From the NCBI RefSeq assembly GCF_004346865.1, contig NZ_SMGR01000001.1, forward strand, positions 1,798,001 to 1,862,000: a stretch of 64,000 nucleotides of DNA, written 5' to 3'. Positions 1-64,000 of the stretch are shown here, one piece after another. The DNA comes from Shimia isoporae. Its GTDB lineage: Bacteria; Pseudomonadota; Alphaproteobacteria; Rhodobacterales; Rhodobacteraceae. Position 1 is the stretch's first letter. Every line of letters begins with the position of its first letter. Made by a program: the position numbers and the translations under genes. The notes under the pieces are model-generated. The model searched no databases. It saw only the letters and a program-made list of their open reading frames with translations, and had not been told where the DNA came from.

Positions 1-164
1 CAAGGAACGCCCTGACTCAAATCAAGATGCAACTCAACCGCGCCTCGGCGCCCTTCGTGTAATCCACTGGTTGCGGGATCCAGACGCGCCAAAGCGGTGA
101 ATTCCTGCGCCATTGCCGCGCCAGCGACGAAAAGAGCCGCAATCAATCCAAGAAGCCTGCCCAT
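1..164 (-). CDS. Exported protein, N-terminal part only; possibly an N-acetylmuramoyl-L-alanine amidase (truncated by window edge)
   Basis: Only the first 54 codons are inside the window. They start at an ATG (162-164) preceded by a GAGAGGGAA-type ribosome binding site. The first 19 or so residues, MGRLLGLIAALFVAGAAMA, are a classic signal peptide with an AMA-type cleavage site, so the product is exported. The mature start (QEFTALARLDPATSG, then a charged turn and VELHLDLSQ) resembles the AMIN-type region found at the start of roseobacter periplasmic cell wall amidases. That identity is inferred from memory of the family and cannot be confirmed because the catalytic domain is not in the window. 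Confidence 0.5.
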   Translation of the reverse strand, partial: MGRLLGLIAALFVAGAAMAQEFTALARLDPATSGLHEGRRGAVELHLDLSQGVP

Positions 165-288
165 GTTCCCTCTCTCGTTCCCTCTAGCGGGGTCATTGCG
201 CCGAACCTTACACCACCTGACAGAATGAGACCACATCACGAAGTGTTGCTCCGAAAAATCCCTGACCGTTTGGCAAAAATCTGCTGGC

Positions 289-306
289 ATTAACCTACAC
301 CTAAAC
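289..306 (+). promoter_or_regulatory. CtrA-like box upstream of first diguanylate cyclase
   Basis: The sequence reads ATTAAC-N6-CTAAAC, which contains TTAA-N7-CTAA (290-304), one mismatch from the CtrA consensus TTAA-N7-TTAA. It ends 24 bases before the start codon. Closely matching boxes sit before both downstream paralogues. Binding by CtrA is inferred. Confidence 0.55.
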
Positions 307-330
307 TCTGGGCGCTATGTCCGGCCCGAA

Positions 331-2172
331 ATGTCAATTGGGACTCAGGCTTTGCAAGTGACCGGAAAACATATTTGGATTTGGTGCGCAGCGCTTTTTT
401 GCGCCTTGTTGTCGTGGGCCGAAACCACGCAGGCCGAGTACAGCAGCTTTGATGCTGGCGCAATTCTGGAAGAAGACATCTACCGCTACCCTTTGAAGGG
501 CGATTGGATGTTTGCGTGGGATCGGTTCCTGACACCTGAAGAAGCCGTCACAGCCTTCAAGGAGCAGTCATTGCCTTCCAAAGCCGTTCCGTCGAACTGG
601 TTTGGCACTGTACCGAGTGCCGAAGACAATCCCCATGACCACGGCATTGCTTCCTATGTCGCGCCGCTGACGCTGCCCGAGATACCAAATTCCGATCTGG
701 TTCTGCACGTTGGCGAAATTCACGATGCCTATCGCCTGATTTGGGTGCCTCTTGATGCCCCCGAAGATGCCGTCGAAATTGCAACCCGCGGAAACCTAGC
801 GGGACCAGAACTGGTTGCGCACCGCAATCTGCGTCACTCCCTGCCCTTTTCCGGCGATGGTCTGCTGCTCGTCCATGTGCGCAAATCTATGTTTGACTGG
901 GGTGGGATCACGCTTGCTCCATATGTGGCCACCGCCGACAAGGAAGGTTTTGCCTTTTACGTCAAAAGCATGATCGGCGGAATCACCATTGGTGCACTCC
1001 TGCTCATCATGCTGCGCAACGGTATGTTGTACCTGTCCGGTCTGCGCGACGTGGCGGCAGGTGTTCTCGCCATGATCACCATGATGATCATCGTTCGCGC
1101 AGTTGCCGTGGAAAACATGGTTGAAATGCTCTTCGGCACGCAATGGCATGCGACCCGGATGCGCATAGAGGTCGGCTTGGTCGCCGTGATGTCCTCTTGG
1201 ACGTTCCGCATGCTCGAAGTCCTCTTTCCGCGTCCCATGCCGCAAATTGTCCGGCTGCCCATTCACATCGGCGCGCACTTGATCGGCCTTGCAACGCTGC
1301 TTGTGCCGCTACACAACGTGTCGGACATGCTCATTCTGGCGCAAATCATCGCCCTGATCAGCTTTATCCCGGGCGGTGTGCATATCGTGAGCGCACTTCG
1401 AACACACTCCAACGAGGCGCGCCTGCTGGCAATCTCCGCCGCGCTTTGTCTGGCAGCGGGGCTGAACGACATCTACGCGTCCAACAGCGATAACTACAAC
1501 GTGCATCTCATTCCGGTCAGTGTTGTGGTTTTGGTCATGTTCCTGAGCCAAGTCATCGGTAACCGCGCAGCTTTGGCAATCGCGAGGTCAGACCTGCTGG
1601 AACAGGAAAAAGAACAACTCGAGCGAGCACACGACGACGCAGTTCACATGGCCCGTCACGACCATCTCACGGGTCTTTTGAACCGTCAGTCCTTTGACCA
1701 TTACTGGGCACAAAGCTGGCTCGACTCGATCGAAAACCAAACACCGCTGACTGTCGTCCTTTTTGACATCGACCATTTCAAATCAATCAACGACAATCAC
1801 GGCCACCCGATTGGCGATGCGGTTCTCAAATCGCTGGCAGAGCGCCTTACGTCCTGCAATTTGCGCAAATCGGACCGTTTGTGCCGTTACGGCGGCGAAG
1901 AATTCGCATTGATCCTGCCAAACAGCACCCAACGGGATGGAGAAGCCATGGCTGAACGTCTGCGCAAAGCCATCGCCGCAAATCCATTGCATGCCTCTGA
2001 CCCGGAGATCACTGTGACCTGCAGCTTCGGCGTTGCCAGCACAGATCTTTGCAACGAGAAGTCCGCCGAGGGCCTTTTGACCCGTGCGGATGAGGCGCTC
2101 TATGCCGCCAAGGCAAACGGACGGAACTGCGTTTTCAGCCCTCGAGGTGCATCTCAGAAAGCTGCAGCCTAA
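331..2172 (+). CDS. Membrane diguanylate cyclase, 7TMR-DISM type (paralogue 1 of 3)
   Basis: Predicted to make cyclic di-GMP from two GTP in response to a periplasmic cue. A signal peptide (about residues 1-35, ending TTQA) precedes a periplasmic region with the jelly-roll pattern G-x-W near residue 54, VPSNW and ASYVAPLTLP. About seven hydrophobic segments follow (about residues 210-405), then a short coiled coil (LLEQEKEQLERAHDDA) and a GGDEF domain. Catalytic GGEEF is at 521-525, metal-binding FDIDHFK lies upstream, and the inhibitory I-site RxxD is at 512-515 with the canonical five-residue spacing, so product inhibition is likely. There is no EAL domain. At 613 residues it closely matches the next two genes. 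No clear Shine-Dalgarno precedes the ATG. The ligand is unknown. Confidence 0.9.
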   Translation: MSIGTQALQVTGKHIWIWCAALFCALLSWAETTQAEYSSFDAGAILEEDIYRYPLKGDWMFAWDRFLTPEEAVTAFKEQSLPSKAVPSNWFGTVPSAEDNPHDHGIASYVAPLTLPEIPNSDLVLHVGEIHDAYRLIWVPLDAPEDAVEIATRGNLAGPELVAHRNLRHSLPFSGDGLLLVHVRKSMFDWGGITLAPYVATADKEGFAFYVKSMIGGITIGALLLIMLRNGMLYLSGLRDVAAGVLAMITMMIIVRAVAVENMVEMLFGTQWHATRMRIEVGLVAVMSSWTFRMLEVLFPRPMPQIVRLPIHIGAHLIGLATLLVPLHNVSDMLILAQIIALISFIPGGVHIVSALRTHSNEARLLAISAALCLAAGLNDIYASNSDNYNVHLIPVSVVVLVMFLSQVIGNRAALAIARSDLLEQEKEQLERAHDDAVHMARHDHLTGLLNRQSFDHYWAQSWLDSIENQTPLTVVLFDIDHFKSINDNHGHPIGDAVLKSLAERLTSCNLRKSDRLCRYGGEEFALILPNSTQRDGEAMAERLRKAIAANPLHASDPEITVTCSFGVASTDLCNEKSAEGLLTRADEALYAAKANGRNCVFSPRGASQKAAA

Positions 2173-2193
2173 TGGGAGAGTGCGTTGGTCAGG

Positions 2194-2211
2194 ATTAACC
2201 GGCTTCTAAAG
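2194..2211 (+). promoter_or_regulatory. CtrA-like box upstream of second diguanylate cyclase
   Basis: ATTAAC-N6-CTAAAG, containing TTAA-N7-CTAA (2195-2209). It lies 54 bases before the start codon in the 93-base gap between paralogues 1 and 2. The six spacer bases differ from those in the other two boxes, while both half sites are kept. CtrA binding is inferred. Confidence 0.55.
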
Positions 2212-2265
2212 ACTTTGATTTAGGAATCCGAAACCAACAAACGGCAAAGATTCGGCCCTCTTCCT

Positions 2266-4089
2266 ATGCACAAAATCTCCCTGTCCCTACTTCGCGCTGC
2301 CTTGTCCGCGCTCCTGCTGGTGTTGCAGGTCGCCGCGCTACAGGCCCAGACCGCCGGACCGGATTTTGCACCAGCGGGTGATGACGCGGATTTCACCCGC
2401 TCCTTCAAGCTGGAGGGGGAGTGGTATTTCGCGTGGAACGAGTTTCTTTCCCCCGCGGAGGCTCAAGTTCTCTATGACAAGGGCACCCTACCCAAAGTCC
2501 CGATGCCGGCCCGCTGGGAAACCTACCTGCCGAAATTCGACGAGAACCCGCATCACCACGGAACAGCGACCTACATTGCACGCCTGTCTTTGCCCGAAAA
2601 CGCGCCAACAGATCTGATGCTGGTCGTCGGAGCAATTCAGGATGCCTATCGCATCACGTGGATGCCATTGAACACGCCTGAGCAAGCCGTTGTGATCGCC
2701 GAGGAAGGCAACCTGTCGGGTCCCGAACTATCCGCGCTGCGAAACTTGACATTTCCTTTTCCCGTTTCTGGCGACGGATTGTTTATCGTTCATGTCCGAA
2801 AGACGATCTTTTCCGAAGGCGGCCCGCGCAACGCGCCGGAAATCCAACGTGCAAAAGACAGCAACATGCAGGTGCGCAAAGACAATCTCAAGAACGGTCT
2901 GATCGTCGGTGTTCTTCTCCTGATCGCCGTGCGTCTCTTGACGTTCTGGCCCGCGGCACGACAAACCAACGCCGCCCTTATTCTCTTTGCCGCAACTTGC
3001 CTTGTTCTGTTTCGCGTCGTGGCGGTTGCCGGAATTTTCGAGCTTTTGTTCGGCACTGCGATCCACCCATTGCGCTTGCGACTGGAGCTCGCGACCATGC
3101 CTCTTTTGGGCGCCCTCCTAGTGGCGCTCAACCAGACGCTTTTCAACAAATTCATGTGGCGACGCTTGCGGCAGACGGTTTATTTCTCATCAGCAATCGT
3201 TCTGGCCTTTGCGCTTTTGGTATCGCGAGAGTGGGTCACTGTTCTTGTGCCCCTGTATCAAACCCAGATGATACTCGTTTTTGCCCTTAGTGGAGTCTGC
3301 ACCGCCCTGGCTGTCCGTCGCAGGGAACCCGGAATTTACGGGCTTGTGCTGGTCACTCTCTGCGCAATGCTCGCAGGGGTGCACGACGTTGTGGCCGGAA
3401 ACACTGATGGATATGACGTGATGATCGCCGAGTACGCGACCCTGCTCATCATGATCTACTACAGCCACACAATCACAAAACGCATCTCGGAAGCCATCCA
3501 GCGAGCAGCCCGGCTCGAGCAGGAAAAAGAGCAGCTGAGCCGCGCACATACAGATGCCGTACGGATGGCCCGGCACGATCACCTTACAGGCCTGCTCAAC
3601 CGTCAGTCTTTTGACTACCTTTGGGCTGAGAGTTGGTTGGATCACTGCGAGGAAAAATCGCCTCTGTCGATCATGCTCTTTGACATCGACCACTTCAAAC
3701 GCATCAACGACTCCCTGGGTCATGTGGCGGGCGACGAAGTCCTGAAATCGCTCGCTGTTCGCCTTTCGGAATTTGACCTGCGTAAATCGGATCGCCTTTG
3801 CCGATATGGAGGCGAAGAATTCGTGCTGATTCTGCCCAACACTCCCCAAGCAGACGCGATAGCGCTTGCTGATCGTCTGCGCGCCGCCGTAGTCGAAACG
3901 CCCCTTCTCGAAGAGAACACCGAGTTGCGTGTCACCTGCAGTTTTGGGGTCGCGGGATCCGACCAAACTCAAAGCCCTTCCGCCGACCATCTTCTGGTTT
4001 CCGCTGACACAGCTCTCTATCAAGCCAAAGCCCACGGTCGAAACTGTGTGCGTGCGTCACACAACATAGCTTCGGAGGAAGCCGCATAA
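2266..4089 (+). CDS. Membrane diguanylate cyclase, 7TMR-DISM type (paralogue 2 of 3)
   Basis: Same architecture as its neighbours: signal peptide (about residues 1-28, ending LQAQ), periplasmic jelly-roll-like region (LEGEWYFAW, VPMPARW, GTATYIARLSLP), about seven membrane segments (about 205-400), coiled coil, and a GGDEF domain. GGEEF is at 515-519 and the I-site RKSD is at 506-509, so the enzyme looks active and feedback-inhibited. The linker LEQEKEQLSRAHTDAVRMARHDHLTGLLNRQSFD is nearly identical to paralogue 1, whereas the periplasmic and membrane parts have diverged more. This suggests a shared output with different sensing. It has its own 5' box rather than an overlap with the gene before, so separate transcription is possible. 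Confidence 0.9.
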   Translation: MHKISLSLLRAALSALLLVLQVAALQAQTAGPDFAPAGDDADFTRSFKLEGEWYFAWNEFLSPAEAQVLYDKGTLPKVPMPARWETYLPKFDENPHHHGTATYIARLSLPENAPTDLMLVVGAIQDAYRITWMPLNTPEQAVVIAEEGNLSGPELSALRNLTFPFPVSGDGLFIVHVRKTIFSEGGPRNAPEIQRAKDSNMQVRKDNLKNGLIVGVLLLIAVRLLTFWPAARQTNAALILFAATCLVLFRVVAVAGIFELLFGTAIHPLRLRLELATMPLLGALLVALNQTLFNKFMWRRLRQTVYFSSAIVLAFALLVSREWVTVLVPLYQTQMILVFALSGVCTALAVRRREPGIYGLVLVTLCAMLAGVHDVVAGNTDGYDVMIAEYATLLIMIYYSHTITKRISEAIQRAARLEQEKEQLSRAHTDAVRMARHDHLTGLLNRQSFDYLWAESWLDHCEEKSPLSIMLFDIDHFKRINDSLGHVAGDEVLKSLAVRLSEFDLRKSDRLCRYGGEEFVLILPNTPQADAIALADRLRAAVVETPLLEENTELRVTCSFGVAGSDQTQSPSADHLLVSADTALYQAKAHGRNCVRASHNIASEEAA

Positions 4090-4117
4090 ACCCGAAAAAC
4101 GGTGCTCAGACCCAGAA

Positions 4118-4135
4118 ATTAACGCCCTCCTAAAC
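4118..4135 (+). promoter_or_regulatory. CtrA-like box upstream of third diguanylate cyclase
   Basis: ATTAAC-N6-CTAAAC, containing TTAA-N7-CTAA (4119-4133). It ends 27 bases before the start codon. It is the third copy of the same arrangement in this array. CtrA binding is inferred. Confidence 0.55.
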
Positions 4136-4162
4136 ATTCTTGCTTAAGCAAGTATCTCCCCA

Positions 4163-5989
4163 ATGAGCCAATGGATGTCTCAATTGTCCTCACTTTTGAA
4201 AATCTGGTTTTGTGCGATCTTTGCCTTATTTGCGCCAATAGGTGCTTCTGCGAACTCGGCGGACCATTTTCATGTGCAATCGCCTCAGACTGGTGATTTT
4301 GATCCGGTCAATCTGGACGGTGTCTGGGCCTTTGCCTTCGATACTCACCTAGAACCCGAAGCCGCGATACAGGCTTTCCAAAACGGCGAACTAAAATCGA
4401 TAGACGTGCCGGGAAATTGGGTCGACAAGGCCCCTAGGTCCCGCGAAAACCCTTTCGCGCATGGTAAGGCCACGTACGTCGCACATATCTCGCTGCCCGC
4501 TGTGGCACGCAATGATCTGGTACTGACAGTACCTGTAATCCGCGACGCATATCGATTGATCTGGGTGCCGCTCAACGAGCCTGAAAACGCTCGCCTGTTG
4601 ACCCAGCAAGGCACGCTGAAAGGCGACCTTGTTCCGGCCGTCCAGAACCTGACACTGCCGTTGCCCTTCACTGGGGAAGGTTTGCTTCTGGTGCACGTGC
4701 GCAAAGAACTGATGTCATGGGGTGGGATAAACCTCACCCCAATCATCACCACGGCTCGCGCCGCCAAATCGGCGTTTTTGATCGAAAGCCTTCTGACCGG
4801 CATGGCCATTGGCGCTATGTTGCTGGTTTGCGTCAAAAACCTGCTCTTGCTGCGCGCCTTCCCACGAGACCGCGCAGCGCGTCTCCTGACTTTGCTTGCA
4901 CTTGGCGCAACCCTCCGCGCCTTCGCGGCCACTGACATGATCGAAACCCTGTTCGGCCCGGAATGGCACAGCCTGCGCATGCGCCTCGAGATAGGCCTGA
5001 TCCCGGTTTTGTGCTCGGTCGCGCTCGGCCTTCACCAGGTTCTGTTACCGCGTCGGTTCCCCTTTCCTGTACACGGCCCTGTCCATGGTCTGGGTCTATC
5101 GCTCACCCTTGGAATTCTGGTGCTGCCAACGGACTATCTTTACTCAGCCCTGATTGTGGCACAGGCCTATGTATTTGTGTCTTTCACACCTGCTATCCTG
5201 CACCTCACCCACAGCTTGAGAAACCGTGTGGAAGGCGTAGGCGGGCTCGTTCTTGCCGGGTGTTTCTGCGCCTTCTCTGCTGTGCATGACGTGGTTTCAT
5301 CCCAGACCATAGGATACGAATTCAATATCGTTCCTGTCGCCGTCATAATTCTCGTGTCTGTCTATGGTCAGGTTGTCAGCCGTCGCGCTACCGCGGCGCT
5401 CTCGCGCGCTCGCGAGTTAGAAAACGAACGCGCTGAACTGCGCCGACAACACTCCGACGCGCTGCACAAGTCTCGACACGACCACCTGACCGGCCTGCTC
5501 AATCGACAGTCTTTCGACTGGCAATTGGCCAACAGTTTTGCCGAAGGCGTGGCGGAAACCCGCCCGACCGCCGTCGTTATTTTCGATATCGACCACTTCA
5601 AGGCGATCAACGACACCCATGGCCATCCGGTTGGTGACCTCGTGCTCCAAAGCCTGGCAAACCGTCTCGCTTCAGTTTCCCTGCGCGAACCGGACCGGCT
5701 GTGCCGGTATGGCGGCGAAGAGTTTGCCCTGATCCTGCCGGACACAACACAGGCCGAAGCCGTTGGTTTGGCGGAACACATGTGCAACCTGATCTCCGAA
5801 GCACCGATCCTGCAGGACGCCCCGCGCCTGTCAATCACCTGTAGCTTTGGTGTCTGCGCCACAAACATGACCGATGCAGCGACGCCCGAAGAGTTGCTCG
5901 CAGCGGCAGATGCAGCGCTTTACGACGCAAAATCGCAGGGGCGCAACCGTGTAAACTGGCCGGACAAACCCTTCATTCAGGCAGCCTGA
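4163..5989 (+). CDS. Membrane diguanylate cyclase, 7TMR-DISM type (paralogue 3 of 3)
   Basis: The third member, 608 residues. The signal peptide (ending GASA, about residue 30) is followed by the periplasmic region (LDGVWAFAF, VPGNW, GKATYVAHISLP), about seven membrane segments, a coiled coil (ARELENERAELRRQHSDAL) and a GGDEF domain. GGEEF is at 517-521 and the I-site variant REPD at 508-511, so both synthesis and product inhibition should be intact. It is the most diverged of the three, including in the linker. The gene ends 8 bases before the convergent aminotransferase gene. No good Shine-Dalgarno lies before the ATG. Confidence 0.9.
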   Translation: MSQWMSQLSSLLKIWFCAIFALFAPIGASANSADHFHVQSPQTGDFDPVNLDGVWAFAFDTHLEPEAAIQAFQNGELKSIDVPGNWVDKAPRSRENPFAHGKATYVAHISLPAVARNDLVLTVPVIRDAYRLIWVPLNEPENARLLTQQGTLKGDLVPAVQNLTLPLPFTGEGLLLVHVRKELMSWGGINLTPIITTARAAKSAFLIESLLTGMAIGAMLLVCVKNLLLLRAFPRDRAARLLTLLALGATLRAFAATDMIETLFGPEWHSLRMRLEIGLIPVLCSVALGLHQVLLPRRFPFPVHGPVHGLGLSLTLGILVLPTDYLYSALIVAQAYVFVSFTPAILHLTHSLRNRVEGVGGLVLAGCFCAFSAVHDVVSSQTIGYEFNIVPVAVIILVSVYGQVVSRRATAALSRARELENERAELRRQHSDALHKSRHDHLTGLLNRQSFDWQLANSFAEGVAETRPTAVVIFDIDHFKAINDTHGHPVGDLVLQSLANRLASVSLREPDRLCRYGGEEFALILPDTTQAEAVGLAEHMCNLISEAPILQDAPRLSITCSFGVCATNMTDAATPEELLAAADAALYDAKSQGRNRVNWPDKPFIQAA

Positions 5990-5996
5990 GCACCGC

Positions 5997-7142
5997 TTAC
6001 CCTCGCTTCGCCATAAAGGCCTCAAGCCGCGCGAGTCCCTCCGCGATGTCCTCAGTTGCCCGCGCATAGGAAAACCGCAGCGTTCCCGCGCCTCTCACCG
6101 GGTCAAAATCCAATCCGGGTGTCACAGCGACGCCCGCTTCATGCAGAATCTCCCGCGCAAATGCGCGGCTATCTTCCGTGTGCTCACTTACATCAACATA
6201 GAAATAGAACGCGCCATCAGGCGGCGCAAACTTGTCAAATCCGGCTTTCGGCAACCCGTCTGCCATGAGTTTCCGGTTCGCCCGGTAAACTGCCATGTTC
6301 GCCTCAAGCTCATCGCGACAATCCATCGCCGCCAGCGCAGCGACCTGACTGGCGTGAGGCGCGCATATGAACATATTCTGGGCCAACCGCTCTACCTTGC
6401 GCACGTGATCTTCGGGCACCACCATCCAGCCCACTCTCCAGCCGGTCATGCTGAAATACTTGCTGAAGGAATTGATCACATAGCAGTCGTCCGTCAGCTC
6501 CAACGCCGTCACGGCTTTCGCCTCGTATTCGATGCCGTGATAAATCTCATCGCTGATAAATGCGGCGTTTTTGTCGTGACAAAGGTCGATCAGCGCCTTC
6601 ATCGCGCCCCTATCTAGCATCGTACCCGTCGGATTGGCCGGAGAAGCGACCATCAATCCTTCAAAATCCATCGCTCGCAAATCGTCCGGCACAGGTTGGA
6701 GGCGATTTTCCGGCGCACTGGGCACGTCCAGTGGCCGAAGGCTCAAGGCCTTGAGGATTTGGCGATAGCTCGGATACCCGGGGGCACCGATAGCAACCCG
6801 CTCACCGGCCTCAAACAGCGTTGTGAAAGCCAGAAGGAACGCCCCGCTGCTGCCTGAGGTCACGACCACCCGGCCCGGATCGAGGTCGATATTGTACCAT
6901 TCACCGTAAAGCTCTGCGATTTTGGCGCGCAACTCCGGAATACCCAACGCCACCGTGTACCCGAGCGCATCTTCTTGCATTGCTTTGGCCAGCGCCTCTT
7001 GTGCGCCCTTTGGCGCCGCGGTCCCCGGTTGACCAACTTCCATGTGAATGATGTGGCGCCCGTCTGCTTCTGCCTGACGCGCGGCCTCCATTACATCCAT
7101 CACAATGAAGGGATCAACCGCCCCACGCCTTGAGTTCCGCAT
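5997..7142 (-). CDS. Class I/II PLP-dependent aminotransferase
   Basis: A fold-type I aminotransferase of 381 residues, probably acting on an amino acid and 2-oxo acid pair. The sequence shows the substrate-binding start (HMEVGQPGT), the cofactor-binding SGSSGAF, SPANPTGTML, the aspartate loop (FISDEIYHGIEY) and the PLP lysine in NSFSKYFSMTGWRVGW, plus a C-terminal arginine in TLRFSYAR. The start at MRNSRRGAVDPF was chosen because family members begin there; the open frame runs further upstream into a divergent gene's region. It is divergent from the M48 peptidase with a 56-base gap and converges on the third cyclase. Substrate specificity cannot be read from the sequence. Confidence 0.88.
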   Translation of the reverse strand: MRNSRRGAVDPFIVMDVMEAARQAEADGRHIIHMEVGQPGTAAPKGAQEALAKAMQEDALGYTVALGIPELRAKIAELYGEWYNIDLDPGRVVVTSGSSGAFLLAFTTLFEAGERVAIGAPGYPSYRQILKALSLRPLDVPSAPENRLQPVPDDLRAMDFEGLMVASPANPTGTMLDRGAMKALIDLCHDKNAAFISDEIYHGIEYEAKAVTALELTDDCYVINSFSKYFSMTGWRVGWMVVPEDHVRKVERLAQNMFICAPHASQVAALAAMDCRDELEANMAVYRANRKLMADGLPKAGFDKFAPPDGAFYFYVDVSEHTEDSRAFAREILHEAGVAVTPGLDFDPVRGAGTLRFSYARATEDIAEGLARLEAFMAKRG

Positions 7143-7198
7143 CGTTTTGTTCCCTATTGGCCCACATGAGGTTTCATCGAAAAAATCAGGCGCCGTCA

Positions 7199-8533
7199 AT
7201 GCGCTCTCTGCCTGCTTTTGGGACCTTTCTGGTTGCTGCCCTTCTTCTGGTCTGGGCAACCGCCCCTGCCCGCGCAGCCACCCTGATCCGCGACAGCGAT
7301 GTAGAGAATGCGCTGGCGCGGCTTGCCGCCCCGATTTTGCAGGCTTCGGGTCTTGGTGGCACCGTCCGCCTTCTCTTGATCGATGATCCCAGCCTCAACG
7401 CATTCGTCGTCGATTCAGGTCATATTTACATCCACACAGGCTTGCTGATGCGGTTGGACACTCCGGAGAAACTCCAAGGTGTGATTGCCCACGAAGCCGC
7501 GCACATTGCCAACGGGCACATCACCCGCCGTATGACCAATCTTGACAGCGCTCGGACCGCCGCAGGCCTTGGCCTCGCGCTGGCTCTCGCAGCCGCTGCT
7601 GCCACCGGCCGTGGCGATGTTGCGGGAGCACTTGCACTTGGCACACAAACCTCCGCCCAACGTCAGTTCTTTGCGCATACGCGGGCAGAAGAAGCCTCCG
7701 CTGATCAATCGGGCGTGCGATATATGGCAACGGCTGGAATCGACCCCGTTGGTATGCTCGAGGTACAACAACTTTTCGAAGGGCAAGAACATCTCAACGT
7801 TACCCGCCAAGATCCGTACATGCGCAGCCACCCTCTGACACGGGACCGCATCCGCGCGATGGAACGCTTTGTTTCGGCCTATTCCGGCAGTGCGCGCGCG
7901 CAACCGGAACTCGACTACTGGTATGACCGCGCCCGTGCCAAAGCGACGGCTTTTCAACGCCCTCCCAAATGGACCTTTCAGCGATACCGGGAGAGTCCCG
8001 CCAAGGATGTTCAACACATGCGACTGGCCGTGGCGCACCACCGCCAGCAGGAACGCAGCAAAGCGCTCGACCATATCGGCAAAGCCATCGAACTGCGTCC
8101 AAACGACGCCCAATATTATGATCTCAAGGGCCAGATCCTTCTTCAGGGCCGCCAGTTTCAGAGCGCAGTGACGGCCTACCGAACCGCCGCCGACTTCGCG
8201 CCGCGCGATCCCTTGATCCTCGGGAACCTCGGCCGGGCTCTCTTGACAATTGATCGTCCCAAAGAGGCCCTGCAGTATCTTGAAAAGTCCCGCAGCCTCG
8301 ATTTTCGAAATATGCGCGTACTGCGCGATCTTGGCTCGGCCTATGCCCAAGTGGGCAACAACGGCATGGCCTCTGTCTCTACCGCCGAACGCTACGCGCT
8401 CGCCGGTCGGCTCCAAGACGCCGAAATTCACGCCCAACGCGCTTTGGGTCTTCTCCCACGCGGCTCTAGCGCGTATCGCCGTGCCCAAGACATTCTGGCC
8501 GCCGCAAAGCGTGCCAACCGCAAAAAACGATAA
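7199..8533 (+). CDS. Periplasmic M48 metalloprotease with TPR repeats (BepA/YfgC-like)
   Basis: An outer-envelope quality-control protease, by analogy with BepA, which helps assemble or degrade outer membrane proteins. From the chosen start (MRSLPAFGTF) there is a signal peptide ending ARA (about residue 26), an M48 domain with the zinc-binding HEAAH at 98-102 (family pattern HEXXH) and downstream acid residues (RAEEASADQSG), then C-terminal TPR-like helices (about residues 275-440). Two in-frame upstream ATGs exist, the nearer at 7166; 7199 gives the cleanest signal peptide. The dsbA-like gene follows after 12 bases, which suggests co-transcription for envelope protein folding. Confidence 0.87.
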   Translation: MRSLPAFGTFLVAALLLVWATAPARAATLIRDSDVENALARLAAPILQASGLGGTVRLLLIDDPSLNAFVVDSGHIYIHTGLLMRLDTPEKLQGVIAHEAAHIANGHITRRMTNLDSARTAAGLGLALALAAAAATGRGDVAGALALGTQTSAQRQFFAHTRAEEASADQSGVRYMATAGIDPVGMLEVQQLFEGQEHLNVTRQDPYMRSHPLTRDRIRAMERFVSAYSGSARAQPELDYWYDRARAKATAFQRPPKWTFQRYRESPAKDVQHMRLAVAHHRQQERSKALDHIGKAIELRPNDAQYYDLKGQILLQGRQFQSAVTAYRTAADFAPRDPLILGNLGRALLTIDRPKEALQYLEKSRSLDFRNMRVLRDLGSAYAQVGNNGMASVSTAERYALAGRLQDAEIHAQRALGLLPRGSSAYRRAQDILAAAKRANRKKR

Positions 8534-8545
8534 CGGAGCTTTCCA

Positions 8546-9292
8546 ATGAAACGCATTCTCGCCACTTCCGCACTGGCTCTCAGCCTGACAACTGCCCCGC
8601 TCTCGGCGCTGGATCTTGACAGCATGTCAGACGAGGAACGCGCAGCGTTCCGTGCTGAGGTTCGCGCCTACTTGCTTGATAACCCCGAAATTATCATGGA
8701 AGCCGTCGCCGTTCTCGAAGAGCGCCAGGCCAACGCACAGGCCGCCAATGACGACGCAATGATTGCGGCACATGCCGAAGCAATCTTTAACGACGGATTT
8801 TCATGGGTTGGTGGCAATCCAGACGGCGACATCACCCTGGTGGAGTTCGTAGACTATCGCTGCGGTTACTGCCGCAAGGCCCATGACGAAGTGGCCGAAC
8901 TGGTAAAGTCGGACGGCAACATCAAACTGATCGTCAAAGAATTTCCAATCCTCGGCGAAGCCTCAGTTGCCTCTTCCCGTTTCGCGATCGCTATAAAACA
9001 GCTTCACGGCGACGAAGCCTACAAGCTGGCCCACGACGCCCTGATCACCATGCGGAAAGACCCGAGCGAAAAAGTGCTGTCCAAGCTTGCCTCCAGCTTC
9101 GGTTATGACGGCGATGAAATCCTCGCGCGCATGCAAAGCGAAGATGTCACGTCCGAACTGCGTGCCACGCAACAATTGGCGCGCGCGCTACAGATTTCAG
9201 GCACACCGACATTCGTGATGAAAGACGAACTGCTGCGCGGATATCTGCCGCTTGAGGCCATGAAATCCATGGTCGCAGACAAGCGCGGTTAA
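8546..9292 (+). CDS. DsbA family thiol:disulfide oxidoreductase
   Basis: A periplasmic thioredoxin-fold protein of 248 residues. A signal peptide (ending PLSA, about residue 21) is followed by an N-terminal helical region (MSDEERAAFRAEVRAYL), which in ScsC/Com1-like proteins serves in oligomerisation. The active site is CGYC in VDYRCGYCRKAHDEVAEL, and the cis-proline loop is SGTPTFVM. It forms or shuffles disulfides in exported proteins. A GGAGC ribosome binding site sits before the ATG, and it lies directly behind the M48 protease gene in a likely envelope-folding operon. Whether it acts as oxidase or isomerase cannot be told from the sequence. Confidence 0.88.
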   Translation: MKRILATSALALSLTTAPLSALDLDSMSDEERAAFRAEVRAYLLDNPEIIMEAVAVLEERQANAQAANDDAMIAAHAEAIFNDGFSWVGGNPDGDITLVEFVDYRCGYCRKAHDEVAELVKSDGNIKLIVKEFPILGEASVASSRFAIAIKQLHGDEAYKLAHDALITMRKDPSEKVLSKLASSFGYDGDEILARMQSEDVTSELRATQQLARALQISGTPTFVMKDELLRGYLPLEAMKSMVADKRG

Positions 9293-9307
9293 CAACAAGA
9301 CAACGCT

Positions 9308-9332
9308 CGGGGCAAATGCGAACGCTGCCCCG
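9308..9332. other. Stem-loop between convergent dsbA-like gene and ispG
   Basis: CGGGGCA (9308-9314) pairs with TGCCCCG (9326-9332) across an 11-base loop. No T-tract follows on either strand, so it is at best a weak terminator or a 3'-end-protecting hairpin. The rest of the 151-base gap shows nothing recognisable. Confidence 0.4.
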
Positions 9333-9443
9333 GGCAACGCCTTGACGGTGGATTGAAAATCCACAGGTCGACACAGACGCAATACCGATGCGTGGCAGGC
9401 GGTCTGAGAGCCGGCTTCAGATAATCCGGTCAGACTTGACTGA

Positions 9444-10574
9444 CTACTCTGCAGCCTCTTCAGCAGCCTTTGCCGCTTCGATCGCGGCCGCCTTGGCCTC
9501 AACCTGCTCCACGATATGTTCAACCATATCATCGTTGCTCAGCTTATGGCTTTGCTTACCAGCCAGATACACCATGCCCGATCCGGCCCCACCTCCGGTG
9601 AAACCAACGTCGGTCATCAACGCCTCACCCGGTCCGTTTACAACGCAGCCAATGATCGAAAGGCTCATTGGGGTGTGTATGTGAGCAAGCCTTTGTTCCA
9701 GTGTTTCCACCGTCTTGATCACGTCAAAACCCTGTCGGGCACAGCTTGGACAGCTGATTATGTTCACACCGCGGTGACGCAGCCCCAAACTCTTCAGAAT
9801 TTCGAAACCAACCTTCACTTCTTCAACCGGATCAGCACTCAAGCTAACACGCAGTGTGTCGCCAATCCCCATCCACAGAAGTTGACCAAGGCCGATCGCG
9901 GATTTGATCGTTCCACTGACAAATCCTCCGGCCTCCGTGATACCTAGGTGGATCGGCGCATCAGTCGCGTCCGCGAGCATCTGGTAGGCCGCAGCTGACA
10001 TAAACACATCGCTGGCCTTCACCGAGATTTTGAACTCGTGAAAGTCGTTGTCCTGCAATATCTTGATGTGCTCAAGACCGCTTTCAACCATCGCATCGGG
10101 ACACGGCTCACCGTATTTCTCGAGCAGATGCTTCTCGAGCGAACCCGCATTTACACCGATCCGGATCGAACATCCGTGATCACGTGCCGCCTTGATAACT
10201 TCCTTGACCCGCTTCTCGTCGCCGATGTTTCCTGGGTTTATCCTCAGACAGGCCGCCCCCGCCTCTGCGGCTTCAATCGCGCGTTTGTAGTGGAAGTGGA
10301 TGTCCGCAACGATCGGCACAGGGCTTTCTTTGCAGATTTCCTTCAGCGCAGTCGTCGCTGCCACATCGGGCGCCGAGATCCGCACAATGTCCGCACCGGC
10401 TTCTGCCGCCGCTAGAACTTGCCCCAGCGTGGCTTTGACGTCCCCGCTATCCGTGTTGGTCATCGTCTGCACCGCAATCGGCGCATCGCCACCGACAGGG
10501 ACATTCCCCACCATGATCTGACGCGATTTCCGCCGCTCGATGTTCCGCCAGGGTCGAATGTGATTCATGGACAT
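9444..10574 (-). CDS. ispG: 4-hydroxy-3-methylbut-2-enyl diphosphate synthase (flavodoxin/ferredoxin)
   Basis: Catalyses the penultimate step of the methylerythritol phosphate isoprenoid pathway, reductively opening MEcPP to HMBPP with a [4Fe-4S] cluster. The hallmark cysteines are present in [11 protein letters not shown] and in [10 protein letters not shown], and the TIM-barrel start ([18 protein letters not shown]) is typical. The chosen start MSMNHIRPW follows a GAGGGG ribosome binding site. The tail is unusually Ala/Glu-rich ([18 protein letters not shown]). It lies 83 bases downstream of rodZ on the same strand, so the two are probably co-transcribed. The ribosome binding site is embedded in a stem-loop. 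Confidence 0.96.
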
Positions 10575-10578
10575 GAAA

Positions 10579-10606
10579 AAGCCCCTCACCGCTAGGTTTG
10601 GGGCTT
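10579..10606 (-). promoter_or_regulatory. Stem-loop overlapping the ispG ribosome binding site
   Basis: On the minus strand AAGCCCC (10606-10600) pairs with GGGGCTT (10585-10579), a 7-bp stem with a 14-base loop followed by TTTC and the ATG at 10574. The 3' arm contains the GGGG of the Shine-Dalgarno. The structure could act as a weak intrinsic terminator between rodZ and ispG, or as a translational gate on ispG. Confidence 0.5.
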
Positions 10607-10657
10607 GTCTAATCCGTCGCGCCCAAAGGCGCAATGCGTAGGGTGGTCACGCTGTTG

Positions 10658-11866
10658 TCACTCGTCCTCCACGACCACATTCTGCGCAGCTGCCAGCGCA
10701 ACGATACGGGCGAGCTCGGGATCGCTGTCCAGGTCCGCAACTTCAAATCCGTCTCGCAAGCCATTGACGTCCAAAGCCAAATCTCTGACTGTCCCGGTAC
10801 CTTCGCCAGCCGGACCGTAAATTTCACCGTTCAGCTTGAAGTACACCGAACCAGACATACCGGCGCGTAAGGTGGGCGCCTCCTCCGTTGCTGGAAGGAC
10901 GTATTCTTCGCCGGCATCGAGGATCTTTTCGAACAAAACTGTGCCTTCGGAGGAGCGCACTCGCACCCAAGCAGGCCGTACTGCCATGATGACCACTTCT
11001 GGTGCACCGTCTTCGATCACCTTTGGCACTGGAAGGTCGCCCAACTCAGGTGCCGCTTCGGCGAACAACGGTGTATCCGGTGTGAACAGTCCGAGATTGT
11101 CGGGGCTCAATTGGGAAATGGGCGCATCGCGCGCCACCAGAACTGGAACATCCAACGCCTGCGGACGATACAGGCGATCCAAAGCCTCAGCCGGCGGCGT
11201 GAACAGGCCAGCCGCCTGTGTGGCATCTTCCGGTTCGTCAGATACAGAAATCGCCGAGCTAACCGGATCAAGATCGGCCAACACCACAGGCGCCTGCTCT
11301 ACCGGCGCCAGTGTGACACGCTGTATCTCATTGAGAACACTCCAGCCGCCGTACCCAATGCCGGCAATCAGCGCTAGCAAAACCAGCGAACTGCCAATTG
11401 CGCGCGGCTCAACGCGCGACAAAATCGAATCTTGTGCGGGAGCAAATGGAGTATTGGGCGCAGCGAATGGATCGGAGGACACTCCAGCCAGAACCTTATC
11501 GCGTTTGCGCATGGTAGACGCTTCCGCCGACATACCGTGCGCGGTGGAGAATCCGCTCTCCTCGCAAAATTTCTCGAATGCCATTTCCGGGTCCATTTCC
11601 AGATAGCGCGCATATGAACGCACGTATCCGGCAATAAAACCTGGAGTTTCAAATGCTGAGGGGTCGCAGTTTTCAATGGCGGAGATGTAGGCGGCGCGAA
11701 TTCTCAACTCTCGCTGAACATCCAACAGGGACTTGCCCATCGTTGCACGTTCTCCGCGCATCATATCACCAAGACGCACGTCGAAGTCGTCATAGCCCTT
11801 AGGCCGTGTATCTACTTCTTCGGATTTGCGCTTCGCCTTGCGCCCGATCATGCCAATTCGCCCCAT
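10658..11866 (-). CDS. RodZ-like helix-turn-helix membrane protein
   Basis: A 402-residue bitopic protein. The N-terminal Cro/RodZ-type helix-turn-helix is at about residues 30-100 (VRLGDMMRGERATMGKSLLDVQRELRI, then PGFIAGYVRSYARYLEMDP). A single membrane span follows at about 157-180 (SSLVLLALIAGIGYGGW), then a proline- and acid-rich linker, and a C-terminal domain (AVRPAWVRVRSSEGTVLFEKIL, LRAGMSGSVYFKLNGEIYGP) matching the family's periplasmic beta domain. RodZ links MreB to the cell wall elongation machinery. Upstream of ispG in the same direction, an arrangement seen in many bacteria. The start codon has no strong Shine-Dalgarno; the ATG five codons on is an alternative. Confidence 0.82.
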   Translation of the reverse strand: MGRIGMIGRKAKRKSEEVDTRPKGYDDFDVRLGDMMRGERATMGKSLLDVQRELRIRAAYISAIENCDPSAFETPGFIAGYVRSYARYLEMDPEMAFEKFCEESGFSTAHGMSAEASTMRKRDKVLAGVSSDPFAAPNTPFAPAQDSILSRVEPRAIGSSLVLLALIAGIGYGGWSVLNEIQRVTLAPVEQAPVVLADLDPVSSAISVSDEPEDATQAAGLFTPPAEALDRLYRPQALDVPVLVARDAPISQLSPDNLGLFTPDTPLFAEAAPELGDLPVPKVIEDGAPEVVIMAVRPAWVRVRSSEGTVLFEKILDAGEEYVLPATEEAPTLRAGMSGSVYFKLNGEIYGPAGEGTGTVRDLALDVNGLRDGFEVADLDSDPELARIVALAAAQNVVVEDE

Positions 11867-11962
11867 CGTGATGCCGGTCCTCTGCCATTCCCCGATTCGG
11901 ACCGATCCCTTTTGTTATCACGATCCTAACAGAAAATAAGGAAAATCACAGCTTAGGGTAAA

Positions 11963-13198
11963 TCAGCCCGCAATATCGGCACGATTCAGCGCACAGTGGC
12001 TCCACAAGGCGTCCATGCCTTTGATAAGCCTGTCCATTTCTTCCGGGCCATGCACGGGCGACGGGGTGAATCTCAGCCGCTCAGTGCCCCTTGGGACGGT
12101 CGGAAAGTTAATGGGTTGGACGTAAATTCCATAATCCGACAGCAGGTGGTCCGACAGAACCTTGGTGTGGATCGGATCCCCCACAATCACGGGAACAATA
12201 TGGCTTCCGTGGTCAATGATGGGCAATCCAAGCCCTTTCAGGCGCAATTTCAGAATCTTCGCCTGTGTCTGGTGCTGGTCACGCAGGTCTTGATCTTCTT
12301 TGAGATGCGCAACCGACGCTGCTGCCCCGGCTGCAATGGCCGGCGGAAGCGACGTCGTAAAGATGAAGCCCGGCGCATAAGACCTTACAGCATCACACAT
12401 TTTCTCTGATGCAGCGATATAGCCGCCCATCACGCCATAGGCTTTGGCAAGCGTGCCATTAATAATGTCGATGCGATGCGCCAGGTTGTCGCGCTCGGTG
12501 ACACCGCCACCACGCGGGCCGTACATGCCAACCGCATGAACTTCGTCGATATATGTCAGTGCGCCGAATTCATCCGCCAAATCGCAAATCTCCGCGATTG
12601 GCCCGAAATCGCCATCCATCGAGTAAACCGATTCAAACGCGATCAACTTTGGAGCCTTGGGATCGTCTGCTTCCAGCAATTCACGCAGATGGGCCACATC
12701 ATTGTGACGGAAAATGCGCTTGGCGCCGCCGTTCCGGCGAACACCTTCGATCATCGACGCATGGTTAAGTGCGTCGGAGTAGATGATCAGTCCCGGAAAC
12801 AATTTCGGCAGCGTGCTCAGAGTCGCATCATTCGCGATGTAAGCGCTGGTAAACAGCAGAGCTGATTCCTTGCCGTGCAAATCCGCCAGTTCTGCCTCAA
12901 GCTTTTTGTGAAACACAGTGGTGCCAGAGATATTGCGCGTTCCGCCGGACCCCGCCCCCGCGGCTTCAATAGCGTCGTGCATCGCTCCCATAACGACAGG
13001 GTGCTGCCCCATGCCAAGATAGTCGTTGCCGCACCAAACGGTGATAGGCTGCTGGGTGCCATCCGGACGCGTCCAATTCGCATGTGGAAAGTTGCCCTGC
13101 TGGCGCTCGATATCAATAAAGGTTCTGTAACGACCCTCTTCATGAAGGTCGTTCAAAGCCTTATCCAGCTGCGCCGAAAAATCTACAGATCGCTCCAC
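11963..13198 (-). CDS. hemA: 5-aminolevulinate synthase
   Basis: Condenses glycine and succinyl-CoA to 5-aminolevulinate, the first step of tetrapyrrole synthesis by the C4 (Shemin) pathway that is typical of alphaproteobacteria. At 411 residues it is the normal length. Visible motifs include [36 protein letters not shown], the [11 protein letters not shown] loop and the PLP lysine in [14 protein letters not shown]. The start is a GTG (13196-13198) six bases after GGGGAG; no in-frame ATG fits the family's N-terminus. An FNR-type palindrome lies upstream, which fits oxygen-regulated tetrapyrrole synthesis. Confidence 0.97.
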
Positions 13199-13336
13199 AG
13201 AGGGCTCCCCTTCGCTGTCTAAACGGATGGTGTCCGTTCTTTAGGACGCCGTTATAAATTGCTGGTGCTAATGTCACCAGTCTAGCGACGCACCAATTGT
13301 TTCTCAACAAAATGATTAACGCGCTGATTACCGGCT

Positions 13337-13350
13337 TTGATATCGATCAA
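13337..13350. promoter_or_regulatory. FnrL/FNR box in the hemA - peptidase intergenic region
   Basis: TTGAT-ATCG-ATCAA is an exact match to the FNR consensus half sites with a 4-base spacer. It sits 139 bases upstream of the hemA start and 108 bases upstream of the divergent M20 peptidase start. hemA of Rhodobacter is known to be under FnrL control; the same role here is inferred. Confidence 0.75.
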
Positions 13351-13457
13351 ATTGCGGTTTTGCGAGGCTGGACAGTCCAAAAACCGGTGCTAGGCTCCCC
13401 GCAAATCGTCGCACCAGCGCGTTAACGGTGCGTAAAAAACCTCAGAAGGAGACCGCC

Positions 13458-14831
13458 ATGTCGCTTGACGCAATACTTGCTAGAATCGATCAGGATATGC
13501 CCGAAGCCATCGACCGCCTGTTCGAACTGTTGCGGATTCCCTCCGTTTCCACCGATCCAGCTTACAAAGATCACTGCGATGCGGCGGCTGACTGGCTTGT
13601 TGCTGATCTGAAAAGCATTGGCGCCACAGCGGAAAAACGCGTTACCCCGGGCCACCCAATGGTGGTCGGGCACGTCGAAGGCAATGGTCCGCACTTGCTG
13701 TTCTACGGTCACTATGACGTTCAGCCGATTGACCCTATCGAACTGTGGGACCGCGACCCGTTTGATCCCGAATTGCAAGACACGCCTTCCGGCAAAGTCA
13801 TCCGGGCCCGCGGCTCTTCCGATGACAAAGGCCAGCTGATGACCTTCGTCGAAGCCTGTCGCGCGTGGAAAGCCATTCACGGCACCCTCCCCTGCAAAAT
13901 CACCTTTTTCTTTGAGGGCGAAGAGGAAAGCGGGTCGCCTTCTCTGGTGCCATTCATGAAAGAAAACGCCGAAGAACTGACAACCGACATTGCCCTGATC
14001 TGCGACACCGGCCTATTTGAAAGCGCTGTGCCCGCCATCACCACTATGTTGCGTGGTCTTCTGGCCGAAGACTTCACAATCACTGGTCCGTCTCGTGACC
14101 TGCATTCCGGCATGTACGGCGGAATCGCTATGAACCCGATCCGTGTTCTCACCAAAGCCTTGGGCGCGTTGCACGATGAAACCGGCGCAGTGACGCTTGA
14201 CGGGTTTTACGACGACGTGCCTGAACTGCCGGACGAAGTCCGCGCACAATGGCAGGGTCTCGGTTTTGATCACGAAACCTACCTTGGCGACGTGGGCCTG
14301 AAATCACCGGCAGGTGAACAGGATCGCACGCCTCTCGAGCAAATCTGGTCGCGACCAACCTGCGATGTGAACGGCATTTGGGGTGGCTACACCGGCGACG
14401 GCTTTAAAACCGTTTTACCTTCAGAAGCATCCGCCAAAGTATCTTTCCGGTTGGTTGGGCAACAGGACCCCGACAAGATTCGCGAAAGTTTCCGCAATCA
14501 CCTCGAAAGCTATCTGCCTGAAGGCTTCACCGTCGACTACCGCACGGAAAAAGGCTCTGCGGCGTCGCAGATGTCCATAGAAGACCCGGCCTTCGAGAAA
14601 GCTCGCAAAGCGCTTTCCGATGAGTGGCCCCGTCCGGCAGCCTATGTCGGATGCGGCGGTTCCATTCCGATCGCAGGTTTCTTCAAGGACCTGCTCGGCG
14701 TCGACGCCATGTTGATCGGCTTTGGAAAGGACGACGATCAAATCCACTCTCCGAACGAGAAATACGATCTTGAGAGTTTCCACAAAGGCATTCGGTCCTG
14801 GGCGCGCATTCTAGACGCACTCTCCAACTGA
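13458..14831 (+). CDS. M20 family dipeptidase / metallopeptidase
   Basis: A cytoplasmic zinc peptidase of 457 residues with the M20 metal ligands in order: LLFYGHYDVQP, ARGSSDDKGQ, the catalytic FFFEGEEESGS, ICDTGL, and a late histidine in DDQIHSPNEKYDLESF. The dimerisation (lid) domain lies about residues 210-370 and includes RDLHSGMYGG. It probably cleaves dipeptides or N-acylated amino acids. The start was set at the ATG 12 bases after AGAAGGAG; an earlier in-frame start lacks a ribosome binding site. It is divergent from hemA and followed by a strong terminator, so it is probably monocistronic. Confidence 0.92.
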   Translation: MSLDAILARIDQDMPEAIDRLFELLRIPSVSTDPAYKDHCDAAADWLVADLKSIGATAEKRVTPGHPMVVGHVEGNGPHLLFYGHYDVQPIDPIELWDRDPFDPELQDTPSGKVIRARGSSDDKGQLMTFVEACRAWKAIHGTLPCKITFFFEGEEESGSPSLVPFMKENAEELTTDIALICDTGLFESAVPAITTMLRGLLAEDFTITGPSRDLHSGMYGGIAMNPIRVLTKALGALHDETGAVTLDGFYDDVPELPDEVRAQWQGLGFDHETYLGDVGLKSPAGEQDRTPLEQIWSRPTCDVNGIWGGYTGDGFKTVLPSEASAKVSFRLVGQQDPDKIRESFRNHLESYLPEGFTVDYRTEKGSAASQMSIEDPAFEKARKALSDEWPRPAAYVGCGGSIPIAGFFKDLLGVDAMLIGFGKDDDQIHSPNEKYDLESFHKGIRSWARILDALSN

Positions 14832-14839
14832 CATTAAGT

Positions 14840-14869
14840 GGCGCGGGTACTTCCCGCGCCCTTTTCTTT
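14840..14869 (+). terminator. Rho-independent terminator after the M20 peptidase
   Basis: Perfect 8-bp stem GGCGCGGG/CCCGCGCC with a 5-base loop, followed by CTTTTCTTT. It separates the peptidase from the next hydrolase gene. Confidence 0.85.
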
Positions 14870-14880
14870 GGAGCGCGCGT

Positions 14881-15753
14881 ATGTTCGACACCACAGAAAC
14901 CGCATTTGCCGAAGTCAATGGACAGCTCATCGCCTACCGCACTCTGGGCGAAGGTCCTCCCGTCCTGATGCTGCACGGCTACCCTCAAACCCATGCGCTT
15001 TGGAAAAACGTCGCCAACCTGCTCAAGGCGGAATTCAGCCTCGTTCTTGCAGACTTGCGCGGCTACGGAGACAGCTCCAAACCCGAAGGCTACGAAAACT
15101 ACACGTTTCGTGAGATGGGCAAAGATCAACTGGCCCTTATGTCGTCCTTGGGGTTCGAGCGATTTCATCTGGTCGGACATGACCGTGGTGCGCGCGCTGC
15201 CCACCGCATGGCCCTGGACGCTCCGGACCGCATTGAAAGCCTGACGGTGATGGACATCGTCCCGACCCATCATATCTTAAGCAATCTCCGCAAAGAGGTG
15301 GCCGCTGCCTATTATCATTGGTTCTTCCTAACCCAGCCGGAACCAGCACCAGAGCGCATGATTCTAGCCGACCCCGACAGTTACTACCTAAGCTGCCTCA
15401 CAGGCTGGGGACATGCGACAGCGGAAGACTTTGATCCCGACCAACTCTCGGCTTACCGCACGGCCTGGAGGCATCCGGAAACCACACGCGCAATGTGCGA
15501 CGACTATCGCGCGACCCTGAATCTGGACTATGAGCACGACTCTGCCGACCTCGGTCGAAGGGTGACCTGCCCGACATTGGTTCTTTGGGGTCAGGACGGC
15601 GTTATGGACAGATTTTATGATGTACCGGCCACCTGGGAAAACCGGTTTGAGAATATGACTGCCAAAGCCATGCCTGGTGGTCACTTCTTCATTGACCAGC
15701 ATCCTCAGGAAACGGTTGCGGCATTGCGGGCGTTCCTCAACAAAGCGCTCTAA
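14881..15753 (+). CDS. Alpha/beta hydrolase, haloacetate (fluoroacetate) dehalogenase-like
   Basis: The 290-residue product has the alpha/beta hydrolase fold: oxyanion HGYPQT, nucleophile elbow VGHDRGARAAHRMALD with aspartate instead of serine, and the catalytic histidine in PGGHFFIDQHPQE. Asp as nucleophile, the two arginines (DRGxR) that bind a carboxylate, and the HW pair in AYYHWFFLTQPEPAPE plus a later DDYRA tyrosine are the set that defines fluoroacetate dehalogenases, where His, Trp and Tyr hold the halide. Hydrolysis of a 2-haloacid is therefore the best guess, though many relatives act on other substrates. The start is close to the end of the upstream terminator. Confidence 0.8.
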   Translation: MFDTTETAFAEVNGQLIAYRTLGEGPPVLMLHGYPQTHALWKNVANLLKAEFSLVLADLRGYGDSSKPEGYENYTFREMGKDQLALMSSLGFERFHLVGHDRGARAAHRMALDAPDRIESLTVMDIVPTHHILSNLRKEVAAAYYHWFFLTQPEPAPERMILADPDSYYLSCLTGWGHATAEDFDPDQLSAYRTAWRHPETTRAMCDDYRATLNLDYEHDSADLGRRVTCPTLVLWGQDGVMDRFYDVPATWENRFENMTAKAMPGGHFFIDQHPQETVAALRAFLNKAL

Positions 15754-15786
15754 GGCACCATTTTCCATCGGGAATTGAGGAGAAAG

Positions 15787-15863
15787 TGGCGCGGTTGACG
15801 GGGCTCGAACCCGCGACCCCCGGCGTGACAGGCCGGTACTCTAACCAACTGAGCTACAACCGC
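15787..15863 (-). tRNA. tRNA-Asp (anticodon GTC), copy 1
   Basis: 77 bases on the minus strand with acceptor GCGGTTG/CAACCGC, D-arm AGCTCAG, anticodon loop CTGTCAC, GGTTCGAGCC T-arm, discriminator G and encoded CCA. It is identical to the copy at 15915. Confidence 0.97.
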
Positions 15864-15914
15864 GCTTTTGCCTTTCGGCGTGTCCCTTTTGCCGGGGACC
15901 AAGGCTGGCAGCGG

Positions 15915-15991
15915 TGGCGCGGTTGACGGGGCTCGAACCCGCGACCCCCGGCGTGACAGGCCGGTACTCTAACCAACTGAGCTACAACCGC
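15915..15991 (-). tRNA. tRNA-Asp (anticodon GTC), copy 2
   Basis: Same 77-base sequence as the copy 51 bases downstream on the minus strand, including encoded CCA. The pair is probably transcribed together from an upstream minus-strand promoter. Confidence 0.97.
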
Positions 15992-16213
15992 TCGCTGCCG
16001 CGTCAGGGCAGTGCCCGTCAGCGTGAGGCGTGGTTTATGCTGACCGCTCTGGCACGTCAAGCGCATATCCGCTCCGAATTCAAAGAAATTTCGCAAAGCC
16101 CCGCCAAGCGTTTACCGCACATCAGCGATCTACTGCTCACGGCTTTGCGAACTGTTAATGATGTGTTTAGATATCGGCACTGCAACGAGTCACTTTTCAA
16201 AGGAAATTCAACT

Positions 16214-16396
16214 ATGAAACCTCTCTATGCTGCCCTCTGCGTCGCCGGTCTGACCCTCGCCGCGTGCTCCCAGCCTGAGCCCGAGCCAGTCTACCTGCAG
16301 CCGAACTTTGACAAAGCTGGCAACGCCAGCTGTGACGCGGGCTACGCGCTGGTAACAACAGAAGCCGGTTCGGTTGCCTGTGCGCCTGCAACCTAA
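16214..16396 (+). CDS. Small putative lipoprotein
   Basis: A 60-residue open frame starting at an ATG 8 bases after AAAGGAA. The N-terminus MKPLYAALCVAGLTLAAC is a lipoprotein signal with a lipobox (LAAC) and the lipidated cysteine at residue 18. The mature part is short, begins with an acidic and proline-rich stretch (SQPEPEPVY) and contains two further cysteines that could form a disulfide. A terminator-like hairpin follows the stop. The function is not recognised; small lipoproteins of this form are common in Rhodobacteraceae. Confidence 0.75.
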   Translation: MKPLYAALCVAGLTLAACSQPEPEPVYLQPNFDKAGNASCDAGYALVTTEAGSVACAPAT

Positions 16397-16420
16397 GGCA
16401 TAGAATCTCTCGATTCTTCT

Positions 16421-16455
16421 GGGCGTCCCTATTTGGGGGCGCCTTTTCCTTTTTC
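16421..16455 (+). terminator. Terminator after the small lipoprotein gene
   Basis: Imperfect stem GGGCGTCCC/GGGGGCGCC around ATTT-containing loop, followed by TTTTCCTTTTT on the plus strand. Confidence 0.75.
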
Positions 16456-16554
16456 AGCACTTCAGAAACTCAGAGAGCGCCTGAACACGAACGCAACGCA
16501 CGGCAGACAGATACGATCGAGCCAAAGGCGTTTTGCCGGTACTGAGAAGGGGAA

Positions 16555-16630
<76 letters not shown>

Positions 16631-16793
16631 GGTGGAGCAGCGTTTAAACCTCCCAAACGGGGAGCGCAAGAGCCTTTTTGAGAAAAATTCGTTCCGGCGG
16701 ATTTTTGTTGGACGCACACTGGAAATTCCAAACCCGTGGCCGAAATCAACAACGGGCGCTCGACCTTTTTCAGGGAGCGCCCGCGTCAAAACA

Positions 16794-16868
16794 TGGTGGG
16801 TGATAAGAGATTTGAACTCCTGACATCTTCGATGTGAACGAAGCGCTCTACCACTGAGCTAATCACCC
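16794..16868 (-). tRNA. tRNA-Val (anticodon CAC)
   Basis: 75 bases, acceptor GGGTGAT/ATCACCC, anticodon loop TTCACAT, discriminator A, encoded CCA. Its D-loop is one base shorter than that of the TAC isoacceptor 163 bases downstream. The 163-base gap between the two tRNA genes shows no other gene. Confidence 0.94.
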
Positions 16869-16887
16869 GGCGTCGCGCTGTCTAGCT

Positions 16888-17436
16888 TCACTCCGCAGCC
16901 TTCGCAAGGCCCTCGCCATCTGTTTTTGAATTGCTTTCCGAAGGCTCATCGTCATCGCTCACACCCTTGCGACGCACCTTGGCAACGATCACCTGACCGT
17001 CGTCCAATTCCTTGGACCTCTGCACTTTTACCCGCCCCAGCGGCGGCAGTTGCAAAGAGCGTCCCGCCTCCAGCGCCTCACCAAGAATTGCCAGCGCAGC
17101 CTCGATCGCGGGTTTGGCGTCCCGTTTCTTCACGCCGGAACGATCAACTGCCAAATCAACCAACTCTTTCTTCCGCAAGTCCGGCTGCATGGAATTGTCT
17201 AGTTCGGGCGTCACTACCACATCTGACGGTACCTTGCGGGTGGTTGCCCGCGTTGTTGTCTGCGGCAATGGCGTCGCTGTCGCCTTGGTGGAACTCGCGG
17301 TCTTGCCGGACACCGTCGCCTTAGTGGTGGTTTTGCTCCGGCTACTGGTGGTTTTGCTGGATCGGGACGTCGTCGTGGCCCGACTCCGAGCGGATGAACT
17401 CTTGCGAGTGCTGCTGGTGGAGGGTGTTTTTGCCAT
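16888..17436 (-). CDS. HU-like DNA-binding protein with histone-like N-terminal tail
   Basis: 182 residues. Residues 1 to about 75 are low complexity, dominated by Ser, Thr, Lys, Arg and Ala (SSTRKSSSARSRATTTSR and similar), and resemble histone H1-type tails. Residues about 85-160 match the HU fold: LRKKELVDLAVDRSGVKKRDAKPAIEAALAILGEALEAGRSLQLPPLGRVKV. The extended DNA-gripping arm of classical HU, with its RNPxTG tip, is missing and replaced by a short hairpin (RSKELDDGQVIVAKVRR). It ends in an acidic tail. It probably coats or compacts DNA through the tail. The gene ends 20 bases upstream of the tRNA-Val(CAC) gene. Confidence 0.8.
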   Translation of the reverse strand: MAKTPSTSSTRKSSSARSRATTTSRSSKTTSSRSKTTTKATVSGKTASSTKATATPLPQTTTRATTRKVPSDVVVTPELDNSMQPDLRKKELVDLAVDRSGVKKRDAKPAIEAALAILGEALEAGRSLQLPPLGRVKVQRSKELDDGQVIVAKVRRKGVSDDDEPSESNSKTDGEGLAKAAE

Positions 17437-17549
17437 TGTGTCCTCGCTGAACTGCTCACCCCGACCCTAACAGCCAACCGCGGAAAAAACCATAGGAATT
17501 ACTATTTCTTGCAGGTTCACCCCACCTCAGACACAAGATAAGCCAAACC

Positions 17550-17587
17550 AAAATAGAAAACGCGCCCCCTGATAAGAGAGCGCGTTT
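17550..17587 (-). terminator. Rho-independent terminator of lon
   Basis: On the minus strand AAACGCGC (17587-17580) pairs with GCGCGTTT (17565-17558), followed by TCTATTTTGG. It lies 21 bases after the lon stop. Confidence 0.8.
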
Positions 17588-17608
17588 GTGCCTTTTTCCG
17601 TCTGACAA

Positions 17609-20011
17609 TCAGTGCGCGGTGGCGCTTGCCCCCTGCTCCGCCTTGAGTGCGGCCGCGGCGGCTTCTTCCGCTGCTTCATCCCACTCGATGGCTTCCGGCT
17701 CTTCAACAAGCGCCAGCTTCAGAACTTCGGACACGTGCTTGACCGGGATGATTTCCAGTCCGTCCTTGACGTTGTCTGGGATGTCCGCCAGATCCTTCTC
17801 GTTTTCCTGAGGGATCAGAACCGTCTTGATGCCGCCACGCAGTGCCGCGAGGAGTTTCTCCTTTAAGCCGCCAATCGGCATCGCGTTGCCGCGCAAGGAC
17901 ACCTCACCTGTCATCGCGATATCTTTGCGCACCGGAATGCCTGTCAGCACCGACACGATCGACGTGACCATTGCCAAACCAGCAGACGGGCCGTCCTTTG
18001 GCGTTGCGCCATCGGGCACGTGCACGTGGATGTCGATCTTGTCGAAGACCGGTGGTTTAACGCCGATTTGCGGGCTGATGGACCTCACATAGGACGAAGC
18101 CGCATCGATCGACTCTTTCATCACGTCGCCAAGCTTACCGGTAGTCTTCATGCGTCCCTTGCCAGGCAGCTTCAGACCCTCGATATGCAGCAGGTCACCG
18201 CCCACGCTTGTCCACGCAAGTCCGGTCACAACACCAACCTGGTTCTCTTCCTCAGCCAAGCCGTAACGGAACTTCTTCACACCAAGGAAATCATCCAGAT
18301 TTTCAGGTGTGACTGACACGGTTTCGGCATCGCCCTTGACGATCTTCGTGACAGCCTTTCGTGTCAGCTTGGCCAACTCGCGCTCAAGGTTCCGCACACC
18401 CGCTTCACGGGTATAGGTGCGCACGATTTCCTGAATGGCTTCATCCGACACTTCGAATTCACCACTCTTCAAACCATGGTTCTTGATCTGCTTGTCGATC
18501 AGGTGCTGACGTGCAATTTCGCGCTTCTCGTCCTCGGTGTAACCCGCCAGCGAAATGATCTCCATCCGGTCCAGAAGCGGTCCGGGCATGTTGTAGGAGT
18601 TCGCGGTTGTCAGGAACATCACGTTCGAAAGATCGTATTCCACTTCAAGGTAGTGATCCACGAAAGTACCGTTTTGCTCCGGATCAAGCACCTCAAGCAT
18701 CGCAGACGCCGGATCACCTCGGAAATCCTGACCCATCTTGTCGATTTCATCGAGCAGGATCAACGGGTTGGTGGTCTTTGCCTTCTTCAGAGCCTGAATG
18801 ATCTTGCCAGGCATGGAGCCGATATAAGTCCGGCGGTGGCCGCGGATTTCGCTCTCGTCGCGCACGCCGCCGAGCGAAATACGGATGAACTCGCGACCAG
18901 TCGCCTTTGCAACGGATTTGCCAAGCGAGGTCTTACCAACGCCGGGAGGGCCTACAAGGCAAAGAATCGGCCCTTTGAGCTTGGCCGAACGTTGTTGCAC
19001 AGCGAGGTACTCGACGATGCGCTCTTTGACCTTCTCAAGACCATAGTGGTCCTTGTCCAGCACACCTTGCGCCGCGTTCAGGTCCTTTTTCACACGACCG
19101 CGCTTGCCCCACGGGATGGACAGCATCCAGTCGAGATAGTTGCGCACGACGGTCGCTTCGGCAGACATCGGGCTCATGTTCTTGAGCTTCTTCAGCTCGC
19201 CCTCGGCCTTTTCCTTGGCTTCCTTGGACAACTTGGTCTTGGAAATCTTTTCCTCAAGCTCGGCAATCTCGCCTTCGCCCTCTTCTCCGTCGCCAAGTTC
19301 CTTCTGAATGGCCTTCATCTGCTCATTCAAATAGTACTCGCGCTGTGTCTTCTCCATTTGCGTTTTGACACGCGTCTTGATCTTTTTCTCAACTTGGAGA
19401 ACGCTCATTTCGCCCTGCATCAGGCCAAACACCTTCTCTAGGCGCTCGCTCACGGACAGGGTTTCGAGAAGGTCCTGCTTCTGATCAACTTCGATGCCCA
19501 GATGTCCGGCCACAAGATCAGCCAGCCGCGCCGGTTCTTCCGCATCTTCAACGGCGCTCAGCGCTTCTTCCGGAATGTTCTTTTTGACCTTCGCATAGCG
19601 CTCGAATTCGTCTCCAACAGAACGCAACAGCGCTTCGATGGTGGCAAGATCACCAGGCATCTCTTCCAGACGCTCGGCGCGCGCTTCAAAAAAGTCATCG
19701 TTGTCGATGAAATCAACGATCTTCACACGGCTCTGGCCCTCGACCAGCACCTTCACGGTTCCGTCGGGCAACTTCAGGAGTTGCAATACGTTGGCCAATA
19801 CACCTGTGCGGTAAATTCCGTCGTGACCCGGATCATCCTCGGCGGGGTCGACCTGACTGGACAGCAGGATCTGCTTGTCGTCGGCCATCACCTCTTCAAG
19901 CGCGCGGACCGATTTGTCCCGCCCTACGAACAGCGGCACGATCATATGTGGGAACACCACAATGTCGCGCAGCGGCAGGACTGGGTAAGAAGGATTAAGA
20001 GGCTCTAACAT
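17609..20011 (-). CDS. lon: ATP-dependent protease Lon (La)
   Basis: An 800-residue cytosolic AAA+ serine protease that degrades misfolded and regulatory proteins. The order is the N-terminal substrate domain (YPVLPLRDIVVFPHMIVPLFVGR), a long coiled coil (about 185-300), the AAA+ module with Walker A GPPGVGKTS and Walker B LILLDEIDKM, and the protease domain with catalytic serine in KDGPSAGLAM and lysine in GGLKEKLLAA. The start MLEPLNPSYP has AAGGAAAA at a good distance; the frame is open further upstream but that part does not match the family. The C-terminus carries an acidic and Ala-rich extension. A heat-shock-type promoter lies upstream. Confidence 0.98.
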   Translation of the reverse strand: MLEPLNPSYPVLPLRDIVVFPHMIVPLFVGRDKSVRALEEVMADDKQILLSSQVDPAEDDPGHDGIYRTGVLANVLQLLKLPDGTVKVLVEGQSRVKIVDFIDNDDFFEARAERLEEMPGDLATIEALLRSVGDEFERYAKVKKNIPEEALSAVEDAEEPARLADLVAGHLGIEVDQKQDLLETLSVSERLEKVFGLMQGEMSVLQVEKKIKTRVKTQMEKTQREYYLNEQMKAIQKELGDGEEGEGEIAELEEKISKTKLSKEAKEKAEGELKKLKNMSPMSAEATVVRNYLDWMLSIPWGKRGRVKKDLNAAQGVLDKDHYGLEKVKERIVEYLAVQQRSAKLKGPILCLVGPPGVGKTSLGKSVAKATGREFIRISLGGVRDESEIRGHRRTYIGSMPGKIIQALKKAKTTNPLILLDEIDKMGQDFRGDPASAMLEVLDPEQNGTFVDHYLEVEYDLSNVMFLTTANSYNMPGPLLDRMEIISLAGYTEDEKREIARQHLIDKQIKNHGLKSGEFEVSDEAIQEIVRTYTREAGVRNLERELAKLTRKAVTKIVKGDAETVSVTPENLDDFLGVKKFRYGLAEEENQVGVVTGLAWTSVGGDLLHIEGLKLPGKGRMKTTGKLGDVMKESIDAASSYVRSISPQIGVKPPVFDKIDIHVHVPDGATPKDGPSAGLAMVTSIVSVLTGIPVRKDIAMTGEVSLRGNAMPIGGLKEKLLAALRGGIKTVLIPQENEKDLADIPDNVKDGLEIIPVKHVSEVLKLALVEEPEAIEWDEAAEEAAAAALKAEQGASATAH

Positions 20012-20093
20012 GAGTTTTCCTTGTTCTAGCAAAGCAGCCCGGGTCCCTCTTCTAGGCAACCACTCGTCTACTTTCTGTTTCCTCGGCTTACTG

Positions 20094-20123
20094 AAATGGG
20101 GGCCTGCCCCCACCGATTCAACC
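20094..20123 (-). promoter_or_regulatory. Putative sigma-32 (heat-shock) promoter of lon
   Basis: On the minus strand GGTTGAA (20123-20117) and CCCCATTT (20101-20094) are separated by 15 bases, close to the RpoH consensus CTTGAAA / CCCCATnT. The predicted transcript start is about 75 bases before the lon ATG. The spacer also holds GGGGGC-AG-GCCCCC-like symmetry. The rest of the 473-base gap between lon and tgt (20012-20484) shows no convincing gene. Confidence 0.6.
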
Positions 20124-20484
20124 GCATTTTCTATGTTGGCAGCTACAATGCCCCTACCCGCCGCGGGTCACAAGGCGAGAAAGACCATCCAACCGTACTT
20201 TTAAGCGATTTGCTTAATTTCGCCGCTGGAGCCGGATACAACGGAATCCCTGCCGCGGAGTCATGTTTTTAACAACATATTCTGGCCTCTACTGTTTCCA
20301 GATGCGAAACAAAGAGGCGGTTTTGTCGAAACTGGTTCAGCTTCCCGATCCGACGGCCCGCGCCGCGATGACAACTGCGCGGTGCGATTCTCCGAAGATC
20401 ATGAGCTGCATTTTCCGCTTGCTGGCAGCCGAAAGGCAACGCTTCCGCTTCCCGACAGTGTCGACACTCACGCAGGTGCTCAAG

Positions 20485-21615
20485 TCAGATGGGTTCAATG
20501 TCCCCTTGCGCGCGCTGCGCATGGAATTCCGTTTCCCAAACGTCAAAACTCCCCGCAGCGATTGCATCACGCATCCCCTGCATAATCTCCTGAAAGTAGT
20601 GGAGATTGTGCCAAGTGAGCAGCATCCCTGAAATCATCTCGTTTGATCGGAACACATGATGCAAATAGGCGCGGGAATAGTTCTGACATGCCGGGCAGCT
20701 ACATTGTTCATCCAAAGGCCGAGGGTCATCCTGATGGCGGGCATTCTTGATGTTTACGACCCCATGGCGTGTGAACACCTGCCCGGTTCGTCCACTGCGA
20801 GACGGCAAAACGCAGTCCATCATGTCAATGCCGCGCTTAACTGCGCCAACGATGTCGTCAGGTTTACCCACGCCCATCAAATAACGCGGCCTGTCGACGG
20901 GAAGCATGTCCGGCGCAAAGTCGAGACACCCGAACATCGCTTCCTGCCCCTCGCCTACGGCAAGTCCGCCAACGGCGTATCCGTCAAACCCGATCTCTCT
21001 CAACGCTTCCGCCGACTCTTCGCGAAAATCCTGTTCAAGGCCACCTTGTTGAATCCCAAACAAAGCATGCCCAGGACGATCCCCGAATGCTTGCTTGGAC
21101 CGGTCCGCCCAACGCATCGACAAGCGCATGCTTTCTGCAATTCGATCACGATCTGCCGGCAAGGCGGGGCATTCGTCAAAACACATGACAATGTCGCTGC
21201 CCAAAAGTTTCTGGATTTCCATCGATCGCTCAGGCGTCAACTCGTGCTTGGATCCATCGATGTGGCTTTTGAATGTCACGCCCCGCTCGGTAAGTTTGCG
21301 CAACCCCGCCAAGCTCATCACCTGAAAACCACCCGAGTCGGTGAGGATCGGACGTTCCCAGTTCATGAATTTGTGCAATCCGCCCAACCGGTCAATGCGT
21401 TCAGCGGTCGGACGCAACATCAGGTGATATGTGTTTCCCAAAAGAATGTCGGCGCCTGTTTGGCGCACACTTTCTGGCATCATTGCCTTTACCGTAGCGG
21501 CCGTTCCAACAGGCATGAATGCCGGCGTGCGAATTTCGCCCCGCGGCGTGGAAATCACGCCCGTGCGGGCCTTTCCGTCGGTGGCGTTCAGGGCAAAGGA
21601 AAATCTCTCGGTCAT
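20485..21615 (-). CDS. tgt: tRNA-guanine transglycosylase (queuine/preQ1)
   Basis: Exchanges G34 for preQ1 in tRNAs with GUN anticodons, which include the tRNA-Asp(GTC) encoded in this window. The 376-residue protein shows [16 protein letters not shown], the catalytic region [13 protein letters not shown], the second aspartate in [16 protein letters not shown], and the zinc ligands in [18 protein letters not shown]. The start MTERFSFAL was chosen over a TTG five codons earlier. It sits upstream of lon on the same strand, but the 473-base gap and lon's own promoter argue for separate transcription. Confidence 0.97.
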
Positions 21616-21791
21616 CGGCGTTAACTGCAACTCTTCAGGGCGGAAAAACGAAAAAACCCAGCATTCAAGGGGATTTCCGGTCAGGTTTCCCCCTCCTTAC
21701 GCCACCCATGCGATCTTGTAAAACGCTGGCCATTGACCACATTCTAAGCCATGAAAACACAAGAAGATTTTAAAGGGAGCAGAGAAAGCAC

Positions 21792-22679
21792 ATGGAAGAT
21801 CTCGTGATCGGACTCCTTTCGGAAAACATCGTCCTCATTCTGGCGGCCGTCTTTCTGGTCGTCGTCATTCTCAAGGGCGTGCGCATTGTGCCACAATCAG
21901 AAAAGCACGTCGTTGAACGCTTTGGGCGGCTGCACTCGGTGCTCGGGCCGGGCATCAACTTTGTCGTGCCGTTTCTGGACGTTGTACGCCACCAGATTTC
22001 CATTCTGGAACGCCAACTGCCCAATGCGACTCAGGATGCAATCACCAAGGACAACGTGCTGGTACAGATCGACACCTCGGTGTTTTACCGCATTCTGGAG
22101 CCGGAAAAGACTGTGTATCGAATCCGTGACGTCGACGGCGCAATTGCGACGACCGTGGCAGGGATTGTGCGCGCCGAAATCGGCAAGATGGACCTCGACG
22201 AGGTTCAATCCAATCGCGCAAACCTGATCGCCTCCATTCAGGCTTCGGTGGAAACCGCGGTTGATGATTGGGGCATCGAAGTCACCCGCGCCGAAATTCT
22301 CGATGTGAATCTCGATCAGGCGACCCGCGATGCGATGCTGCAACAGCTGAACGCCGAACGCGCCCGCCGCGCGCAAGTGACCGAGGCCGAAGGCCAACGC
22401 CGTGCCGTGGAACTCGCAGCCGACGCAGAGCTTTATGCGGCAGAACAAACCGCCAAGGCGCGCCGGATCGGAGCCGAAGCCGAAGCTTATGCAACCGAAG
22501 TCGTCGCAAAGGCGATCCGTGAAAACGGCATTCAGGCAGCCCAGTACCAAGTCGCGCTCAAGCAGGTCGAAGCCCTCAATGCTTTGGGCAACGGCGACGG
22601 CAAGCAAACAATTGTTGTACCGGCTGCCGCGCTGGAAGCTTTCGGTGATGCCTTTAAAATGCTCAAGGGAGGATCGTGA
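21792..22679 (+). CDS. SPFH/stomatin-like membrane protein (QmcA-like)
   Basis: 295 residues with one N-terminal membrane span (about residues 8-28), then an SPFH (prohibitin homology) domain: IVPQSEKHVVERFGRLHSVLGPGINFVVPFLD, KDNVLVQIDTSVFYRI, RAEIGKMDLDEV, and a long Ala/Glu/Arg-rich helix (about 195-255) typical of the flotillin-type oligomerisation rod. Such proteins form membrane-associated rings and often act with a NfeD partner and membrane proteases such as FtsH. Here the nfeD-like gene overlaps the stop codon. The exact cellular role is not established from sequence. Confidence 0.9.
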   Translation: MEDLVIGLLSENIVLILAAVFLVVVILKGVRIVPQSEKHVVERFGRLHSVLGPGINFVVPFLDVVRHQISILERQLPNATQDAITKDNVLVQIDTSVFYRILEPEKTVYRIRDVDGAIATTVAGIVRAEIGKMDLDEVQSNRANLIASIQASVETAVDDWGIEVTRAEILDVNLDQATRDAMLQQLNAERARRAQVTEAEGQRRAVELAADAELYAAEQTAKARRIGAEAEAYATEVVAKAIRENGIQAAQYQVALKQVEALNALGNGDGKQTIVVPAAALEAFGDAFKMLKGGS

Positions 22680-22954
22680 TGGCCGACTTTGCAACAACTT
22701 GGTGGGTCTGGATGGCCAGTGCGCTCGTACTTGCCATCCTCGAAGTTCTGGCCCCCGGCTTTGTGTTTCTCGGCTTTGCCATAGGCGCGGCGGTGGTAGG
22801 GGTTGCGCTTCTGGGCCCGATGCAGCTGCTTTCGGTTCCGATGATCCTTCTGGTCTTCGCCGCCTTGTCCTTGGTTGCATGGCTAATATTGCGCCGCGTA
22901 TTTGCTCTGCCCACGGGCCAAGTCAAAACCTTCGAACACGACATCAACGACTGA
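22679..22954 (+). CDS. NfeD-like membrane protein (short form)
   Basis: 91 residues, starting at an ATG that shares its A with the TGA of the stomatin-like gene (TGATG), so translational coupling is expected. Nearly the whole protein is membrane segments: WWVWMASALVLAILEVLAPGFVFLGFAIGAAVVGVALL and VPMILLVFAALSLVAWLILRRVFA, with the EVLAPGFVFLGFAIGA signature of NfeD transmembrane regions. It lacks the C-terminal OB fold and the N-terminal protease of long NfeD forms. It is the usual partner of SPFH proteins. A terminator follows. Confidence 0.88.
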   Translation: MADFATTWWVWMASALVLAILEVLAPGFVFLGFAIGAAVVGVALLGPMQLLSVPMILLVFAALSLVAWLILRRVFALPTGQVKTFEHDIND

Positions 22955-22994
22955 TATCCGCGCTTTCATCGCATACCTGCAAAGCAGGCCGTCC

Positions 22995-23030
22995 AGACCC
23001 AAGCTTGTCACAGGTTTGGGTCTTTTCTTT
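22995..23030 (+). terminator. Terminator of the qmcA-nfeD operon
   Basis: Stem AGACCCAA/TTTGGGTCT with a short loop, then TTTCTTTTC on the plus strand, 40 bases after the nfeD stop. Confidence 0.85.
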
Positions 23031-23158
23031 TCTACGGCCGATTCTGGCAAGAAATGCCAACTCTGTGGGATTGCTCATGTTTTTGTCATATCGCCCCCAC
23101 TGGACCTCGCCTTCCAATTTTCCTATATGAAAAACTCAGGAAATTTGATGGACAGAGC

Positions 23159-23533
23159 ATGACACAGGCCCCCGATCCCTCCGTTGCCCCCGTTGAAGGC
23201 ACCCCCTTGATCGCGCCCTCCAGCGTCGATCACCCGCTGCACGAGCAGATCGTGGAAGCCTGCCGCAGCGTTTATGACCCGGAAATCCCGGTGAATATCT
23301 ACGACCTCGGATTGATCTATACCATCGAGATAAACGCTGAGAACGACGTGAATGTGATCATGACTCTGACTGCTCCGGGTTGTCCGGTTGCAGGCGAAAT
23401 GCCAGGCTGGGTTCATGAAGCCGTTGCCGGGGTCGGTGGTGTGAGAAACATCGACGTAGCTCTGGTCTGGGAACCCCCTTGGGGCATGGAAATGATGAGT
23501 GATGAGGCCCGTCTAGAGCTGGGCTTTATGTGA
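23159..23533 (+). CDS. MIP18/DUF59 iron-sulfur assembly protein (SufT-like)
   Basis: 124 residues. After an Ala/Pro-rich leader the domain runs EQIVEACRSVYDPEIPVNIYDLGLIYTIEI, then VIMTLTAPGCPVAGEMPGWV and VDVALVWEPPW-like segments (seen as IDVALVWEPPWGMEMMSDEARLELGFM), the full DUF59 signature including the conserved cysteine in APGCP. The family assists maturation of Fe-S proteins. The start at ATG 23159 follows a weak GGACAGAG; the frame is open upstream but without family similarity. A scaffold-type gene follows after 28 bases, so the two form a small Fe-S operon outside the main suf locus. Confidence 0.88.
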   Translation: MTQAPDPSVAPVEGTPLIAPSSVDHPLHEQIVEACRSVYDPEIPVNIYDLGLIYTIEINAENDVNVIMTLTAPGCPVAGEMPGWVHEAVAGVGGVRNIDVALVWEPPWGMEMMSDEARLELGFM

Positions 23534-23561
23534 TTTCACAATGGGTTGGGAAGGAAAGCTG

Positions 23562-23957
23562 ATGTTTGGCATTCCCGGAAAGCAAGCTGTCTCCATGACA
23601 CCGGCTGCGGCCGCTCAAATCTCGAAGCTGATGCAGCGCGAGGGCCATACCGGACTTCGAATTGGCGTCAAAAAAGGCGGCTGCGCAGGCATGGAATACA
23701 CCATGGATTACGTGGACGAGACAAACGAACACGACGAAGTGGTGGAACAGGACGGGGCCGTTGTAATGATTGCCCCGATGGCGCAGATGTTCCTGTTCGG
23801 CACAGAGATCGACTACGAGGTGTCGCTCCTCGAGAGCGGCTTCAAGTTCAACAACCCCAATGTGGCCGACGCTTGTGGCTGCGGTGAGTCGATCAAATTC
23901 AAGGATGTGGAAGAACTCGCCGCTGAACATCCCAACGGCGCGCCCAAGCTGGTCTAA
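23562..23957 (+). CDS. A-type Fe-S carrier (SufA/IscA/HesB family)
   Basis: 131 residues with the three cysteine ligands of A-type carriers: one in VKKGGCAGMEYTMDY and two in ADACGCGES. The start MFGIPGKQAVSMTP follows GGAAGGAAAG. The protein delivers [2Fe-2S] or [4Fe-4S] clusters to client proteins such as the many Fe-S enzymes in this window (IspG, CysI, CysH, CoxS). It is coupled to the SufT-like gene. Its stop codon overlaps the stop of the convergent oxygenase by three bases. Confidence 0.92.
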   Translation: MFGIPGKQAVSMTPAAAAQISKLMQREGHTGLRIGVKKGGCAGMEYTMDYVDETNEHDEVVEQDGAVVMIAPMAQMFLFGTEIDYEVSLLESGFKFNNPNVADACGCGESIKFKDVEELAAEHPNGAPKLV

Positions 23958-24862
23958 CCGTTCTGCAGGTGCAGATAGGTTTCATCAAACCGCTTCTTAA
24001 GATGGTCCCCGGCCAAGATCACCTGCCCCGAACCAATCGGAGCAACATTTGTGTCGTGGTTCGGATTAAAGAACATCGGCACCGAAATCCGCTCTTTGCT
24101 TGATCCGACCACGCGGTGCGGCGTCGCTCTTACGGCCCCACCGGTCCACATCTCCAGCATTTCGCCAAAGTTGATAATGAACGCACCAGGGGCGGCCTGC
24201 ACCGGTATCCAGTCCCCGCTCCGCGTCTGAGCCTCAAGTCCCGGCACACCATCCGTCGCCAAAAGTGTCAGACAGCCGTAGTCTGTGTGCGCGGCGATGC
24301 CAAAATCCTTTTCGGTCGCCCAGTCCGGTCGCTCGGGATAATAGTTTCCACGCAACAGAGCCATTGGCCGCGAAAATGCAGCTTCAAAATAGTCTTCCGG
24401 CTGTCCAATCGCCGCAGCGATTCCTTGCAAAAGCGCCAGGCAAACACCCAACGTATCCGCATAATAGGCCTGAACCGTTTCGCGAAAATCAGCCACATCC
24501 GGCCAAAGATTGTCAGCATATACGGATAGCCCACTGGATCGCAGCGGATCCTCCGCAGCCAGTTCAAAGCCACAGTCAAACACCTGTTTGTAATCCGGAT
24601 TCGCACTGGGATCGACCTGCTCCGACCCGCCAGCGCCCCAACCGCGGTTGCTGCCGGTTGTGGCCATATCCACGGCAGCCTTGGCGCTCTCTGGCAACTG
24701 GAAGAAAGCGCGATAGGCCGCGATAACTTCCAGTACCCGCGCGGGTGTTATTGCCGTGTTCTGCACCACCAGAAACCCGTCGTCCTCAACGGCCTTTCTA
24801 AGCGCCGCCAAGGCGTCTACGTCCCGCCGCGCAATTGCCGCCGCATCCAACACTGGCACCAT
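23954..24862 (-). CDS. 2-oxoglutarate/Fe(II)-dependent oxygenase, isopenicillin N synthase family
   Basis: 302 residues from the start MVPVLDAAAIARRD, which follows a GGAGA ribosome binding site; an ATG 14 codons earlier is possible. The N-terminal DIOX_N region (ALRKAVEDDGFLVVQNTAI) precedes the catalytic jelly roll with iron ligands H and D in AAHTDYGCLTLL and H in RATPHRVV, and the 2-oxoglutarate-binding R-x-S in ERISVPMFFNP. Substrate is unknown; bacterial relatives oxidise small metabolites. It converges on the Fe-S carrier gene and is divergent from tpiA. Confidence 0.88.
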   Translation of the reverse strand: MVPVLDAAAIARRDVDALAALRKAVEDDGFLVVQNTAITPARVLEVIAAYRAFFQLPESAKAAVDMATTGSNRGWGAGGSEQVDPSANPDYKQVFDCGFELAAEDPLRSSGLSVYADNLWPDVADFRETVQAYYADTLGVCLALLQGIAAAIGQPEDYFEAAFSRPMALLRGNYYPERPDWATEKDFGIAAHTDYGCLTLLATDGVPGLEAQTRSGDWIPVQAAPGAFIINFGEMLEMWTGGAVRATPHRVVGSSKERISVPMFFNPNHDTNVAPIGSGQVILAGDHLKKRFDETYLHLQNG

Positions 24863-24983
24863 GAATCGTGTCTCCAATACCTGCTTCCCTCCATGCGCAT
24901 CCAAGACAGCAATGGCAAGCAGGACTTGACGTTACGGGGCTGAGTGTCGACAACAGGCCCAACGATTTACACTGAGGTATGAG

Positions 24984-25733
24984 ATGCGTCGCAAACTGGC
25001 TGCCGGAAACTGGAAAATGAACGGAACTTCGGCAGCGCTGGCCGAGTTGGAAACGCTGGCAAAAGCCGCTCCCCCTGCTGAAACAGACGTGCTCATTTGT
25101 CCGCCCGCGACGTTGATCTCCCGCGCATCACATGTTGCCGAAAACAGTCACATCCAGATCGGAGGCCAGGACTGTCACGCCGCAAACTCTGGCGCGCATA
25201 CAGGTGATGTTGCAGCGGACATGCTGCACGATGCCGGCGCATCACATGTCATTCTCGGCCATTCTGAACGTCGCGAAGACCACGGTGAAACCAACGAGGT
25301 TGTGCGCACCAAGGCCGCCACAGCGTGGGAAGCCGGCCTCATTACCGTCATCTGCGTGGGCGAAACTCTCTCCGAACGCGAAGCCGAAAACACGCTCGAC
25401 ATAATTGGCGGCCAACTGGCCGGTTCAATTCCGGACGCTGCGACCGGCGAAAACCTTGTTGTTGCCTATGAACCGGTTTGGGCGATCGGCACCGGAAAAG
25501 TGCCCACACTCAGCCAGATCGGAGATGTCCACGACTTTGTCCGGATGCGCCTTGAGCGCCGGTTTGGTGAAGGCATCGGTCGCACTGTTCCAATCCTCTA
25601 TGGCGGCTCCGTTAAACCATCCAACGCCGTAGAAATCTTTTCTGTGTCAAACGTCGACGGAGCGCTTGTCGGCGGCGCCAGCCTGAAGGCGGCAGATTTT
25701 CAGGGCATCATCGATGCCCTCGCTGCGTCCTGA
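24984..25733 (+). CDS. tpiA: Triosephosphate isomerase
   Basis: Interconverts glyceraldehyde 3-phosphate and dihydroxyacetone phosphate. 249 residues, the usual length. Visible catalytic residues are the lysine in AAGNWKMNG, the histidine in ILGHSERR and the glutamate in VAYEPVWAIGTGK, followed by the phosphate-binding LYGGSVKP and DGALVGGASLK. The gene ends 3 bases before the methyltransferase start, so the two are probably co-transcribed, although no functional link is evident. Confidence 0.98.
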   Translation: MRRKLAAGNWKMNGTSAALAELETLAKAAPPAETDVLICPPATLISRASHVAENSHIQIGGQDCHAANSGAHTGDVAADMLHDAGASHVILGHSERREDHGETNEVVRTKAATAWEAGLITVICVGETLSEREAENTLDIIGGQLAGSIPDAATGENLVVAYEPVWAIGTGKVPTLSQIGDVHDFVRMRLERRFGEGIGRTVPILYGGSVKPSNAVEIFSVSNVDGALVGGASLKAADFQGIIDALAAS

Positions 25734-25736
25734 TCG

Positions 25737-26348
25737 ATGAGCGAGAGCGCGCTGGACAATCTGTACGCGCGCTTCGCCAATCGTTGGCACGGGGACATCT
25801 CGCGGCTTGGCTATCCCGACGCCTACGACCGCCTGTGCGCAGCCTTGCCAAAGACTCCGGCACAAACAGTCTTGGATGCGGGAACCGGCTCTGGCGCTCT
25901 GGCACAGGCCTGGGCATCACGAGATGTGTCCTATGAGCGCCTGATTTTACTCGATAAATCCCCTGAGATGCTGGATCAGGCGCGCGTCACGCTCGGCCAC
26001 CTTCCAAATACCGAATTCAAATGCGGGCCTCTCGGAAACGCAGGGCTGTCCTCTGCATCTGTCGATCTGTTGCTGTCGGCACATGTGATTGAACATCTCG
26101 AGGAGCCGCAAGCTGGGTTGAAATGGTTCGCACAGCTTCTCCGTCCAGGCGGATTGATCGCGTTGTCAGTCAGCAAACCCCATTGGTGCACTGCGTTGGT
26201 GAGATGGCGGTGGGGCCACAAATCCTTTTCGCCGGACACCATGCGATCCATGCTTGAAGATCACGGATTCACAGACATAAAAACCGTGAAGTTTGAAAAG
26301 GGACCGCCTAGCCGGACAAGCTGCGGCTATATAGCCCGCCGCGCCTAA
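25737..26348 (+). CDS. Class I SAM-dependent methyltransferase
   Basis: 203 residues with motif I VLDAGTGSGALAQAW, motif II-like LILLDKSPEMLDQA, and the post-I region LSSASVDLLLSAHVIEHLEEPQAGLKWFAQLLRPGGLIALSV, typical of UbiE/COQ5-type small-molecule methyltransferases. The substrate is not identifiable. It starts 3 bases after tpiA and its stop overlaps that of the convergent gene behind it. Confidence 0.85.
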   Translation: MSESALDNLYARFANRWHGDISRLGYPDAYDRLCAALPKTPAQTVLDAGTGSGALAQAWASRDVSYERLILLDKSPEMLDQARVTLGHLPNTEFKCGPLGNAGLSSASVDLLLSAHVIEHLEEPQAGLKWFAQLLRPGGLIALSVSKPHWCTALVRWRWGHKSFSPDTMRSMLEDHGFTDIKTVKFEKGPPSRTSCGYIARRA

Positions 26349-26770
26349 TCGTTGCGGGTTCCGACCAACGTCACCCCCCAAGTCACTCGTCCGTTGTCAT
26401 CCGAAAACTGCATGCCCTGAAGCCCGGTTCCGCCCCCCTCAAAGACGCGCTGCACGGCTGGCCCTGTCAGATGTTCCGTCAAAACCCAATGCCAACTCCG
26501 CGCATCAATTCCCGTCATCTGTTCAAGGCGCGGCGACAAGATATTTGCCATGAACTGCCCGGCCTGCACCGGCCCCATCTTCACAAGCGCTTTGCCGTGC
26601 TCGCTATCGATAACAATGGGCTCCAGCCCGTCGACCGCTGGCTCGGCGCTGACCGTAATTTTAATGTCCTTCAAAGGCCCCTCACGCGCCTCGGAGCCGG
26701 AAAAAGCCCAACCCTGTTTCGCGGCCAAAACCGCAGCACCCCCCCCCAGAAATAACCGTCGCGTCCACAT
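26345..26770 (-). CDS. Exported protein of unknown function with Tat-like signal
   Basis: 141 residues. The N-terminus MWTRRLFLGGGAAVLAAKQGWA has a twin arginine followed by a hydrophobic stretch and an AWA-like cleavage site, so Tat export is plausible, although the consensus SRRxFLK is only partly met. The mature part has no recognised motif beyond a short WHW. It is convergent with the methyltransferase gene, stops overlapping. Confidence 0.65.
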   Translation of the reverse strand: MWTRRLFLGGGAAVLAAKQGWAFSGSEAREGPLKDIKITVSAEPAVDGLEPIVIDSEHGKALVKMGPVQAGQFMANILSPRLEQMTGIDARSWHWVLTEHLTGPAVQRVFEGGGTGLQGMQFSDDNGRVTWGVTLVGTRND

Positions 26771-26897
26771 GACCGGACCTCCCGCAAACTGCTTTTCTAA
26801 AAATCTAGGCTCAAAACTCGCCCATTGCTTTGATATATGGCAACTCCATCGGCTGAACCGCGGACTGTCAAGCGAGCTGCGGGTCCCAGCAGACGGA

Positions 26898-26932
26898 CAA
26901 AAATTTGGCGACGCCCCTTCTGGAGCGTCGCC
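26898..26932 (-). terminator. Terminator of the TRAP transporter operon
   Basis: On the minus strand GGCGACGC/GCGTCGCC (26932-26907, 8-bp stem) is followed by AAATTTTTG. On the plus strand the same hairpin is followed by ACTTTTTG, so it may work both ways. The 26771-26979 gap holds nothing else. Confidence 0.75.
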
Positions 26933-26979
26933 ACTTTTTGCTGATAGGTCTGCACCTCAATCGGCGCGTCATGCACCTA

Positions 26980-28359
26980 CTATTTCGTTATGATTTCCGG
27001 TCCCATTACTGCGTTCGGCAGCACTGTTGAAATCCACGGAATGTAGGTCACCATGATCAGGAAGACGAAAAGTACCGCAAGGAACGGCAGCGCCGCCCGC
27101 ACAACACCCATCATCGGCATGCCTGCCACCCCGGAGGTTACAAAGAGGTTCAACCCAACCGGCGGCGTGATCATCCCGATCTCCATATTCACCACCATGA
27201 TGATGCCCAGATGGATTGGATCAATGCCCAGTTCGATGGCAATCGGGAACACCAGTGGCGCCACAATCACCAGCAAGCCCGAGGGTTCCATGAACTGACC
27301 GCCAATCAACAGGATCACATTCACCACGATCAGGAACATAACCGGCCCGAAGCCCGCATTCAGCATCGCGCCCGCAATATGCTGCGGCACCTGCTGTTCG
27401 GTCAGAACATGCTTAAGGATCAAGGCATTAGCGATCACGAACAGCAGCGTTACGGTCAGCTTGCCAGCCTCAAAAAGCGTGTGTTTTGTGTCGCCATGAA
27501 AGAAAGACGTCAACAAAGCCTGTGGCTTCTTGAATAGCGAGATTTTTTCGCCGCCGTTGTTGTCCGCTGACAGAGGCCCCATGTCCTTGTAGACAAAGCA
27601 GGCGATGAAGAACGCATAAACCGCTGCAACCGCCGCCGCCTCTGTCGGGGTGAACACCCCGCCATAGATGCCACCCAGAATAATCACGATCAGGAACAGA
27701 CCCCAGCCTGCTTCCATTCCGCTTTCCACGATCTCGCCAAAGCCTTTCCACTCGCCTTTCGGCAGGTTCTTGACCTTCGCCATCACATAGATGGTGACCA
27801 TCAGCATCAGCCCGGCCATCAGGCCCGGAATAACCCCGGCAAGGAACATCCGACCTACGGACACTTCCACAGCCGCCGCATAGACCACCATCACGATAGA
27901 CGGCGGGATCAGGATGCCCAACGTGCCAGCGTTACAGATCACACCGGCAGCGAACTCCTTGGAGTAGCCCACCTGACGCATGCCTGCGATCACGATGGAG
28001 CCAATGGCCACAACCGTCGCCGGAGACGACCCGGACAGCGCCGCAAACATCATACAGGCAAACACGCCCGCAATCGCCAGACCGCCGGGCAAATGCCCCA
28101 CGCAGGCAATCGAGAACCGAATGATCCGCCGCGCCACGCCGCCCGTTGTCATAAACGACGATGCGAGAATGAAGAACGGGATCGCCAGCAGGGTAAAGTG
28201 CCCTTCAAAGGCTTCAAAAAGCGTTCCCGCCACCGACGCCAACGTGGCGTCCGAGAAAAACAGGAGGAACAAGATCGAACTGAGACCAAGCGATACCGCA
28301 ATCGGCACCCCGATCAGCAACAGGCCAATCACCATCGCAAAGAGAAGTACCACTTCCAT
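26980..28359 (-). CDS. dctM: TRAP C4-dicarboxylate transporter large permease (DctM)
   Basis: 459 residues, 12 or more hydrophobic segments, with DctM signatures (ALSGSSPATVVAIGS, NAGTLGILIPPSIVMVVYAA, GGIYGGVFTPTEAAAVAAVYAFF, GLNLFVTSGVAGMP). It is the ion-coupled translocation subunit in the inner membrane that receives substrate from the DctP binding protein. A cytoplasmic loop (about residues 255-300) is longer than in many relatives and rich in Lys and Asp. Its start overlaps the dctQ stop (TGATG), so translation is coupled. Confidence 0.95.
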   Translation of the reverse strand: MEVVLLFAMVIGLLLIGVPIAVSLGLSSILFLLFFSDATLASVAGTLFEAFEGHFTLLAIPFFILASSFMTTGGVARRIIRFSIACVGHLPGGLAIAGVFACMMFAALSGSSPATVVAIGSIVIAGMRQVGYSKEFAAGVICNAGTLGILIPPSIVMVVYAAAVEVSVGRMFLAGVIPGLMAGLMLMVTIYVMAKVKNLPKGEWKGFGEIVESGMEAGWGLFLIVIILGGIYGGVFTPTEAAAVAAVYAFFIACFVYKDMGPLSADNNGGEKISLFKKPQALLTSFFHGDTKHTLFEAGKLTVTLLFVIANALILKHVLTEQQVPQHIAGAMLNAGFGPVMFLIVVNVILLIGGQFMEPSGLLVIVAPLVFPIAIELGIDPIHLGIIMVVNMEIGMITPPVGLNLFVTSGVAGMPMMGVVRAALPFLAVLFVFLIMVTYIPWISTVLPNAVMGPEIITK

Positions 28360-29024
28360 CAGTCATGCTCCCCCTGCAATGCCCGAACTTCTTCTATTTC
28401 GTCCTCAACCTCGTGGCTTGCCACAAGTCGATCCGCGTCACCTTTCCAGATCGCCAACGATGCTTGCGCAAAGCGGTACACCAGCAACAACATGGAAATC
28501 GGCAACACGATGTAAGGCACCACCTTAGGCAGCTTTTCGTACTCGTCGCCGTAGTTGATCAGGTCTTCAAGGAAAGCGAAGATACCCAGCATCGGGATAT
28601 CCTGCACTTCGTAGAAAGACTGGCTGCGGAACTTCTCTGCAAAGCCTGTCGGGAACCAACGGCCCGATGTGGGCGGCAGATCGGCAAACACGGCCCAATA
28701 GTCATAAGCGCCCTTCAACATCAGAAGTGAAAACAGCAAACAGCAGCCCGCTGCGAACAACCCCACAAGACGCGTTACTGGCGCTGGAAGGATGTTGATA
28801 ATCGCGTCCACCCCGAGGTGACTATGTTTCTTGACCGCATACGAGGCGCCCAGAAGCACCAGCCAGGCAAAAAGGAATACGGTCGCTTCCAGAGCCCAGA
28901 GAATATTTGAGTTAAAGCCGAACCGGGCAATGACGTTGGCAAATGTGATTGCCGTCATCAGCCCAAGAAGAAGCGCAATCAGCGTTTCCTCGATCCGGTC
29001 CACAAAACTGTGTTTGTGTTGCAT
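28359..29024 (-). CDS. dctQ: TRAP transporter small permease (DctQ)
   Basis: About 221 residues with four membrane segments: ETLIALLLGLMTAITFANVI, the WALEATVFLFAWLVLLGASYAVKKHSHLGVD signature, VGLFAAGCCLLFSLLML and VVPYIVLPISMLLLVYRF. A long extracytoplasmic insertion (about residues 110-165, with an ADLPPTSGRWFPTGF stretch) is larger than in short DctQ forms and typical of the longer C4-dicarboxylate class. ATG 29024 was preferred over ATG 29033, because a GGTGGG element abuts the latter. The stop overlaps the dctM start. Confidence 0.93.
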   Translation of the reverse strand: MQHKHSFVDRIEETLIALLLGLMTAITFANVIARFGFNSNILWALEATVFLFAWLVLLGASYAVKKHSHLGVDAIINILPAPVTRLVGLFAAGCCLLFSLLMLKGAYDYWAVFADLPPTSGRWFPTGFAEKFRSQSFYEVQDIPMLGIFAFLEDLINYGDEYEKLPKVVPYIVLPISMLLLVYRFAQASLAIWKGDADRLVASHEVEDEIEEVRALQGEHD

Positions 29025-29060
29025 GTCCCGCATCCCACCGGTTTTGAGTGATTTTCTTGC

Positions 29061-29090
29061 AAAACGGGCGCGCCTTCACGACGCGCCCGT
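29061..29090 (-). other. Intercistronic stem-loop between dctP and dctQ
   Basis: On the minus strand ACGGGCGCG (29090-29082) pairs perfectly with CGCGCCCGT (29072-29064), followed by TTTTGC. This strong 9-bp hairpin after the binding-protein gene probably stabilises the dctP mRNA or partly terminates transcription, giving more DctP than membrane subunits. Confidence 0.7.
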
Positions 29091-29123
29091 CCTGAATAGG
29101 TATTTCAGATCAGGCAGTTGGCC

Positions 29124-30128
29124 TTACATCTTCGCGTTGATCGCTTGCGCTGCGTCGATGTTTTCCTGCCCCACGTCATCCGAGAACTTGTCCCAGACAG
29201 GCTTCATGGTTTCGACCCATTCCTGACGCTGCTCCGCGCTCAACGAACGGATGGTACCGCCAGCTTCGATGATCGACGCTTTGGCCGCTTCGTTCACCGC
29301 AGTGGACTCTTTGTTCCGCATCTCGGTCACTTCGGACAGAATGGTCAGGAACTGGTCGCGGACAGCCGGATCAAGGCTGTCGAGCCAGTCAACCGAAGTC
29401 ACCACCAGATAGTCGATGATGCCGTGGTTGGTTTCGGTCACACCGTCCTGCACTTCGAAGAATTTCTTGCCATAGATGTTGGACCAGGTGTTCTCCTGTC
29501 CGTCCACAACGCCCTGCTGAAGCGCGCCATACACTTCGGAGAAGGCCATCTTCTGCGGAGAGCCACCGATGGCTTCCATTTGGGCAACCAGAACATCAGA
29601 GGACTGAACCCGGAATTTCAGGCCGTTTGCATCGGTCGGCGATACCAGCGGCACGTTGGCAGACATCTGCTTCATGCCGTTGTGCCAGTAAGCCAGCCCC
29701 TGCAAACCGCGGCGCTGCATGCTGTCCAGCAAATCCTGACCGGTCTCGGATGCTTGGAAAGCATCAACCGCGTCGACGTCCTTGAACATGAACGGCAGGT
29801 CGAAGATCCGGAACTGCTTGGTAAACTTTTCAAATTTTGACAGAGACGGCGCTGCCAGCTGCACGTCGCCCTGCAGCATCGCTTCCAGCACTTTGTTGTC
29901 GTTATAGAGCGTGGAGTTCGGGAAGACCTCCATGCACATCGTGCCGTTCATCTCGTCGTTTACGCGCTGCTCAAGCAATGTGGCCGCGATGCCCTTGGGG
30001 TGCTTGTCAGTGTTTGTAACGTGGCTGAATTTGACGACGATCTCGCCATCGTCACATGCGGCCGATGCCAGAGATGCACCTGTGACGGTCAGCGCCAGCG
30101 CGGTTGCGGCGGTGGTCAGGAATTTCAT
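29124..30128 (-). CDS. dctP: TRAP C4-dicarboxylate-binding periplasmic protein (DctP)
   Basis: 334 residues. The signal peptide (MKFLTTAATALALTVTGASLASA) is followed by the DctP fold: EIVVKFSHVTNTDKHPKGIAA, then FPNSTLYNDNKVLEAMLQGDVQLAAPSLSKFEKFTKQFRIFDLPFMF, and the carboxylate-binding arginine region GLKFRVQSSDV, FSEVYGALQQGVVDGQENTWSNIY. It captures C4-dicarboxylates (succinate, malate, fumarate are usual for this branch) and delivers them to DctQM. A GGGAGGAG ribosome binding site is present. Two palindromes upstream and the DctB/DctD genes 3 kb away point to substrate-induced control. Confidence 0.95.
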   Translation of the reverse strand: MKFLTTAATALALTVTGASLASAACDDGEIVVKFSHVTNTDKHPKGIAATLLEQRVNDEMNGTMCMEVFPNSTLYNDNKVLEAMLQGDVQLAAPSLSKFEKFTKQFRIFDLPFMFKDVDAVDAFQASETGQDLLDSMQRRGLQGLAYWHNGMKQMSANVPLVSPTDANGLKFRVQSSDVLVAQMEAIGGSPQKMAFSEVYGALQQGVVDGQENTWSNIYGKKFFEVQDGVTETNHGIIDYLVVTSVDWLDSLDPAVRDQFLTILSEVTEMRNKESTAVNEAAKASIIEAGGTIRSLSAEQRQEWVETMKPVWDKFSDDVGQENIDAAQAINAKM

Positions 30129-30322
30129 GAATGTCTCCTCCCAGAGTGTTGGTAGTCATAGTCAGTCAGACGCCTCCCAGCGCCTTATGTGCAGAATTGT
30201 GACTTTCCAGACCGCGCCGCTCAACTTTTTGTTAACAGCAATGGATGAAATGGTTTTTTATCAAATTAATCAGCGGGATACCCATCAAGCCTAATTTTCT
30301 CGAAATGATACCTTCCTCAACT

Positions 30323-30340
30323 CGTGCGATTTCCCGCACA
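30323..30340. promoter_or_regulatory. Palindrome B upstream of dctP (putative DctD site)
   Basis: GTGCG-N6-CGCAC (30324-30339), flanked as C...A. It is an 18-base version of the stronger site whose centre lies 33 bases away, about three helical turns. It is about 195 bases upstream of dctP and 144 bases upstream of the desaturase start. Confidence 0.6.
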
Positions 30341-30354
30341 GCTTCATGACATGC

Positions 30355-30374
30355 TTGTGCGAAATCTCGCACAA
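30355..30374. promoter_or_regulatory. Palindrome A upstream of dctP (putative DctD site)
   Basis: Perfect inverted repeat TTGTGCGA-AATC-TCGCACAA with 8-base arms. The TGTGCG-N6-CGCACA pattern resembles the tandem DctD upstream activating sites described for rhizobial dctA. Assignment to DctD is inferred from that resemblance and from the dctBD genes nearby. The remainder of 30129-30483 shows no clear sigma54 promoter. Confidence 0.65.
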
Positions 30375-30483
30375 CTGGTTCCGTTACATGTTTCTGATCC
30401 ACGCAAGAATCACACGACGCCTCATTGACCCGCTTCCACACGGCGCTACTCTTACTCCGACACGTTCAAACCTACCGAATTTC

Positions 30484-31602
30484 ATGACCGACACCGAAAT
30501 CCCTTCGCGCCCCAAAGGCATCTCACCGCAATCGCGGCGGCACAACGAGATGCGCAAGGAAGCGTTGGCAACCCACCCGGAACTCGCGTCCTTGTCCGGT
30601 CCTCAGCCATTTACCGCCTTGGCGCTTCCTTTGCTTCTTGCCGTTCACTGGAGCTTCGCGTGGCTTGTTTCGGATCAACCCGTTTGGGTCATCGGCATAG
30701 CCGCGTTTTTTGTCGGCCAGCTGGTGTATCACTCTGCCAGTTCTCTTATTCACGAAACCTGCCACAAGCTCGTCTTCAAGGATGCAGCTCCAAAGCTGGC
30801 TTTTGATCTGGCGCTCGAGTTCATCCTCACGAGTTACGGCAAACAATTGACCTACCAGCATCAGCACATCACGAGTCATCATCCATTTGTCGGCGACTAT
30901 GACAATGACTACGAACACGAAGACATATGCGCGCTTCAGGCAAGGCAATCCGTTTTTCGCGACCACCCCAAATGGCAGCCGGCTCTGACCGCCCTGACCT
31001 TGCTGATCCACGCCCTGCCCCTCGGCTCTGTCTTCCTTGCCGGTCAGGTTATGCCACGTGTCTACCGTCGGCTTTCCGGCCGCCCGAACCGCGACCCGGT
31101 TCCAAGGTTCACCGGGACAAGCCCATCTGCCGCAGAAGCCCGGCCCTATGTCCTGGTCAGCCTTGCCTCAAACCTGTTGATGCTGGCGTTGCTCGGCCCG
31201 TGGGCGTTGCTCTACCACATCTGGTCGCTATCCTTGTTTCTCGGAAAGCTCGGAATTACCAATCTTGGCCAATCCCTGACTGAACATCCGGGCGATGATG
31301 ACGTGAATCCCACCCGCTCCCACTACGGGCCGATCAACTGGATTCTGTTTAATACCGGCTACCACAACGAGCATCACAGCTTCCCGAACGTTGCCTGGAC
31401 CCGACTGCCGAAACTGCGCCAAATCGCACCAGAGGTGTTTCACGCCGAATGCGAAAAGTCTTACATCGCCGCTTGGTGGGATCACGTGCGCGGTGGCTTC
31501 ACACCAAGCCGGAACCTCGCACTTCACAAAGAGGATCAACTTCCACGCTGCGAAGGCAACCTGTCTATTCAGGAACCTTCAGCGCTCCGGACAGAACGGT
31601 AA
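30484..31602 (+). CDS. Membrane fatty acid desaturase, sphingolipid delta-4 desaturase-like
   Basis: 372 residues. Three histidine boxes are visible: HETCH, a HQHITSHH box and GYHNEHHSFP, with four hydrophobic segments around them (about 60-80, 85-105, 220-250). The N-terminal part (RRHNEMRKEALATHPELASLSGP) and the C-terminal block (YGPINWILFNTGYHNEHHSFPNVAWTRLPKLRQIAPE) follow the eukaryotic DES1 dihydroceramide desaturase pattern more than bacterial acyl-lipid desaturases. It should be a di-iron membrane enzyme; the substrate could be a sphingoid lipid or another acyl chain. The 3' end overlaps the convergent MFS gene by 38 bases. Confidence 0.82.
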   Translation: MTDTEIPSRPKGISPQSRRHNEMRKEALATHPELASLSGPQPFTALALPLLLAVHWSFAWLVSDQPVWVIGIAAFFVGQLVYHSASSLIHETCHKLVFKDAAPKLAFDLALEFILTSYGKQLTYQHQHITSHHPFVGDYDNDYEHEDICALQARQSVFRDHPKWQPALTALTLLIHALPLGSVFLAGQVMPRVYRRLSGRPNRDPVPRFTGTSPSAAEARPYVLVSLASNLLMLALLGPWALLYHIWSLSLFLGKLGITNLGQSLTEHPGDDDVNPTRSHYGPINWILFNTGYHNEHHSFPNVAWTRLPKLRQIAPEVFHAECEKSYIAAWWDHVRGGFTPSRNLALHKEDQLPRCEGNLSIQEPSALRTER

Positions 31603-32728
31603 TCATCAAAGCCATTCCTGCCAGCACGGCAAAACTCACCGTCAAAGAAGTGGCCGAGGCGATGAACCCCATGATTGGCGGCCCCAGTAGAATGCCGCCG
31701 TATCCGAGAGTTGCCACACCGGCAAGCGCCTGCCCTTGAGGGATATCCGGATCGTTGGCAGCACGACTAAACGCCAACGGGAACATCAGAGCCAGCCCCA
31801 TTCCAAAAAGAACGAAACCTGCCAAAGTTCCCGGAACAGCCGGGCTCAAAATTGCCAACACCATACCGGAGCTTCCCACCAAGCCAGCGACCCGCGCCAC
31901 TTTGTGAGGTGGGGCCAGGCGGTTGATCCATCCCCCCGACAGGCGCGTTGCAACCATGGCGATCGAAAAGATGGCGAAGCCAATCGGCGCCCATTCGGGC
32001 CGAACCCCCACTTCGTCGCGCAAATATATCGCGCTCCAGTCCGCCATCGCGCCTTCGCCCATCGAAGCGCACATCGCCAACAAGCCAACAAGCACCAAAG
32101 CGCCCTTCGGAAGCGAAAATACTGCGTTGCGCGCCTCAGTATTGATCTTGGAAACCCAGCCGTCCTGCGAAAACAAAAGCGCCACAAACAAGAGACCACC
32201 ACCAGCAAGCAGAAAGTGCCAAAACAGCCCAAATCCAAATGTGATTGCGAGATACCCCGTACCTGCGCCAATTCCCGCGCCCAAGGACCACATCGCGTGG
32301 TAAGTCGACATCTGTGCCCGTTTTGACCAGCGCTCCACCTCTGCTGCCCAACCATTCATGGCCACATCCATGCCGCCGTGAAAGGCCCCGAATGCCAACA
32401 AAATCAGCCCCAGGGTAAACGGCCCCGGTGCCATCGCCAGACCAAACAAAGCCAGTGCATTCAACACCCCGATGATCCGTGTCACCTGTGCTGCCCCACG
32501 CTTGTCGCTCAGCCAACCAGCTATCGGAAAGGCGACAATCGCCCCCGCCGCCATCAAAAGAAGAAGGCCGCCAAGTGCCGAGTGGCTCAGGTTGTGAAGG
32601 TCTTTGACCGCCGGAATTCGCGAGGCCCAGACACCAAACAACGCGCCATTAAGCGCAAACATCGAGGCCACGGCACGCCAGTGCGTGCCGCGCGCTTTCG
32701 CGGTTGGCTCTTTCATTTCCTGAGTCAT
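31565..32728 (-). CDS. Major facilitator superfamily permease
   Basis: 387 residues with 12 predicted membrane segments and MFS motifs (GWLSDKRGAAQVTRIIG between segments 2 and 3). The start FALNGALFGVWASRIPAVKDLHNLSHSALGGLLL resembles the YbjJ-like branch of MFS proteins. Substrate and direction of transport are unknown. It is convergent with the desaturase gene, overlapping it by 38 bases. The adjacent ACT-domain gene lies upstream in the same direction, 91 bases away. Confidence 0.85.
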   Translation of the reverse strand: MTQEMKEPTAKARGTHWRAVASMFALNGALFGVWASRIPAVKDLHNLSHSALGGLLLLMAAGAIVAFPIAGWLSDKRGAAQVTRIIGVLNALALFGLAMAPGPFTLGLILLAFGAFHGGMDVAMNGWAAEVERWSKRAQMSTYHAMWSLGAGIGAGTGYLAITFGFGLFWHFLLAGGGLLFVALLFSQDGWVSKINTEARNAVFSLPKGALVLVGLLAMCASMGEGAMADWSAIYLRDEVGVRPEWAPIGFAIFSIAMVATRLSGGWINRLAPPHKVARVAGLVGSSGMVLAILSPAVPGTLAGFVLFGMGLALMFPLAFSRAANDPDIPQGQALAGVATLGYGGILLGPPIMGFIASATSLTVSFAVLAGMALMITVLSGALKVPE

Positions 32729-32819
32729 CGGATTGGTCCTGTCGCTCTCGGCTCAGCGCTTGTTTTCACCAGAAACCGCTCCAAAGTCCAGCCCTTGATG
32801 TTATCGCTAACGAACCGCC

Positions 32820-33236
32820 TCAAGCATTGTTGGCCTGACGCTGCAGCTCTTTGAGAATACCCATGGCCTCTTGCGCGCGCGCCTCTGGCACAAACAGGTG
32901 GTCATGATGGAACGCCGCCACCACGTTGCACGCAATGCCCTTCGCCGCCAGCGCACTCGAAACCGCCGCCGTTAGCCCCACGCCTTCAAGCGAAGAAAAC
33001 ACCTTGAGCGTGATGCACCTCATGCGCTGATCTGTTGCAAAACCACGTCGTTCAGCATTAGCGACAGACATGATCATCGACACGCCCTCGTCTTCCTCAA
33101 AGATGCATAGCGCGTCAGATACAAATCTTTCCGTGATGCAGGGATGTGCTTTTGTTACAAAGACATAGACGTCACTCTGCAAGTGAGGTTTCATGCCTGA
33201 AATCATCTCTTTTGCGGATGTTGCCAAAGTCTTCAT
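32820..33236 (-). CDS. ACT-domain protein (DUF2241/CASTOR-type)
   Basis: 138 residues. The sequence contains two ACT-like halves: VYVFVTKAHPCITERFVSDALCIFEEDEGVSMIMSV and ITLKVFSSLEGVGLTAAVSSALAAKGIACNVVAAFHHDHLFVPE, the second being a typical ligand-binding ACT unit with the LTAAVSSALA helix. No enzyme domain is attached, so it is probably an amino-acid-sensing accessory protein. It starts 7 bases after the dctD stop and may be translated from the dctBD transcript. Its role there is unknown. Confidence 0.8.
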   Translation of the reverse strand: MKTLATSAKEMISGMKPHLQSDVYVFVTKAHPCITERFVSDALCIFEEDEGVSMIMSVANAERRGFATDQRMRCITLKVFSSLEGVGLTAAVSSALAAKGIACNVVAAFHHDHLFVPEARAQEAMGILKELQRQANNA

Positions 33237-33243
33237 AGCACAC

Positions 33244-34470
33244 TCACCTGAACTCTTCGGGCCTCAGCCCATACTTCTCTAGTTTGTCGTAAAGCGTACG
33301 TCGCGACAGTTTAAGCGCATCCGCCACCGCAGCCGCCTTGCCGCCATGTTTGCGCAATGCTTCGCTCAGCAAGGTTCGTTCAACTTGCGCCATCTGCTCG
33401 GCGAGCCCCAAGCCTTCGTCTCGCGCCTCTTCGCCGGGTAACCCCAAAGCAAAACGCATAGCAACACTCATCAGGGCCCGTGCATTTCCCGGCCACTCCC
33501 GCGCCATCAGACCTGACAGAACATCCGGTGTGACGTCTGGCGCAGACACGCCGGCCTGCTCGGCAGCCTGGGCCACGTAGTGACGAAACAGCACCGGTAT
33601 GTCCTCCGGTCGCTCAGCCAAAGACGGAATGCGGACTTGCAACGCGTCAAGGCGGTAGAACAGATCCGCATGCAGTTGACCCGCCTCTACCGCCTGATCG
33701 AGCTTGGCCGCGCTGCCAAAAATCAATCTCGGGTGCCCGCCGCGCTCCATTGCCCCCATAAGGGAGAATTGCGTCTCCATTGGCATCGACTGTATTTCGT
33801 CGAGAAAAAGACTGCCTCCGCTGGCATCACCCAACGCCTGCTCAAGGCGCGCCACATCCATACCCGCACCCGTGTGTTTGCCGAACGGCCCTTCGCTCAA
33901 TGGTGAGCACAGATGAATCACCTCCGCCACCTTGGAAATTCCGGTGCCGGGCGCGCCGGTGACCAACACTTCGGCCCCGATCCGCGCGACGTGGCGCACC
34001 TGCTGACGCAGTGCTTCCGCGCGTTCCGATGTGCCAAACAGCCATCGAGCAGCCGCATCGCCGGTTTCAAGCTGCGCCTTCAGCCGTCGGTTTTCCAACG
34101 CCATTCCGCGCGCTTTTTGCGCGCGCTCGATCACGGCAACAAGTTCGGCAGGTGCGCAGGGTTTCTCCAGAAATCCAAACGCGCCCCGGGCCATTGCTTT
34201 TACTGCCATCGGAATGTCGCCCTCACCCGTCAACAGGATCACCGGCAATTCCGCGTCCACACCTCGGGCATAGTCCAACAGGTGAAACCCGTCCCGTCCC
34301 GGCATGCGCATGTCCGAAAGGATGACACCACTGAAGCCCGGAGCAATGTGGTCCTTGGCTTCCACAAAGCTGCCCGTGGAAATGACGGGGATTTCTTCGA
34401 GCTCCAGCGTCTGACCAAGCGCTTCGCGCACCACCGGATCGTCATCCACCACCAACACCGGCGCCATCAT
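33244..34470 (-). CDS. dctD: DctD-type response regulator with degenerate AAA+ domain
   Basis: 408 residues: receiver domain (phosphoacceptor D53 in LSDMRMPG, K103), AAA+ domain (about 145-345) and Fis-type helix-turn-helix (HGGKAAAVADALKLSRRTLYDKLEKYGL). In the AAA+ domain the Walker A reads GAPGTGIS (172-179) with the essential lysine replaced, and the sigma54-binding GAFTGA loop is deleted: an FGKH-TGAG remnant stands where FGHEKGAFTGA occurs in NtrC-type proteins. Walker B (SLFLDE) is kept. It therefore probably does not remodel sigma54 holoenzyme and may activate a sigma70-type promoter, as R. capsulatus NtrC does. Its start overlaps the dctB stop by 4 bases. Confidence 0.88.
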   Translation of the reverse strand: MMAPVLVVDDDPVVREALGQTLELEEIPVISTGSFVEAKDHIAPGFSGVILSDMRMPGRDGFHLLDYARGVDAELPVILLTGEGDIPMAVKAMARGAFGFLEKPCAPAELVAVIERAQKARGMALENRRLKAQLETGDAAARWLFGTSERAEALRQQVRHVARIGAEVLVTGAPGTGISKVAEVIHLCSPLSEGPFGKHTGAGMDVARLEQALGDASGGSLFLDEIQSMPMETQFSLMGAMERGGHPRLIFGSAAKLDQAVEAGQLHADLFYRLDALQVRIPSLAERPEDIPVLFRHYVAQAAEQAGVSAPDVTPDVLSGLMAREWPGNARALMSVAMRFALGLPGEEARDEGLGLAEQMAQVERTLLSEALRKHGGKAAAVADALKLSRRTLYDKLEKYGLRPEEFR

Positions 34471-36230
34471 GCCGCGCTCTCCTCTGTCTCTTCCCAGCGA
34501 TCCAACTCCACGGTGAAAACCGCACCGCCTTCGGGCCGGTTGGCGCCACGGATGTTGCCGCCAAAACTTTGCACAAGGCCGTAGCTGATGGAGAGCCCCA
34601 GCCCCATACCCTCCGAACTGCCAACTTCCTTCGTGGTATAAAACGGGTCAAAAATCCGGTCGGGCTCGTCAATACCGGGCCCGCTGTCCATCACCTGTAC
34701 CGCCAGTCTCGGCTCCGTTGCCAGCACGATTTCAATGTGTTTGTCTGCGCGATCTGCCATCGCGTCAGCAGCGTTATTGATAAGGTTTACAAACACCTGC
34801 CCCAAACGCACCTCGCCGCCAAGCGCATAGACCGGCGCTCCGCCAGACCATCCAAGCGTCACCCCATCCTGCCGCAATCTTGAGCCCGTCAGTTCGACCG
34901 CCTGATCAATAACAGACACAAGGTCCACCTTGCCCATCGGCTCGCTTTCGTTGCGGGCAAATGCACGCAAATTCTTGATAATCCGGGCCATACGCGTTGC
35001 CATTTGCCCGATCCGCCCAAGGTTCTCGCCTGCCTTTTCGGCATTTCCGCGCGCCAGAAAGCGTTCTCCATTGTCCGCGAATGTCTGGATCGCCATCAAT
35101 GGCTGGTTGAGTTCGTGACTGATGCCCGCACTCATTTGACCCAAAGCACTCAGTTTACCCGCCTGAACAAGATCAGCCTGCGCCTGTTTCAACGCGGCTT
35201 CCGCTTCTTCCCGTTCAACGACCTCACGTCGCAAGGCAGCGTTGGTCTGACGCAAGGCCTTGGTGCGCGCATCCACACGCGCTTCAAGTTCGACATTGGC
35301 TTCCGAAAGAACCCGCCGCCGCTCCATCGCAAGCCACAAGATCAGGCCGAAAGCCAATGCCACTGCAGCGACAAATCCAGCCTGCAAACCAGCCAATCTG
35401 CGTGCGGGTGCCACATCCACAATGGCCTCGCCCAGCATGTCGATAACAGGCAAATCTTGCACGATATGCAATCCGCGCTCAGGCAGATACGGCCCCCAGT
35501 TCAAGCGCCAGATTTCAAATCCGCTCCGCCAATAGGAACTAAACGGCGGGGCATCGCCTTCCGGTGGACGCAACCCCACCTCACCTGCCTCGCGGCTCCA
35601 GAACAACAGCTCCGACCGGTTGGAAATAAACACCAACCCGCCTTCATCGGAAAACACCACGGCCGGCCCATCGCCGCGCCAGTTTTCCTCCACAACGACC
35701 ACGTCGACCACGACAACAAGCGCGCCGCGCACCTTACGATCCGCCCCGAAAGTAGGCGCTGCGAAATAGAATGCGCGTGTCCCATAAGTGTCATCCACAG
35801 CGTGGTGCGCACCCAAAGCACCATGCAAAGCGCGTTCGAAATGCTGTGCTCCGGCAACGGATGTCTGTGTGACATCAGCGGCTCGCGCCGATGCCAGAAC
35901 AGTTCCCTCCGTGTCTGCATAAATCAGATCAAGCGCGGTCGTTTTGTCCGCCGCTTCTAGCAAAAGCGCCTGCGCAGCTGCCGCATCACCGCGCCCTTCG
36001 GCCAGGGCAAGCAGCTCCGGATGCTCAGCCAGGAATACGGCGAGTTCCTGATATCGTTGCAACTGTGCTGTCAGTCGGTCCGACGCGAGCGCAAGGTCCG
36101 CTTCACCTCGCCTTTGCAACTGGTCCAGCGCCTGACCATAGCCATAGTGCCAGACGCCCCCCGCCACCGCAGAAATCGCCAGCAGGGAAAACAGCAGAAT
36201 CGCCGCACGGTGCCTGATCCAAGTCGTCAT
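34467..36230 (-). CDS. dctB: C4-dicarboxylate sensor histidine kinase DctB
   Basis: 587 residues: membrane span 1 (about 10-30), a periplasmic double-PDC sensor (about 35-285, with FYFAAPTFGADRKVRGALVVVVDV), membrane span 2 (about 290-310), a coiled-coil linker, then the phosphoacceptor histidine in MSAGISHELNQPLMAIQTFADN and the HATPase with VNLINNAADAM, DSGPGID, DPFYTTKEVGSSEGMGLGLSI. This is the normal DctB architecture. ATG 36230 was chosen over a TTG three codons earlier. It signals to the overlapping dctD and most probably controls the TRAP operon. Confidence 0.93.
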   Translation of the reverse strand: MTTWIRHRAAILLFSLLAISAVAGGVWHYGYGQALDQLQRRGEADLALASDRLTAQLQRYQELAVFLAEHPELLALAEGRGDAAAAQALLLEAADKTTALDLIYADTEGTVLASARAADVTQTSVAGAQHFERALHGALGAHHAVDDTYGTRAFYFAAPTFGADRKVRGALVVVVDVVVVEENWRGDGPAVVFSDEGGLVFISNRSELLFWSREAGEVGLRPPEGDAPPFSSYWRSGFEIWRLNWGPYLPERGLHIVQDLPVIDMLGEAIVDVAPARRLAGLQAGFVAAVALAFGLILWLAMERRRVLSEANVELEARVDARTKALRQTNAALRREVVEREEAEAALKQAQADLVQAGKLSALGQMSAGISHELNQPLMAIQTFADNGERFLARGNAEKAGENLGRIGQMATRMARIIKNLRAFARNESEPMGKVDLVSVIDQAVELTGSRLRQDGVTLGWSGGAPVYALGGEVRLGQVFVNLINNAADAMADRADKHIEIVLATEPRLAVQVMDSGPGIDEPDRIFDPFYTTKEVGSSEGMGLGLSISYGLVQSFGGNIRGANRPEGGAVFTVELDRWEETEESAA

Positions 36231-36350
36231 GACCGCCAACGTAGCGAAGTTTGAAATACGCCGCGAGTCACTGGCGATACCAACCAGTCACTGCAATTTG
36301 CATGATCCGGCATCTTGTCATTTCTGTCCAATTGGTAAAAAGCTTCAGGC

Positions 36351-37532
36351 ATGAAGACGCTTTCCCAATCCGCCACCGCTCCGGACTTTGTCCAGAACCC
36401 CTATCCGTTTTACGAAGCCGCTCGCGACGCTGGTCCGCTGGTTTTCTGGCAGGACTACGACATGCCAGCGGCAATGTCCCTCGACTTGGTGAGTGCGATC
36501 TTCAAGAACCGGAAATTTGGGCGTGAGGTGCCTGAAGAAATGGCGCCGGTAATTCCGGACCATGTCAAAGACTTCTACGCGGTTGAGGCTCATTCCATGC
36601 TGGAACTTGAGCCACCCCGCCACACGCGACTGCGCTCTCTGGTATTGCGGGCTTTCACGACCCGTTCGATTGCGGCGCTGGAAGAGGAAATTGATGCCCT
36701 TTGCCACGAACTAATCGACACTTTCCCCGAAGGCCCGTTTGACTTGCTCGAGGCATATTGCACGCAAGTACCGATCATCACGATCGCGCGGCTGCTTGGT
36801 GTGCCTGATGAAATGGCCCCACAATTCCTGGCTTGGTCGCATGCGATGGTCACCATGTACACGGCCGGACGCACCCGCGCGGACGAAGAAGCCGCGAACA
36901 CCGCTGCACGTGAATTTATCGAGTATCTCACCGGCTATATTGATCAGCGCCGCCAGACACCAAGCGACGATCTGATTTCTCGCCTGATCGCAGCCGAAGA
37001 AGAGGGCGAGAAACTCTCCACCGAGGAGCTTATCACCACTTGCGTTCTGCTTTTGAACGCCGGTCACGAAGCAACCGTTCACAGCATGGGCAATGGTGTG
37101 AAAACCCTGCTCGAAACCGGACTGCAAACCAACTGGCTTGCACCTGATGCCATTGACCAAACTGTTGAAGAAATCCTTCGCTACGATCCACCCCTGCACA
37201 TGTTCACGCGATATGCCTACGAAGACATCGAAGTTGCGGGGCACACCTTCAAACGCGGAGACCAAATTGCCCTCATGCTCGGGGCGGCGAACCGTGATCC
37301 CGCGGGATGGGAAAATCCGAACCGGTTTGATCCGACCCGCAAGATCAAAACCAACACGGCATTTGGCGGTGGATTGCATTTTTGCGTCGGCGCACCTTTG
37401 GCGCGACTGGAAATGAAAATCGCCCTGCCGATTCTATTTGACCGCTGCCCGGATCTCTCCCTCGTCGGCACACCGAAATACGCAAACGCCTATCATTTTC
37501 ATGGTTTGGAGCGACTCGAAGTCACCCTTTGA
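36351..37532 (+). CDS. Cytochrome P450
   Basis: 393 residues, a bacterial class I P450. The heme-binding loop FGGGLHFCVGAPLARLE carries the axial cysteine, the K-helix ExxR is in VEEILRYDPPLHMF, and the I-helix reads LNAGHEATVHSMGNG, where the usual acid-threonine pair is EAT. The N-terminal NPYPFYEAARDAGP is typical. It hydroxylates a small organic substrate; which one cannot be told. No ferredoxin or ferredoxin reductase gene is adjacent, so redox partners must be elsewhere; the Fpr encoded at 41600 is a possible electron donor chain member. Transcribed divergently from dctB. Confidence 0.93.
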   Translation: MKTLSQSATAPDFVQNPYPFYEAARDAGPLVFWQDYDMPAAMSLDLVSAIFKNRKFGREVPEEMAPVIPDHVKDFYAVEAHSMLELEPPRHTRLRSLVLRAFTTRSIAALEEEIDALCHELIDTFPEGPFDLLEAYCTQVPIITIARLLGVPDEMAPQFLAWSHAMVTMYTAGRTRADEEAANTAAREFIEYLTGYIDQRRQTPSDDLISRLIAAEEEGEKLSTEELITTCVLLLNAGHEATVHSMGNGVKTLLETGLQTNWLAPDAIDQTVEEILRYDPPLHMFTRYAYEDIEVAGHTFKRGDQIALMLGAANRDPAGWENPNRFDPTRKIKTNTAFGGGLHFCVGAPLARLEMKIALPILFDRCPDLSLVGTPKYANAYHFHGLERLEVTL

Positions 37533-37585
37533 ACGCGGACTGCCAGACCGGCGTTTTACCGACGTAAAACCGACGTGATGCAGCC

Positions 37586-38047
37586 CTAAAGGGGCAGCAT
37601 CGCCGTGGACTTGATCTCTTCCATCGACAGCAGTGCGGTCACGTTGTGGACCTTCACCTCGGAAATGAGGGCCTGATAAAAAGTGTCATAGGCCCGTGCG
37701 TTCTGGACCTGCACTTTCAGGATGTAGTCGATGTCACCGGCAAGCCTGTGTGCTTCTTGCACTTCAGGACGCTCCCGCAGCGCGGTCAGGAACTTCGCCT
37801 GCCAGTCCGCCTCATGTTCGCTGGTACGGATCAAAACAAAGAAACAAGCTTCAAAACCAAGCGCTTCGGCATCAAGGAGAACGGTTTGCTGCTTGATCAC
37901 ACCTGCCTCGCGCAACTTGCGAATCCGGTTCCAAACAGGCGTTTTGGATGACCCCACCCGCTTGGCGATTTCGTCCAGCGATTGCGCCGCATCCCGCTGC
38001 AATTCGCCAAGAATTTTCCGATCCATGTCGTCGATGCGCAATGCCAT
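37586..38047 (-). CDS. Lrp/AsnC family transcriptional regulator
   Basis: 153 residues with an N-terminal winged helix-turn-helix (IDDMDRKILGELQRDAAQSLDEIAKRVGSSKTPVWNRIRKLREAGVI) and a C-terminal RAM/ACT-like domain (HRLAGDIDYILKVQVQNARAYDTFYQALI). The start at MALRIDDMD follows AAGGAAAC. It is divergent from the sulfate-assimilation operon with a 140-base gap, and a Cys-metabolism effector is a reasonable guess. That gap contains the short palindromes GGAATTCC and GGAA-TAT-TTCC, which could be operator elements but are not diagnostic. Confidence 0.9.
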   Translation of the reverse strand: MALRIDDMDRKILGELQRDAAQSLDEIAKRVGSSKTPVWNRIRKLREAGVIKQQTVLLDAEALGFEACFFVLIRTSEHEADWQAKFLTALRERPEVQEAHRLAGDIDYILKVQVQNARAYDTFYQALISEVKVHNVTALLSMEEIKSTAMLPL

Positions 38048-38187
38048 CCCGTTTCCTTCGTATTTTTGGAATTCCGGCCTACCACGCCCACTCGCCAAGA
38101 ACAAGCGTTTCTATTTTTCAACACATCTGGCGCATATGCGGGAATATTTCCTATATATCTCTCAAGTTTTATTCCGGGAGAGAGACG

Positions 38188-38490
38188 ATGCCACGCGCAT
38201 TCACACCCAAAGTTGTCACTGCCAACGCCCTGATCGAGGGAGACGTGATCTATTTGTCCGCTGACAACAGCTGGACACGTGATCTTGCCGAGGCGGAACT
38301 GCTCACCGACGAAGCCCACGCACAGCTTCGCCTCCTGGAGGCGGAGCAACAGCCGGGCGAAGTGGTTGGCGCTTACCTCGCAGATGCACAGGCAGGCAAC
38401 GCCGGCCCTGAGCCGACCCACTTCCGCGAGGACTTTCGCCGCACCGGCCCGTCCAACTATTTCCACGGCAAACAGGCCGTCGGCCAATAA
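38188..38490 (+). CDS. DUF2849 protein of the sulfite reductase operon
   Basis: 100 residues, starting after GGGAGAG. The sequence MPRAFTPKVVTANALIEGDVIYLSADNSWTRDL with ...GPEPTHFREDFRRTGPSNYF matches the small DUF2849 family that is found almost only next to cysI in alphaproteobacteria. Its biochemical role is unknown; an accessory function in sulfite reduction is suggested only by this constant linkage. It is the first gene of the operon, 32 bases ahead of cysI. Confidence 0.85.
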   Translation: MPRAFTPKVVTANALIEGDVIYLSADNSWTRDLAEAELLTDEAHAQLRLLEAEQQPGEVVGAYLADAQAGNAGPEPTHFREDFRRTGPSNYFHGKQAVGQ

Positions 38491-38522
38491 TACGAAGCCG
38501 CAAGGCACGCAGGAGCGCACCC

Positions 38523-40190
38523 ATGTATCACTATAACGACTTCGACAAAGCTTTCCTCGCAGAGCGCAATCGCCAGTTCCGTGCTCAAGTGGAACGTCGC
38601 GTCGCGGGCAACCTGACCGAAGACGAATTCAAGCCGCTTCGCCTGATGAACGGCCTTTACCTTCAACTCCACGCCTACATGCTGCGTGTAGCTATCCCTT
38701 ATGGCACCCTGTCGTCCGCCCAAATGGATACGCTGGCGCTGTTGGCGGACAAGTGGGACAAAGGCTACGGTCACTTCACCACCCGTCAGAACATCCAATA
38801 CAACTGGCCGAAACTCACTGATGTTCCGGACATGCTCGATGCTCTGGGCGAGGTTGGCATGCACGCCATCCAGACTTCCGGAAACACGATCCGAAATGTG
38901 ACTGCCGATCACTTCGCGGGGGCGGCTGCCGACGAGATCGAAGACCCCCGCCCCGTTGCAGAACTGATCCGTCAATGGTCTACCGATCACCCTGAATTCC
39001 AATTCATGGGGCGAAAGTTCAAGATCGCTGTCAGCGCCGGTTCTCAGGATCGCGCGGTTCTAAAGGCACACGATCTGGCAGTGCGCATTGTGCAAAACGA
39101 AGCCGGCGAAGTCGGTTATCAAATGCTTGTTGGTGGCGGCCTGGGCCGGACGCCGATGATCGGCAAAATTCTTCACGACTTCCTGCCTCGCGAAGACCTG
39201 CTGCCCTTCATTGAAGCGACGGTCTCGGTCTGGAACCAGATCGGCCGCCGTGACAACAAATATAAAGCGCGTATCAAGATCACCGTGCACGAACATGGTC
39301 TAGAAGACATCCGTGCCCGCGTAGATGAGCGTTTTGCACAGATCCGTCCGACTTTTACAGGCGTTGATCAGGCCCTGTTTGCGGATATCAAAGACCATTT
39401 CGCGCCGCCCGCTTTCCGCAACGCACCGGTTGTAGAGTTTGACAGCGCGTATGACACCAACCCGATGTTCCGCAGCTGGGCCGACACCAACCTGTCTGAG
39501 CATCGCGTGGACGGTTACTCCATCGTCACTGTTTCGTTGAAAAAACACGGCGAAACGCCGGGCGACGCCACATCCGAGCAGATGCGTGTGCTGGCGCAGA
39601 TTGCACGGGACTTCGGTTACGACGAGCTGCGCATCAGCCACGAGCAAAACGTGATCCTGCCACATGTGCACAAATCCGACCTGCCCGCAGTCTACGCCGC
39701 ACTGCGCGAAGCAGACCTGCACACCGCCAACATCGGCCTGATCAGCGACATCATCGCCTGCCCCGGCATGGATTACTGCGCGCTGGCAACGGCGCGTTCC
39801 ATTCCGGTCGCTCAGCAGATTGCCGAGCGTTTCGAAGAGCTTAAGCTAGAGCATGACATCGGACATCTGCAGATAAAGATTTCCGGATGCATCAACGCTT
39901 GTGGTCACCACCATGTCGGTCACATCGGCATTCTGGGACTGGATCGCGCTGGCGTCGAAAACTACCAGATCACGCTTGGTGGCGATGCTACTTGGGATGC
40001 GGCCATCGGAGAGCGCGCCGGACCGGGATTTGCCTATGACGAAATTGTTCCGGCGATCGAACGGCTGGTGAACGGCTACCTGGAGATGCGCGAAGGCCCT
40101 GAAGAAACTTTCCTTCAGACCTACAAACGTCTTGGATTGTCGGCCTTCAAACCCCATCTGTATCCGGAGACTCAGGCCAATGCGGCCTGA
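38523..40190 (+). CDS. cysI: Nitrite/sulfite reductase hemoprotein (assimilatory sulfite reductase)
   Basis: 555 residues. Two homologous ferredoxin-like halves bind siroheme, and the coupled [4Fe-4S] cluster is held by four cysteines in the patterns C-x5-C (ACPGMDYCALATA) and C-x3-C (SGCINACGHHHVGHIG). Siroheme-contacting arginines occur in FTTRQNIQYNW. Context (APS reductase, Fpr, DUF2849, DUF934) argues for sulfite rather than nitrite as substrate. It reduces sulfite to sulfide with six electrons, probably supplied by ferredoxin via the Fpr encoded downstream. No cysJ flavoprotein and no siroheme synthase gene are present here. Confidence 0.92.
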   Translation: MYHYNDFDKAFLAERNRQFRAQVERRVAGNLTEDEFKPLRLMNGLYLQLHAYMLRVAIPYGTLSSAQMDTLALLADKWDKGYGHFTTRQNIQYNWPKLTDVPDMLDALGEVGMHAIQTSGNTIRNVTADHFAGAAADEIEDPRPVAELIRQWSTDHPEFQFMGRKFKIAVSAGSQDRAVLKAHDLAVRIVQNEAGEVGYQMLVGGGLGRTPMIGKILHDFLPREDLLPFIEATVSVWNQIGRRDNKYKARIKITVHEHGLEDIRARVDERFAQIRPTFTGVDQALFADIKDHFAPPAFRNAPVVEFDSAYDTNPMFRSWADTNLSEHRVDGYSIVTVSLKKHGETPGDATSEQMRVLAQIARDFGYDELRISHEQNVILPHVHKSDLPAVYAALREADLHTANIGLISDIIACPGMDYCALATARSIPVAQQIAERFEELKLEHDIGHLQIKISGCINACGHHHVGHIGILGLDRAGVENYQITLGGDATWDAAIGERAGPGFAYDEIVPAIERLVNGYLEMREGPEETFLQTYKRLGLSAFKPHLYPETQANAA

Positions 40191-40280
40191 TCTCGCACCC
40201 TTCATTCAAAAGCTGGCCATGGGCGTCCAATTCCGGGCGTCCGCAACCGCCCCACGTCAGGACTGACGAGGTACAGGCAT

Positions 40281-41075
40281 ATGCAACATAACGGCTTTTC
40301 TCTTCTCAAATCCCCGCTAAACACGGGGCTGAACCCGGACGGTCCACTGGACCCGCTCCAGGCAAAGGTTGATGCTCTCAACACCCGCTACCGTCACCAC
40401 TCTGCGACCTCGGTGATGGAGGCCGCGCTGAAGGATCCACAGGCTGGCAAGCTGGCACTTGTATCCTCATTTGGAGCCGAGTCCGTCGTGTTGCTGCACA
40501 TGGCCGCGGTGGTCGACCGCTCCATACCGGTGCTCTTCGTGGATACGGAAATGTTGTTTACCGAAACCTTGGCTTATCAACAAGAACTGGCTGAGCGTCT
40601 GCATCTTGAGAATGTTGAGGTGATCCGCGCATCAGAAGCCAGCATTGCAGCAGAAGATGCCGATGGCACTCTGCACCAGCGCGATACAGATGCCTGCTGC
40701 TCGCTGCGCAAGACACGTCCACTGCAAAAAGCCCTGCGCGGCTTTGACGGCTGGATCACCGGCAGAAAAAGGTTCCAGTCCGGCACGCGTGCCGCCCTTG
40801 ATTTCTTTGAAGTTGAAGACTTCACCGGACGCATCAAGGTCAACCCTTTGGCCCACTGGACGCCCGAGAATGTGCGCGACTATATGATTGAAAATCGCCT
40901 GCCCAGGCACCCCTTGGTGGCTCAAGGCTATCCCTCCATTGGATGTGCGCCCTGCACATCCAAGGTGGCGGAAGGCGAGGACCCCCGATCCGGCCGCTGG
41001 CGGGGTGAGGACAAAGACGAATGTGGCATCCATTTTGTGAACGGAAAAATGGTGCGAACAGGAGAGACGAAATGA
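40281..41075 (+). CDS. cysH: Adenylylsulfate (APS) reductase, [4Fe-4S] type
   Basis: 264 residues with the PP-loop-type fold (ALVSSFGAESVVLLHM), a substrate loop (DTEMLFTETLAYQ), and both halves of the cluster motif: CC in DTDACCSLRKTRPL and CxxC in IGCAPCTSKV. This motif marks enzymes that bind a [4Fe-4S] cluster and normally use APS rather than PAPS. The catalytic cysteine is in the C-terminal DECGIHF. The 90-base gap before it is long for this operon but no promoter is obvious. It overlaps the next gene by ATGA. Confidence 0.94.
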   Translation: MQHNGFSLLKSPLNTGLNPDGPLDPLQAKVDALNTRYRHHSATSVMEAALKDPQAGKLALVSSFGAESVVLLHMAAVVDRSIPVLFVDTEMLFTETLAYQQELAERLHLENVEVIRASEASIAAEDADGTLHQRDTDACCSLRKTRPLQKALRGFDGWITGRKRFQSGTRAALDFFEVEDFTGRIKVNPLAHWTPENVRDYMIENRLPRHPLVAQGYPSIGCAPCTSKVAEGEDPRSGRWRGEDKDECGIHFVNGKMVRTGETK

Positions 41076-41479
41076 GTGTAATTGTAACCGACGCTGGATT
41101 TGGCCGAGATGACTGGACCGGTGGATTTGTGCCATTGGACGAAGCCGCAAACGACGTGATCGCGCTGGATGTGCCTTCAGACACCGATCCCGCGGAGCTG
41201 GCAACGAAATTGGCTGGGGTCGAGATGATCCGCGTCGATTTTCCCTCTTTTGCCGATGGGCGTGGCTTCACGATCGCTCGGCATTTGCGCCTGAATGGCT
41301 ACACCGGCAGACTGCGTGCCAAAGGCCACGTCATCTCGGACCAATACGCAATGGCGCGGCGCGTCGGCTTTGACGAGGTGGAAATCTCTGATGAACAGGC
41401 CAAGCGCCAACCGGAAGGTGAATGGAAATTCCGCGCCGACTGGAAGGCCAACGATTATCAGTCGCGAATGCGCGGCTAA
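41072..41479 (+). CDS. DUF934 protein of the sulfate-assimilation operon
   Basis: 135 residues from an ATG that overlaps the cysH stop (ATGA). The sequence runs VDFPSFADGRGFTIARHLRLNGYTGRLRAKGHVISDQYAMARRVGFDEVEIS, the DUF934 signature. The family is consistently encoded beside cysI and cysH in proteobacteria and its function is unproven; it has been suggested to support sulfite reductase. There are no cofactor motifs or membrane segments. Confidence 0.88.
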   Translation: MSVIVTDAGFGRDDWTGGFVPLDEAANDVIALDVPSDTDPAELATKLAGVEMIRVDFPSFADGRGFTIARHLRLNGYTGRLRAKGHVISDQYAMARRVGFDEVEISDEQAKRQPEGEWKFRADWKANDYQSRMRG

Positions 41480-41599
41480 CACATACAAAAATCGCGATGC
41501 GACCTTGCGTTATGTCAAAGCCGCATCGCCGATATGCCTTTAAAAAACACCTGAAACTGCTAGATGAGGGGCAAGGGTCAATCCCGCCCGAGATGTGAC

Positions 41600-42448
41600 A
41601 TGAACGAGCAAACACCCGTGACAACCGCACCCGCCGCCAAGGCCCCGAAACTGCCGAACACCGAGACCGTGACAGAGGTGAAGCACTACACCGACCGTTT
41701 GTTCTCCTTCAAATGCACGCGCCCTGCGTCGCTGCGTTTCCGGTCCGGCGAGTTTGTCATGATCGGCCTGATGGGCGACGTGAATCCCAAGACGGGCAAA
41801 CAGGTACCACTGCTGCGCGCCTATTCCATCGCCTCCCCGAGCTGGGACGAAGAATTGGAATTCTATTCGATCAAGGTGCAGGACGGTCCGCTGACCTCCA
41901 AGCTGCAGCACATCAAACCGGGCGACGAGATCTTCCTCAAGCCCAAGCCTGTTGGGACTCTCGTGCATGATGCATTGATCCCCGGCAAGCGCATCTGGTT
42001 CTTCGCAACCGGCACCGGCTTTGCCCCTTTTGCGTCTCTGCTGCGCGAGCCTCAGACCTATGAAGACTACGACGAAGTCATTATCACACATACTTGCCGC
42101 GAGGCAGACGAACTGATCTACGGCCGCAACATCATCGAGTCACTCAAGGAAGACGAGTTGCTGAACGACGTGATCGGCGAGGGCTTCTGGAAAAAGATCA
42201 AGTACTACCCAACCACCACGCGCGAGGAGAGCGCCAAAATGGGGCGGATCACCGACCTGATCAACTCGGGCGAAGCCTACAAGGATCTGGGTGTGGAACC
42301 ACTCAACCCTGACAACGACCGCGCAATGATCTGCGGAAATCTGGCGTTCAACCTCGAACTCAAAGACATGCTGGAGGCCGCTGGACTTGAGGAAGGCGCC
42401 AACTCCAAACCCGCGCAATACGTGGTGGAAAAAGCCTTCCTCGACTGA
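41600..42448 (+). CDS. fpr: Ferredoxin-NADP+ reductase
   Basis: 282 residues. The FAD-binding RAYSIASPSW and the NADP-binding FFATGTGFAPFASLLREP define a subclass I bacterial ferredoxin/flavodoxin-NADP reductase. An extra Pro/Ala-rich leader of about 20 residues (MNEQTPVTTAPAAKAPKLP) precedes the FAD domain. It transfers electrons from NADPH to ferredoxin, most probably feeding CysI. It lies 120 bases after DUF934 in the same direction, so it may have its own promoter. A strong terminator follows. Confidence 0.93.
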   Translation: MNEQTPVTTAPAAKAPKLPNTETVTEVKHYTDRLFSFKCTRPASLRFRSGEFVMIGLMGDVNPKTGKQVPLLRAYSIASPSWDEELEFYSIKVQDGPLTSKLQHIKPGDEIFLKPKPVGTLVHDALIPGKRIWFFATGTGFAPFASLLREPQTYEDYDEVIITHTCREADELIYGRNIIESLKEDELLNDVIGEGFWKKIKYYPTTTREESAKMGRITDLINSGEAYKDLGVEPLNPDNDRAMICGNLAFNLELKDMLEAAGLEEGANSKPAQYVVEKAFLD

Positions 42449-42470
42449 GGCTTAAACAACATTTTTTAAG

Positions 42471-42504
42471 CGCCCTCGATCCCAGATCGGGGGCGTTTTG
42501 TTTT
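42471..42504 (+). terminator. Terminator after fpr
   Basis: Stem CGCCCTCGATC / GATCGGGGGCG with a 3-base loop, then TTTTGTTTT. It closes the sulfur operon region. Confidence 0.88.
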
Positions 42505-42657
42505 GGGAAGACGGTGAAGCATGCTCAAGTTGGCGCCGAACCGACACTGCAAGTCTCAAAACAAGGTCTGCTCTGCGGGACGGAGCTGCCGATGAGAACA
42601 ATTCCTTTGTCCGCTCCGGAAGTTGATCTAGGTTTAGCAAGGAATAGGGAGGTAAAT

Positions 42658-43974
42658 ATGAAACTAATTTGTTTTGCTTTAGCCGCGTCCTTTGCCGTAA
42701 CCACTGCAATCGCGGAAGATGATCGACTACCACAAACTCTTTTTACAAATGTGAATGTCTACGACGGTGTGACACCAGAGTTGATGATGGGTGCCAACGT
42801 TCTTGTAGAGGGTAACCTGATAAAACAGGTGTCCACCGAAGCAATTGATGCTCCGTTGGCCACAGTCATAGACGGCGGTGGAAGGACGCTTACTCCAGGG
42901 CTTACTGATACTCACACACACCTTCATATTGTTGCGGCTGCCGTCGACATGGAACAAATGCCGGGTCAGGAGGCGGCCATCCGCGGTGCTGTTGCTGCGG
43001 AAGATATGCTTATGCGTGGTTTTACGACTGTCCGCGACCTTTGTGGCAACACTCATGGGATGCGGAGGGCCATCAACGCCGGTGTCATTCCCGGCCCGCG
43101 TATTGTTTCGGCTGGTGCCTGCATTGGTGGATGGTCAAGCCATGCTGATTTTATGACGGATACATCAGTCAAAGGGCAGACGAACATGGAGCGGATCGGG
43201 ATGGTTCGGATCGCGGACGGCCCCGATGAAGTGCGGCTGGCAATCCGAGAGGAAATGCGCAAGGGGGCCAGCTTCATCAAGATCATGATCGGTGGAGGAC
43301 TTTCCAGCCGGTACGACCCACTCGACGTCACGACTATGTCGAAAGAAGAAATTGAAGCCGCTGTCGATGAGACTGCACGATGGGGCACTTACGTCACTGC
43401 GCATGCATACACGGACGTCAGTCTGAACCTTGGAATGGACGCCGGGATGGTGACGTTTGAACATATGCACCTCGCGGGTCGCGAAACCTTCGAGCGCCTT
43501 GCTGAAATCGGTGCCGTTGTCAGTTCGCAAGTTGGTGTGGTTCCAACACTTTGCGACAACCCACTGTTCAACACCGCGGCAACAAAGGCCAAAGCCTGTA
43601 ACCTTCAAGAAGGTGGTATTGCGTCATTCGGATACATCAATGATCTAAACATTCGCAGCGGATATGGTGTAGACAGTTTCGGTTCACTTGAGGGGTATCG
43701 CTACAACAGCGACGCTATGCTCGTTCGGAAAGAGTATTTCAGCAATGACAAAATCCTTGAGCAAATGTTCGCGAACAACGCTGAGTTGATTGCAATGACA
43801 GGCGAGCGAAACCCCTACAAAGATGGGCCTCTCGCGGTCATTGAACCCGGTGCCTATGCGGACATCATCCTTGTTGAAGGCGACCCGACACAAGATGTTG
43901 CGGTGTTTTCTGAATGGGAGACGGGGATTGATCTGGTCATGAAAGACGGTGTGATCTACCGAAACGAGCTCTAG
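42658..43974 (+). CDS. Exported metal-dependent amidohydrolase
   Basis: 438 residues from an ATG 5 bases after GGGAGG. The signal peptide is MKLICFALAASFAVTTAIAE. The amidohydrolase barrel follows with HTHLH metal ligands in GLTDTHTHLHIV, the probable carboxylated lysine in GASFIKIMIGGGLS, histidines in YVTAHAYTD and FEHMHL, and an aspartate in GYGVDSFGS. The closing DQxxxxDGVIYRNEL-like strand is typical of imidazolonepropionase-like amidohydrolases. It probably hydrolyses a cyclic amide or dipeptide-like substrate in the periplasm. Codon use is noticeably AT-richer (for example CTAATT, TTTGCTTTA) than in neighbours, which suggests recent acquisition. Confidence 0.85.
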   Translation: MKLICFALAASFAVTTAIAEDDRLPQTLFTNVNVYDGVTPELMMGANVLVEGNLIKQVSTEAIDAPLATVIDGGGRTLTPGLTDTHTHLHIVAAAVDMEQMPGQEAAIRGAVAAEDMLMRGFTTVRDLCGNTHGMRRAINAGVIPGPRIVSAGACIGGWSSHADFMTDTSVKGQTNMERIGMVRIADGPDEVRLAIREEMRKGASFIKIMIGGGLSSRYDPLDVTTMSKEEIEAAVDETARWGTYVTAHAYTDVSLNLGMDAGMVTFEHMHLAGRETFERLAEIGAVVSSQVGVVPTLCDNPLFNTAATKAKACNLQEGGIASFGYINDLNIRSGYGVDSFGSLEGYRYNSDAMLVRKEYFSNDKILEQMFANNAELIAMTGERNPYKDGPLAVIEPGAYADIILVEGDPTQDVAVFSEWETGIDLVMKDGVIYRNEL

Positions 43975-44213
43975 TGCTTCGGCTGATTTGGGTTTGTGCG
44001 CGCGCGCCTGGCGCACTCACGGTATGCGCCGGGCTGGCCTCGGCTCAACCATTTGAGCATTCCGTTGCAAGCACAGCATAGAACACATTGGGCTCGTAGC
44101 CGCCATTCTCTCCGCAAGGCAGCCACCCTAATTTAGACGTTAGGCCCGACACGGTCGTCCGCAATCAAACCGAACTCAATTTATTGCGTATTCTCGCAGG
44201 ACACCTGCCCCAC
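43975..44213. other. Intergenic region, no gene recognised
   Basis: About 240 bases of mixed composition after the amidohydrolase. No open frame with a ribosome binding site, no repeat and no recognisable RNA. With its atypical composition it probably belongs to the same acquired segment as the amidohydrolase. Confidence 0.4.
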
Positions 44214-44247
44214 GAAAAAACGCCCCCAACCTCTCGGTCAGGGGCGC
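44214..44247 (-). terminator. Terminator of the Ala/Glu-rich protein gene
   Basis: On the minus strand CGCCCC...GGGGGCG hairpin (stem about 6 bp plus CC/GG closing a GAGA loop) followed by TTTTTT, 21 bases after the stop. Confidence 0.85.
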
Positions 44248-44267
44248 GCTCATTTGATGGATGTGAC

Positions 44268-44936
44268 TTACAGACCCAAAGCAGCTTTGATCTGGTCAAG
44301 AACCTTTGTCAGCACTTCAGGATTGTCTTTTGCGCTCTCCAACGTGGTTTTGAGCGTTGTTTTCTGAAGCGGGTCGAGTTCGGAGCCATCCACCATTGCC
44401 ATGACTTTGTCGAAGTCAAAGCCTTCGGGCGTCAACAGGGTCAGCATTTCAGACGCACTGTCTGCGGCGCCTTCCGCAGCTTCGGTGGCCACCTGCGACG
44501 CATTTTCTGCTGCCTCGGATGCCATCTCAGTGGCTGCGTCCGCGGCCTCGCCAGCCGCTTCGGTGGCTTCGGTCACCGTTTCCGTCGCCGCATCAGCTGC
44601 CTCGGTTGCCGCGTCTGCAACATCCTCGACGGCTTGATTTGCAGCCTCTGTGGCAGCTTCCGTCGCCGCATCTACAGCTTCGCTCGCGGCCTCGGTTGCC
44701 TCTTCAACGACGCTTTCCGCCGCAGCACCAACGGCTTCCATCGCCTCAGAGACAGCGTCTTTCGCCTCTTCTACCGCTTCCGCAGCTTCGTCCTTTGCAG
44801 CTTCTGTTGTGGACGCAGCCTCGCTCGTCGCATCGTCCCTCATGGCCGCGGCATCCTCGCCGCCCTGACCGGAAATAACAAAGTAGCCGACAGCCGCAGC
44901 CGCCACCAATACGATTACAACAATCAGATTCTTCAT
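44268..44936 (-). CDS. Membrane-anchored Ala/Glu/Thr-rich coiled-coil protein
   Basis: 222 residues. The N-terminal span (MKNLIVVIVLVAAAAVGYFVIS) is an uncleaved anchor or signal. Residues about 30-155 are a long tract of degenerate ATEAA/ASEAA/AAEAV units, almost free of aromatic residues, predicted as amphipathic or coiled-coil helix, comparable to apolipoprotein/LEA-like low complexity. The C-terminal 60 residues (LTLLTPEGFDFDKVMAMVDGSELDPLQKTTLKTTLESAKDNPEVLTKVLDQIKAAL) form a compact helical domain. AAGGGAG precedes the ATG. The function is unknown; tethering between membrane and an external partner is a guess. It is monocistronic with its own terminator. Confidence 0.78.
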   Translation of the reverse strand: MKNLIVVIVLVAAAAVGYFVISGQGGEDAAAMRDDATSEAASTTEAAKDEAAEAVEEAKDAVSEAMEAVGAAAESVVEEATEAASEAVDAATEAATEAANQAVEDVADAATEAADAATETVTEATEAAGEAADAATEMASEAAENASQVATEAAEGAADSASEMLTLLTPEGFDFDKVMAMVDGSELDPLQKTTLKTTLESAKDNPEVLTKVLDQIKAALGL

Positions 44937-45133
44937 AAGCAAAACTCCCTTGCTTCCTGTCCGGTTAAACCTTCCCGGCTTTCCTAGTCTTCACATGCGA
45001 CAGCTTTCTGACGAGTCTCTAGGGGGAAATTGGCGATAAATGGCTCAATCTCGCGCAAATCGGCGGTTGTAACGGCAGGAAACCGCGAATAAATTACCGC
45101 CCCATACACATCCGCTATCGAAGGAACAAAACC

Positions 45134-45679
45134 ATAGCCCGCAGACCCCACAACGCACCGCCCCAGCGCGATACCGGCCCTCGAGTAAACGAGCGTATCC
45201 GCGCCCCGGAAATCCGGTTGATCGGTGCAGAAGGCGAAAACGTCGGCGTCGTGTCACCCGCTCAAGCCATGAACATGGCCGCTGACGCCGGACTCGACCT
45301 CGTAGAGATTTCTCCGAACGCGACACCGCCCGTTTGTAAGATCATGGACTTCGGCAAGTTCAAATACGAACAGCAGAAGCGTGAGTCCGAAGCCCGCAAG
45401 AAGCAGAAGACGATCGAGGTCAAAGAGGTTAAGTTCCGCCCAAACACGGACAAGCACGACTACGACGTGAAAATGCGCAACGTGTTCAAATTCTTGGAGA
45501 ATGGCGACAAGGTGAAAGTCACCCTGCGCTTCCGGGGCCGCGAAATGGCCCACCAGAACCTGGGTCGCGAGCTGCTGGAACGCGTGGCGGAAGACATCAA
45601 GGAATTGGGCAAGGTGGAAAACATGCCCAAGATGGAAGGCCGCCAGATGATTATGATGATCGGCCCGCTTCCGAAATAA
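45134..45679 (+). CDS. infC: Translation initiation factor IF-3 (ATA start)
   Basis: Binds the 30S subunit and checks the start codon. The 181-residue product reads [40 protein letters not shown]..., [57 protein letters not shown] and [13 protein letters not shown]. The frame extends well upstream of the first TTG; family N-terminal sequence begins at an ATA codon at 45134-45136 placed 7 bases after AAGGAA (45121-45126). Non-AUG starts are characteristic of infC, which IF-3 uses to repress itself. A strong terminator follows. Confidence 0.93.
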
Positions 45680-45690
45680 ACATTCCCAAG

Positions 45691-45720
45691 CCCCCGCCCA
45701 TTTCGGCGGGGGTTTTTCTT
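45691..45720 (+). terminator. Terminator after infC
   Basis: Perfect 8-bp stem CCCCCGCC/GGCGGGGG with a 6-base loop, followed by TTTTTCTTT. Confidence 0.9.
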
Positions 45721-45744
45721 TGTCTGAATTGATTTGAGGCCCCC

Positions 45745-46347
45745 ATGTGGGAAGAGCGTTATTCCGGGTCCGATGATTACGTCTTCGGCACCGATCCCGC
45801 CCGGTTTCTTCTGGACCACGACCAATACCTGACCTCCGGCCACACAGCCCTTGCCGTCGCTGACGGCGAAGGCCGCAATTCAGTGCACATGGCAAAAAAG
45901 GGCCTAAGCGTCACGGCACTCGAATTTGCCCCCACCGCCATCGCCCGCGCCCATGCCTTGGCCGAAGCCAATGGCGTAACCCTCGACATCCGGCAAACAG
46001 ATGTGCTGCGCGACGACTGGCCGAACGAAACCTACGATATTGTCGCTGGCATCTTCATCCAGTTCGTCGGCCCTGACGGACGACGCATCCAGTTCCAGCG
46101 CATGAAAGAGACCACAAAACCAGGTGGGCTTGTCATGCTGCACGGCTACACGCCAGAACAGCTCGACCACGGCACCGGCGGACCGCCTTTCCGCGAAAAC
46201 ATGTACACCGACGTCATCCTGCGCGCCGCCTTCGTCGGCTGGGAGATCCTTGAGTGCCGCGCCTACGAGCGCGAAGTCCAGGAAGGCCGCGGCCACTCCG
46301 GCATGTCCGCCCTGATCGATTTTGTGGCGAGGAAGCCGAAAACTTGA
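45745..46347 (+). CDS. Class I SAM-dependent methyltransferase (TehB-like)
   Basis: 200 residues. The start MWEERYSGSDDYVFGTDPARFL and the motif I variant ALAVADGEGRNSVHMAKKGLSVTALEFAPTAIARA place it with TehB/thiopurine-type small methyltransferases; the usual DxGxGxG is here ADGEGRN. A strand 4 region (YDIVAGIFIQF) and MLHGYTPEQ follow. The substrate is unknown, and a role in tellurite or thiol detoxification is only one option. It stands alone behind the infC terminator. Confidence 0.82.
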   Translation: MWEERYSGSDDYVFGTDPARFLLDHDQYLTSGHTALAVADGEGRNSVHMAKKGLSVTALEFAPTAIARAHALAEANGVTLDIRQTDVLRDDWPNETYDIVAGIFIQFVGPDGRRIQFQRMKETTKPGGLVMLHGYTPEQLDHGTGGPPFRENMYTDVILRAAFVGWEILECRAYEREVQEGRGHSGMSALIDFVARKPKT

Positions 46348-46463
46348 TGAGGTGCCTCCTGTCTTGGCCGGTTTGGTGGAACTGCTAAAGACCTGCTCTT
46401 TCCGCCCCGATCGTGAAAGCAAGTCCCCCAACGACAGTGAGCGAGCAACCTATAGGTCCAACC

Positions 46464-46859
46464 CTAAGAAATCCCCCTCTCACCTTTGACCCACTTCACC
46501 GCCTCAAACCCGTCAAACGCCAGCGACACGACGTTCACAACCAACAAAACCACAAGCAAAGTCGCATAACTTCCCTGCACCTCGTCAAACATCGCAGGCC
46601 GCAGGATCAGCAACACAACCAAAGGCGTCCAGAACACCAGATGCGGAAAGGCCAGAGCCGCAGAAAACCCACGGTCCCGCAGCAAGATCGGCAGATTGAA
46701 CGCCATGCCTGCCATGCTCAGCGCCGCCACCCAGAGCGCAGACGGATGCGCATCAAGAAAGAACACCGGCGCTATGTTCACCGGGGCGAGCACCAGAACC
46801 ATCCAAAGCCGCACCCACAGCGGGAGCCGCTGAAAACTGCGCCAAATCTCTCCAACCAT
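46464..46859 (-). CDS. Small integral membrane protein of unknown function
   Basis: 131 residues from MVGEIWRSFQRLPLW, chosen because GGAGAGG precedes it; an ATG 7 codons earlier is possible. Four hydrophobic segments are visible (LWMVLVLAPVNIAPVFFL, ALWVAALSMAGMAFNLPI, LAFPHLVFWTPLVVLLIL, TLLVVLLVVNVVSLAF). There are no catalytic motifs or family signatures that I recognise. It is divergent from the next gene. Confidence 0.75.
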   Translation of the reverse strand: MVGEIWRSFQRLPLWVRLWMVLVLAPVNIAPVFFLDAHPSALWVAALSMAGMAFNLPILLRDRGFSAALAFPHLVFWTPLVVLLILRPAMFDEVQGSYATLLVVLLVVNVVSLAFDGFEAVKWVKGERGIS

Positions 46860-46997
46860 CGGCCTCTCCACCTTCCGCATTAACAGCACACAATAGACTA
46901 ACTGCCGCGCATCCCCTAGCCTGCCCCCACGACCACCAAAGTCACAACCGATCAAAATCGTCGGACAAACAGACAATTACGGAGGCACGTCACATCA

Positions 46998-47534
46998 ATG
47001 AGCAAAACTAATCTAATTCCGTCACTTCTCAGAGGCGCCGCAGTCGGCGCCATGGTCTTTGCAGCGTCAGCAGGCTTCACTGCAGACCAAAACGTTCTTC
47101 CAACCAAGGGCGACAACATCGAGACTTTCTGGAAATCCAAATTTTGGACGATCTTCAAAAACAACTCACGCCAGTCCTGCTTCATTGAATGGCGCAGCGA
47201 AAACAGCGTCGTCCAAGCCGGTCTCACGCAAACACAGGGCTCCGCTTACCTCGGCGCATTTGTGAAAGGCTATGAACCTGCCGAAGGCGAACACGACATT
47301 GCCATCTCGTTGAACGGCAACATGTATGTTGGCAGTTCCACTACTGTGTCGCGCACTCTGTCCGGCGACTTGAAGGGCGGATACATCGTCTTTGATAATC
47401 CCCGCTTCGTTTCGGACTTGGTCGAAGCGCGCGAGTTCATTGCCTTTGACGACACAGCCAGCACGGTAACGGTGAAGCTCAAGACGCCGCAGAACGCCAT
47501 CAACCGAGCACAGGACTGCATGGAAACCTTCTAA
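46998..47534 (+). CDS. Secreted protein of unknown function, possibly IalB-like
   Basis: 178 residues with a signal peptide (about residues 1-30, ending SAGFTA). The mature part has a cysteine in NSRQSCFIEWRSE and another near the end in NRAQDCMETF, with beta-rich segments (HDIAISLNGNMYVGSSTTVSR, GGYIVFDN) between. This layout is reminiscent of invasion-associated locus B-type proteins, but the similarity is weak and not demonstrable by eye. A terminator follows at 47561. Confidence 0.7.
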   Translation: MSKTNLIPSLLRGAAVGAMVFAASAGFTADQNVLPTKGDNIETFWKSKFWTIFKNNSRQSCFIEWRSENSVVQAGLTQTQGSAYLGAFVKGYEPAEGEHDIAISLNGNMYVGSSTTVSRTLSGDLKGGYIVFDNPRFVSDLVEAREFIAFDDTASTVTVKLKTPQNAINRAQDCMETF

Positions 47535-47560
47535 ACCGGTCTCCTTCTAGTGCAAAAAAT

Positions 47561-47589
47561 AGGGCGACGCCTTGGCGCCGCCCTTTTTT
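47561..47589 (+). terminator. Terminator after the secreted protein gene
   Basis: AGGGCG-A-CGCC pairs with GGCG-C-CGCCCT around a TT loop, followed by TTTTTTG on the plus strand, 32 bases before the coxM stop on the other strand. Confidence 0.8.
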
Positions 47590-47620
47590 GTGACTGCCTG
47601 TCTCAAGGCAATCTATAGAC

Positions 47621-48409
47621 TTACCCCGCAGCCGCGACGGCGCGTTTGGTCAGTACTGCCACCAGATGCGCGCGGTAGGCCGCTGTGCCGTGCAGATCGG
47701 CAATCATGCCGTCCGCGCTTGGCGCCGCAGGCACCGCATCCGGCGAGAAGTTCGCCGACAGCGCCTCTTCCGCCGCCGTCCAGCGATGCACGCCTTCCTC
47801 AGACGCACCTGTCACCGCCACGCGCACACCGTCCGCGTATTTGGCAACATAAACACCAACCAGCGCAAAGCGCGACGCAGGCTGTTCGAACTTCTGGTAA
47901 TTCGCCGCCTCCGGCACCGGGAAACGCACCTCGGTGATGATCTCACCTTCGTCGAGGGCGGTGGTGAACATACCTTGAAAGTAGTCGTCTGCCGCAATTT
48001 CGCGCGCATTGGTGACGATGGTCGCCCCGGAACCCAGTGCGCCAGCAGGGTAACACGCTGCCGGATCATTGTTGGCCAACGAACCGCCGACGGTGCCTCG
48101 TGCACGGACCGCAGGGTCGCCGATACCTCCTGCAAGAGCGGCCAAGGCAGGATAGCTAGCAGCGGCCTCAGACGCGACGGTTGCGTGGGAGGTCGCCCCC
48201 CCGATACAAACCGCGCCGTCGTCACCGATGCAGACGCCCTGCATTTCGGCAATACCTTTCAGGCTTACCACCTTGGACGGGCTCGCAAGGCGCTGTTTCA
48301 TGGTCGGGAGAAGCGTTTGCCCCCCGCCCAGCGCAGTTGCGTCTTCATCTCCCAATGCGGCAACCGCATCGGCGATGGTCGAGGGTTTCTCAAACTCGAA
48401 GTTGTACAT
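47621..48409 (-). CDS. coxM: Carbon-monoxide-dehydrogenase-type FAD subunit (CoxM)
   Basis: 262 residues, the medium subunit of an SLM molybdenum hydroxylase. FAD-contacting motifs are GGGQTLLPTMKQRL near the start and TVGGSLANNDPAA in the middle. It passes electrons from the Fe-S clusters of CoxS to FAD and on to an acceptor. A GGAGG ribosome binding site is present and the start lies 13 bases after the coxL stop. It is the last gene of the cluster. Confidence 0.92.
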   Translation of the reverse strand: MYNFEFEKPSTIADAVAALGDEDATALGGGQTLLPTMKQRLASPSKVVSLKGIAEMQGVCIGDDGAVCIGGATSHATVASEAAASYPALAALAGGIGDPAVRARGTVGGSLANNDPAACYPAGALGSGATIVTNAREIAADDYFQGMFTTALDEGEIITEVRFPVPEAANYQKFEQPASRFALVGVYVAKYADGVRVAVTGASEEGVHRWTAAEEALSANFSPDAVPAAPSADGMIADLHGTAAYRAHLVAVLTKRAVAAAG

Positions 48410-48422
48410 AGCTGTTCCTCCC

Positions 48423-50801
48423 TCAGCCGTTCATGGCCTGCCAGACGCGCGATGGCGAAACCGGCATGTCGATATGAGTAATGTCGTGACCGCCCGAACG
48501 CAGCGCGTTCACGACAGCATTCACAACAGCGGGCGGAGATCCGATTGCACCGGCCTCACCGCAACCTTTAACGCCCAACGGGTTATGCGTACATGGCGTC
48601 TGGCTGGAATGGTCCACGCCGTAGAATGGCACATCAGAGGCTCGTGGCATGGCGTAATCCATATAGGACGCGCTCAAGAGCTGACCGTTCTCGTCATAGG
48701 CCGCGTTTTCAAGCAACGCCTGACCAATGCCTTGACCGATACCGCCATGCACCTGACCGTCAACAATCATCGGGTTGATGATATTGCCAAAGTCATCTGC
48801 GGCATTGAAACGCTCAATAGTGACTTTGCCAGTCTCCGGATCCACTTCCACCTCGCAGGCATAGGCGCCCGACGGATAGGTGAAGTTGGCAGGATCATAG
48901 AACGCGGTTTCTTCCAGTCCGGGCTCGATATCCTCCAACGGATAGTTGTGAGGCACATAGGCCGCAAGCGTCACATCTCCCCAGGCTACAGACTTGTCTG
49001 TGCCAGCCACAGAGAACGCGCCATCCTTCAGCTCAATATCGGCCTCAGCCGCTTCAAGCAGGTGAGCCGCGATTTTCTTGGCCTTGGCGATGATCTTCTC
49101 GGTTGCACGAACCATAGCAGAGCCACCAACCGCGATAGAACGTGAGCCGTAAGTACCCATGCCCATCGGTGTCTTGTCGGTATCGCCGTGTTCGATTTCG
49201 ACCATGCTTTCGTCGATGCCGATCATCTCTGCAATCACCTGCGGGAAGGACGTCTCGTGCCCCTGCCCGTGGCTGTGCGAACCCGTCATGACCACGACAC
49301 CGCCTGTGGCATTCACCCGCACAGTAGCACTTTCATAAAGACCGGCACGTGCGCCGAGCTGTCCAACAAGATTGGACGGCGCGATGCCGCAAGCCTCGAT
49401 ATAGCAGTTTACGCCAAGCCCGCGCAGCTTACCTTTTGCTTCGCTCTCTTTGCGACGCGCTTCAAAGCCACTCAGGTCTGCCATCTTCTCCAGCACGTCC
49501 ATAGTGCCGTGGTAGTCACCCGTGTCATAGGCAACGGCCACCGGAGTTTCGTAGGGGAACTCAGTGATGAAGTTCTGTCGACGCAACGCAATCGGGTCAA
49601 CGCCGAGTTCCAGCGCAGCTTTGTCAATCACACGCTCCAGCTGATAAGTCGCTTCCGGACGCCCAGCGCCTCGGTATGCGTCAACCGGCACAGTGTTGGT
49701 GAAGACCGCCTTCACGTTCACATAGATAACCGGCGTCTTATAGTTACCGGCCATCAGAGTGCCATGTAACCAAGTCGGCACCGACGGCGCAAAGGTCGAC
49801 AGATAAGCACCCATGTTCGCGTGCGTGTCCGTACGGATCGCGGTGAAGTTGTTGTCCGCGTCCAGCGCCAGTTCGATCTTGGTCACATGGTCGCGACCAT
49901 GCGCATCCGAGATAAACGCCTCGGAACGTGTCGACGTCCATTTGACAGGACGGTTGATTGCCTTGGCTGCGAAGGTACAGAAGGCCTCTTCAGCGTAGTG
50001 GAAGATCTTGGCACCAAAACCGCCACCGACATCCGGCGCGACAACCCGCAGCTTGTGCTCCGGAATGCCCAAAACAAACGCGCCCATCAAAAGGCGGATC
50101 ACATGCGGGTTCTGGCTTGTCGTATAAAGGGTGCTATCGCCCGTGGCGCGGTTGAAATCACCAATGGCGACGCGCGGCTCCATCGGGTTCGCAACCAAAC
50201 GGTTGTTGCGCAGCTCGAGCGTGGTCACATGCGCCGCCGCTTCAAACGCGGCATCTACCGCCGGTTTGTTCTCTTCAACGAACCCCCAGTCGTAGCAAAG
50301 GTTGCTGGTCAGATCGTCGTGCACCTTAGGCGCATCCGCAGCCAGAGCTGCCTTCATGTCGACGACGGCCGGCAGTTCTTCAAGGTCCACTTCAATGGCT
50401 TCTGCGGCATCCCGCGCCTGCTCCAGAGTTTCCGCGACGACGGCGGCAATCTGATCACCCACATAACGGACCTTACCCTGAGCCAGCACAGGGTGCGCCG
50501 GTTCCTGCATAGGTTCGCCGTGTTTGTCCGTCACCTGCCAGCCGCATGGAATGCCACCTACGCCTTCAAAATCGGCACCAGTGAAAATCCGGATCACACC
50601 CGGCATGGCATTTGCTGCATCAAGGTTGATCCCCTTGATGTTGGCATGCGCCACATCCGAGCGCAGGAAATGCACATAGGCCTGTCCATTGACCTGAATG
50701 TCGTCTGTGTAATTACCGGTCCCACTCAGGAACCGGACGTCTTCGCGCCGCTTGGGGCTGGCGCCGATGCCGCTGCTCTTTTCTTCGAGATCCTTTGGCA
50801 T
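48423..50801 (-). CDS. coxL: Form II CO dehydrogenase-type molybdenum hydroxylase large subunit (CoxL)
   Basis: 792 residues, holding the Mo-molybdopterin cytosine dinucleotide cofactor. The active-site loop reads AYRGAGR (375-381), which defines form II (BMS) enzymes; form I CO dehydrogenases carry AYxCSFR with the Cu-binding cysteine. The region [11 protein letters not shown] and the C-terminal [21 protein letters not shown] with the catalytic glutamate are present. CO oxidation by form II enzymes is disputed, so the real substrate may be another small aldehyde, purine or N-heterocycle. It lies between coxS and coxM. Confidence 0.93.
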
Positions 50802-50922
50802 GTCTTTCCTCCCATTAGGTCGGACTCCACAGGCCGGGATGTCATCCGCATGGCCGGGTCGTCCGAAAATTGCTCTCCCGCGCGGCTCCTCTTCCGCACA
50901 GGCTTGCTGTCAGTCTCGGGCG

Positions 50923-51408
50923 TTACTCCGCCGCGATGCTGCTCACGTCCTGACCGCTGGCTGCCATGATCGCCTTAACGATATTGTGGTAGCCCGTGCA
51001 GCGACAGATATTGCCCTCGAGGTGATGGCGTACTTCCGCTTCGGTCGGCTTTGGGTTGGTTTTGAGCAGGTCCGCAGCGGACATGATCATACCTGGGGTA
51101 CAAAACCCGCACTGAAGCCCGTGATGGTCCTGAAAGGCCTGCTGCAACGCGTTCAGCGTGCCGTCCGGCGCAGCCTGACCCTCAATGGTGTCAACCGACG
51201 CGCCATCCGCTTCCATGGCCAGCATGGTGCAGGACTTAACAGCGACACCATCCACATGCACAACACAGGCGCCGCACTGACTGGTATCACAGCCGACGTG
51301 CGTGCCTGTCATCCCCAGAGTTTCCCGTAGAAATTGGCTCAGCAAGGTGCGTCCTTCGGCGTCTCCGGACATTTCCTTGCCATTCACGGTCATTGTGACC
51401 TGTGACAT
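50923..51408 (-). CDS. coxS: CO-dehydrogenase-type iron-sulfur subunit (CoxS)
   Basis: 161 residues with two [2Fe-2S] clusters. The plant-ferredoxin-type site is [27 protein letters not shown], and the second site has [10 protein letters not shown] and [11 protein letters not shown]. It relays electrons from the molybdenum centre to CoxM. GGGAGG precedes the ATG. A 121-base gap before coxL contains no gene. The order S-L-M on the minus strand is the usual order for this form. Confidence 0.95.
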
Positions 51409-51574
51409 TGGCTCCTCCCGATTTAGCTATTGTCATTGGGCAAGAGTAAAGCAGTCGCTCCGCCACAGGGGAAGCAGGATTTTGTGACATTTCCATATCG
51501 GGGTGTAGACATTGGTCGTAGCTGCGCACGCAGAGAAGTTGTCGAAGTTGCAGACGGCGCCGAGCGCGCGCCGC

Positions 51575-52561
51575 TCAAACAATCGTTTCACGCGGCATCG
51601 GTCGGATCGGAATTTCCTTGAGCAATCCGCCCACACCCATGCCCGAGATATCCGAGTGAGTCACTTCAAGCCCGCAAATCACCCGCTCCAAAACCCAGTC
51701 CGCTCCGTTCAGAGCAGGAGAGCGCGCACATCCCGGGAGACCGATCACCGGCTTCTCTCCCAGCGTTCCAAGGAACAAAAGATTTCCAGGGTCTACGGGC
51801 ATGCCAAACCGCTCTATTGTACCCCCGGCCGCGCGCACAGCTTGAGGCGCGACGTCAAGAACGTCTGAAGTCGCAGATGCGGTCAAAACGAACACGACTT
51901 CCCCCGGCGCGTCCTTCATGGCTTGCGCAAGCGGTGCAATCTCATGGCTCACCAGTGCCCGTTCCGTCATACCCATGCCCATGCGTTCCACCCGACCGGC
52001 CATGGCACGCCAACCTTTGTCTGGAAGCACTTTACCGATGGTCGTCTCGATCAGCGTCGCGGTTTTGTAAACCGGGGGCAACAGGGTCACACTTCCCGAA
52101 GCCACCGAACAAGCTGCTTCAAGTGCATCGTCACTCACCGCATAGGAAATGATCTTGATGGTCGCGATCATCCCGTCTGCGTCGACGCGATGATGGTCAG
52201 GTACCGTTGCTATGGTAATCATTGGATCCACGGCATTTATCTTGTGGATGACACCTGCATCTATTCGGATCAGACCGCAGCCTTGCGCGTAAAGGTTCAC
52301 GCGACCTGCACCTGCTCCCGTGGCACGCAAGCCGTTTGCGCCGTCGAGGACTGCCTCCGCCAATCGTGCCGCTGCGGCGTCTTCAGCCACATCACCTGCT
52401 TGCAGACGCGCCACGGTGACGGTCTCAAAGCCTGCGGCTTTCAACGCCTGCACATGGCTTGCTTCCAGCAGAGTGCCTTTAGGTATTCGCTTATCGGCAA
52501 CCAAAGAATGCGCGAGCACCGCGCCCTCCGCCTCGTTGACCGGAACGGGCCCGAACTTCAT
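51575..52561 (-). CDS. Molybdopterin-binding protein (MoeA/MogA-like) of the cox cluster
   Basis: 328 residues. The N-terminal half has MoeA-like features (VNEAEGAVLAHSLVADKRIPKGTLLEASHVQALKAAGFETVTVARLQAGD), and the C-terminal half is a MoaB/MogA-type fold with VFVLTASATSDVLDVAPQAVRAAGG and a PVIGLPGCARSPALNGADWVLER segment. In related Mo-hydroxylase clusters such proteins assist insertion or cytosine-dinucleotide modification of the cofactor; fusion to a MobA/MocA-type nucleotidyl transferase is known elsewhere but is absent here. Its start overlaps the xdhC stop (ATGA). Confidence 0.8.
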   Translation of the reverse strand: MKFGPVPVNEAEGAVLAHSLVADKRIPKGTLLEASHVQALKAAGFETVTVARLQAGDVAEDAAAARLAEAVLDGANGLRATGAGAGRVNLYAQGCGLIRIDAGVIHKINAVDPMITIATVPDHHRVDADGMIATIKIISYAVSDDALEAACSVASGSVTLLPPVYKTATLIETTIGKVLPDKGWRAMAGRVERMGMGMTERALVSHEIAPLAQAMKDAPGEVVFVLTASATSDVLDVAPQAVRAAGGTIERFGMPVDPGNLLFLGTLGEKPVIGLPGCARSPALNGADWVLERVICGLEVTHSDISGMGVGGLLKEIPIRPMPRETIV

Positions 52562-53526
52562 GCGCCCTTCCTCAATACACGCAACATCTCGCCCATGATT
52601 GAAACGGCAATCTCTGATGGCGACGCCGCTCCAATATCCAGTCCAATAGGTCCGTGGATGCGATCGATTTCTTCCGCCGAAAACCCGGCCCCCTTCAACC
52701 TCTCAACCCGTTTCGCGTGGGTGCGAGAGCTGCCCAAGGCGCCAACGTAGAAAGCTGGCGACTTCAACGCTATGTGCAACGCGGGATCATCCAGCTTCGG
52801 ATCATGCGTCAGCAAAACCAGCGCGGTACGCGCGTCCAAACCAATTCTTTGCATCGCCTCATCGGGCCATTCGTCAATGATAGTTTCACCGGGAAAACGT
52901 GCCTCGGATCCAAAAGCGCTGCGTGGGTCAACTAGCACAGGATCAAACCCGGCGATCCGGGCCATTGGAACCAAGGCCTGAGCAATATGTACGGCCCCGA
53001 CAATGGCAAGTCGCAAAGGCGGGTTGTGAATAGCTACAAAGCGCCCGTCTTCCTCGACACCGGAACGGTCCATGCGGAAGCGTTCCTCGAAGCCATCGGA
53101 CGTTAGCCTCCCGCCACCTGTCTCGGCATCACAAACATAGGCAACGGCCTTGCGCTCCGCCCGCGCCGACACAAGCTCTGCCAGAACTTCTTCGCTCAGC
53201 ACGGAACCAACTGGCTCCACAAGAACCTTGATCGTCCCGCCACAGGCCAGCCCCACGGCAAAAGCATCTCCGTCGCTGACGCCGAACTCTAATAAGATTC
53301 CCTTGCCCGTCTCGAGACTGTCCATCGCTTCAAGCATTACGGCACCTTCGACGCAGCCACCCGAAACAGACCCCTCAAGTTGGCCATCACCAGACACCAC
53401 CATCTGCGCACCAACGCGCCTTGGCGCGCTACCCCATGTCTGGACCACCGTGGCCAAAGCCGCTCCGCGTCCCGCACGATGCCACTCAAGTGCCAATTCC
53501 GGCGCGCCTTGCAAAAGCTCAGCCAT
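52558..53526 (-). CDS. XdhC/CoxF family cofactor insertion protein
   Basis: 322 residues from the second of two close ATGs (GGAGA lies 7 bases before it). An N-terminal CoxI-type domain (ATVVQTWGSAPRRVGAQMVVSGDGQLEGSVSGGCVEGAVM) and a C-terminal Rossmann-like region (LRLAIVGAVHIAQALVPMARIAGFDPVLVDPRSAF, VGALGSSRTHAKR) are both present, and the usual CXGG motif appears as LACGGTI. XdhC-type proteins bind and protect the molybdenum cofactor and promote its sulfuration before insertion into CoxL-type enzymes. Confidence 0.9.
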   Translation of the reverse strand: MAELLQGAPELALEWHRAGRGAALATVVQTWGSAPRRVGAQMVVSGDGQLEGSVSGGCVEGAVMLEAMDSLETGKGILLEFGVSDGDAFAVGLACGGTIKVLVEPVGSVLSEEVLAELVSARAERKAVAYVCDAETGGGRLTSDGFEERFRMDRSGVEEDGRFVAIHNPPLRLAIVGAVHIAQALVPMARIAGFDPVLVDPRSAFGSEARFPGETIIDEWPDEAMQRIGLDARTALVLLTHDPKLDDPALHIALKSPAFYVGALGSSRTHAKRVERLKGAGFSAEEIDRIHGPIGLDIGAASPSEIAVSIMGEMLRVLRKGA

Positions 53527-53619
53527 GTGCATTCTCCATTTTCAGTCCCACAACGATGGTCCGCTTCGCTCCGGAGGACAACCGTCTACGCCACTGCCAT
53601 CTTCCGGACCAACCCGTCG

Positions 53620-54879
53620 TCACGCATCCATACCCGCCATCAGTCGCGCCTTCTCACCCAGATCATCCGGCCTCGAGATTGCCTCCGCCAGTTCTTCCAG
53701 CGTGGCAATGGAATGCCCTGCCCGAAAGCTGTGCACATACGGCAACATCGCCTTGATCCCTTGCGCCTTGGCCGCAAAACCTTCCCAGCGCAGCAGCGGA
53801 TTGAGCCAGATCAGCCTTTTGCTGGACAGCTGCAGTCGCTGCATCTCTATTGCCAAAGCCTCAGGGTCCCCGCGATCAAGACCATCCGAGATCAGAAGAA
53901 CCACCGCACCTTGTCCCATGACCCGCCGCGACCAGTCCCGATTGAAGGAATGCAGGCACTCGCCAATACGCGTGCCGCCCTCCCAGTCCTGCGCCTCGGC
54001 ACCTGCGGCCGCCAACGCCGCATCAACGTCTTTGGTTGCAAGATGACGGGTGATGTTTGTCAGCCGCGTGCCGAAGGTAAAGCCATGCACCTTGGCCCAA
54101 CCGGCGCCCTTTGTATTCGCAACGGCGTGGAGAAAATGCAAAACCATCCGGCTGTATTGGCTCATAGACCCTGAAATATCGCAAATCACCACCAAATTGG
54201 GCCAGCGTATTCGGCGGCTTTTCTTCGCCGGCATCTGCAGTTCACCACCTTGGCGCATGGAATTGCGCATAGTAGCGCGCCAGTCCGGCCGCCAGCCCAG
54301 CGCATCCGCTTTCATCCGCCGCGATTTGATCGGCTGAACCGGCAAGGCCATGCGAGACAGCATACGTTTTGCCTGAGCGATCTCCTCGGTGCTCATCTGT
54401 TCAAAATCCAGCGTGCGAAGCTTTTCTTCGGTCGAGATTGTCATCGATGCATCGATTTCTATCTCTGTACCTTCCTCCTCATCGGACAGCCCTTCAGGCA
54501 CATCCTGATTAGCCCCGTCCAGCAAGGCCTCCGCCGCGCGCTTTTCGCCGGCTTGCCCCGCGCGTTCTTCCTGAACGCCACGTACTGCGGGCAACATCAT
54601 CGACATCATGTGCTCGAGGTATCGCGGGTCGCGCCAATACAGCCGGAAAACCTGAGCGAACACGGTGCGGTGTTCCGGACGCGAAACGAAACAGGCGTGC
54701 AGCGTCCAGAAGAAATCCTGCTTGGAGGTAAAGCCCGCCGCTTCGACTGCCCGGATCGCGTCGATCACGCGCCCGGGACCAATCGGGAGCCCCGCCTTGC
54801 GCAGGGAGCGCGCAAACCAGGTGATGTTCTGGGTCAGCTTGGGATCATCGGGGATTTCAAGAGGCAGGTATTCAGGCAT
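53620..54879 (-). CDS. CoxE-like von Willebrand factor A domain protein
   Basis: 419 residues. A helical N-terminal part (about 1-230) with an acidic linker (EEEGTEIEIDASMT) precedes a VWA domain whose MIDAS begins DISGSMS (DxSxS) in VVICDISGSM. CoxE acts with the MoxR-type ATPase CoxD in maturation of the molybdenum (and Cu) active site of CO dehydrogenases. It lies 93 bases upstream of xdhC and 59 bases downstream of the coxD stop. Catalysis by VWA proteins is not expected; it is probably a chaperone partner. Confidence 0.9.
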   Translation of the reverse strand: MPEYLPLEIPDDPKLTQNITWFARSLRKAGLPIGPGRVIDAIRAVEAAGFTSKQDFFWTLHACFVSRPEHRTVFAQVFRLYWRDPRYLEHMMSMMLPAVRGVQEERAGQAGEKRAAEALLDGANQDVPEGLSDEEEGTEIEIDASMTISTEEKLRTLDFEQMSTEEIAQAKRMLSRMALPVQPIKSRRMKADALGWRPDWRATMRNSMRQGGELQMPAKKSRRIRWPNLVVICDISGSMSQYSRMVLHFLHAVANTKGAGWAKVHGFTFGTRLTNITRHLATKDVDAALAAAGAEAQDWEGGTRIGECLHSFNRDWSRRVMGQGAVVLLISDGLDRGDPEALAIEMQRLQLSSKRLIWLNPLLRWEGFAAKAQGIKAMLPYVHSFRAGHSIATLEELAEAISRPDDLGEKARLMAGMDA

Positions 54880-54938
54880 TCAAAGCAACAAAGGGCCAGT
54901 TTGGGGCCCTTCCCTGTTTTCTACAGCCGCATGAGGCA

Positions 54939-55847
54939 TCATGCAGGCTCCAGCGTCGCCCGCGCCTCATCAAGCAACCGTTTGGCCTCAGAGCCCTGAA
55001 GTTTGGCAATGTCATCCTGATACTTCAGAACCGCTCCCAGCGTGTCCGCAATCACTTCGGGGCTCAGCGTCAGCACGTCCAGCGCGAGCAGGCATTTGGC
55101 CCAGTCAATCGTTTCGGCAACGCCAGGTTTTTTGAACAGGTCTTCGGTACGCAACCGCTGCACAAAAGCGACGACCTCTCTACTTAGGGCTTCCGCCGCC
55201 TCTGGCGCACGAGATGTAAGGATTTCCATTTCACGCGCGAAATCGGGGTAATCCACCCAATGGTAAAGACACCGCCGCTTCAGCGCATCGTGGACCTCGC
55301 GTGTCCGGTTAGAGGTGACAATCACAATTGGCGGCTCCGGAGCCTTGATGGTGCCGATTTCCGGAATGGTCACCTGAAAATCGCTCAAGGCTTCAAGCAA
55401 GAAGGCTTCAAATGGCTCATCCGTGCGGTCCAGTTCGTCGATCAACAAAACCGGCGCACCTCCGTTGTGCGGGCGCATCGCTTGCAAAAGCGGTCGCTCT
55501 ACGAGGTAGTCCGGGCCGAAGAGCTCCTCCTGCAATGCGGCTCTGTCAGCTCCGCCACTGGCCTCTGCCGTGCGGATCGCAACCATCTGCGCCGCGAAAT
55601 TCCATTCATAGACAGCGCTCGCCGCGTCCAGACCCTCGTAGCATTGCAGTCGGATCAGATCGCGCCCCAAGGCGCTTGCGATGGCCTTTGCGATCTCGGT
55701 CTTGCCGACGCCAGCTTCCCCTTCGAGGAAAATCGGTCGCCCCAGCCGCAATGCCAGAAATGTCACCGTCGCAAGATCGCGCCCGCAAACATAGCCTTCG
55801 CCGGCCAGCAGTTCCTGCACATGATCAATGCTGCTCACTTCGCTCAT
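54939..55847 (-). CDS. CoxD-like MoxR AAA+ ATPase
   Basis: 302 residues from MSEVSSIDHVQ after an excellent AAAGGGGAGG; the open frame runs 15 codons further up without a ribosome binding site. Walker A is GEAGVGKTEIAKA, Walker B LLIDELDR, sensor 1 IVTSNRTRE and the arginine finger region ALKRRCLYHW. MoxR ATPases work with VWA proteins to remodel enzyme complexes; in Oligotropha-type cox clusters CoxD helps mature the Mo site. It is the first gene of this minus-strand cluster, so the promoter must lie between 55848 and the divergent gene at 56037. Confidence 0.92.
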   Translation of the reverse strand: MSEVSSIDHVQELLAGEGYVCGRDLATVTFLALRLGRPIFLEGEAGVGKTEIAKAIASALGRDLIRLQCYEGLDAASAVYEWNFAAQMVAIRTAEASGGADRAALQEELFGPDYLVERPLLQAMRPHNGGAPVLLIDELDRTDEPFEAFLLEALSDFQVTIPEIGTIKAPEPPIVIVTSNRTREVHDALKRRCLYHWVDYPDFAREMEILTSRAPEAAEALSREVVAFVQRLRTEDLFKKPGVAETIDWAKCLLALDVLTLSPEVIADTLGAVLKYQDDIAKLQGSEAKRLLDEARATLEPA

Positions 55848-56036
55848 CGCGACCTCCCCTTTGGGCGTCAGGCTGCACATGACGCTTCTCAAAGGTCAAT
55901 ACGCACCGCCCGCGACAAAAGTTGTAGAAAAGCTGCCCGCTTCCCAATTTTTGCCGCAAATGGCCACTAGCTTCGTTACCAATAACAAGTGACCGCGCGC
56001 CCGATCGGGACGACGCAGGGTACAAGGATTGAGCAA

Positions 56037-56981
56037 ATGCAGGATTCCCCAAACGGCTTTGACGTGCCGATGCTGGGTTTGAAACGGGCCGCCTGGCTGG
56101 CCAAACTGGAAGAAGTTGCCGAAGAACACGGTCACTTCCAGCCGCTAGGAGAGCGCCACTGCGCCACTCTCATCGAAGACAAGCCTATTCTTCTTGTGAC
56201 CTTTGAAACCATGCAGGGCATCCAGAAGCGCGGAGACACAGGACAGCCGCTTGGCTGGGAACTGGTACGCGAGCTGGGCTGGTCACATTTGTGCATCCTC
56301 TGTGACGGTAATACGTGGTATCGCGAACCCGAGGTGATCGCCTATTTCGATCGCTTGACCGACGACGGCTTCTTTGACGAATTCGATCAGGTGATTTTCT
56401 ATGGGGCCGGTACCTGTGGATACGCGGCAGCAGCTTTCTCTTTGGCGGCCCCGGGCGCAACCGTAATCGCCGTCAAGCCACAGGCCACACTGGCACCCGA
56501 CATGGCTTCTTGGGACCACCGCTTCCCTGCTGCGCGCCGGCGGTCCTTTTCCGGCCGGTACGGCTATGCCCCGGACATGCTGGGAGGCGCCGAGAAAGCT
56601 TTCGTCATCTATGACCCGCTGGAAGACCTAGATGCTATGCACGCGGCGCTATATCGCCGCCGCAATGTCGAATTGCTTCCGGTGCCGCGCATGGGGAGCT
56701 TGCTTGAACCGCAACTTCTAGAAATGCAAATTCTTTTCCGCATTCTGGCCAAAGCCGGCGCCGGCAAACTTGATCGGCAGGCGTTTTACAAACTCTACCG
56801 CGCACGGCGCAACCACCTGCGCTACCTGAATCGTCTTCTGGCCGATATCGAGGCCAAAAAGCGCCCGTATATCAAGGCACTGCTCTGTGCGAACGTCGCC
56901 CGCCGCCTGCACGAGCCCCGCTATATGCGGAAGCTCGATCTATTGGTTCAGGCCGCGGACGCCGGACGACTGGCCAGCTAA
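56037..56981 (+). CDS. Conserved protein of unknown function, degenerate alpha/beta-hydrolase-like
   Basis: 314 residues from MQDSPNGFDVPMLG (AAGGAT upstream); a GTG 16 codons earlier is possible. The central FYGAGTCGYAAAAFSLAAPGATVIAVKPQATL resembles the nucleophile elbow region of alpha/beta hydrolases (YGxSxGGYAA), but where the nucleophilic serine would stand there is a glycine. It also has a DPLEDLDAMHAALYRR segment and a basic helical tail. Database annotations of relatives as sulfate-reductase-like seem doubtful from the motifs. Its place upstream of pyrC is conserved in my memory of roseobacters but its role is unknown. Confidence 0.7.
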   Translation: MQDSPNGFDVPMLGLKRAAWLAKLEEVAEEHGHFQPLGERHCATLIEDKPILLVTFETMQGIQKRGDTGQPLGWELVRELGWSHLCILCDGNTWYREPEVIAYFDRLTDDGFFDEFDQVIFYGAGTCGYAAAAFSLAAPGATVIAVKPQATLAPDMASWDHRFPAARRRSFSGRYGYAPDMLGGAEKAFVIYDPLEDLDAMHAALYRRRNVELLPVPRMGSLLEPQLLEMQILFRILAKAGAGKLDRQAFYKLYRARRNHLRYLNRLLADIEAKKRPYIKALLCANVARRLHEPRYMRKLDLLVQAADAGRLAS

Positions 56982-56989
56982 TCCGTTTT

Positions 56990-57037
56990 CCAGCCCCGAC
57001 AGGGCTGGATTGCGCGGCCGCTTTTGTGTAAGCGGCC
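56990..57037 (+). promoter_or_regulatory. Tandem hairpins in the pyrC leader
   Basis: Hairpin 1: CCAGCCC/GGGCTGG (56990-57008) with a CGACA loop. Hairpin 2: GGCCGCTT/AAGCGGCC (57016-57037), perfect 8-bp stem with a 6-base loop, ending 3 bases before the pyrC ATG. No Shine-Dalgarno is left unpaired, so translation control is likely. Confidence 0.55.
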
Positions 57038-57040
57038 CCT

Positions 57041-58084
57041 ATGACCCAAAGCCTGACGATTGCCCGCCCCGACGATTGGCACCTGCATCTGCGCGACGGC
57101 GCGATGTTGGCCGCTGTTCTGCCCGAAACCGCGCGAGACTTTGGCCGCGCGATCATCATGCCGAATCTCGTGCCACCGGTTGTCACCGGCGCGCAGGCTG
57201 CGGCCTACCGCGATCGCATTCTAACCGCTCTTCCTGACGACGCGGACTTTGTCCCATTGATGACGCTCTACCTCACCGAGGACACAGATCCAGAGGATGT
57301 TGCCGCAGCCCATGCCTCCGGTCTTGTGAAAGCCGTAAAGCTCTATCCGGCGGGTGCGACCACCAATTCCGCTTCCGGCGTTACTGACTTCGACAAAGTG
57401 CGCGGTGTCCTGGAAAAAATGGCCGAGATCGGCCTTACGCTTTGCACACATGGCGAAGTGACCGACCATGACATCGACATTTTCGACCGCGAAGCGGTGT
57501 TTATTGACCGTGTGCTTGACCCGATCCGTCGGTCAACGCCCGGCCTCCGCGTCGTTATGGAACACATCACGACAGGCAACGCTGCTGAGTATGTGAAGTC
57601 TCAGGACAATGACCTTGCTGCGACAATCACCACGCACCACCTGATTATCAACCGCAACCACATTCTGGTCGGCGGAATCAAACCGCACTACTACTGCCTG
57701 CCAGTGGCCAAGCGCGAAGAGCATCGCATCGCCCTGCGCGCTGCTGCGACCTCAGGCGACAAGCGCTTTTTCCTTGGTACCGACAGCGCGCCGCACCTGG
57801 ATGGTGACAAGCTCGCCGCCTGCGGATGTGCCGGCTGTTTCACCGCCACAAACACCATGCCTCTTCTGGCACACGTGTTTGAAGAAGACGGCGCACTCGA
57901 CAAACTCGAGGGGTTCGCGTCCTTGAATGGTCCGGCGTTTTACAAATTGCCCGTAAACGACACGCGACTGACTCTGGTCAAATCGGATGTCGCGACAGTG
58001 TTCCCTGAAAAAATCGTCACCGAAAACGGCCCCGTAACCGTCTTTGATCCGGGCTACCCGATCCACTGGTCCGTCGCCCGTTAA
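57041..58084 (+). CDS. pyrC: Dihydroorotase (class II, PyrC type)
   Basis: Closes N-carbamoyl-L-aspartate to dihydroorotate in UMP synthesis. 347 residues with the di-zinc site: DWHLHLRDG near residue 12, the carboxylated lysine in [16 protein letters not shown], histidines in TLCTHGEV and VVMEHIT and a late GTDSAPH. The 100-series loop [12 protein letters not shown] matches class II enzymes. It starts right behind a perfect hairpin rather than a ribosome binding site, and the pyrE gene follows after 27 bases. Confidence 0.97.
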
Positions 58085-58111
58085 CGCCCTTCTTACTCAA
58101 AGGACACGTTC

Positions 58112-58792
58112 ATGATCCCAACCGCCTTCCCGCCGAAAGAAGAAATCGCCCGCCTGACCGCCCGTATGCTGCTGGAAATTGGCGCTGTGAATTTCAACAC
58201 CGACGAGCCCTACACACTGGCCTCCGGCCTACCTTCCCCAAGCTACATTGACTGCCGCAAGCTGATCTCCTTCCCGCGCATCCGCGCGACGCTGATGGAC
58301 TTCATGACCGTGACCGTGATGCGCGAAGCGGGCTTTGAGGCGTTCGACAACATCGCCGGAGGTGAAACCGCAGGCATTCCGTTCGCGGCTCTTGTGGCAG
58401 AACGCATGGCACTGCCGATGACCTATGTGCGTAAGAAACCCAAAGGCTATGGTAAAAACGCCCGCATCGAAGGCGCCATGAGTGAAGGCGAACGCGTGCT
58501 GTTGGTCGAAGATCTCACCACCGACGGCGGTTCAAAACTGTCTTTTGTCGACGCGATCCGTGAAACCGGAGCGACCTGCGGCAACACGGCCGTAATTTTC
58601 TATTACGACATCTTTCCGGAAACCGAAAAAACTCTCGGAGACCACGGCGTTGCCCTGCACTACCTTTGTACGTGGTGGGATGTGCTTGCTGAAGCAAAGG
58701 CTCAACAAGCCTTTTCTGCAGAAACACTCGCCGAAGTGGAAAACTTCCTCAACGACCCGCGGGCATGGCAGGAAGCGCGCAAGGGTTCTTGA
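58112..58792 (+). CDS. pyrE: Orotate phosphoribosyltransferase
   Basis: Adds PRPP ribose-5-phosphate to orotate to give OMP. 226 residues with the PRPP-binding loop [17 protein letters not shown] and the conserved [11 protein letters not shown] and [19 protein letters not shown]. The start follows AAAGGACAC. It is in the same operon as pyrC, which supplies dihydroorotate; no other pyrimidine genes are adjacent. The length slightly exceeds the E. coli enzyme because of an N-terminal helix and a C-terminal extension. Confidence 0.97.
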
Positions 58793-58866
58793 CCCGTCCA
58801 GCAAAAAATCTGCCCTGCCTAGTCCGGTACGTTTGACCGGATAGACACAAGATGTTGACGCATCCC

Positions 58867-58895
58867 TGCCCGCTCTGACAAAATCAGGGCGGGCA
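58867..58895 (+). other. 12-bp stem-loop after pyrE
   Basis: Arms 58867-58878 and 58884-58895 pair over 12 positions with one G-U pair, loop CAAAA. No long T-run follows, so it may be a weak terminator. It abuts the DnaA-like box 4 bases downstream. Confidence 0.55.
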
Positions 58896-58898
58896 AAG

Positions 58899-58907
58899 TT
58901 ATCCACA
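58899..58907 (+). promoter_or_regulatory. DnaA box (TTATCCACA) upstream of dnaB
   Basis: An exact match to the strong DnaA-box consensus TTATCCACA, 125 bases upstream of the dnaB start. A single perfect 9-mer is expected only rarely by chance. Function as a dnaB autoregulatory site or DnaA-titration site is inferred. Confidence 0.55.
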
Positions 58908-59031
58908 GGCGTTCCACACAAACATACAATTTGCCCTCGTCGCGGGCCTTGTCGTAGAACGCTCTGCATCACTTTGCAGGCAAGAACCGATTCAGATCAC
59001 GGGCGCTTCAACGCCCGGCTCAGGGACAGAC

Positions 59032-60525
59032 ATGAACGAAATCGCACCGATGAATGCCGCCCCTGCCCCCGAGGCAGCCGAAGCGGACCCGATGCCTCAT
59101 TCCATTGAGGCCGAACAGCAGCTTCTAGGCGCGATCCTGACCAACAACGACATCTTCGACCGCGTGGCTTCGGTCATCACATCTGAACATTTCTACGACC
59201 CGGTTCACGCGCGGATCTATGAAGTAGCCGCCGCCCGCATCGCCAAGAACAACCTTGCGTCTCCTGTCACGCTCAAAGCCTTTCTGGAGGACGACGAAGG
59301 CCTAAAGGAACTCGGTGGCCCGGCTTACCTCGCCCGACTGGCCGGTGCGGCAATCTCGGCCTTCGCTGCTCGTGACTATGCGCAGATGATCTATGATATG
59401 GCGATCCGTCGGGAGCTCATCGGCCTTGGCGACAACATCTCCACCAAGGCGCGCAAAGCCGACGTGAAGCTGGAGCCAAAAGAGCAGATCGTTGAAGCCG
59501 AACAGGCGCTTTACAAGCTGTCCGAGCAAGGTCAGACAGAACGCGGTTTTGTGTCCTTCCTGAAAGCCGTGACCGAAGCGGTCAACACCGCCAATGCTGC
59601 TTATCAGCGCGACGGCGGTCTTGCCGGCATCTCTACCGGCCTGATCGATCTCGACAAGAAACTCGGGGGCCTGCACCCGTCAGACCTTTTGATCCTTGCA
59701 GGTCGTCCTTCGATGGGCAAAACCTCTCTGGCCACCAACATCGCGTTCAACGTCGCCAAAGCCTACAAGAAGGGCACCAAACCGGACGGCACAGAAGGCG
59801 CGGTCGAAGGCGGCGTGGTCGGTTTCTATTCGCTCGAAATGAGCGCCGAACAGCTCGCAGCGCGAATTCTTTCCGAGGCGGCCGAGATTCCTTCCGAACA
59901 GATCCGCAAGGGTGACATGACGGAGGCCGAATTCCGCCGCTTCGTCGAAGCCGCGAAATCCCTTGAAGCCTGCCCCCTCTTTATCGACGACACGCCCGCG
60001 CTCCCGATCGCCCAGCTCGCCGCTCGCGCTCGCCGCCTGAAGCGGACACATGGTCTGGATGTTCTGATCATCGACTATCTTCAGCTTTGTCGCGGCACCG
60101 CCGATAACCGCGTTCAGGAAATCGCTGAAATCTCGATGGGCATGAAGGCCATCGCAAAAGAACTCAACATCCCCGTTATCGCCCTGTCACAGCTCTCGCG
60201 TACTGTCGAAAGCCGAGACGACAAACGCCCTCAGCTTTCGGACCTGCGTGAATCGGGCTCGATCGAACAGGATGCCGACGTGGTAATGTTTGTTTTCCGC
60301 GAGGAATACTACGCAGAGCGGGAGAAACCCTCCGACGACCGTCTCGACGAGATGGCCGCGTGGCAGGAACGTATGGAACGCCTGCACGGTCGTGCCGAAG
60401 TCATCCTTGGCAAACAGCGTCACGGCCCGATCGGAACCGTGGACCTCAGCTTCGAGGGTCGGTTCACACGCTTTGGCAACCTTGTCCAGCCATGGCAGAA
60501 CGACGGTGAGGACGGCGAGTTCTAA
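59032..60525 (+). CDS. dnaB: Replicative DNA helicase
   Basis: The 497-residue hexameric helicase that opens the fork. Its N-terminal domain (PHSIEAEQQLLGAIL) precedes the RecA-like core: Walker A GRPSMGKTSLATNIAFN, Walker B LIIDYLQL, DELxx region ALSQLSRTVESRDDKRPQLSDLRESGSIEQDADVVMFV with the arginine finger, and HGPIGTVDLSF. N-terminal Ala/Pro-rich leader MNEIAPMNAAPAPEAAEADP is a common alphaproteobacterial addition. A 134-base gap separates it from alr. An exact DnaA-box 9-mer lies upstream. Confidence 0.98.
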   Translation: MNEIAPMNAAPAPEAAEADPMPHSIEAEQQLLGAILTNNDIFDRVASVITSEHFYDPVHARIYEVAAARIAKNNLASPVTLKAFLEDDEGLKELGGPAYLARLAGAAISAFAARDYAQMIYDMAIRRELIGLGDNISTKARKADVKLEPKEQIVEAEQALYKLSEQGQTERGFVSFLKAVTEAVNTANAAYQRDGGLAGISTGLIDLDKKLGGLHPSDLLILAGRPSMGKTSLATNIAFNVAKAYKKGTKPDGTEGAVEGGVVGFYSLEMSAEQLAARILSEAAEIPSEQIRKGDMTEAEFRRFVEAAKSLEACPLFIDDTPALPIAQLAARARRLKRTHGLDVLIIDYLQLCRGTADNRVQEIAEISMGMKAIAKELNIPVIALSQLSRTVESRDDKRPQLSDLRESGSIEQDADVVMFVFREEYYAEREKPSDDRLDEMAAWQERMERLHGRAEVILGKQRHGPIGTVDLSFEGRFTRFGNLVQPWQNDGEDGEF

Positions 60526-60659
60526 AACGCCATCTTGAATGTCCTCATTTCGCTCGCCTTGCGCACCACCGGAGAAATTGCGCTGAAACTGGGTGTCGCG
60601 ATAGAGAGCCCCGCCGATTTCCCTTGACCCTTTTTTCCTGAACGACAAAAAACGCTGCC

Positions 60660-61697
60660 ATGGCTACTGCGACTTTAACGATTGACCTCGATGCGCTGAT
60701 TTCGAACTGGCGCGCTCTTGATGCTCTGACCGAGGCGCAAACCGCCGCTGTGGTAAAGGCCGACGGCTACGGCCTTGGCGCTGATCGCGTCGCCCGCGCT
60801 TTGATGCGCGTCGGTGTAAATCGCTTCTTTGTTGCCGTCGCCGAGGAAGGCGCCGCCTTGCGACAAGCCGTTGGTCCAAAACCGGAAATCAACGTTTTTG
60901 GCGGCCATATGGCTGGCGACACCGACATGATTTCCGACATGATGCTTACGCCGATGCTCAACTCGGTAAACCAGATTGTCCGCCATTTCGAAGCACTGCC
61001 AAACCATCCGTTCGGTGTGCAGCTTGACACCGGTATGAACCGGTTGGGGCTTGAAGAGGCCGAATGGGCCGCCGTGGCCCAAACCGTTCTAACCCGCAGC
61101 CCGACACTGGTGATGTCTCATCTCGCGTGCGCGGACGAACCCGAACACCCGATGAACCCTCAGCAATTGGCCACGTTCAAACGCCTGACCGACGGAATTT
61201 CCGTGCCCCGAAGCCTCGCCGCGACTGGCGGCATTCTGCTCGGCAGCGGCTATCATTTCGATCTCACTCGACCAGGCGTGGGCCTTTACGGTGGCATGCC
61301 GTTTGTCGAAGCCGCACCGGTCACAGGCCTGTCGATACCGGTTGTGCAGGTGCGTGAAGTGGCTGCTGGCGAAAGCGTCGGATACTCCAACACATGGATT
61401 GCCGAACGCGACAGCCGCGTCGCGACGATTTCTGCCGGCTATGCGGATGGTCTGATCCGAGCAATGGGCTCCAACGTGTCAGTCTTTGCCGACGAAATTC
61501 GCTGCCCTGTCATTGGCCGTGTGTCCATGGACCTGATCACTGTGGACGTCACCGACGTGGAACAAGACCCCAAATCTGTCGAGCTGCTCGGCCTTCACCA
61601 GTCGGTCGATACCGTCGCAGAGGCGGCAGGAACCATCGGATATGAAATCCTGACCTCGCTTGGCGCGCGTTACTACAGGCGCTACAAGAGCGCATGA
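60660..61697 (+). CDS. alr: Alanine racemase
   Basis: Supplies D-alanine for peptidoglycan. 345 residues with the PLP lysine in [13 protein letters not shown], the Tyr base region in SVGYSNTW and the barrel segments [10 protein letters not shown] and [14 protein letters not shown]. The C-terminal beta domain holds [15 protein letters not shown]. The ATG lies directly behind a short AACGACAAAAAACGCTGCC leader with no clear ribosome binding site. It overlaps mlaE by ATGA, so the three genes alr-mlaE-mlaF are translationally coupled. Confidence 0.96.
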
Positions 61698-62479
61698 CCG
61701 CGCTCCTCGCCCCCTTTTCACTGATTGGCCGACAGACACTGGCGCTCCTGTCGATGGTGGGGCGCTTTTCAATTTTCTTTGCTCAGACGCTGAGCCATAT
61801 GGTGCGACCACCATTCTACGCGCGCGAGTTTTTGACTGCCATGTTCACCATCGGCTGGCTCTCGCTTCCGGTCGTGGGCATGACGGCAATTTTCACAGGC
61901 GGTGCGCTCGCGCTCCAGATTTACGACGGATCCTCCCGCTTCTCAGTTGAAAGCGTCGTTCCACAGATTGTAGCGATCGGGATGGTGCGCGAACTTGGCC
62001 CTGTGCTTGTGGGTCTGATGGTTGCCGCCCGCGTCACAAGCTCTATCGCCGCAGAAATCGCCACGATGAAAGTCACGGAGCAGATCGACGCGCTGACCAC
62101 GCTCTCGACGGATCCGCTAAAATACCTCGTAGTGCCGCGATTTATCGCCGCCATTCTCGTCGTGCCCGTTCTCGTCGGCATCGGGGATATCATCGGGATC
62201 TATGGTGGCTTTGCAGTTGCCACAGAGCAGCTCGGCTTCAATCCGGCAACCTATATCCGCAACACCGCTGATTTCCTGCAGTTCAACGATATCCTGTCTT
62301 CATTGGTCAAAGGCGCGGTCTTCGGCGGTATCGCAGCCTTGATGGGGTGCTATTTTGGAATGCACTCAGGTCGCGGTGCGCAAGGCGTCGGCCAGGCAAC
62401 TAAGGGCTCGGTTCAAGCTGCTGCCGTACTGATCCTGGCTGCAAACTTCCTGCTCACTTCGCTGTTTTTTGCCTCATGA
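61694..62479 (+). CDS. mlaE: MlaE-family ABC transporter permease
   Basis: 261 residues with about six hydrophobic segments and MlaE signatures ([56 protein letters not shown]). It forms the inner-membrane part of a phospholipid transport system that keeps the outer membrane asymmetric (Mla) or an organic-solvent-tolerance relative. It overlaps alr in front (ATGA) and mlaF behind (ATGA). The substrate-binding MlaD and periplasmic MlaC genes are not in this window. Confidence 0.93.
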
Positions 62480-63222
62480 TCACCTTTGACAACGTTCATA
62501 AATCGTTCGGCCCCAAGAAGGTGCTGCAAGGCGTGAATCTTGAGATCGCGAAGGGCACGTCGATGGTGATCATCGGCGGCTCAGGTACTGGCAAATCCGT
62601 CCTACTGAAGTCCGTTCTTGGCCTCGTGACGCCCGAGCGCGGCACGATCCTTGTGGACGGCAAAGACGCCACGCAAGGTGACCACGACGCGTTTCTTGCG
62701 CGCTTTGGTATGCTCTTTCAGGGCGGCGCCCTGTTTGACTCAATGCCGGTCTGGCAAAATGTCGCCTTCCGCCTGCTGCGCGGCAGCCTCAAACGCCCCA
62801 AGGCCGAGGCCCGCGAAATCGCCGTAGAGAAACTCCGTCGAGTGGGTCTGACCTCGGATGTCGCCGACCTTTTCCCGTCCGAGCTTTCGGGCGGCATGCA
62901 AAAACGCGTCGGCCTCGCCCGCGCCATTGCGGCCGAGCCCGAGATCATATTCTTTGACGAACCCACAACCGGCCTTGATCCGATCATGTCCGGCGTCATC
63001 AACGATCTGATCCGCGAGATCGTGACCGAAATGGGCGCTACCGCGATGACAATCACGCATGACATGACGTCCGTGCGCGCTATTTCCGACAACGTCGCCA
63101 TGCTGCACGGCGGGGTGATCCAATGGACCGGACCAGTGGCGGAAATGGACCGCTCGGGAGATCCGTATCTTGAACAGTTCATCTCCGGCAGCGCCGACGG
63201 TCCGATTGAGGCGGTGCGCTAA
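62476..63222 (+). CDS. mlaF: MlaF-family ABC transporter ATP-binding protein
   Basis: 248 residues: Walker A GGSGTGKSVLLKS, Q-loop MLFQGGALFDSMPVWQNV, ABC signature LSGGMQKRVGLARAI, Walker B IIFFDEPTTGLDPI and the switch histidine in ITHDMTSV. The ALFDSMPVWQNVAF region is typical of Mla/Ttg2A ATPases. It energises MlaE. It overlaps mlaE by 4 bases and is the last gene of the coupled trio. Confidence 0.95.
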   Translation: MITFDNVHKSFGPKKVLQGVNLEIAKGTSMVIIGGSGTGKSVLLKSVLGLVTPERGTILVDGKDATQGDHDAFLARFGMLFQGGALFDSMPVWQNVAFRLLRGSLKRPKAEAREIAVEKLRRVGLTSDVADLFPSELSGGMQKRVGLARAIAAEPEIIFFDEPTTGLDPIMSGVINDLIREIVTEMGATAMTITHDMTSVRAISDNVAMLHGGVIQWTGPVAEMDRSGDPYLEQFISGSADGPIEAVR

Positions 63223-63545
63223 CGCTCGTTTATTGCGCATGCCTAGTAAGCACTGTCTCAGCCGGTCAAATGCGCGGCGCATCTGCCAAGATCGAATGTT
63301 ATCGTTTTAAGCCGGCTTCAAAATGCTTCTGCCTCGCCAGCCGGTTTTCTATCCTTTGATCATCTTCACCTACATCGAAAAATCGCGAGCTAACAAGAAG
63401 TCAAACGGATCGGCAGGCTCCCCGAAGTTCGAAGCCGCACGCACTTTCGGCCATCAAGGTTAAAGCAACTTGACCTTCACTCCAGTGACACAAACGGGGC
63501 GCATCCAATAAGGCTCCATGTTAGCCTCCGGAAAACGGAGAGATC
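63223..63545. other. Intergenic region, no gene recognised
   Basis: 323 bases after mlaF. A 46-codon open frame (63323-63463) has no ribosome binding site. There is no terminator hairpin with a T-tract, repeat, tRNA or other recognisable RNA. A promoter for the following gene must lie here but no clear -35/-10 pair stands out. Confidence 0.5.
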
Positions 63546-63935
63546 ATGTTCCTGCTCATAGCGTTCTTTAGCCTTTTGGGCCCGGTCATCGCGGCCCTCG
63601 CAACTTTTCTGACGGCACTGGTTCTGCTCAAAGCGCGTCCTGTGCTGGCATCCGTCATGCTGGTCTTGATCGTTGGTCTGCTCACAATCCTGCTGTTTGA
63701 ATTCAGATATGATCTGGGTCTCGAATTACCGGACCTGCCGTGGATGCCTTCGGGTGCGTACTCCGAAACGATCACACTCATCGTTGCCTGCCTGCTGTTC
63801 GCCCTTCACAGCTCCAGTTGGCTGCGCTGGCCCGAAGGTCTGGGCCGGAAATGGACGACAATCACCGCCGCCGTTTTTTGGGGCTTCACGGCTTTAGCGC
63901 TCTTGGCTCTGTCGCAACTAAGCTATTCGATCTAA
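63546..63935 (+). CDS. Small integral membrane protein of unknown function
   Basis: 129 residues, ATG after CGGAGAG. Four hydrophobic segments are visible: MFLLIAFFSLLGPVIAALATFLTALVLL, VLASVMLVLIVGLLTILLF, YSETITLIVACLLFAL and TTITAAVFWGFTALALLAL. A short loop with PDLPWMPSGAYSE joins segments 2 and 3. No family signature is recognised. The remaining 65 bases of the window carry no feature that I can identify. Confidence 0.72.
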   Translation: MFLLIAFFSLLGPVIAALATFLTALVLLKARPVLASVMLVLIVGLLTILLFEFRYDLGLELPDLPWMPSGAYSETITLIVACLLFALHSSSWLRWPEGLGRKWTTITAAVFWGFTALALLALSQLSYSI

Positions 63936-64000
63936 TCGCCTTGCCACCGCACACCTCGTTAAAAACTCCCCGAAGCCAAAACAACACCGACGCAATGCCG

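Follow-up and report, generated by a model that had tools for sequence, protein, structure and literature searches.

CtrA-type boxes before a family of predicted receptor diguanylate cyclases in Shimia isoporae

We are fairly confident that three tandem genes for receptor-like GGDEF proteins, lying within the 64-kb stretch of the Shimia isoporae genome analysed here (the window), each possess a promoter of their own, composed of a predicted CtrA site of the form TTAA-N7-YTAA at the -35 position and a -10-like element, and that CtrA activates all three; binding and activation at these promoters are predictions from sequence. That CtrA controls c-di-GMP genes is, of course, already known in itself. 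What makes the present case worth pursuing is that a master regulator's type of site has stayed with an entire receptor family even as its members duplicated and drifted far apart, and the promoters named below are places to measure CtrA dependence.

Three boxes and the genes behind them

The first-pass annotation had placed an ATTAAC-N6-CTAAA(C/G) box before each of the three cyclase genes, and this is borne out: ATTAAC-N6-CTAAA occurs on the forward strand with zero mismatches at 289, 2194 and 4118. The core of each box, TTAA-N7-CTAA, occupies 290..304 before gene 1 (TTAACCTACACCTAA), 2195..2209 before gene 2 (TTAACCGGCTTCTAA) and 4119..4133 before gene 3 (TTAACGCCCTCCTAA), all on the forward strand, and these are the sole copies within 64 kb when both strands are counted (three matches against a mean of 0.31 and a largest value of 2 in 100 shuffles). 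Across the whole 4.23 Mb genome there are 12, including the three in the window. Each box agrees with the consensus TTAA-N7-TTAA in 7 of 8 letters, the second half-site being CTAA instead of TTAA. Automatic alignment of the leaders of genes 1-3 found no long shared stretch, and did not bring the three boxes all into register.

Each box stands upstream of one open reading frame of 607-613 amino acids on the forward strand. Gene 1 (331..2172) encodes an N-terminal helix, a beta-sandwich and a 7TM part, followed by GGDEF bearing the I-site RKSD; gene 2 (2266..4089; 607 amino acids) and gene 3 (4163..5989; 608 amino acids) follow. For gene 1 a GTG start at 358 is more likely, since the box would then lie at -68, as in relatives, and for gene 3 an ATG start at 4175 is possible. 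All three proteins have a GGDEF domain, while 7TMR-DISM_7TM exceeds the Pfam cut-off of 29 bits in genes 1 and 3; gene 2 reaches no more than 14.3 bits but is aligned along its length. The three sensors had been described as having intact I-sites, and so they do, with GGEEF accompanied by RKSD, RKSD and REPD (the RxxD motif) in genes 1, 2 and 3, respectively; the products are putative diguanylate cyclases. Structure modelling gives the periplasmic part, spanning roughly residues 50-205, as a beta-sandwich whose top fold matches are family-2 glycosidases (GH2), at a TM of about 0.5, and its ligand may be sugar-like. The same account had called the periplasmic domains divergent, but they are not the most divergent part: pairwise identity among the three proteins is lowest in the 7TM region (24-33%), against 42-48% for the periplasmic part and 54-65% for GGDEF.

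The box across the receptor family

The three genes belong to a set of seven paralogous 7TM-GGDEF receptor cyclases in the S. isoporae genome, and the family as a whole comprises 23 members spread over 13 of the 25 genomes searched in the genus. Within 200 nt upstream of these genes, the exact CtrA consensus TTAA-N7-TTAA is found for 11 of the 23 (0.09 in shuffles), TTAA-N7-YTAA for 16 (0.13 in shuffles) and TTAA-N7-TTAA with up to one mismatch for 22 (1.76 in shuffles), counts that are not independent because the promoters share descent. The sole exception is a member in one genome (G006), which has no box within one mismatch. The spacing is equally particular, and when spacers of 0-15 were tried in TTAA-Nn-YTAA, spacer 7 occurred in 16 of the 23 regions, and spacers 10 and 14 once each.

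Whether orthologues keep the box was the check set beforehand, and they do, both across the family at one mismatch and in all three orthologues of gene 1, every one of which carries a box a single letter off TTAA-N7-TTAA: TTAACCTTCACCTAA in Shimia sp. SK013, TTAACCGCCCCCTAA in G005 and TTAACCATCACATAA in G021. Half-sites, spacing and distance are retained even where protein identity to gene 1 is down to 30-45%, and because this architecture survives at such identities, the earlier argument for selection over recent copying gains support. The picture of an array of three sensors with a common box needs widening, in that the box does stand before all three but is a trait of the seven-member family, and the data suggest CtrA control of the entire receptor family.

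Beyond the genus, 294 sampled genomes from other genera of Rhodobacteraceae yielded no relative at E<=1e-70 (with at most four candidates scored per genome). A contig scan for relatives returned mostly unrelated GGDEF domains, with only one close relative (59%) among the 80 loci kept.

Which factor would read the box

The genome has one ctrA gene (431 bits by NF045991, against a cut-off of 350), and upstream of it, 66 nt before the ATG, stands GTAAC-N6-TTAAC, which is also how the Rhodobacter capsulatus ctrA promoter site has been described (PMC6363796). In that organism CtrA is reported to bind the gafA site TTAAC-N6-GTAAC, with a usual distance of 65-71 bases to the start codon, and mutation of either half-site lowered gene transfer to 10-22% (PMC6363796). 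The boxes described here match the published CtrA sites in motif, in their spacing of 7 and in distance to the start codon.

Matrices built from the family promoters, either without the window rows (19 rows) or without the whole subfamily (15 rows), were used to score sites. With the 19-row matrix, the window boxes rank 1-3 in the 64 kb, in the order gene 2, gene 3, gene 1, scoring 19.4-24.6 bits where the fourth-best site has 10.6; with the 15-row matrix, the boxes of genes 2 and 3 rank 1 and 2 in the window and that of gene 1 ranks 6. A sequence model of 22 promoters, run over the whole genome at E<=10, returned the three window sites first (these being training rows) plus one other, and did not recover the other four cyclase promoters.

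The box might instead be read by some other DNA-binding regulator, be it another OmpR-type response regulator or a repressor, that uses TTAA-N7-TTAA. We consider this unlikely, though candidates are certainly on hand, given that the CtrA model finds 44 matches in the genome, ten of them near full length and one over the curated cut-off. Core flagellar promoters, moreover, match the cyclase matrix weakly (motB 13.3, the flgB/fliI region 7.0 and flagellin 6.0 bits), while a match within the flgB frame scores 12.6 bits, and the ctrA and cckA sites reach 7.8 and 8.6 bits. Against another regulator stands the agreement with published CtrA sites just described, together with like boxes before ctrA itself and, as exact boxes, before flgE, before hnoX (with T19 and A27, the two anchored letters described below) and before a cckA-like kinase gene. 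The last of these lends weak support, because in Phaeobacter inhibens and Dinoroseobacter shibae the loss of one phosphorelay gene is reported to leave the expression of the other two unchanged (PMC12363192).

Counting offsets from the box start, two further columns are anchored across 22 promoters, T+19 in 21 of them and A+27 in 20, while the other positions inside and flanking the box show no such constraint. The -10-like element is CTATGT for gene 1 (315..320, +25 to +30 from the box start), TTAGGA for gene 2 (2220..2225) and TTAAGC for gene 3 (4144..4149), all on the forward strand, an arrangement in which the box would sit over the -35 region. Taking A+27 as -11, transcription would begin near 328, 2233 and 4157. 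It might be argued from the fixed distance between box and -10-like element, and from the box covering the -35 position, that the conserved letters are a mere core promoter of an alphaproteobacterial sigma factor that works without an activator. This we regard as quite improbable, since two half-sites 11 bases apart are unlike a sigma hexamer, the box is missing from the remaining six GGDEF genes in this genome (0/6), and a generic scan for promoters of the sigma-70 type, the one it covers, is blank at the boxes. Separately, a FliA-type promoter was considered for the second half-site CTAAA and rejected, with no GCCGATAA-like -10 seen by eye at the spacing expected for one. That the boxes are functionless relics copied along with the genes, as tandem paralogues sharing one ancestral leader might lead one to propose, is least credible of all, for the half-sites, T+19 and A+27 persist amid freely varying letters in 22 promoters, although the proteins have diverged until about 30% identity to gene 1 is left.

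Known systems and a possible circuit

The closest parallels to these predicted CtrA-activated promoters come from the CtrA regulons of P. inhibens and D. shibae, in which c-di-GMP turnover genes are CtrA-dependent. In P. inhibens, five of eight such genes are reported as lowered in ctrA, cckA and chpT mutants (PMC12363192). A predicted CtrA site has been described before dgc2 (PMC6473078). The gene sets differ: D. shibae has two cyclases, the GGDEF-only genes of P. inhibens number four, and S. isoporae has a receptor family of seven. The R. capsulatus gafA promoter shares the TTAAC-N6-NTAA form, with one degenerate half-site and divergent flanks (PMC6363796), but drives an activator of the gene transfer agent, and CtrA binding is proven for gafA and predicted for the cyclases. 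Its transcription start, too, is reported at the CtrA site itself (PMC6363796), unlike the -35 position proposed here. The proteins resemble the 7TMR-DISM receptors RetS, LadS and NicD of Pseudomonas and RgsP of Sinorhizobium in having a periplasmic domain, 7TMR-DISM_7TM and a cytoplasmic output domain, NicD also carrying GGDEF (PMC6107284). They differ in the periplasmic part, where all three lack a Pfam match to 7TMR-DISMED1 or 7TMR-DISMED2 at E<=1 and show the GH2-like fold matches instead.

If CtrA does act at these promoters, it would set the time of receptor synthesis, namely the motile state, and ligands would decide when the receptors make c-di-GMP. Less surely, c-di-GMP may feed back on CckA and switch CtrA off, so that the array might let cells leave the CtrA-on state in a ligand-gated manner. 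We offer only tentatively the idea that the family is such an off-switch. On this view, motile cells in the CtrA-on state would stock their membranes with as many as seven receptor cyclases that recognise glycans of surfaces or algae; ligand contact would raise c-di-GMP, c-di-GMP would turn CckA towards its phosphatase activity, and CtrA, motility and further receptor synthesis would all come to a stop. The genus would have multiplied its sensors with the promoter left unchanged. Should the periplasmic domains bind glycans, surface or algal cues would be linked to the swim-or-attach switch of marine roseobacters.

Lastly, terminator-like sites number 13 over the 6.1 kb, against 7.4 in shuffles, and because none lies on the forward strand in the gaps 2173-2265 and 4090-4162, read-through from gene 1 into genes 2 and 3, as an operon, is possible in addition to their own promoters.

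A box shared by a cyclase family

The CtrA-type boxes claimed ahead of the three tandem cyclase genes (genes 1, 2 and 3; 331..2172, 2266..4089 and 4163..5989, all on the forward strand) are all there. ATTAAC-N6-CTAAA occurs without mismatch at 289, 2194 and 4118, and TTAA-N7-CTAA at 290, 2195 and 4119 and nowhere else in the window (G000:C1:1798001-1862000; 0.31 in shuffles), while the whole genome (4.23 Mb, nine contigs) holds 12 copies of TTAA-N7-CTAA and 25 of TTAA-N7-TTAA. What the first-pass annotation saw as a property of the array is, on the sequence evidence, a trait of the whole family, which has seven members in this genome. Besides the three in the window there are singles at C1:862k and C1:1257k and a tandem pair (C1:2096663-2100435) in which both genes have a box of their own, one letter away from the consensus (TTTA-N7-TTAA). 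Searching 25 genomes of the genus with gene 1 at E<=1e-80 returned 23 relatives in 13 genomes, an 18-row profile returned 23 members again at identical places, and 294 genomes of other genera gave none at E<=1e-70 among up to four candidates scored per genome.

In the 200 nt ahead of the presumed start codons of these 23, exact TTAA-N7-TTAA occurs in 11 (shuffles 0.09), TTAA-N7-YTAA in 16 (0.13) and, once a single mismatch is allowed, TTAA-N7-TTAA in 22 (1.76), so that the box looked for upstream of relatives in the genus is indeed kept. The sole exception, in genome G006, matches best at six of eight letters. When spacings of 0 to 15 were scanned for TTAA-Nn-YTAA, 7 was found in 16 of 23, with 10 and 14 seen once each. 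The promoters share descent, so these counts are not independent trials; the family tree is deep-branched, with identity to gene 1 falling to 30%. An in-genome control is provided by the 13 GGDEF genes of this genome, where the box lies within one mismatch in 7/7 family members and in 0/6 of the others, some of which have single TTAAC half-sites.

Aligned on the box, the 22 promoters (all but that of G006) carry T+19 in 21, A+27 in 20, C+23 in 16 and G+22 in 14. Spacers and flanks of the half-sites, by contrast, are free to vary, much as the first-pass annotation had described for the three window boxes. If A+27 is taken as -11 of a -10 element, the box spans about -38 to -24 and covers the -35 region, a usual position of the site in CtrA-activated promoters. 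The box starts 41-71 nt upstream of the first-choice start codons, or 56-71 nt (mean 64.5) once four starts were shifted downstream by eye (gene 1 to GTG 358, gene 3 to ATG 4175, and one gene each in G008 and G005); gene 1 more likely begins at GTG 358. The ATG at 331 (331-400) has almost no leader behind the -10-like element. A 19-row matrix, from which the window's three rows were removed and gene-1 orthologues kept, ranked the three boxes first across both strands of the 64 kb (24.6, 21.8 and 19.4 bits; next 10.6), and a 15-row matrix, with the whole subfamily removed, gave its top two ranks to box 2 and box 3, in that order, and rank six to box 1.

Three predicted receptor cyclases

The three open reading frames downstream of the boxes encode 613, 607 and 608 aa, each with a GGDEF domain, an intact GGEEF motif and, as had been claimed, an intact RxxD I-site; genes 1 and 3 also match 7TMR-DISM_7TM above Pfam's cut-off, whereas the gene 2 match falls short of it. 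Identity to gene 1 is 43% for gene 2 and 42% for gene 3. Among the three, the periplasmic domains, described earlier as divergent, are less alike (42-48%) than the GGDEF domains (54-65%), but it is the 7TM part that diverges most (24-33%). The gene 1 model (mean pLDDT 78, six rows) runs from an N-terminal helix through a beta-sandwich, membrane helices and a long helix to GGDEF. Modelled separately (pLDDT 75, pTM 0.76), the periplasmic part found its best Foldseek matches in family-2 glycosidases (E from 4.5e-6, TM to query about 0.46-0.56, identity 11-19%), and most of the 50 rows listed were beta-glucuronidases. We take it for a sugar-binding-type domain of such enzymes, a fold match being no proof of a sugar ligand.

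In the tree of 23, gene 1 clusters with one gene each from G005, G009 and G021, and genes 2 and 3 branch beside this group (support 85/72 and 94/94) without a counterpart among family members outside this genome. Shimia sp. SK013 (G009:C9) has the same locus with a single cyclase, between genes for a presumed amidase and a presumed aminotransferase. Of the genomes searched, therefore, only this one has the triple array, and the single-cyclase locus is the more widespread.

CtrA as candidate regulator

One ctrA scores above the curated cut-off in the genome, and 66 nt ahead of its ATG lies GTAAC-N6-TTAAC, a form shared with the R. capsulatus ctrA promoter (PMC6363796). The published CtrA consensus is TTAA-N7-TTAA (PMC9437464), and spacings other than 7 give weak CtrA binding in Caulobacter (PMC3616915). 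The R. capsulatus gafA site, TTAAC-N6-GTAAC, is bound with a Kd of about 55 nM. An alignment with 14 species shows that both the site and its distance from the start codon (65-71 bases as a rule) are conserved, and mutation of either half-site leaves gene transfer at 10-22% (PMC6363796). The gafA site is one letter from our boxes in the four-letter second half-site, although the gafA transcription start coincides with the CtrA site, whereas here the box probably lies over -35. In P. inhibens and D. shibae, flagellar genes, hnox and divL1 are down when the CtrA phosphorelay is mutated, but in neither species did losing one phosphorelay gene change the other two (PMC12363192). A box ahead of a cckA-like gene is therefore weak evidence for CtrA.

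We fetched 33 other genomic sites (24/25 TTAA-N7-TTAA, 9/12 TTAA-N7-CTAA), the four omitted being cyclase promoters; 0/24 and 2/9 lie inside genes, as called by a crude gene caller that missed at least one gene (at L125). Among the adjoining genes are those for FlgE (L144), H-NOX (L141, with T19 and A27), a partial kinase whose best matches are CckA models, under their cut-offs (L127), and a PAS protein with no NCBIfam match that we take to be DivL-like (L136). Many others have no known CtrA tie, for example ATP sulfurylase, molybdopterin oxidoreductases and a cation ATPase. Against CtrA, flagellar-cluster promoters (those of the presumed motB, flgB and fliI genes and of flagellin) score weakly with the cyclase matrix: 13.3 bits for motB, with TTAA-N7-GTAA 62 nt ahead of its ATG, 7.0 for flgB/fliI and 6.0 for flagellin, with a 12.6-bit match within the flgB frame; the ctrA and cckA sites reach 7.8 and 8.6. 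The boxes thus resemble CtrA sites, and the fixed -10 spacing belongs to the cyclase family and not to every presumed CtrA target.

The array is thus best described, from its sequence, as predicted receptor cyclases behind CtrA-type promoters: CtrA would set the timing of their synthesis and ligands would set when they act. In other alphaproteobacteria c-di-GMP acts on CckA (PMC9756655), and c-di-GMP from the array might, by analogy, close a negative loop in this way. The literature searched, which covers a minority of subscription-journal papers, yielded no account of CtrA control over 7TMR-DISM cyclases: papers on Shimia and CtrA concern other subjects, judged by titles and abstract openings, and the one paper that brings 7TMR-DISM, GGDEF and CtrA together names CtrA only within its reference list.

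At L141:1511-2999 (G000:C1:786310), hnoX shares the box type and the -10-like spacing, and next to it comes a partial histidine kinase gene, where D. shibae has a cyclase. The highest non-cyclase matrix match seen, 19.5 bits, is the box at L125:1511 (G000:C1:1329610), ranked fourth in a promoter-model search of the whole genome; the protein encoded behind it contains several CxxCH haem motifs. Finally, six of the 24 fetched TTAA-N7-TTAA sites, all outside the window (L114, L122, L123, L124, L134 and L135), lie ahead of Hint_2 (three) or RTX calcium-binding-repeat (three) proteins, and may represent an arm of the same regulon for secreted or surface proteins.
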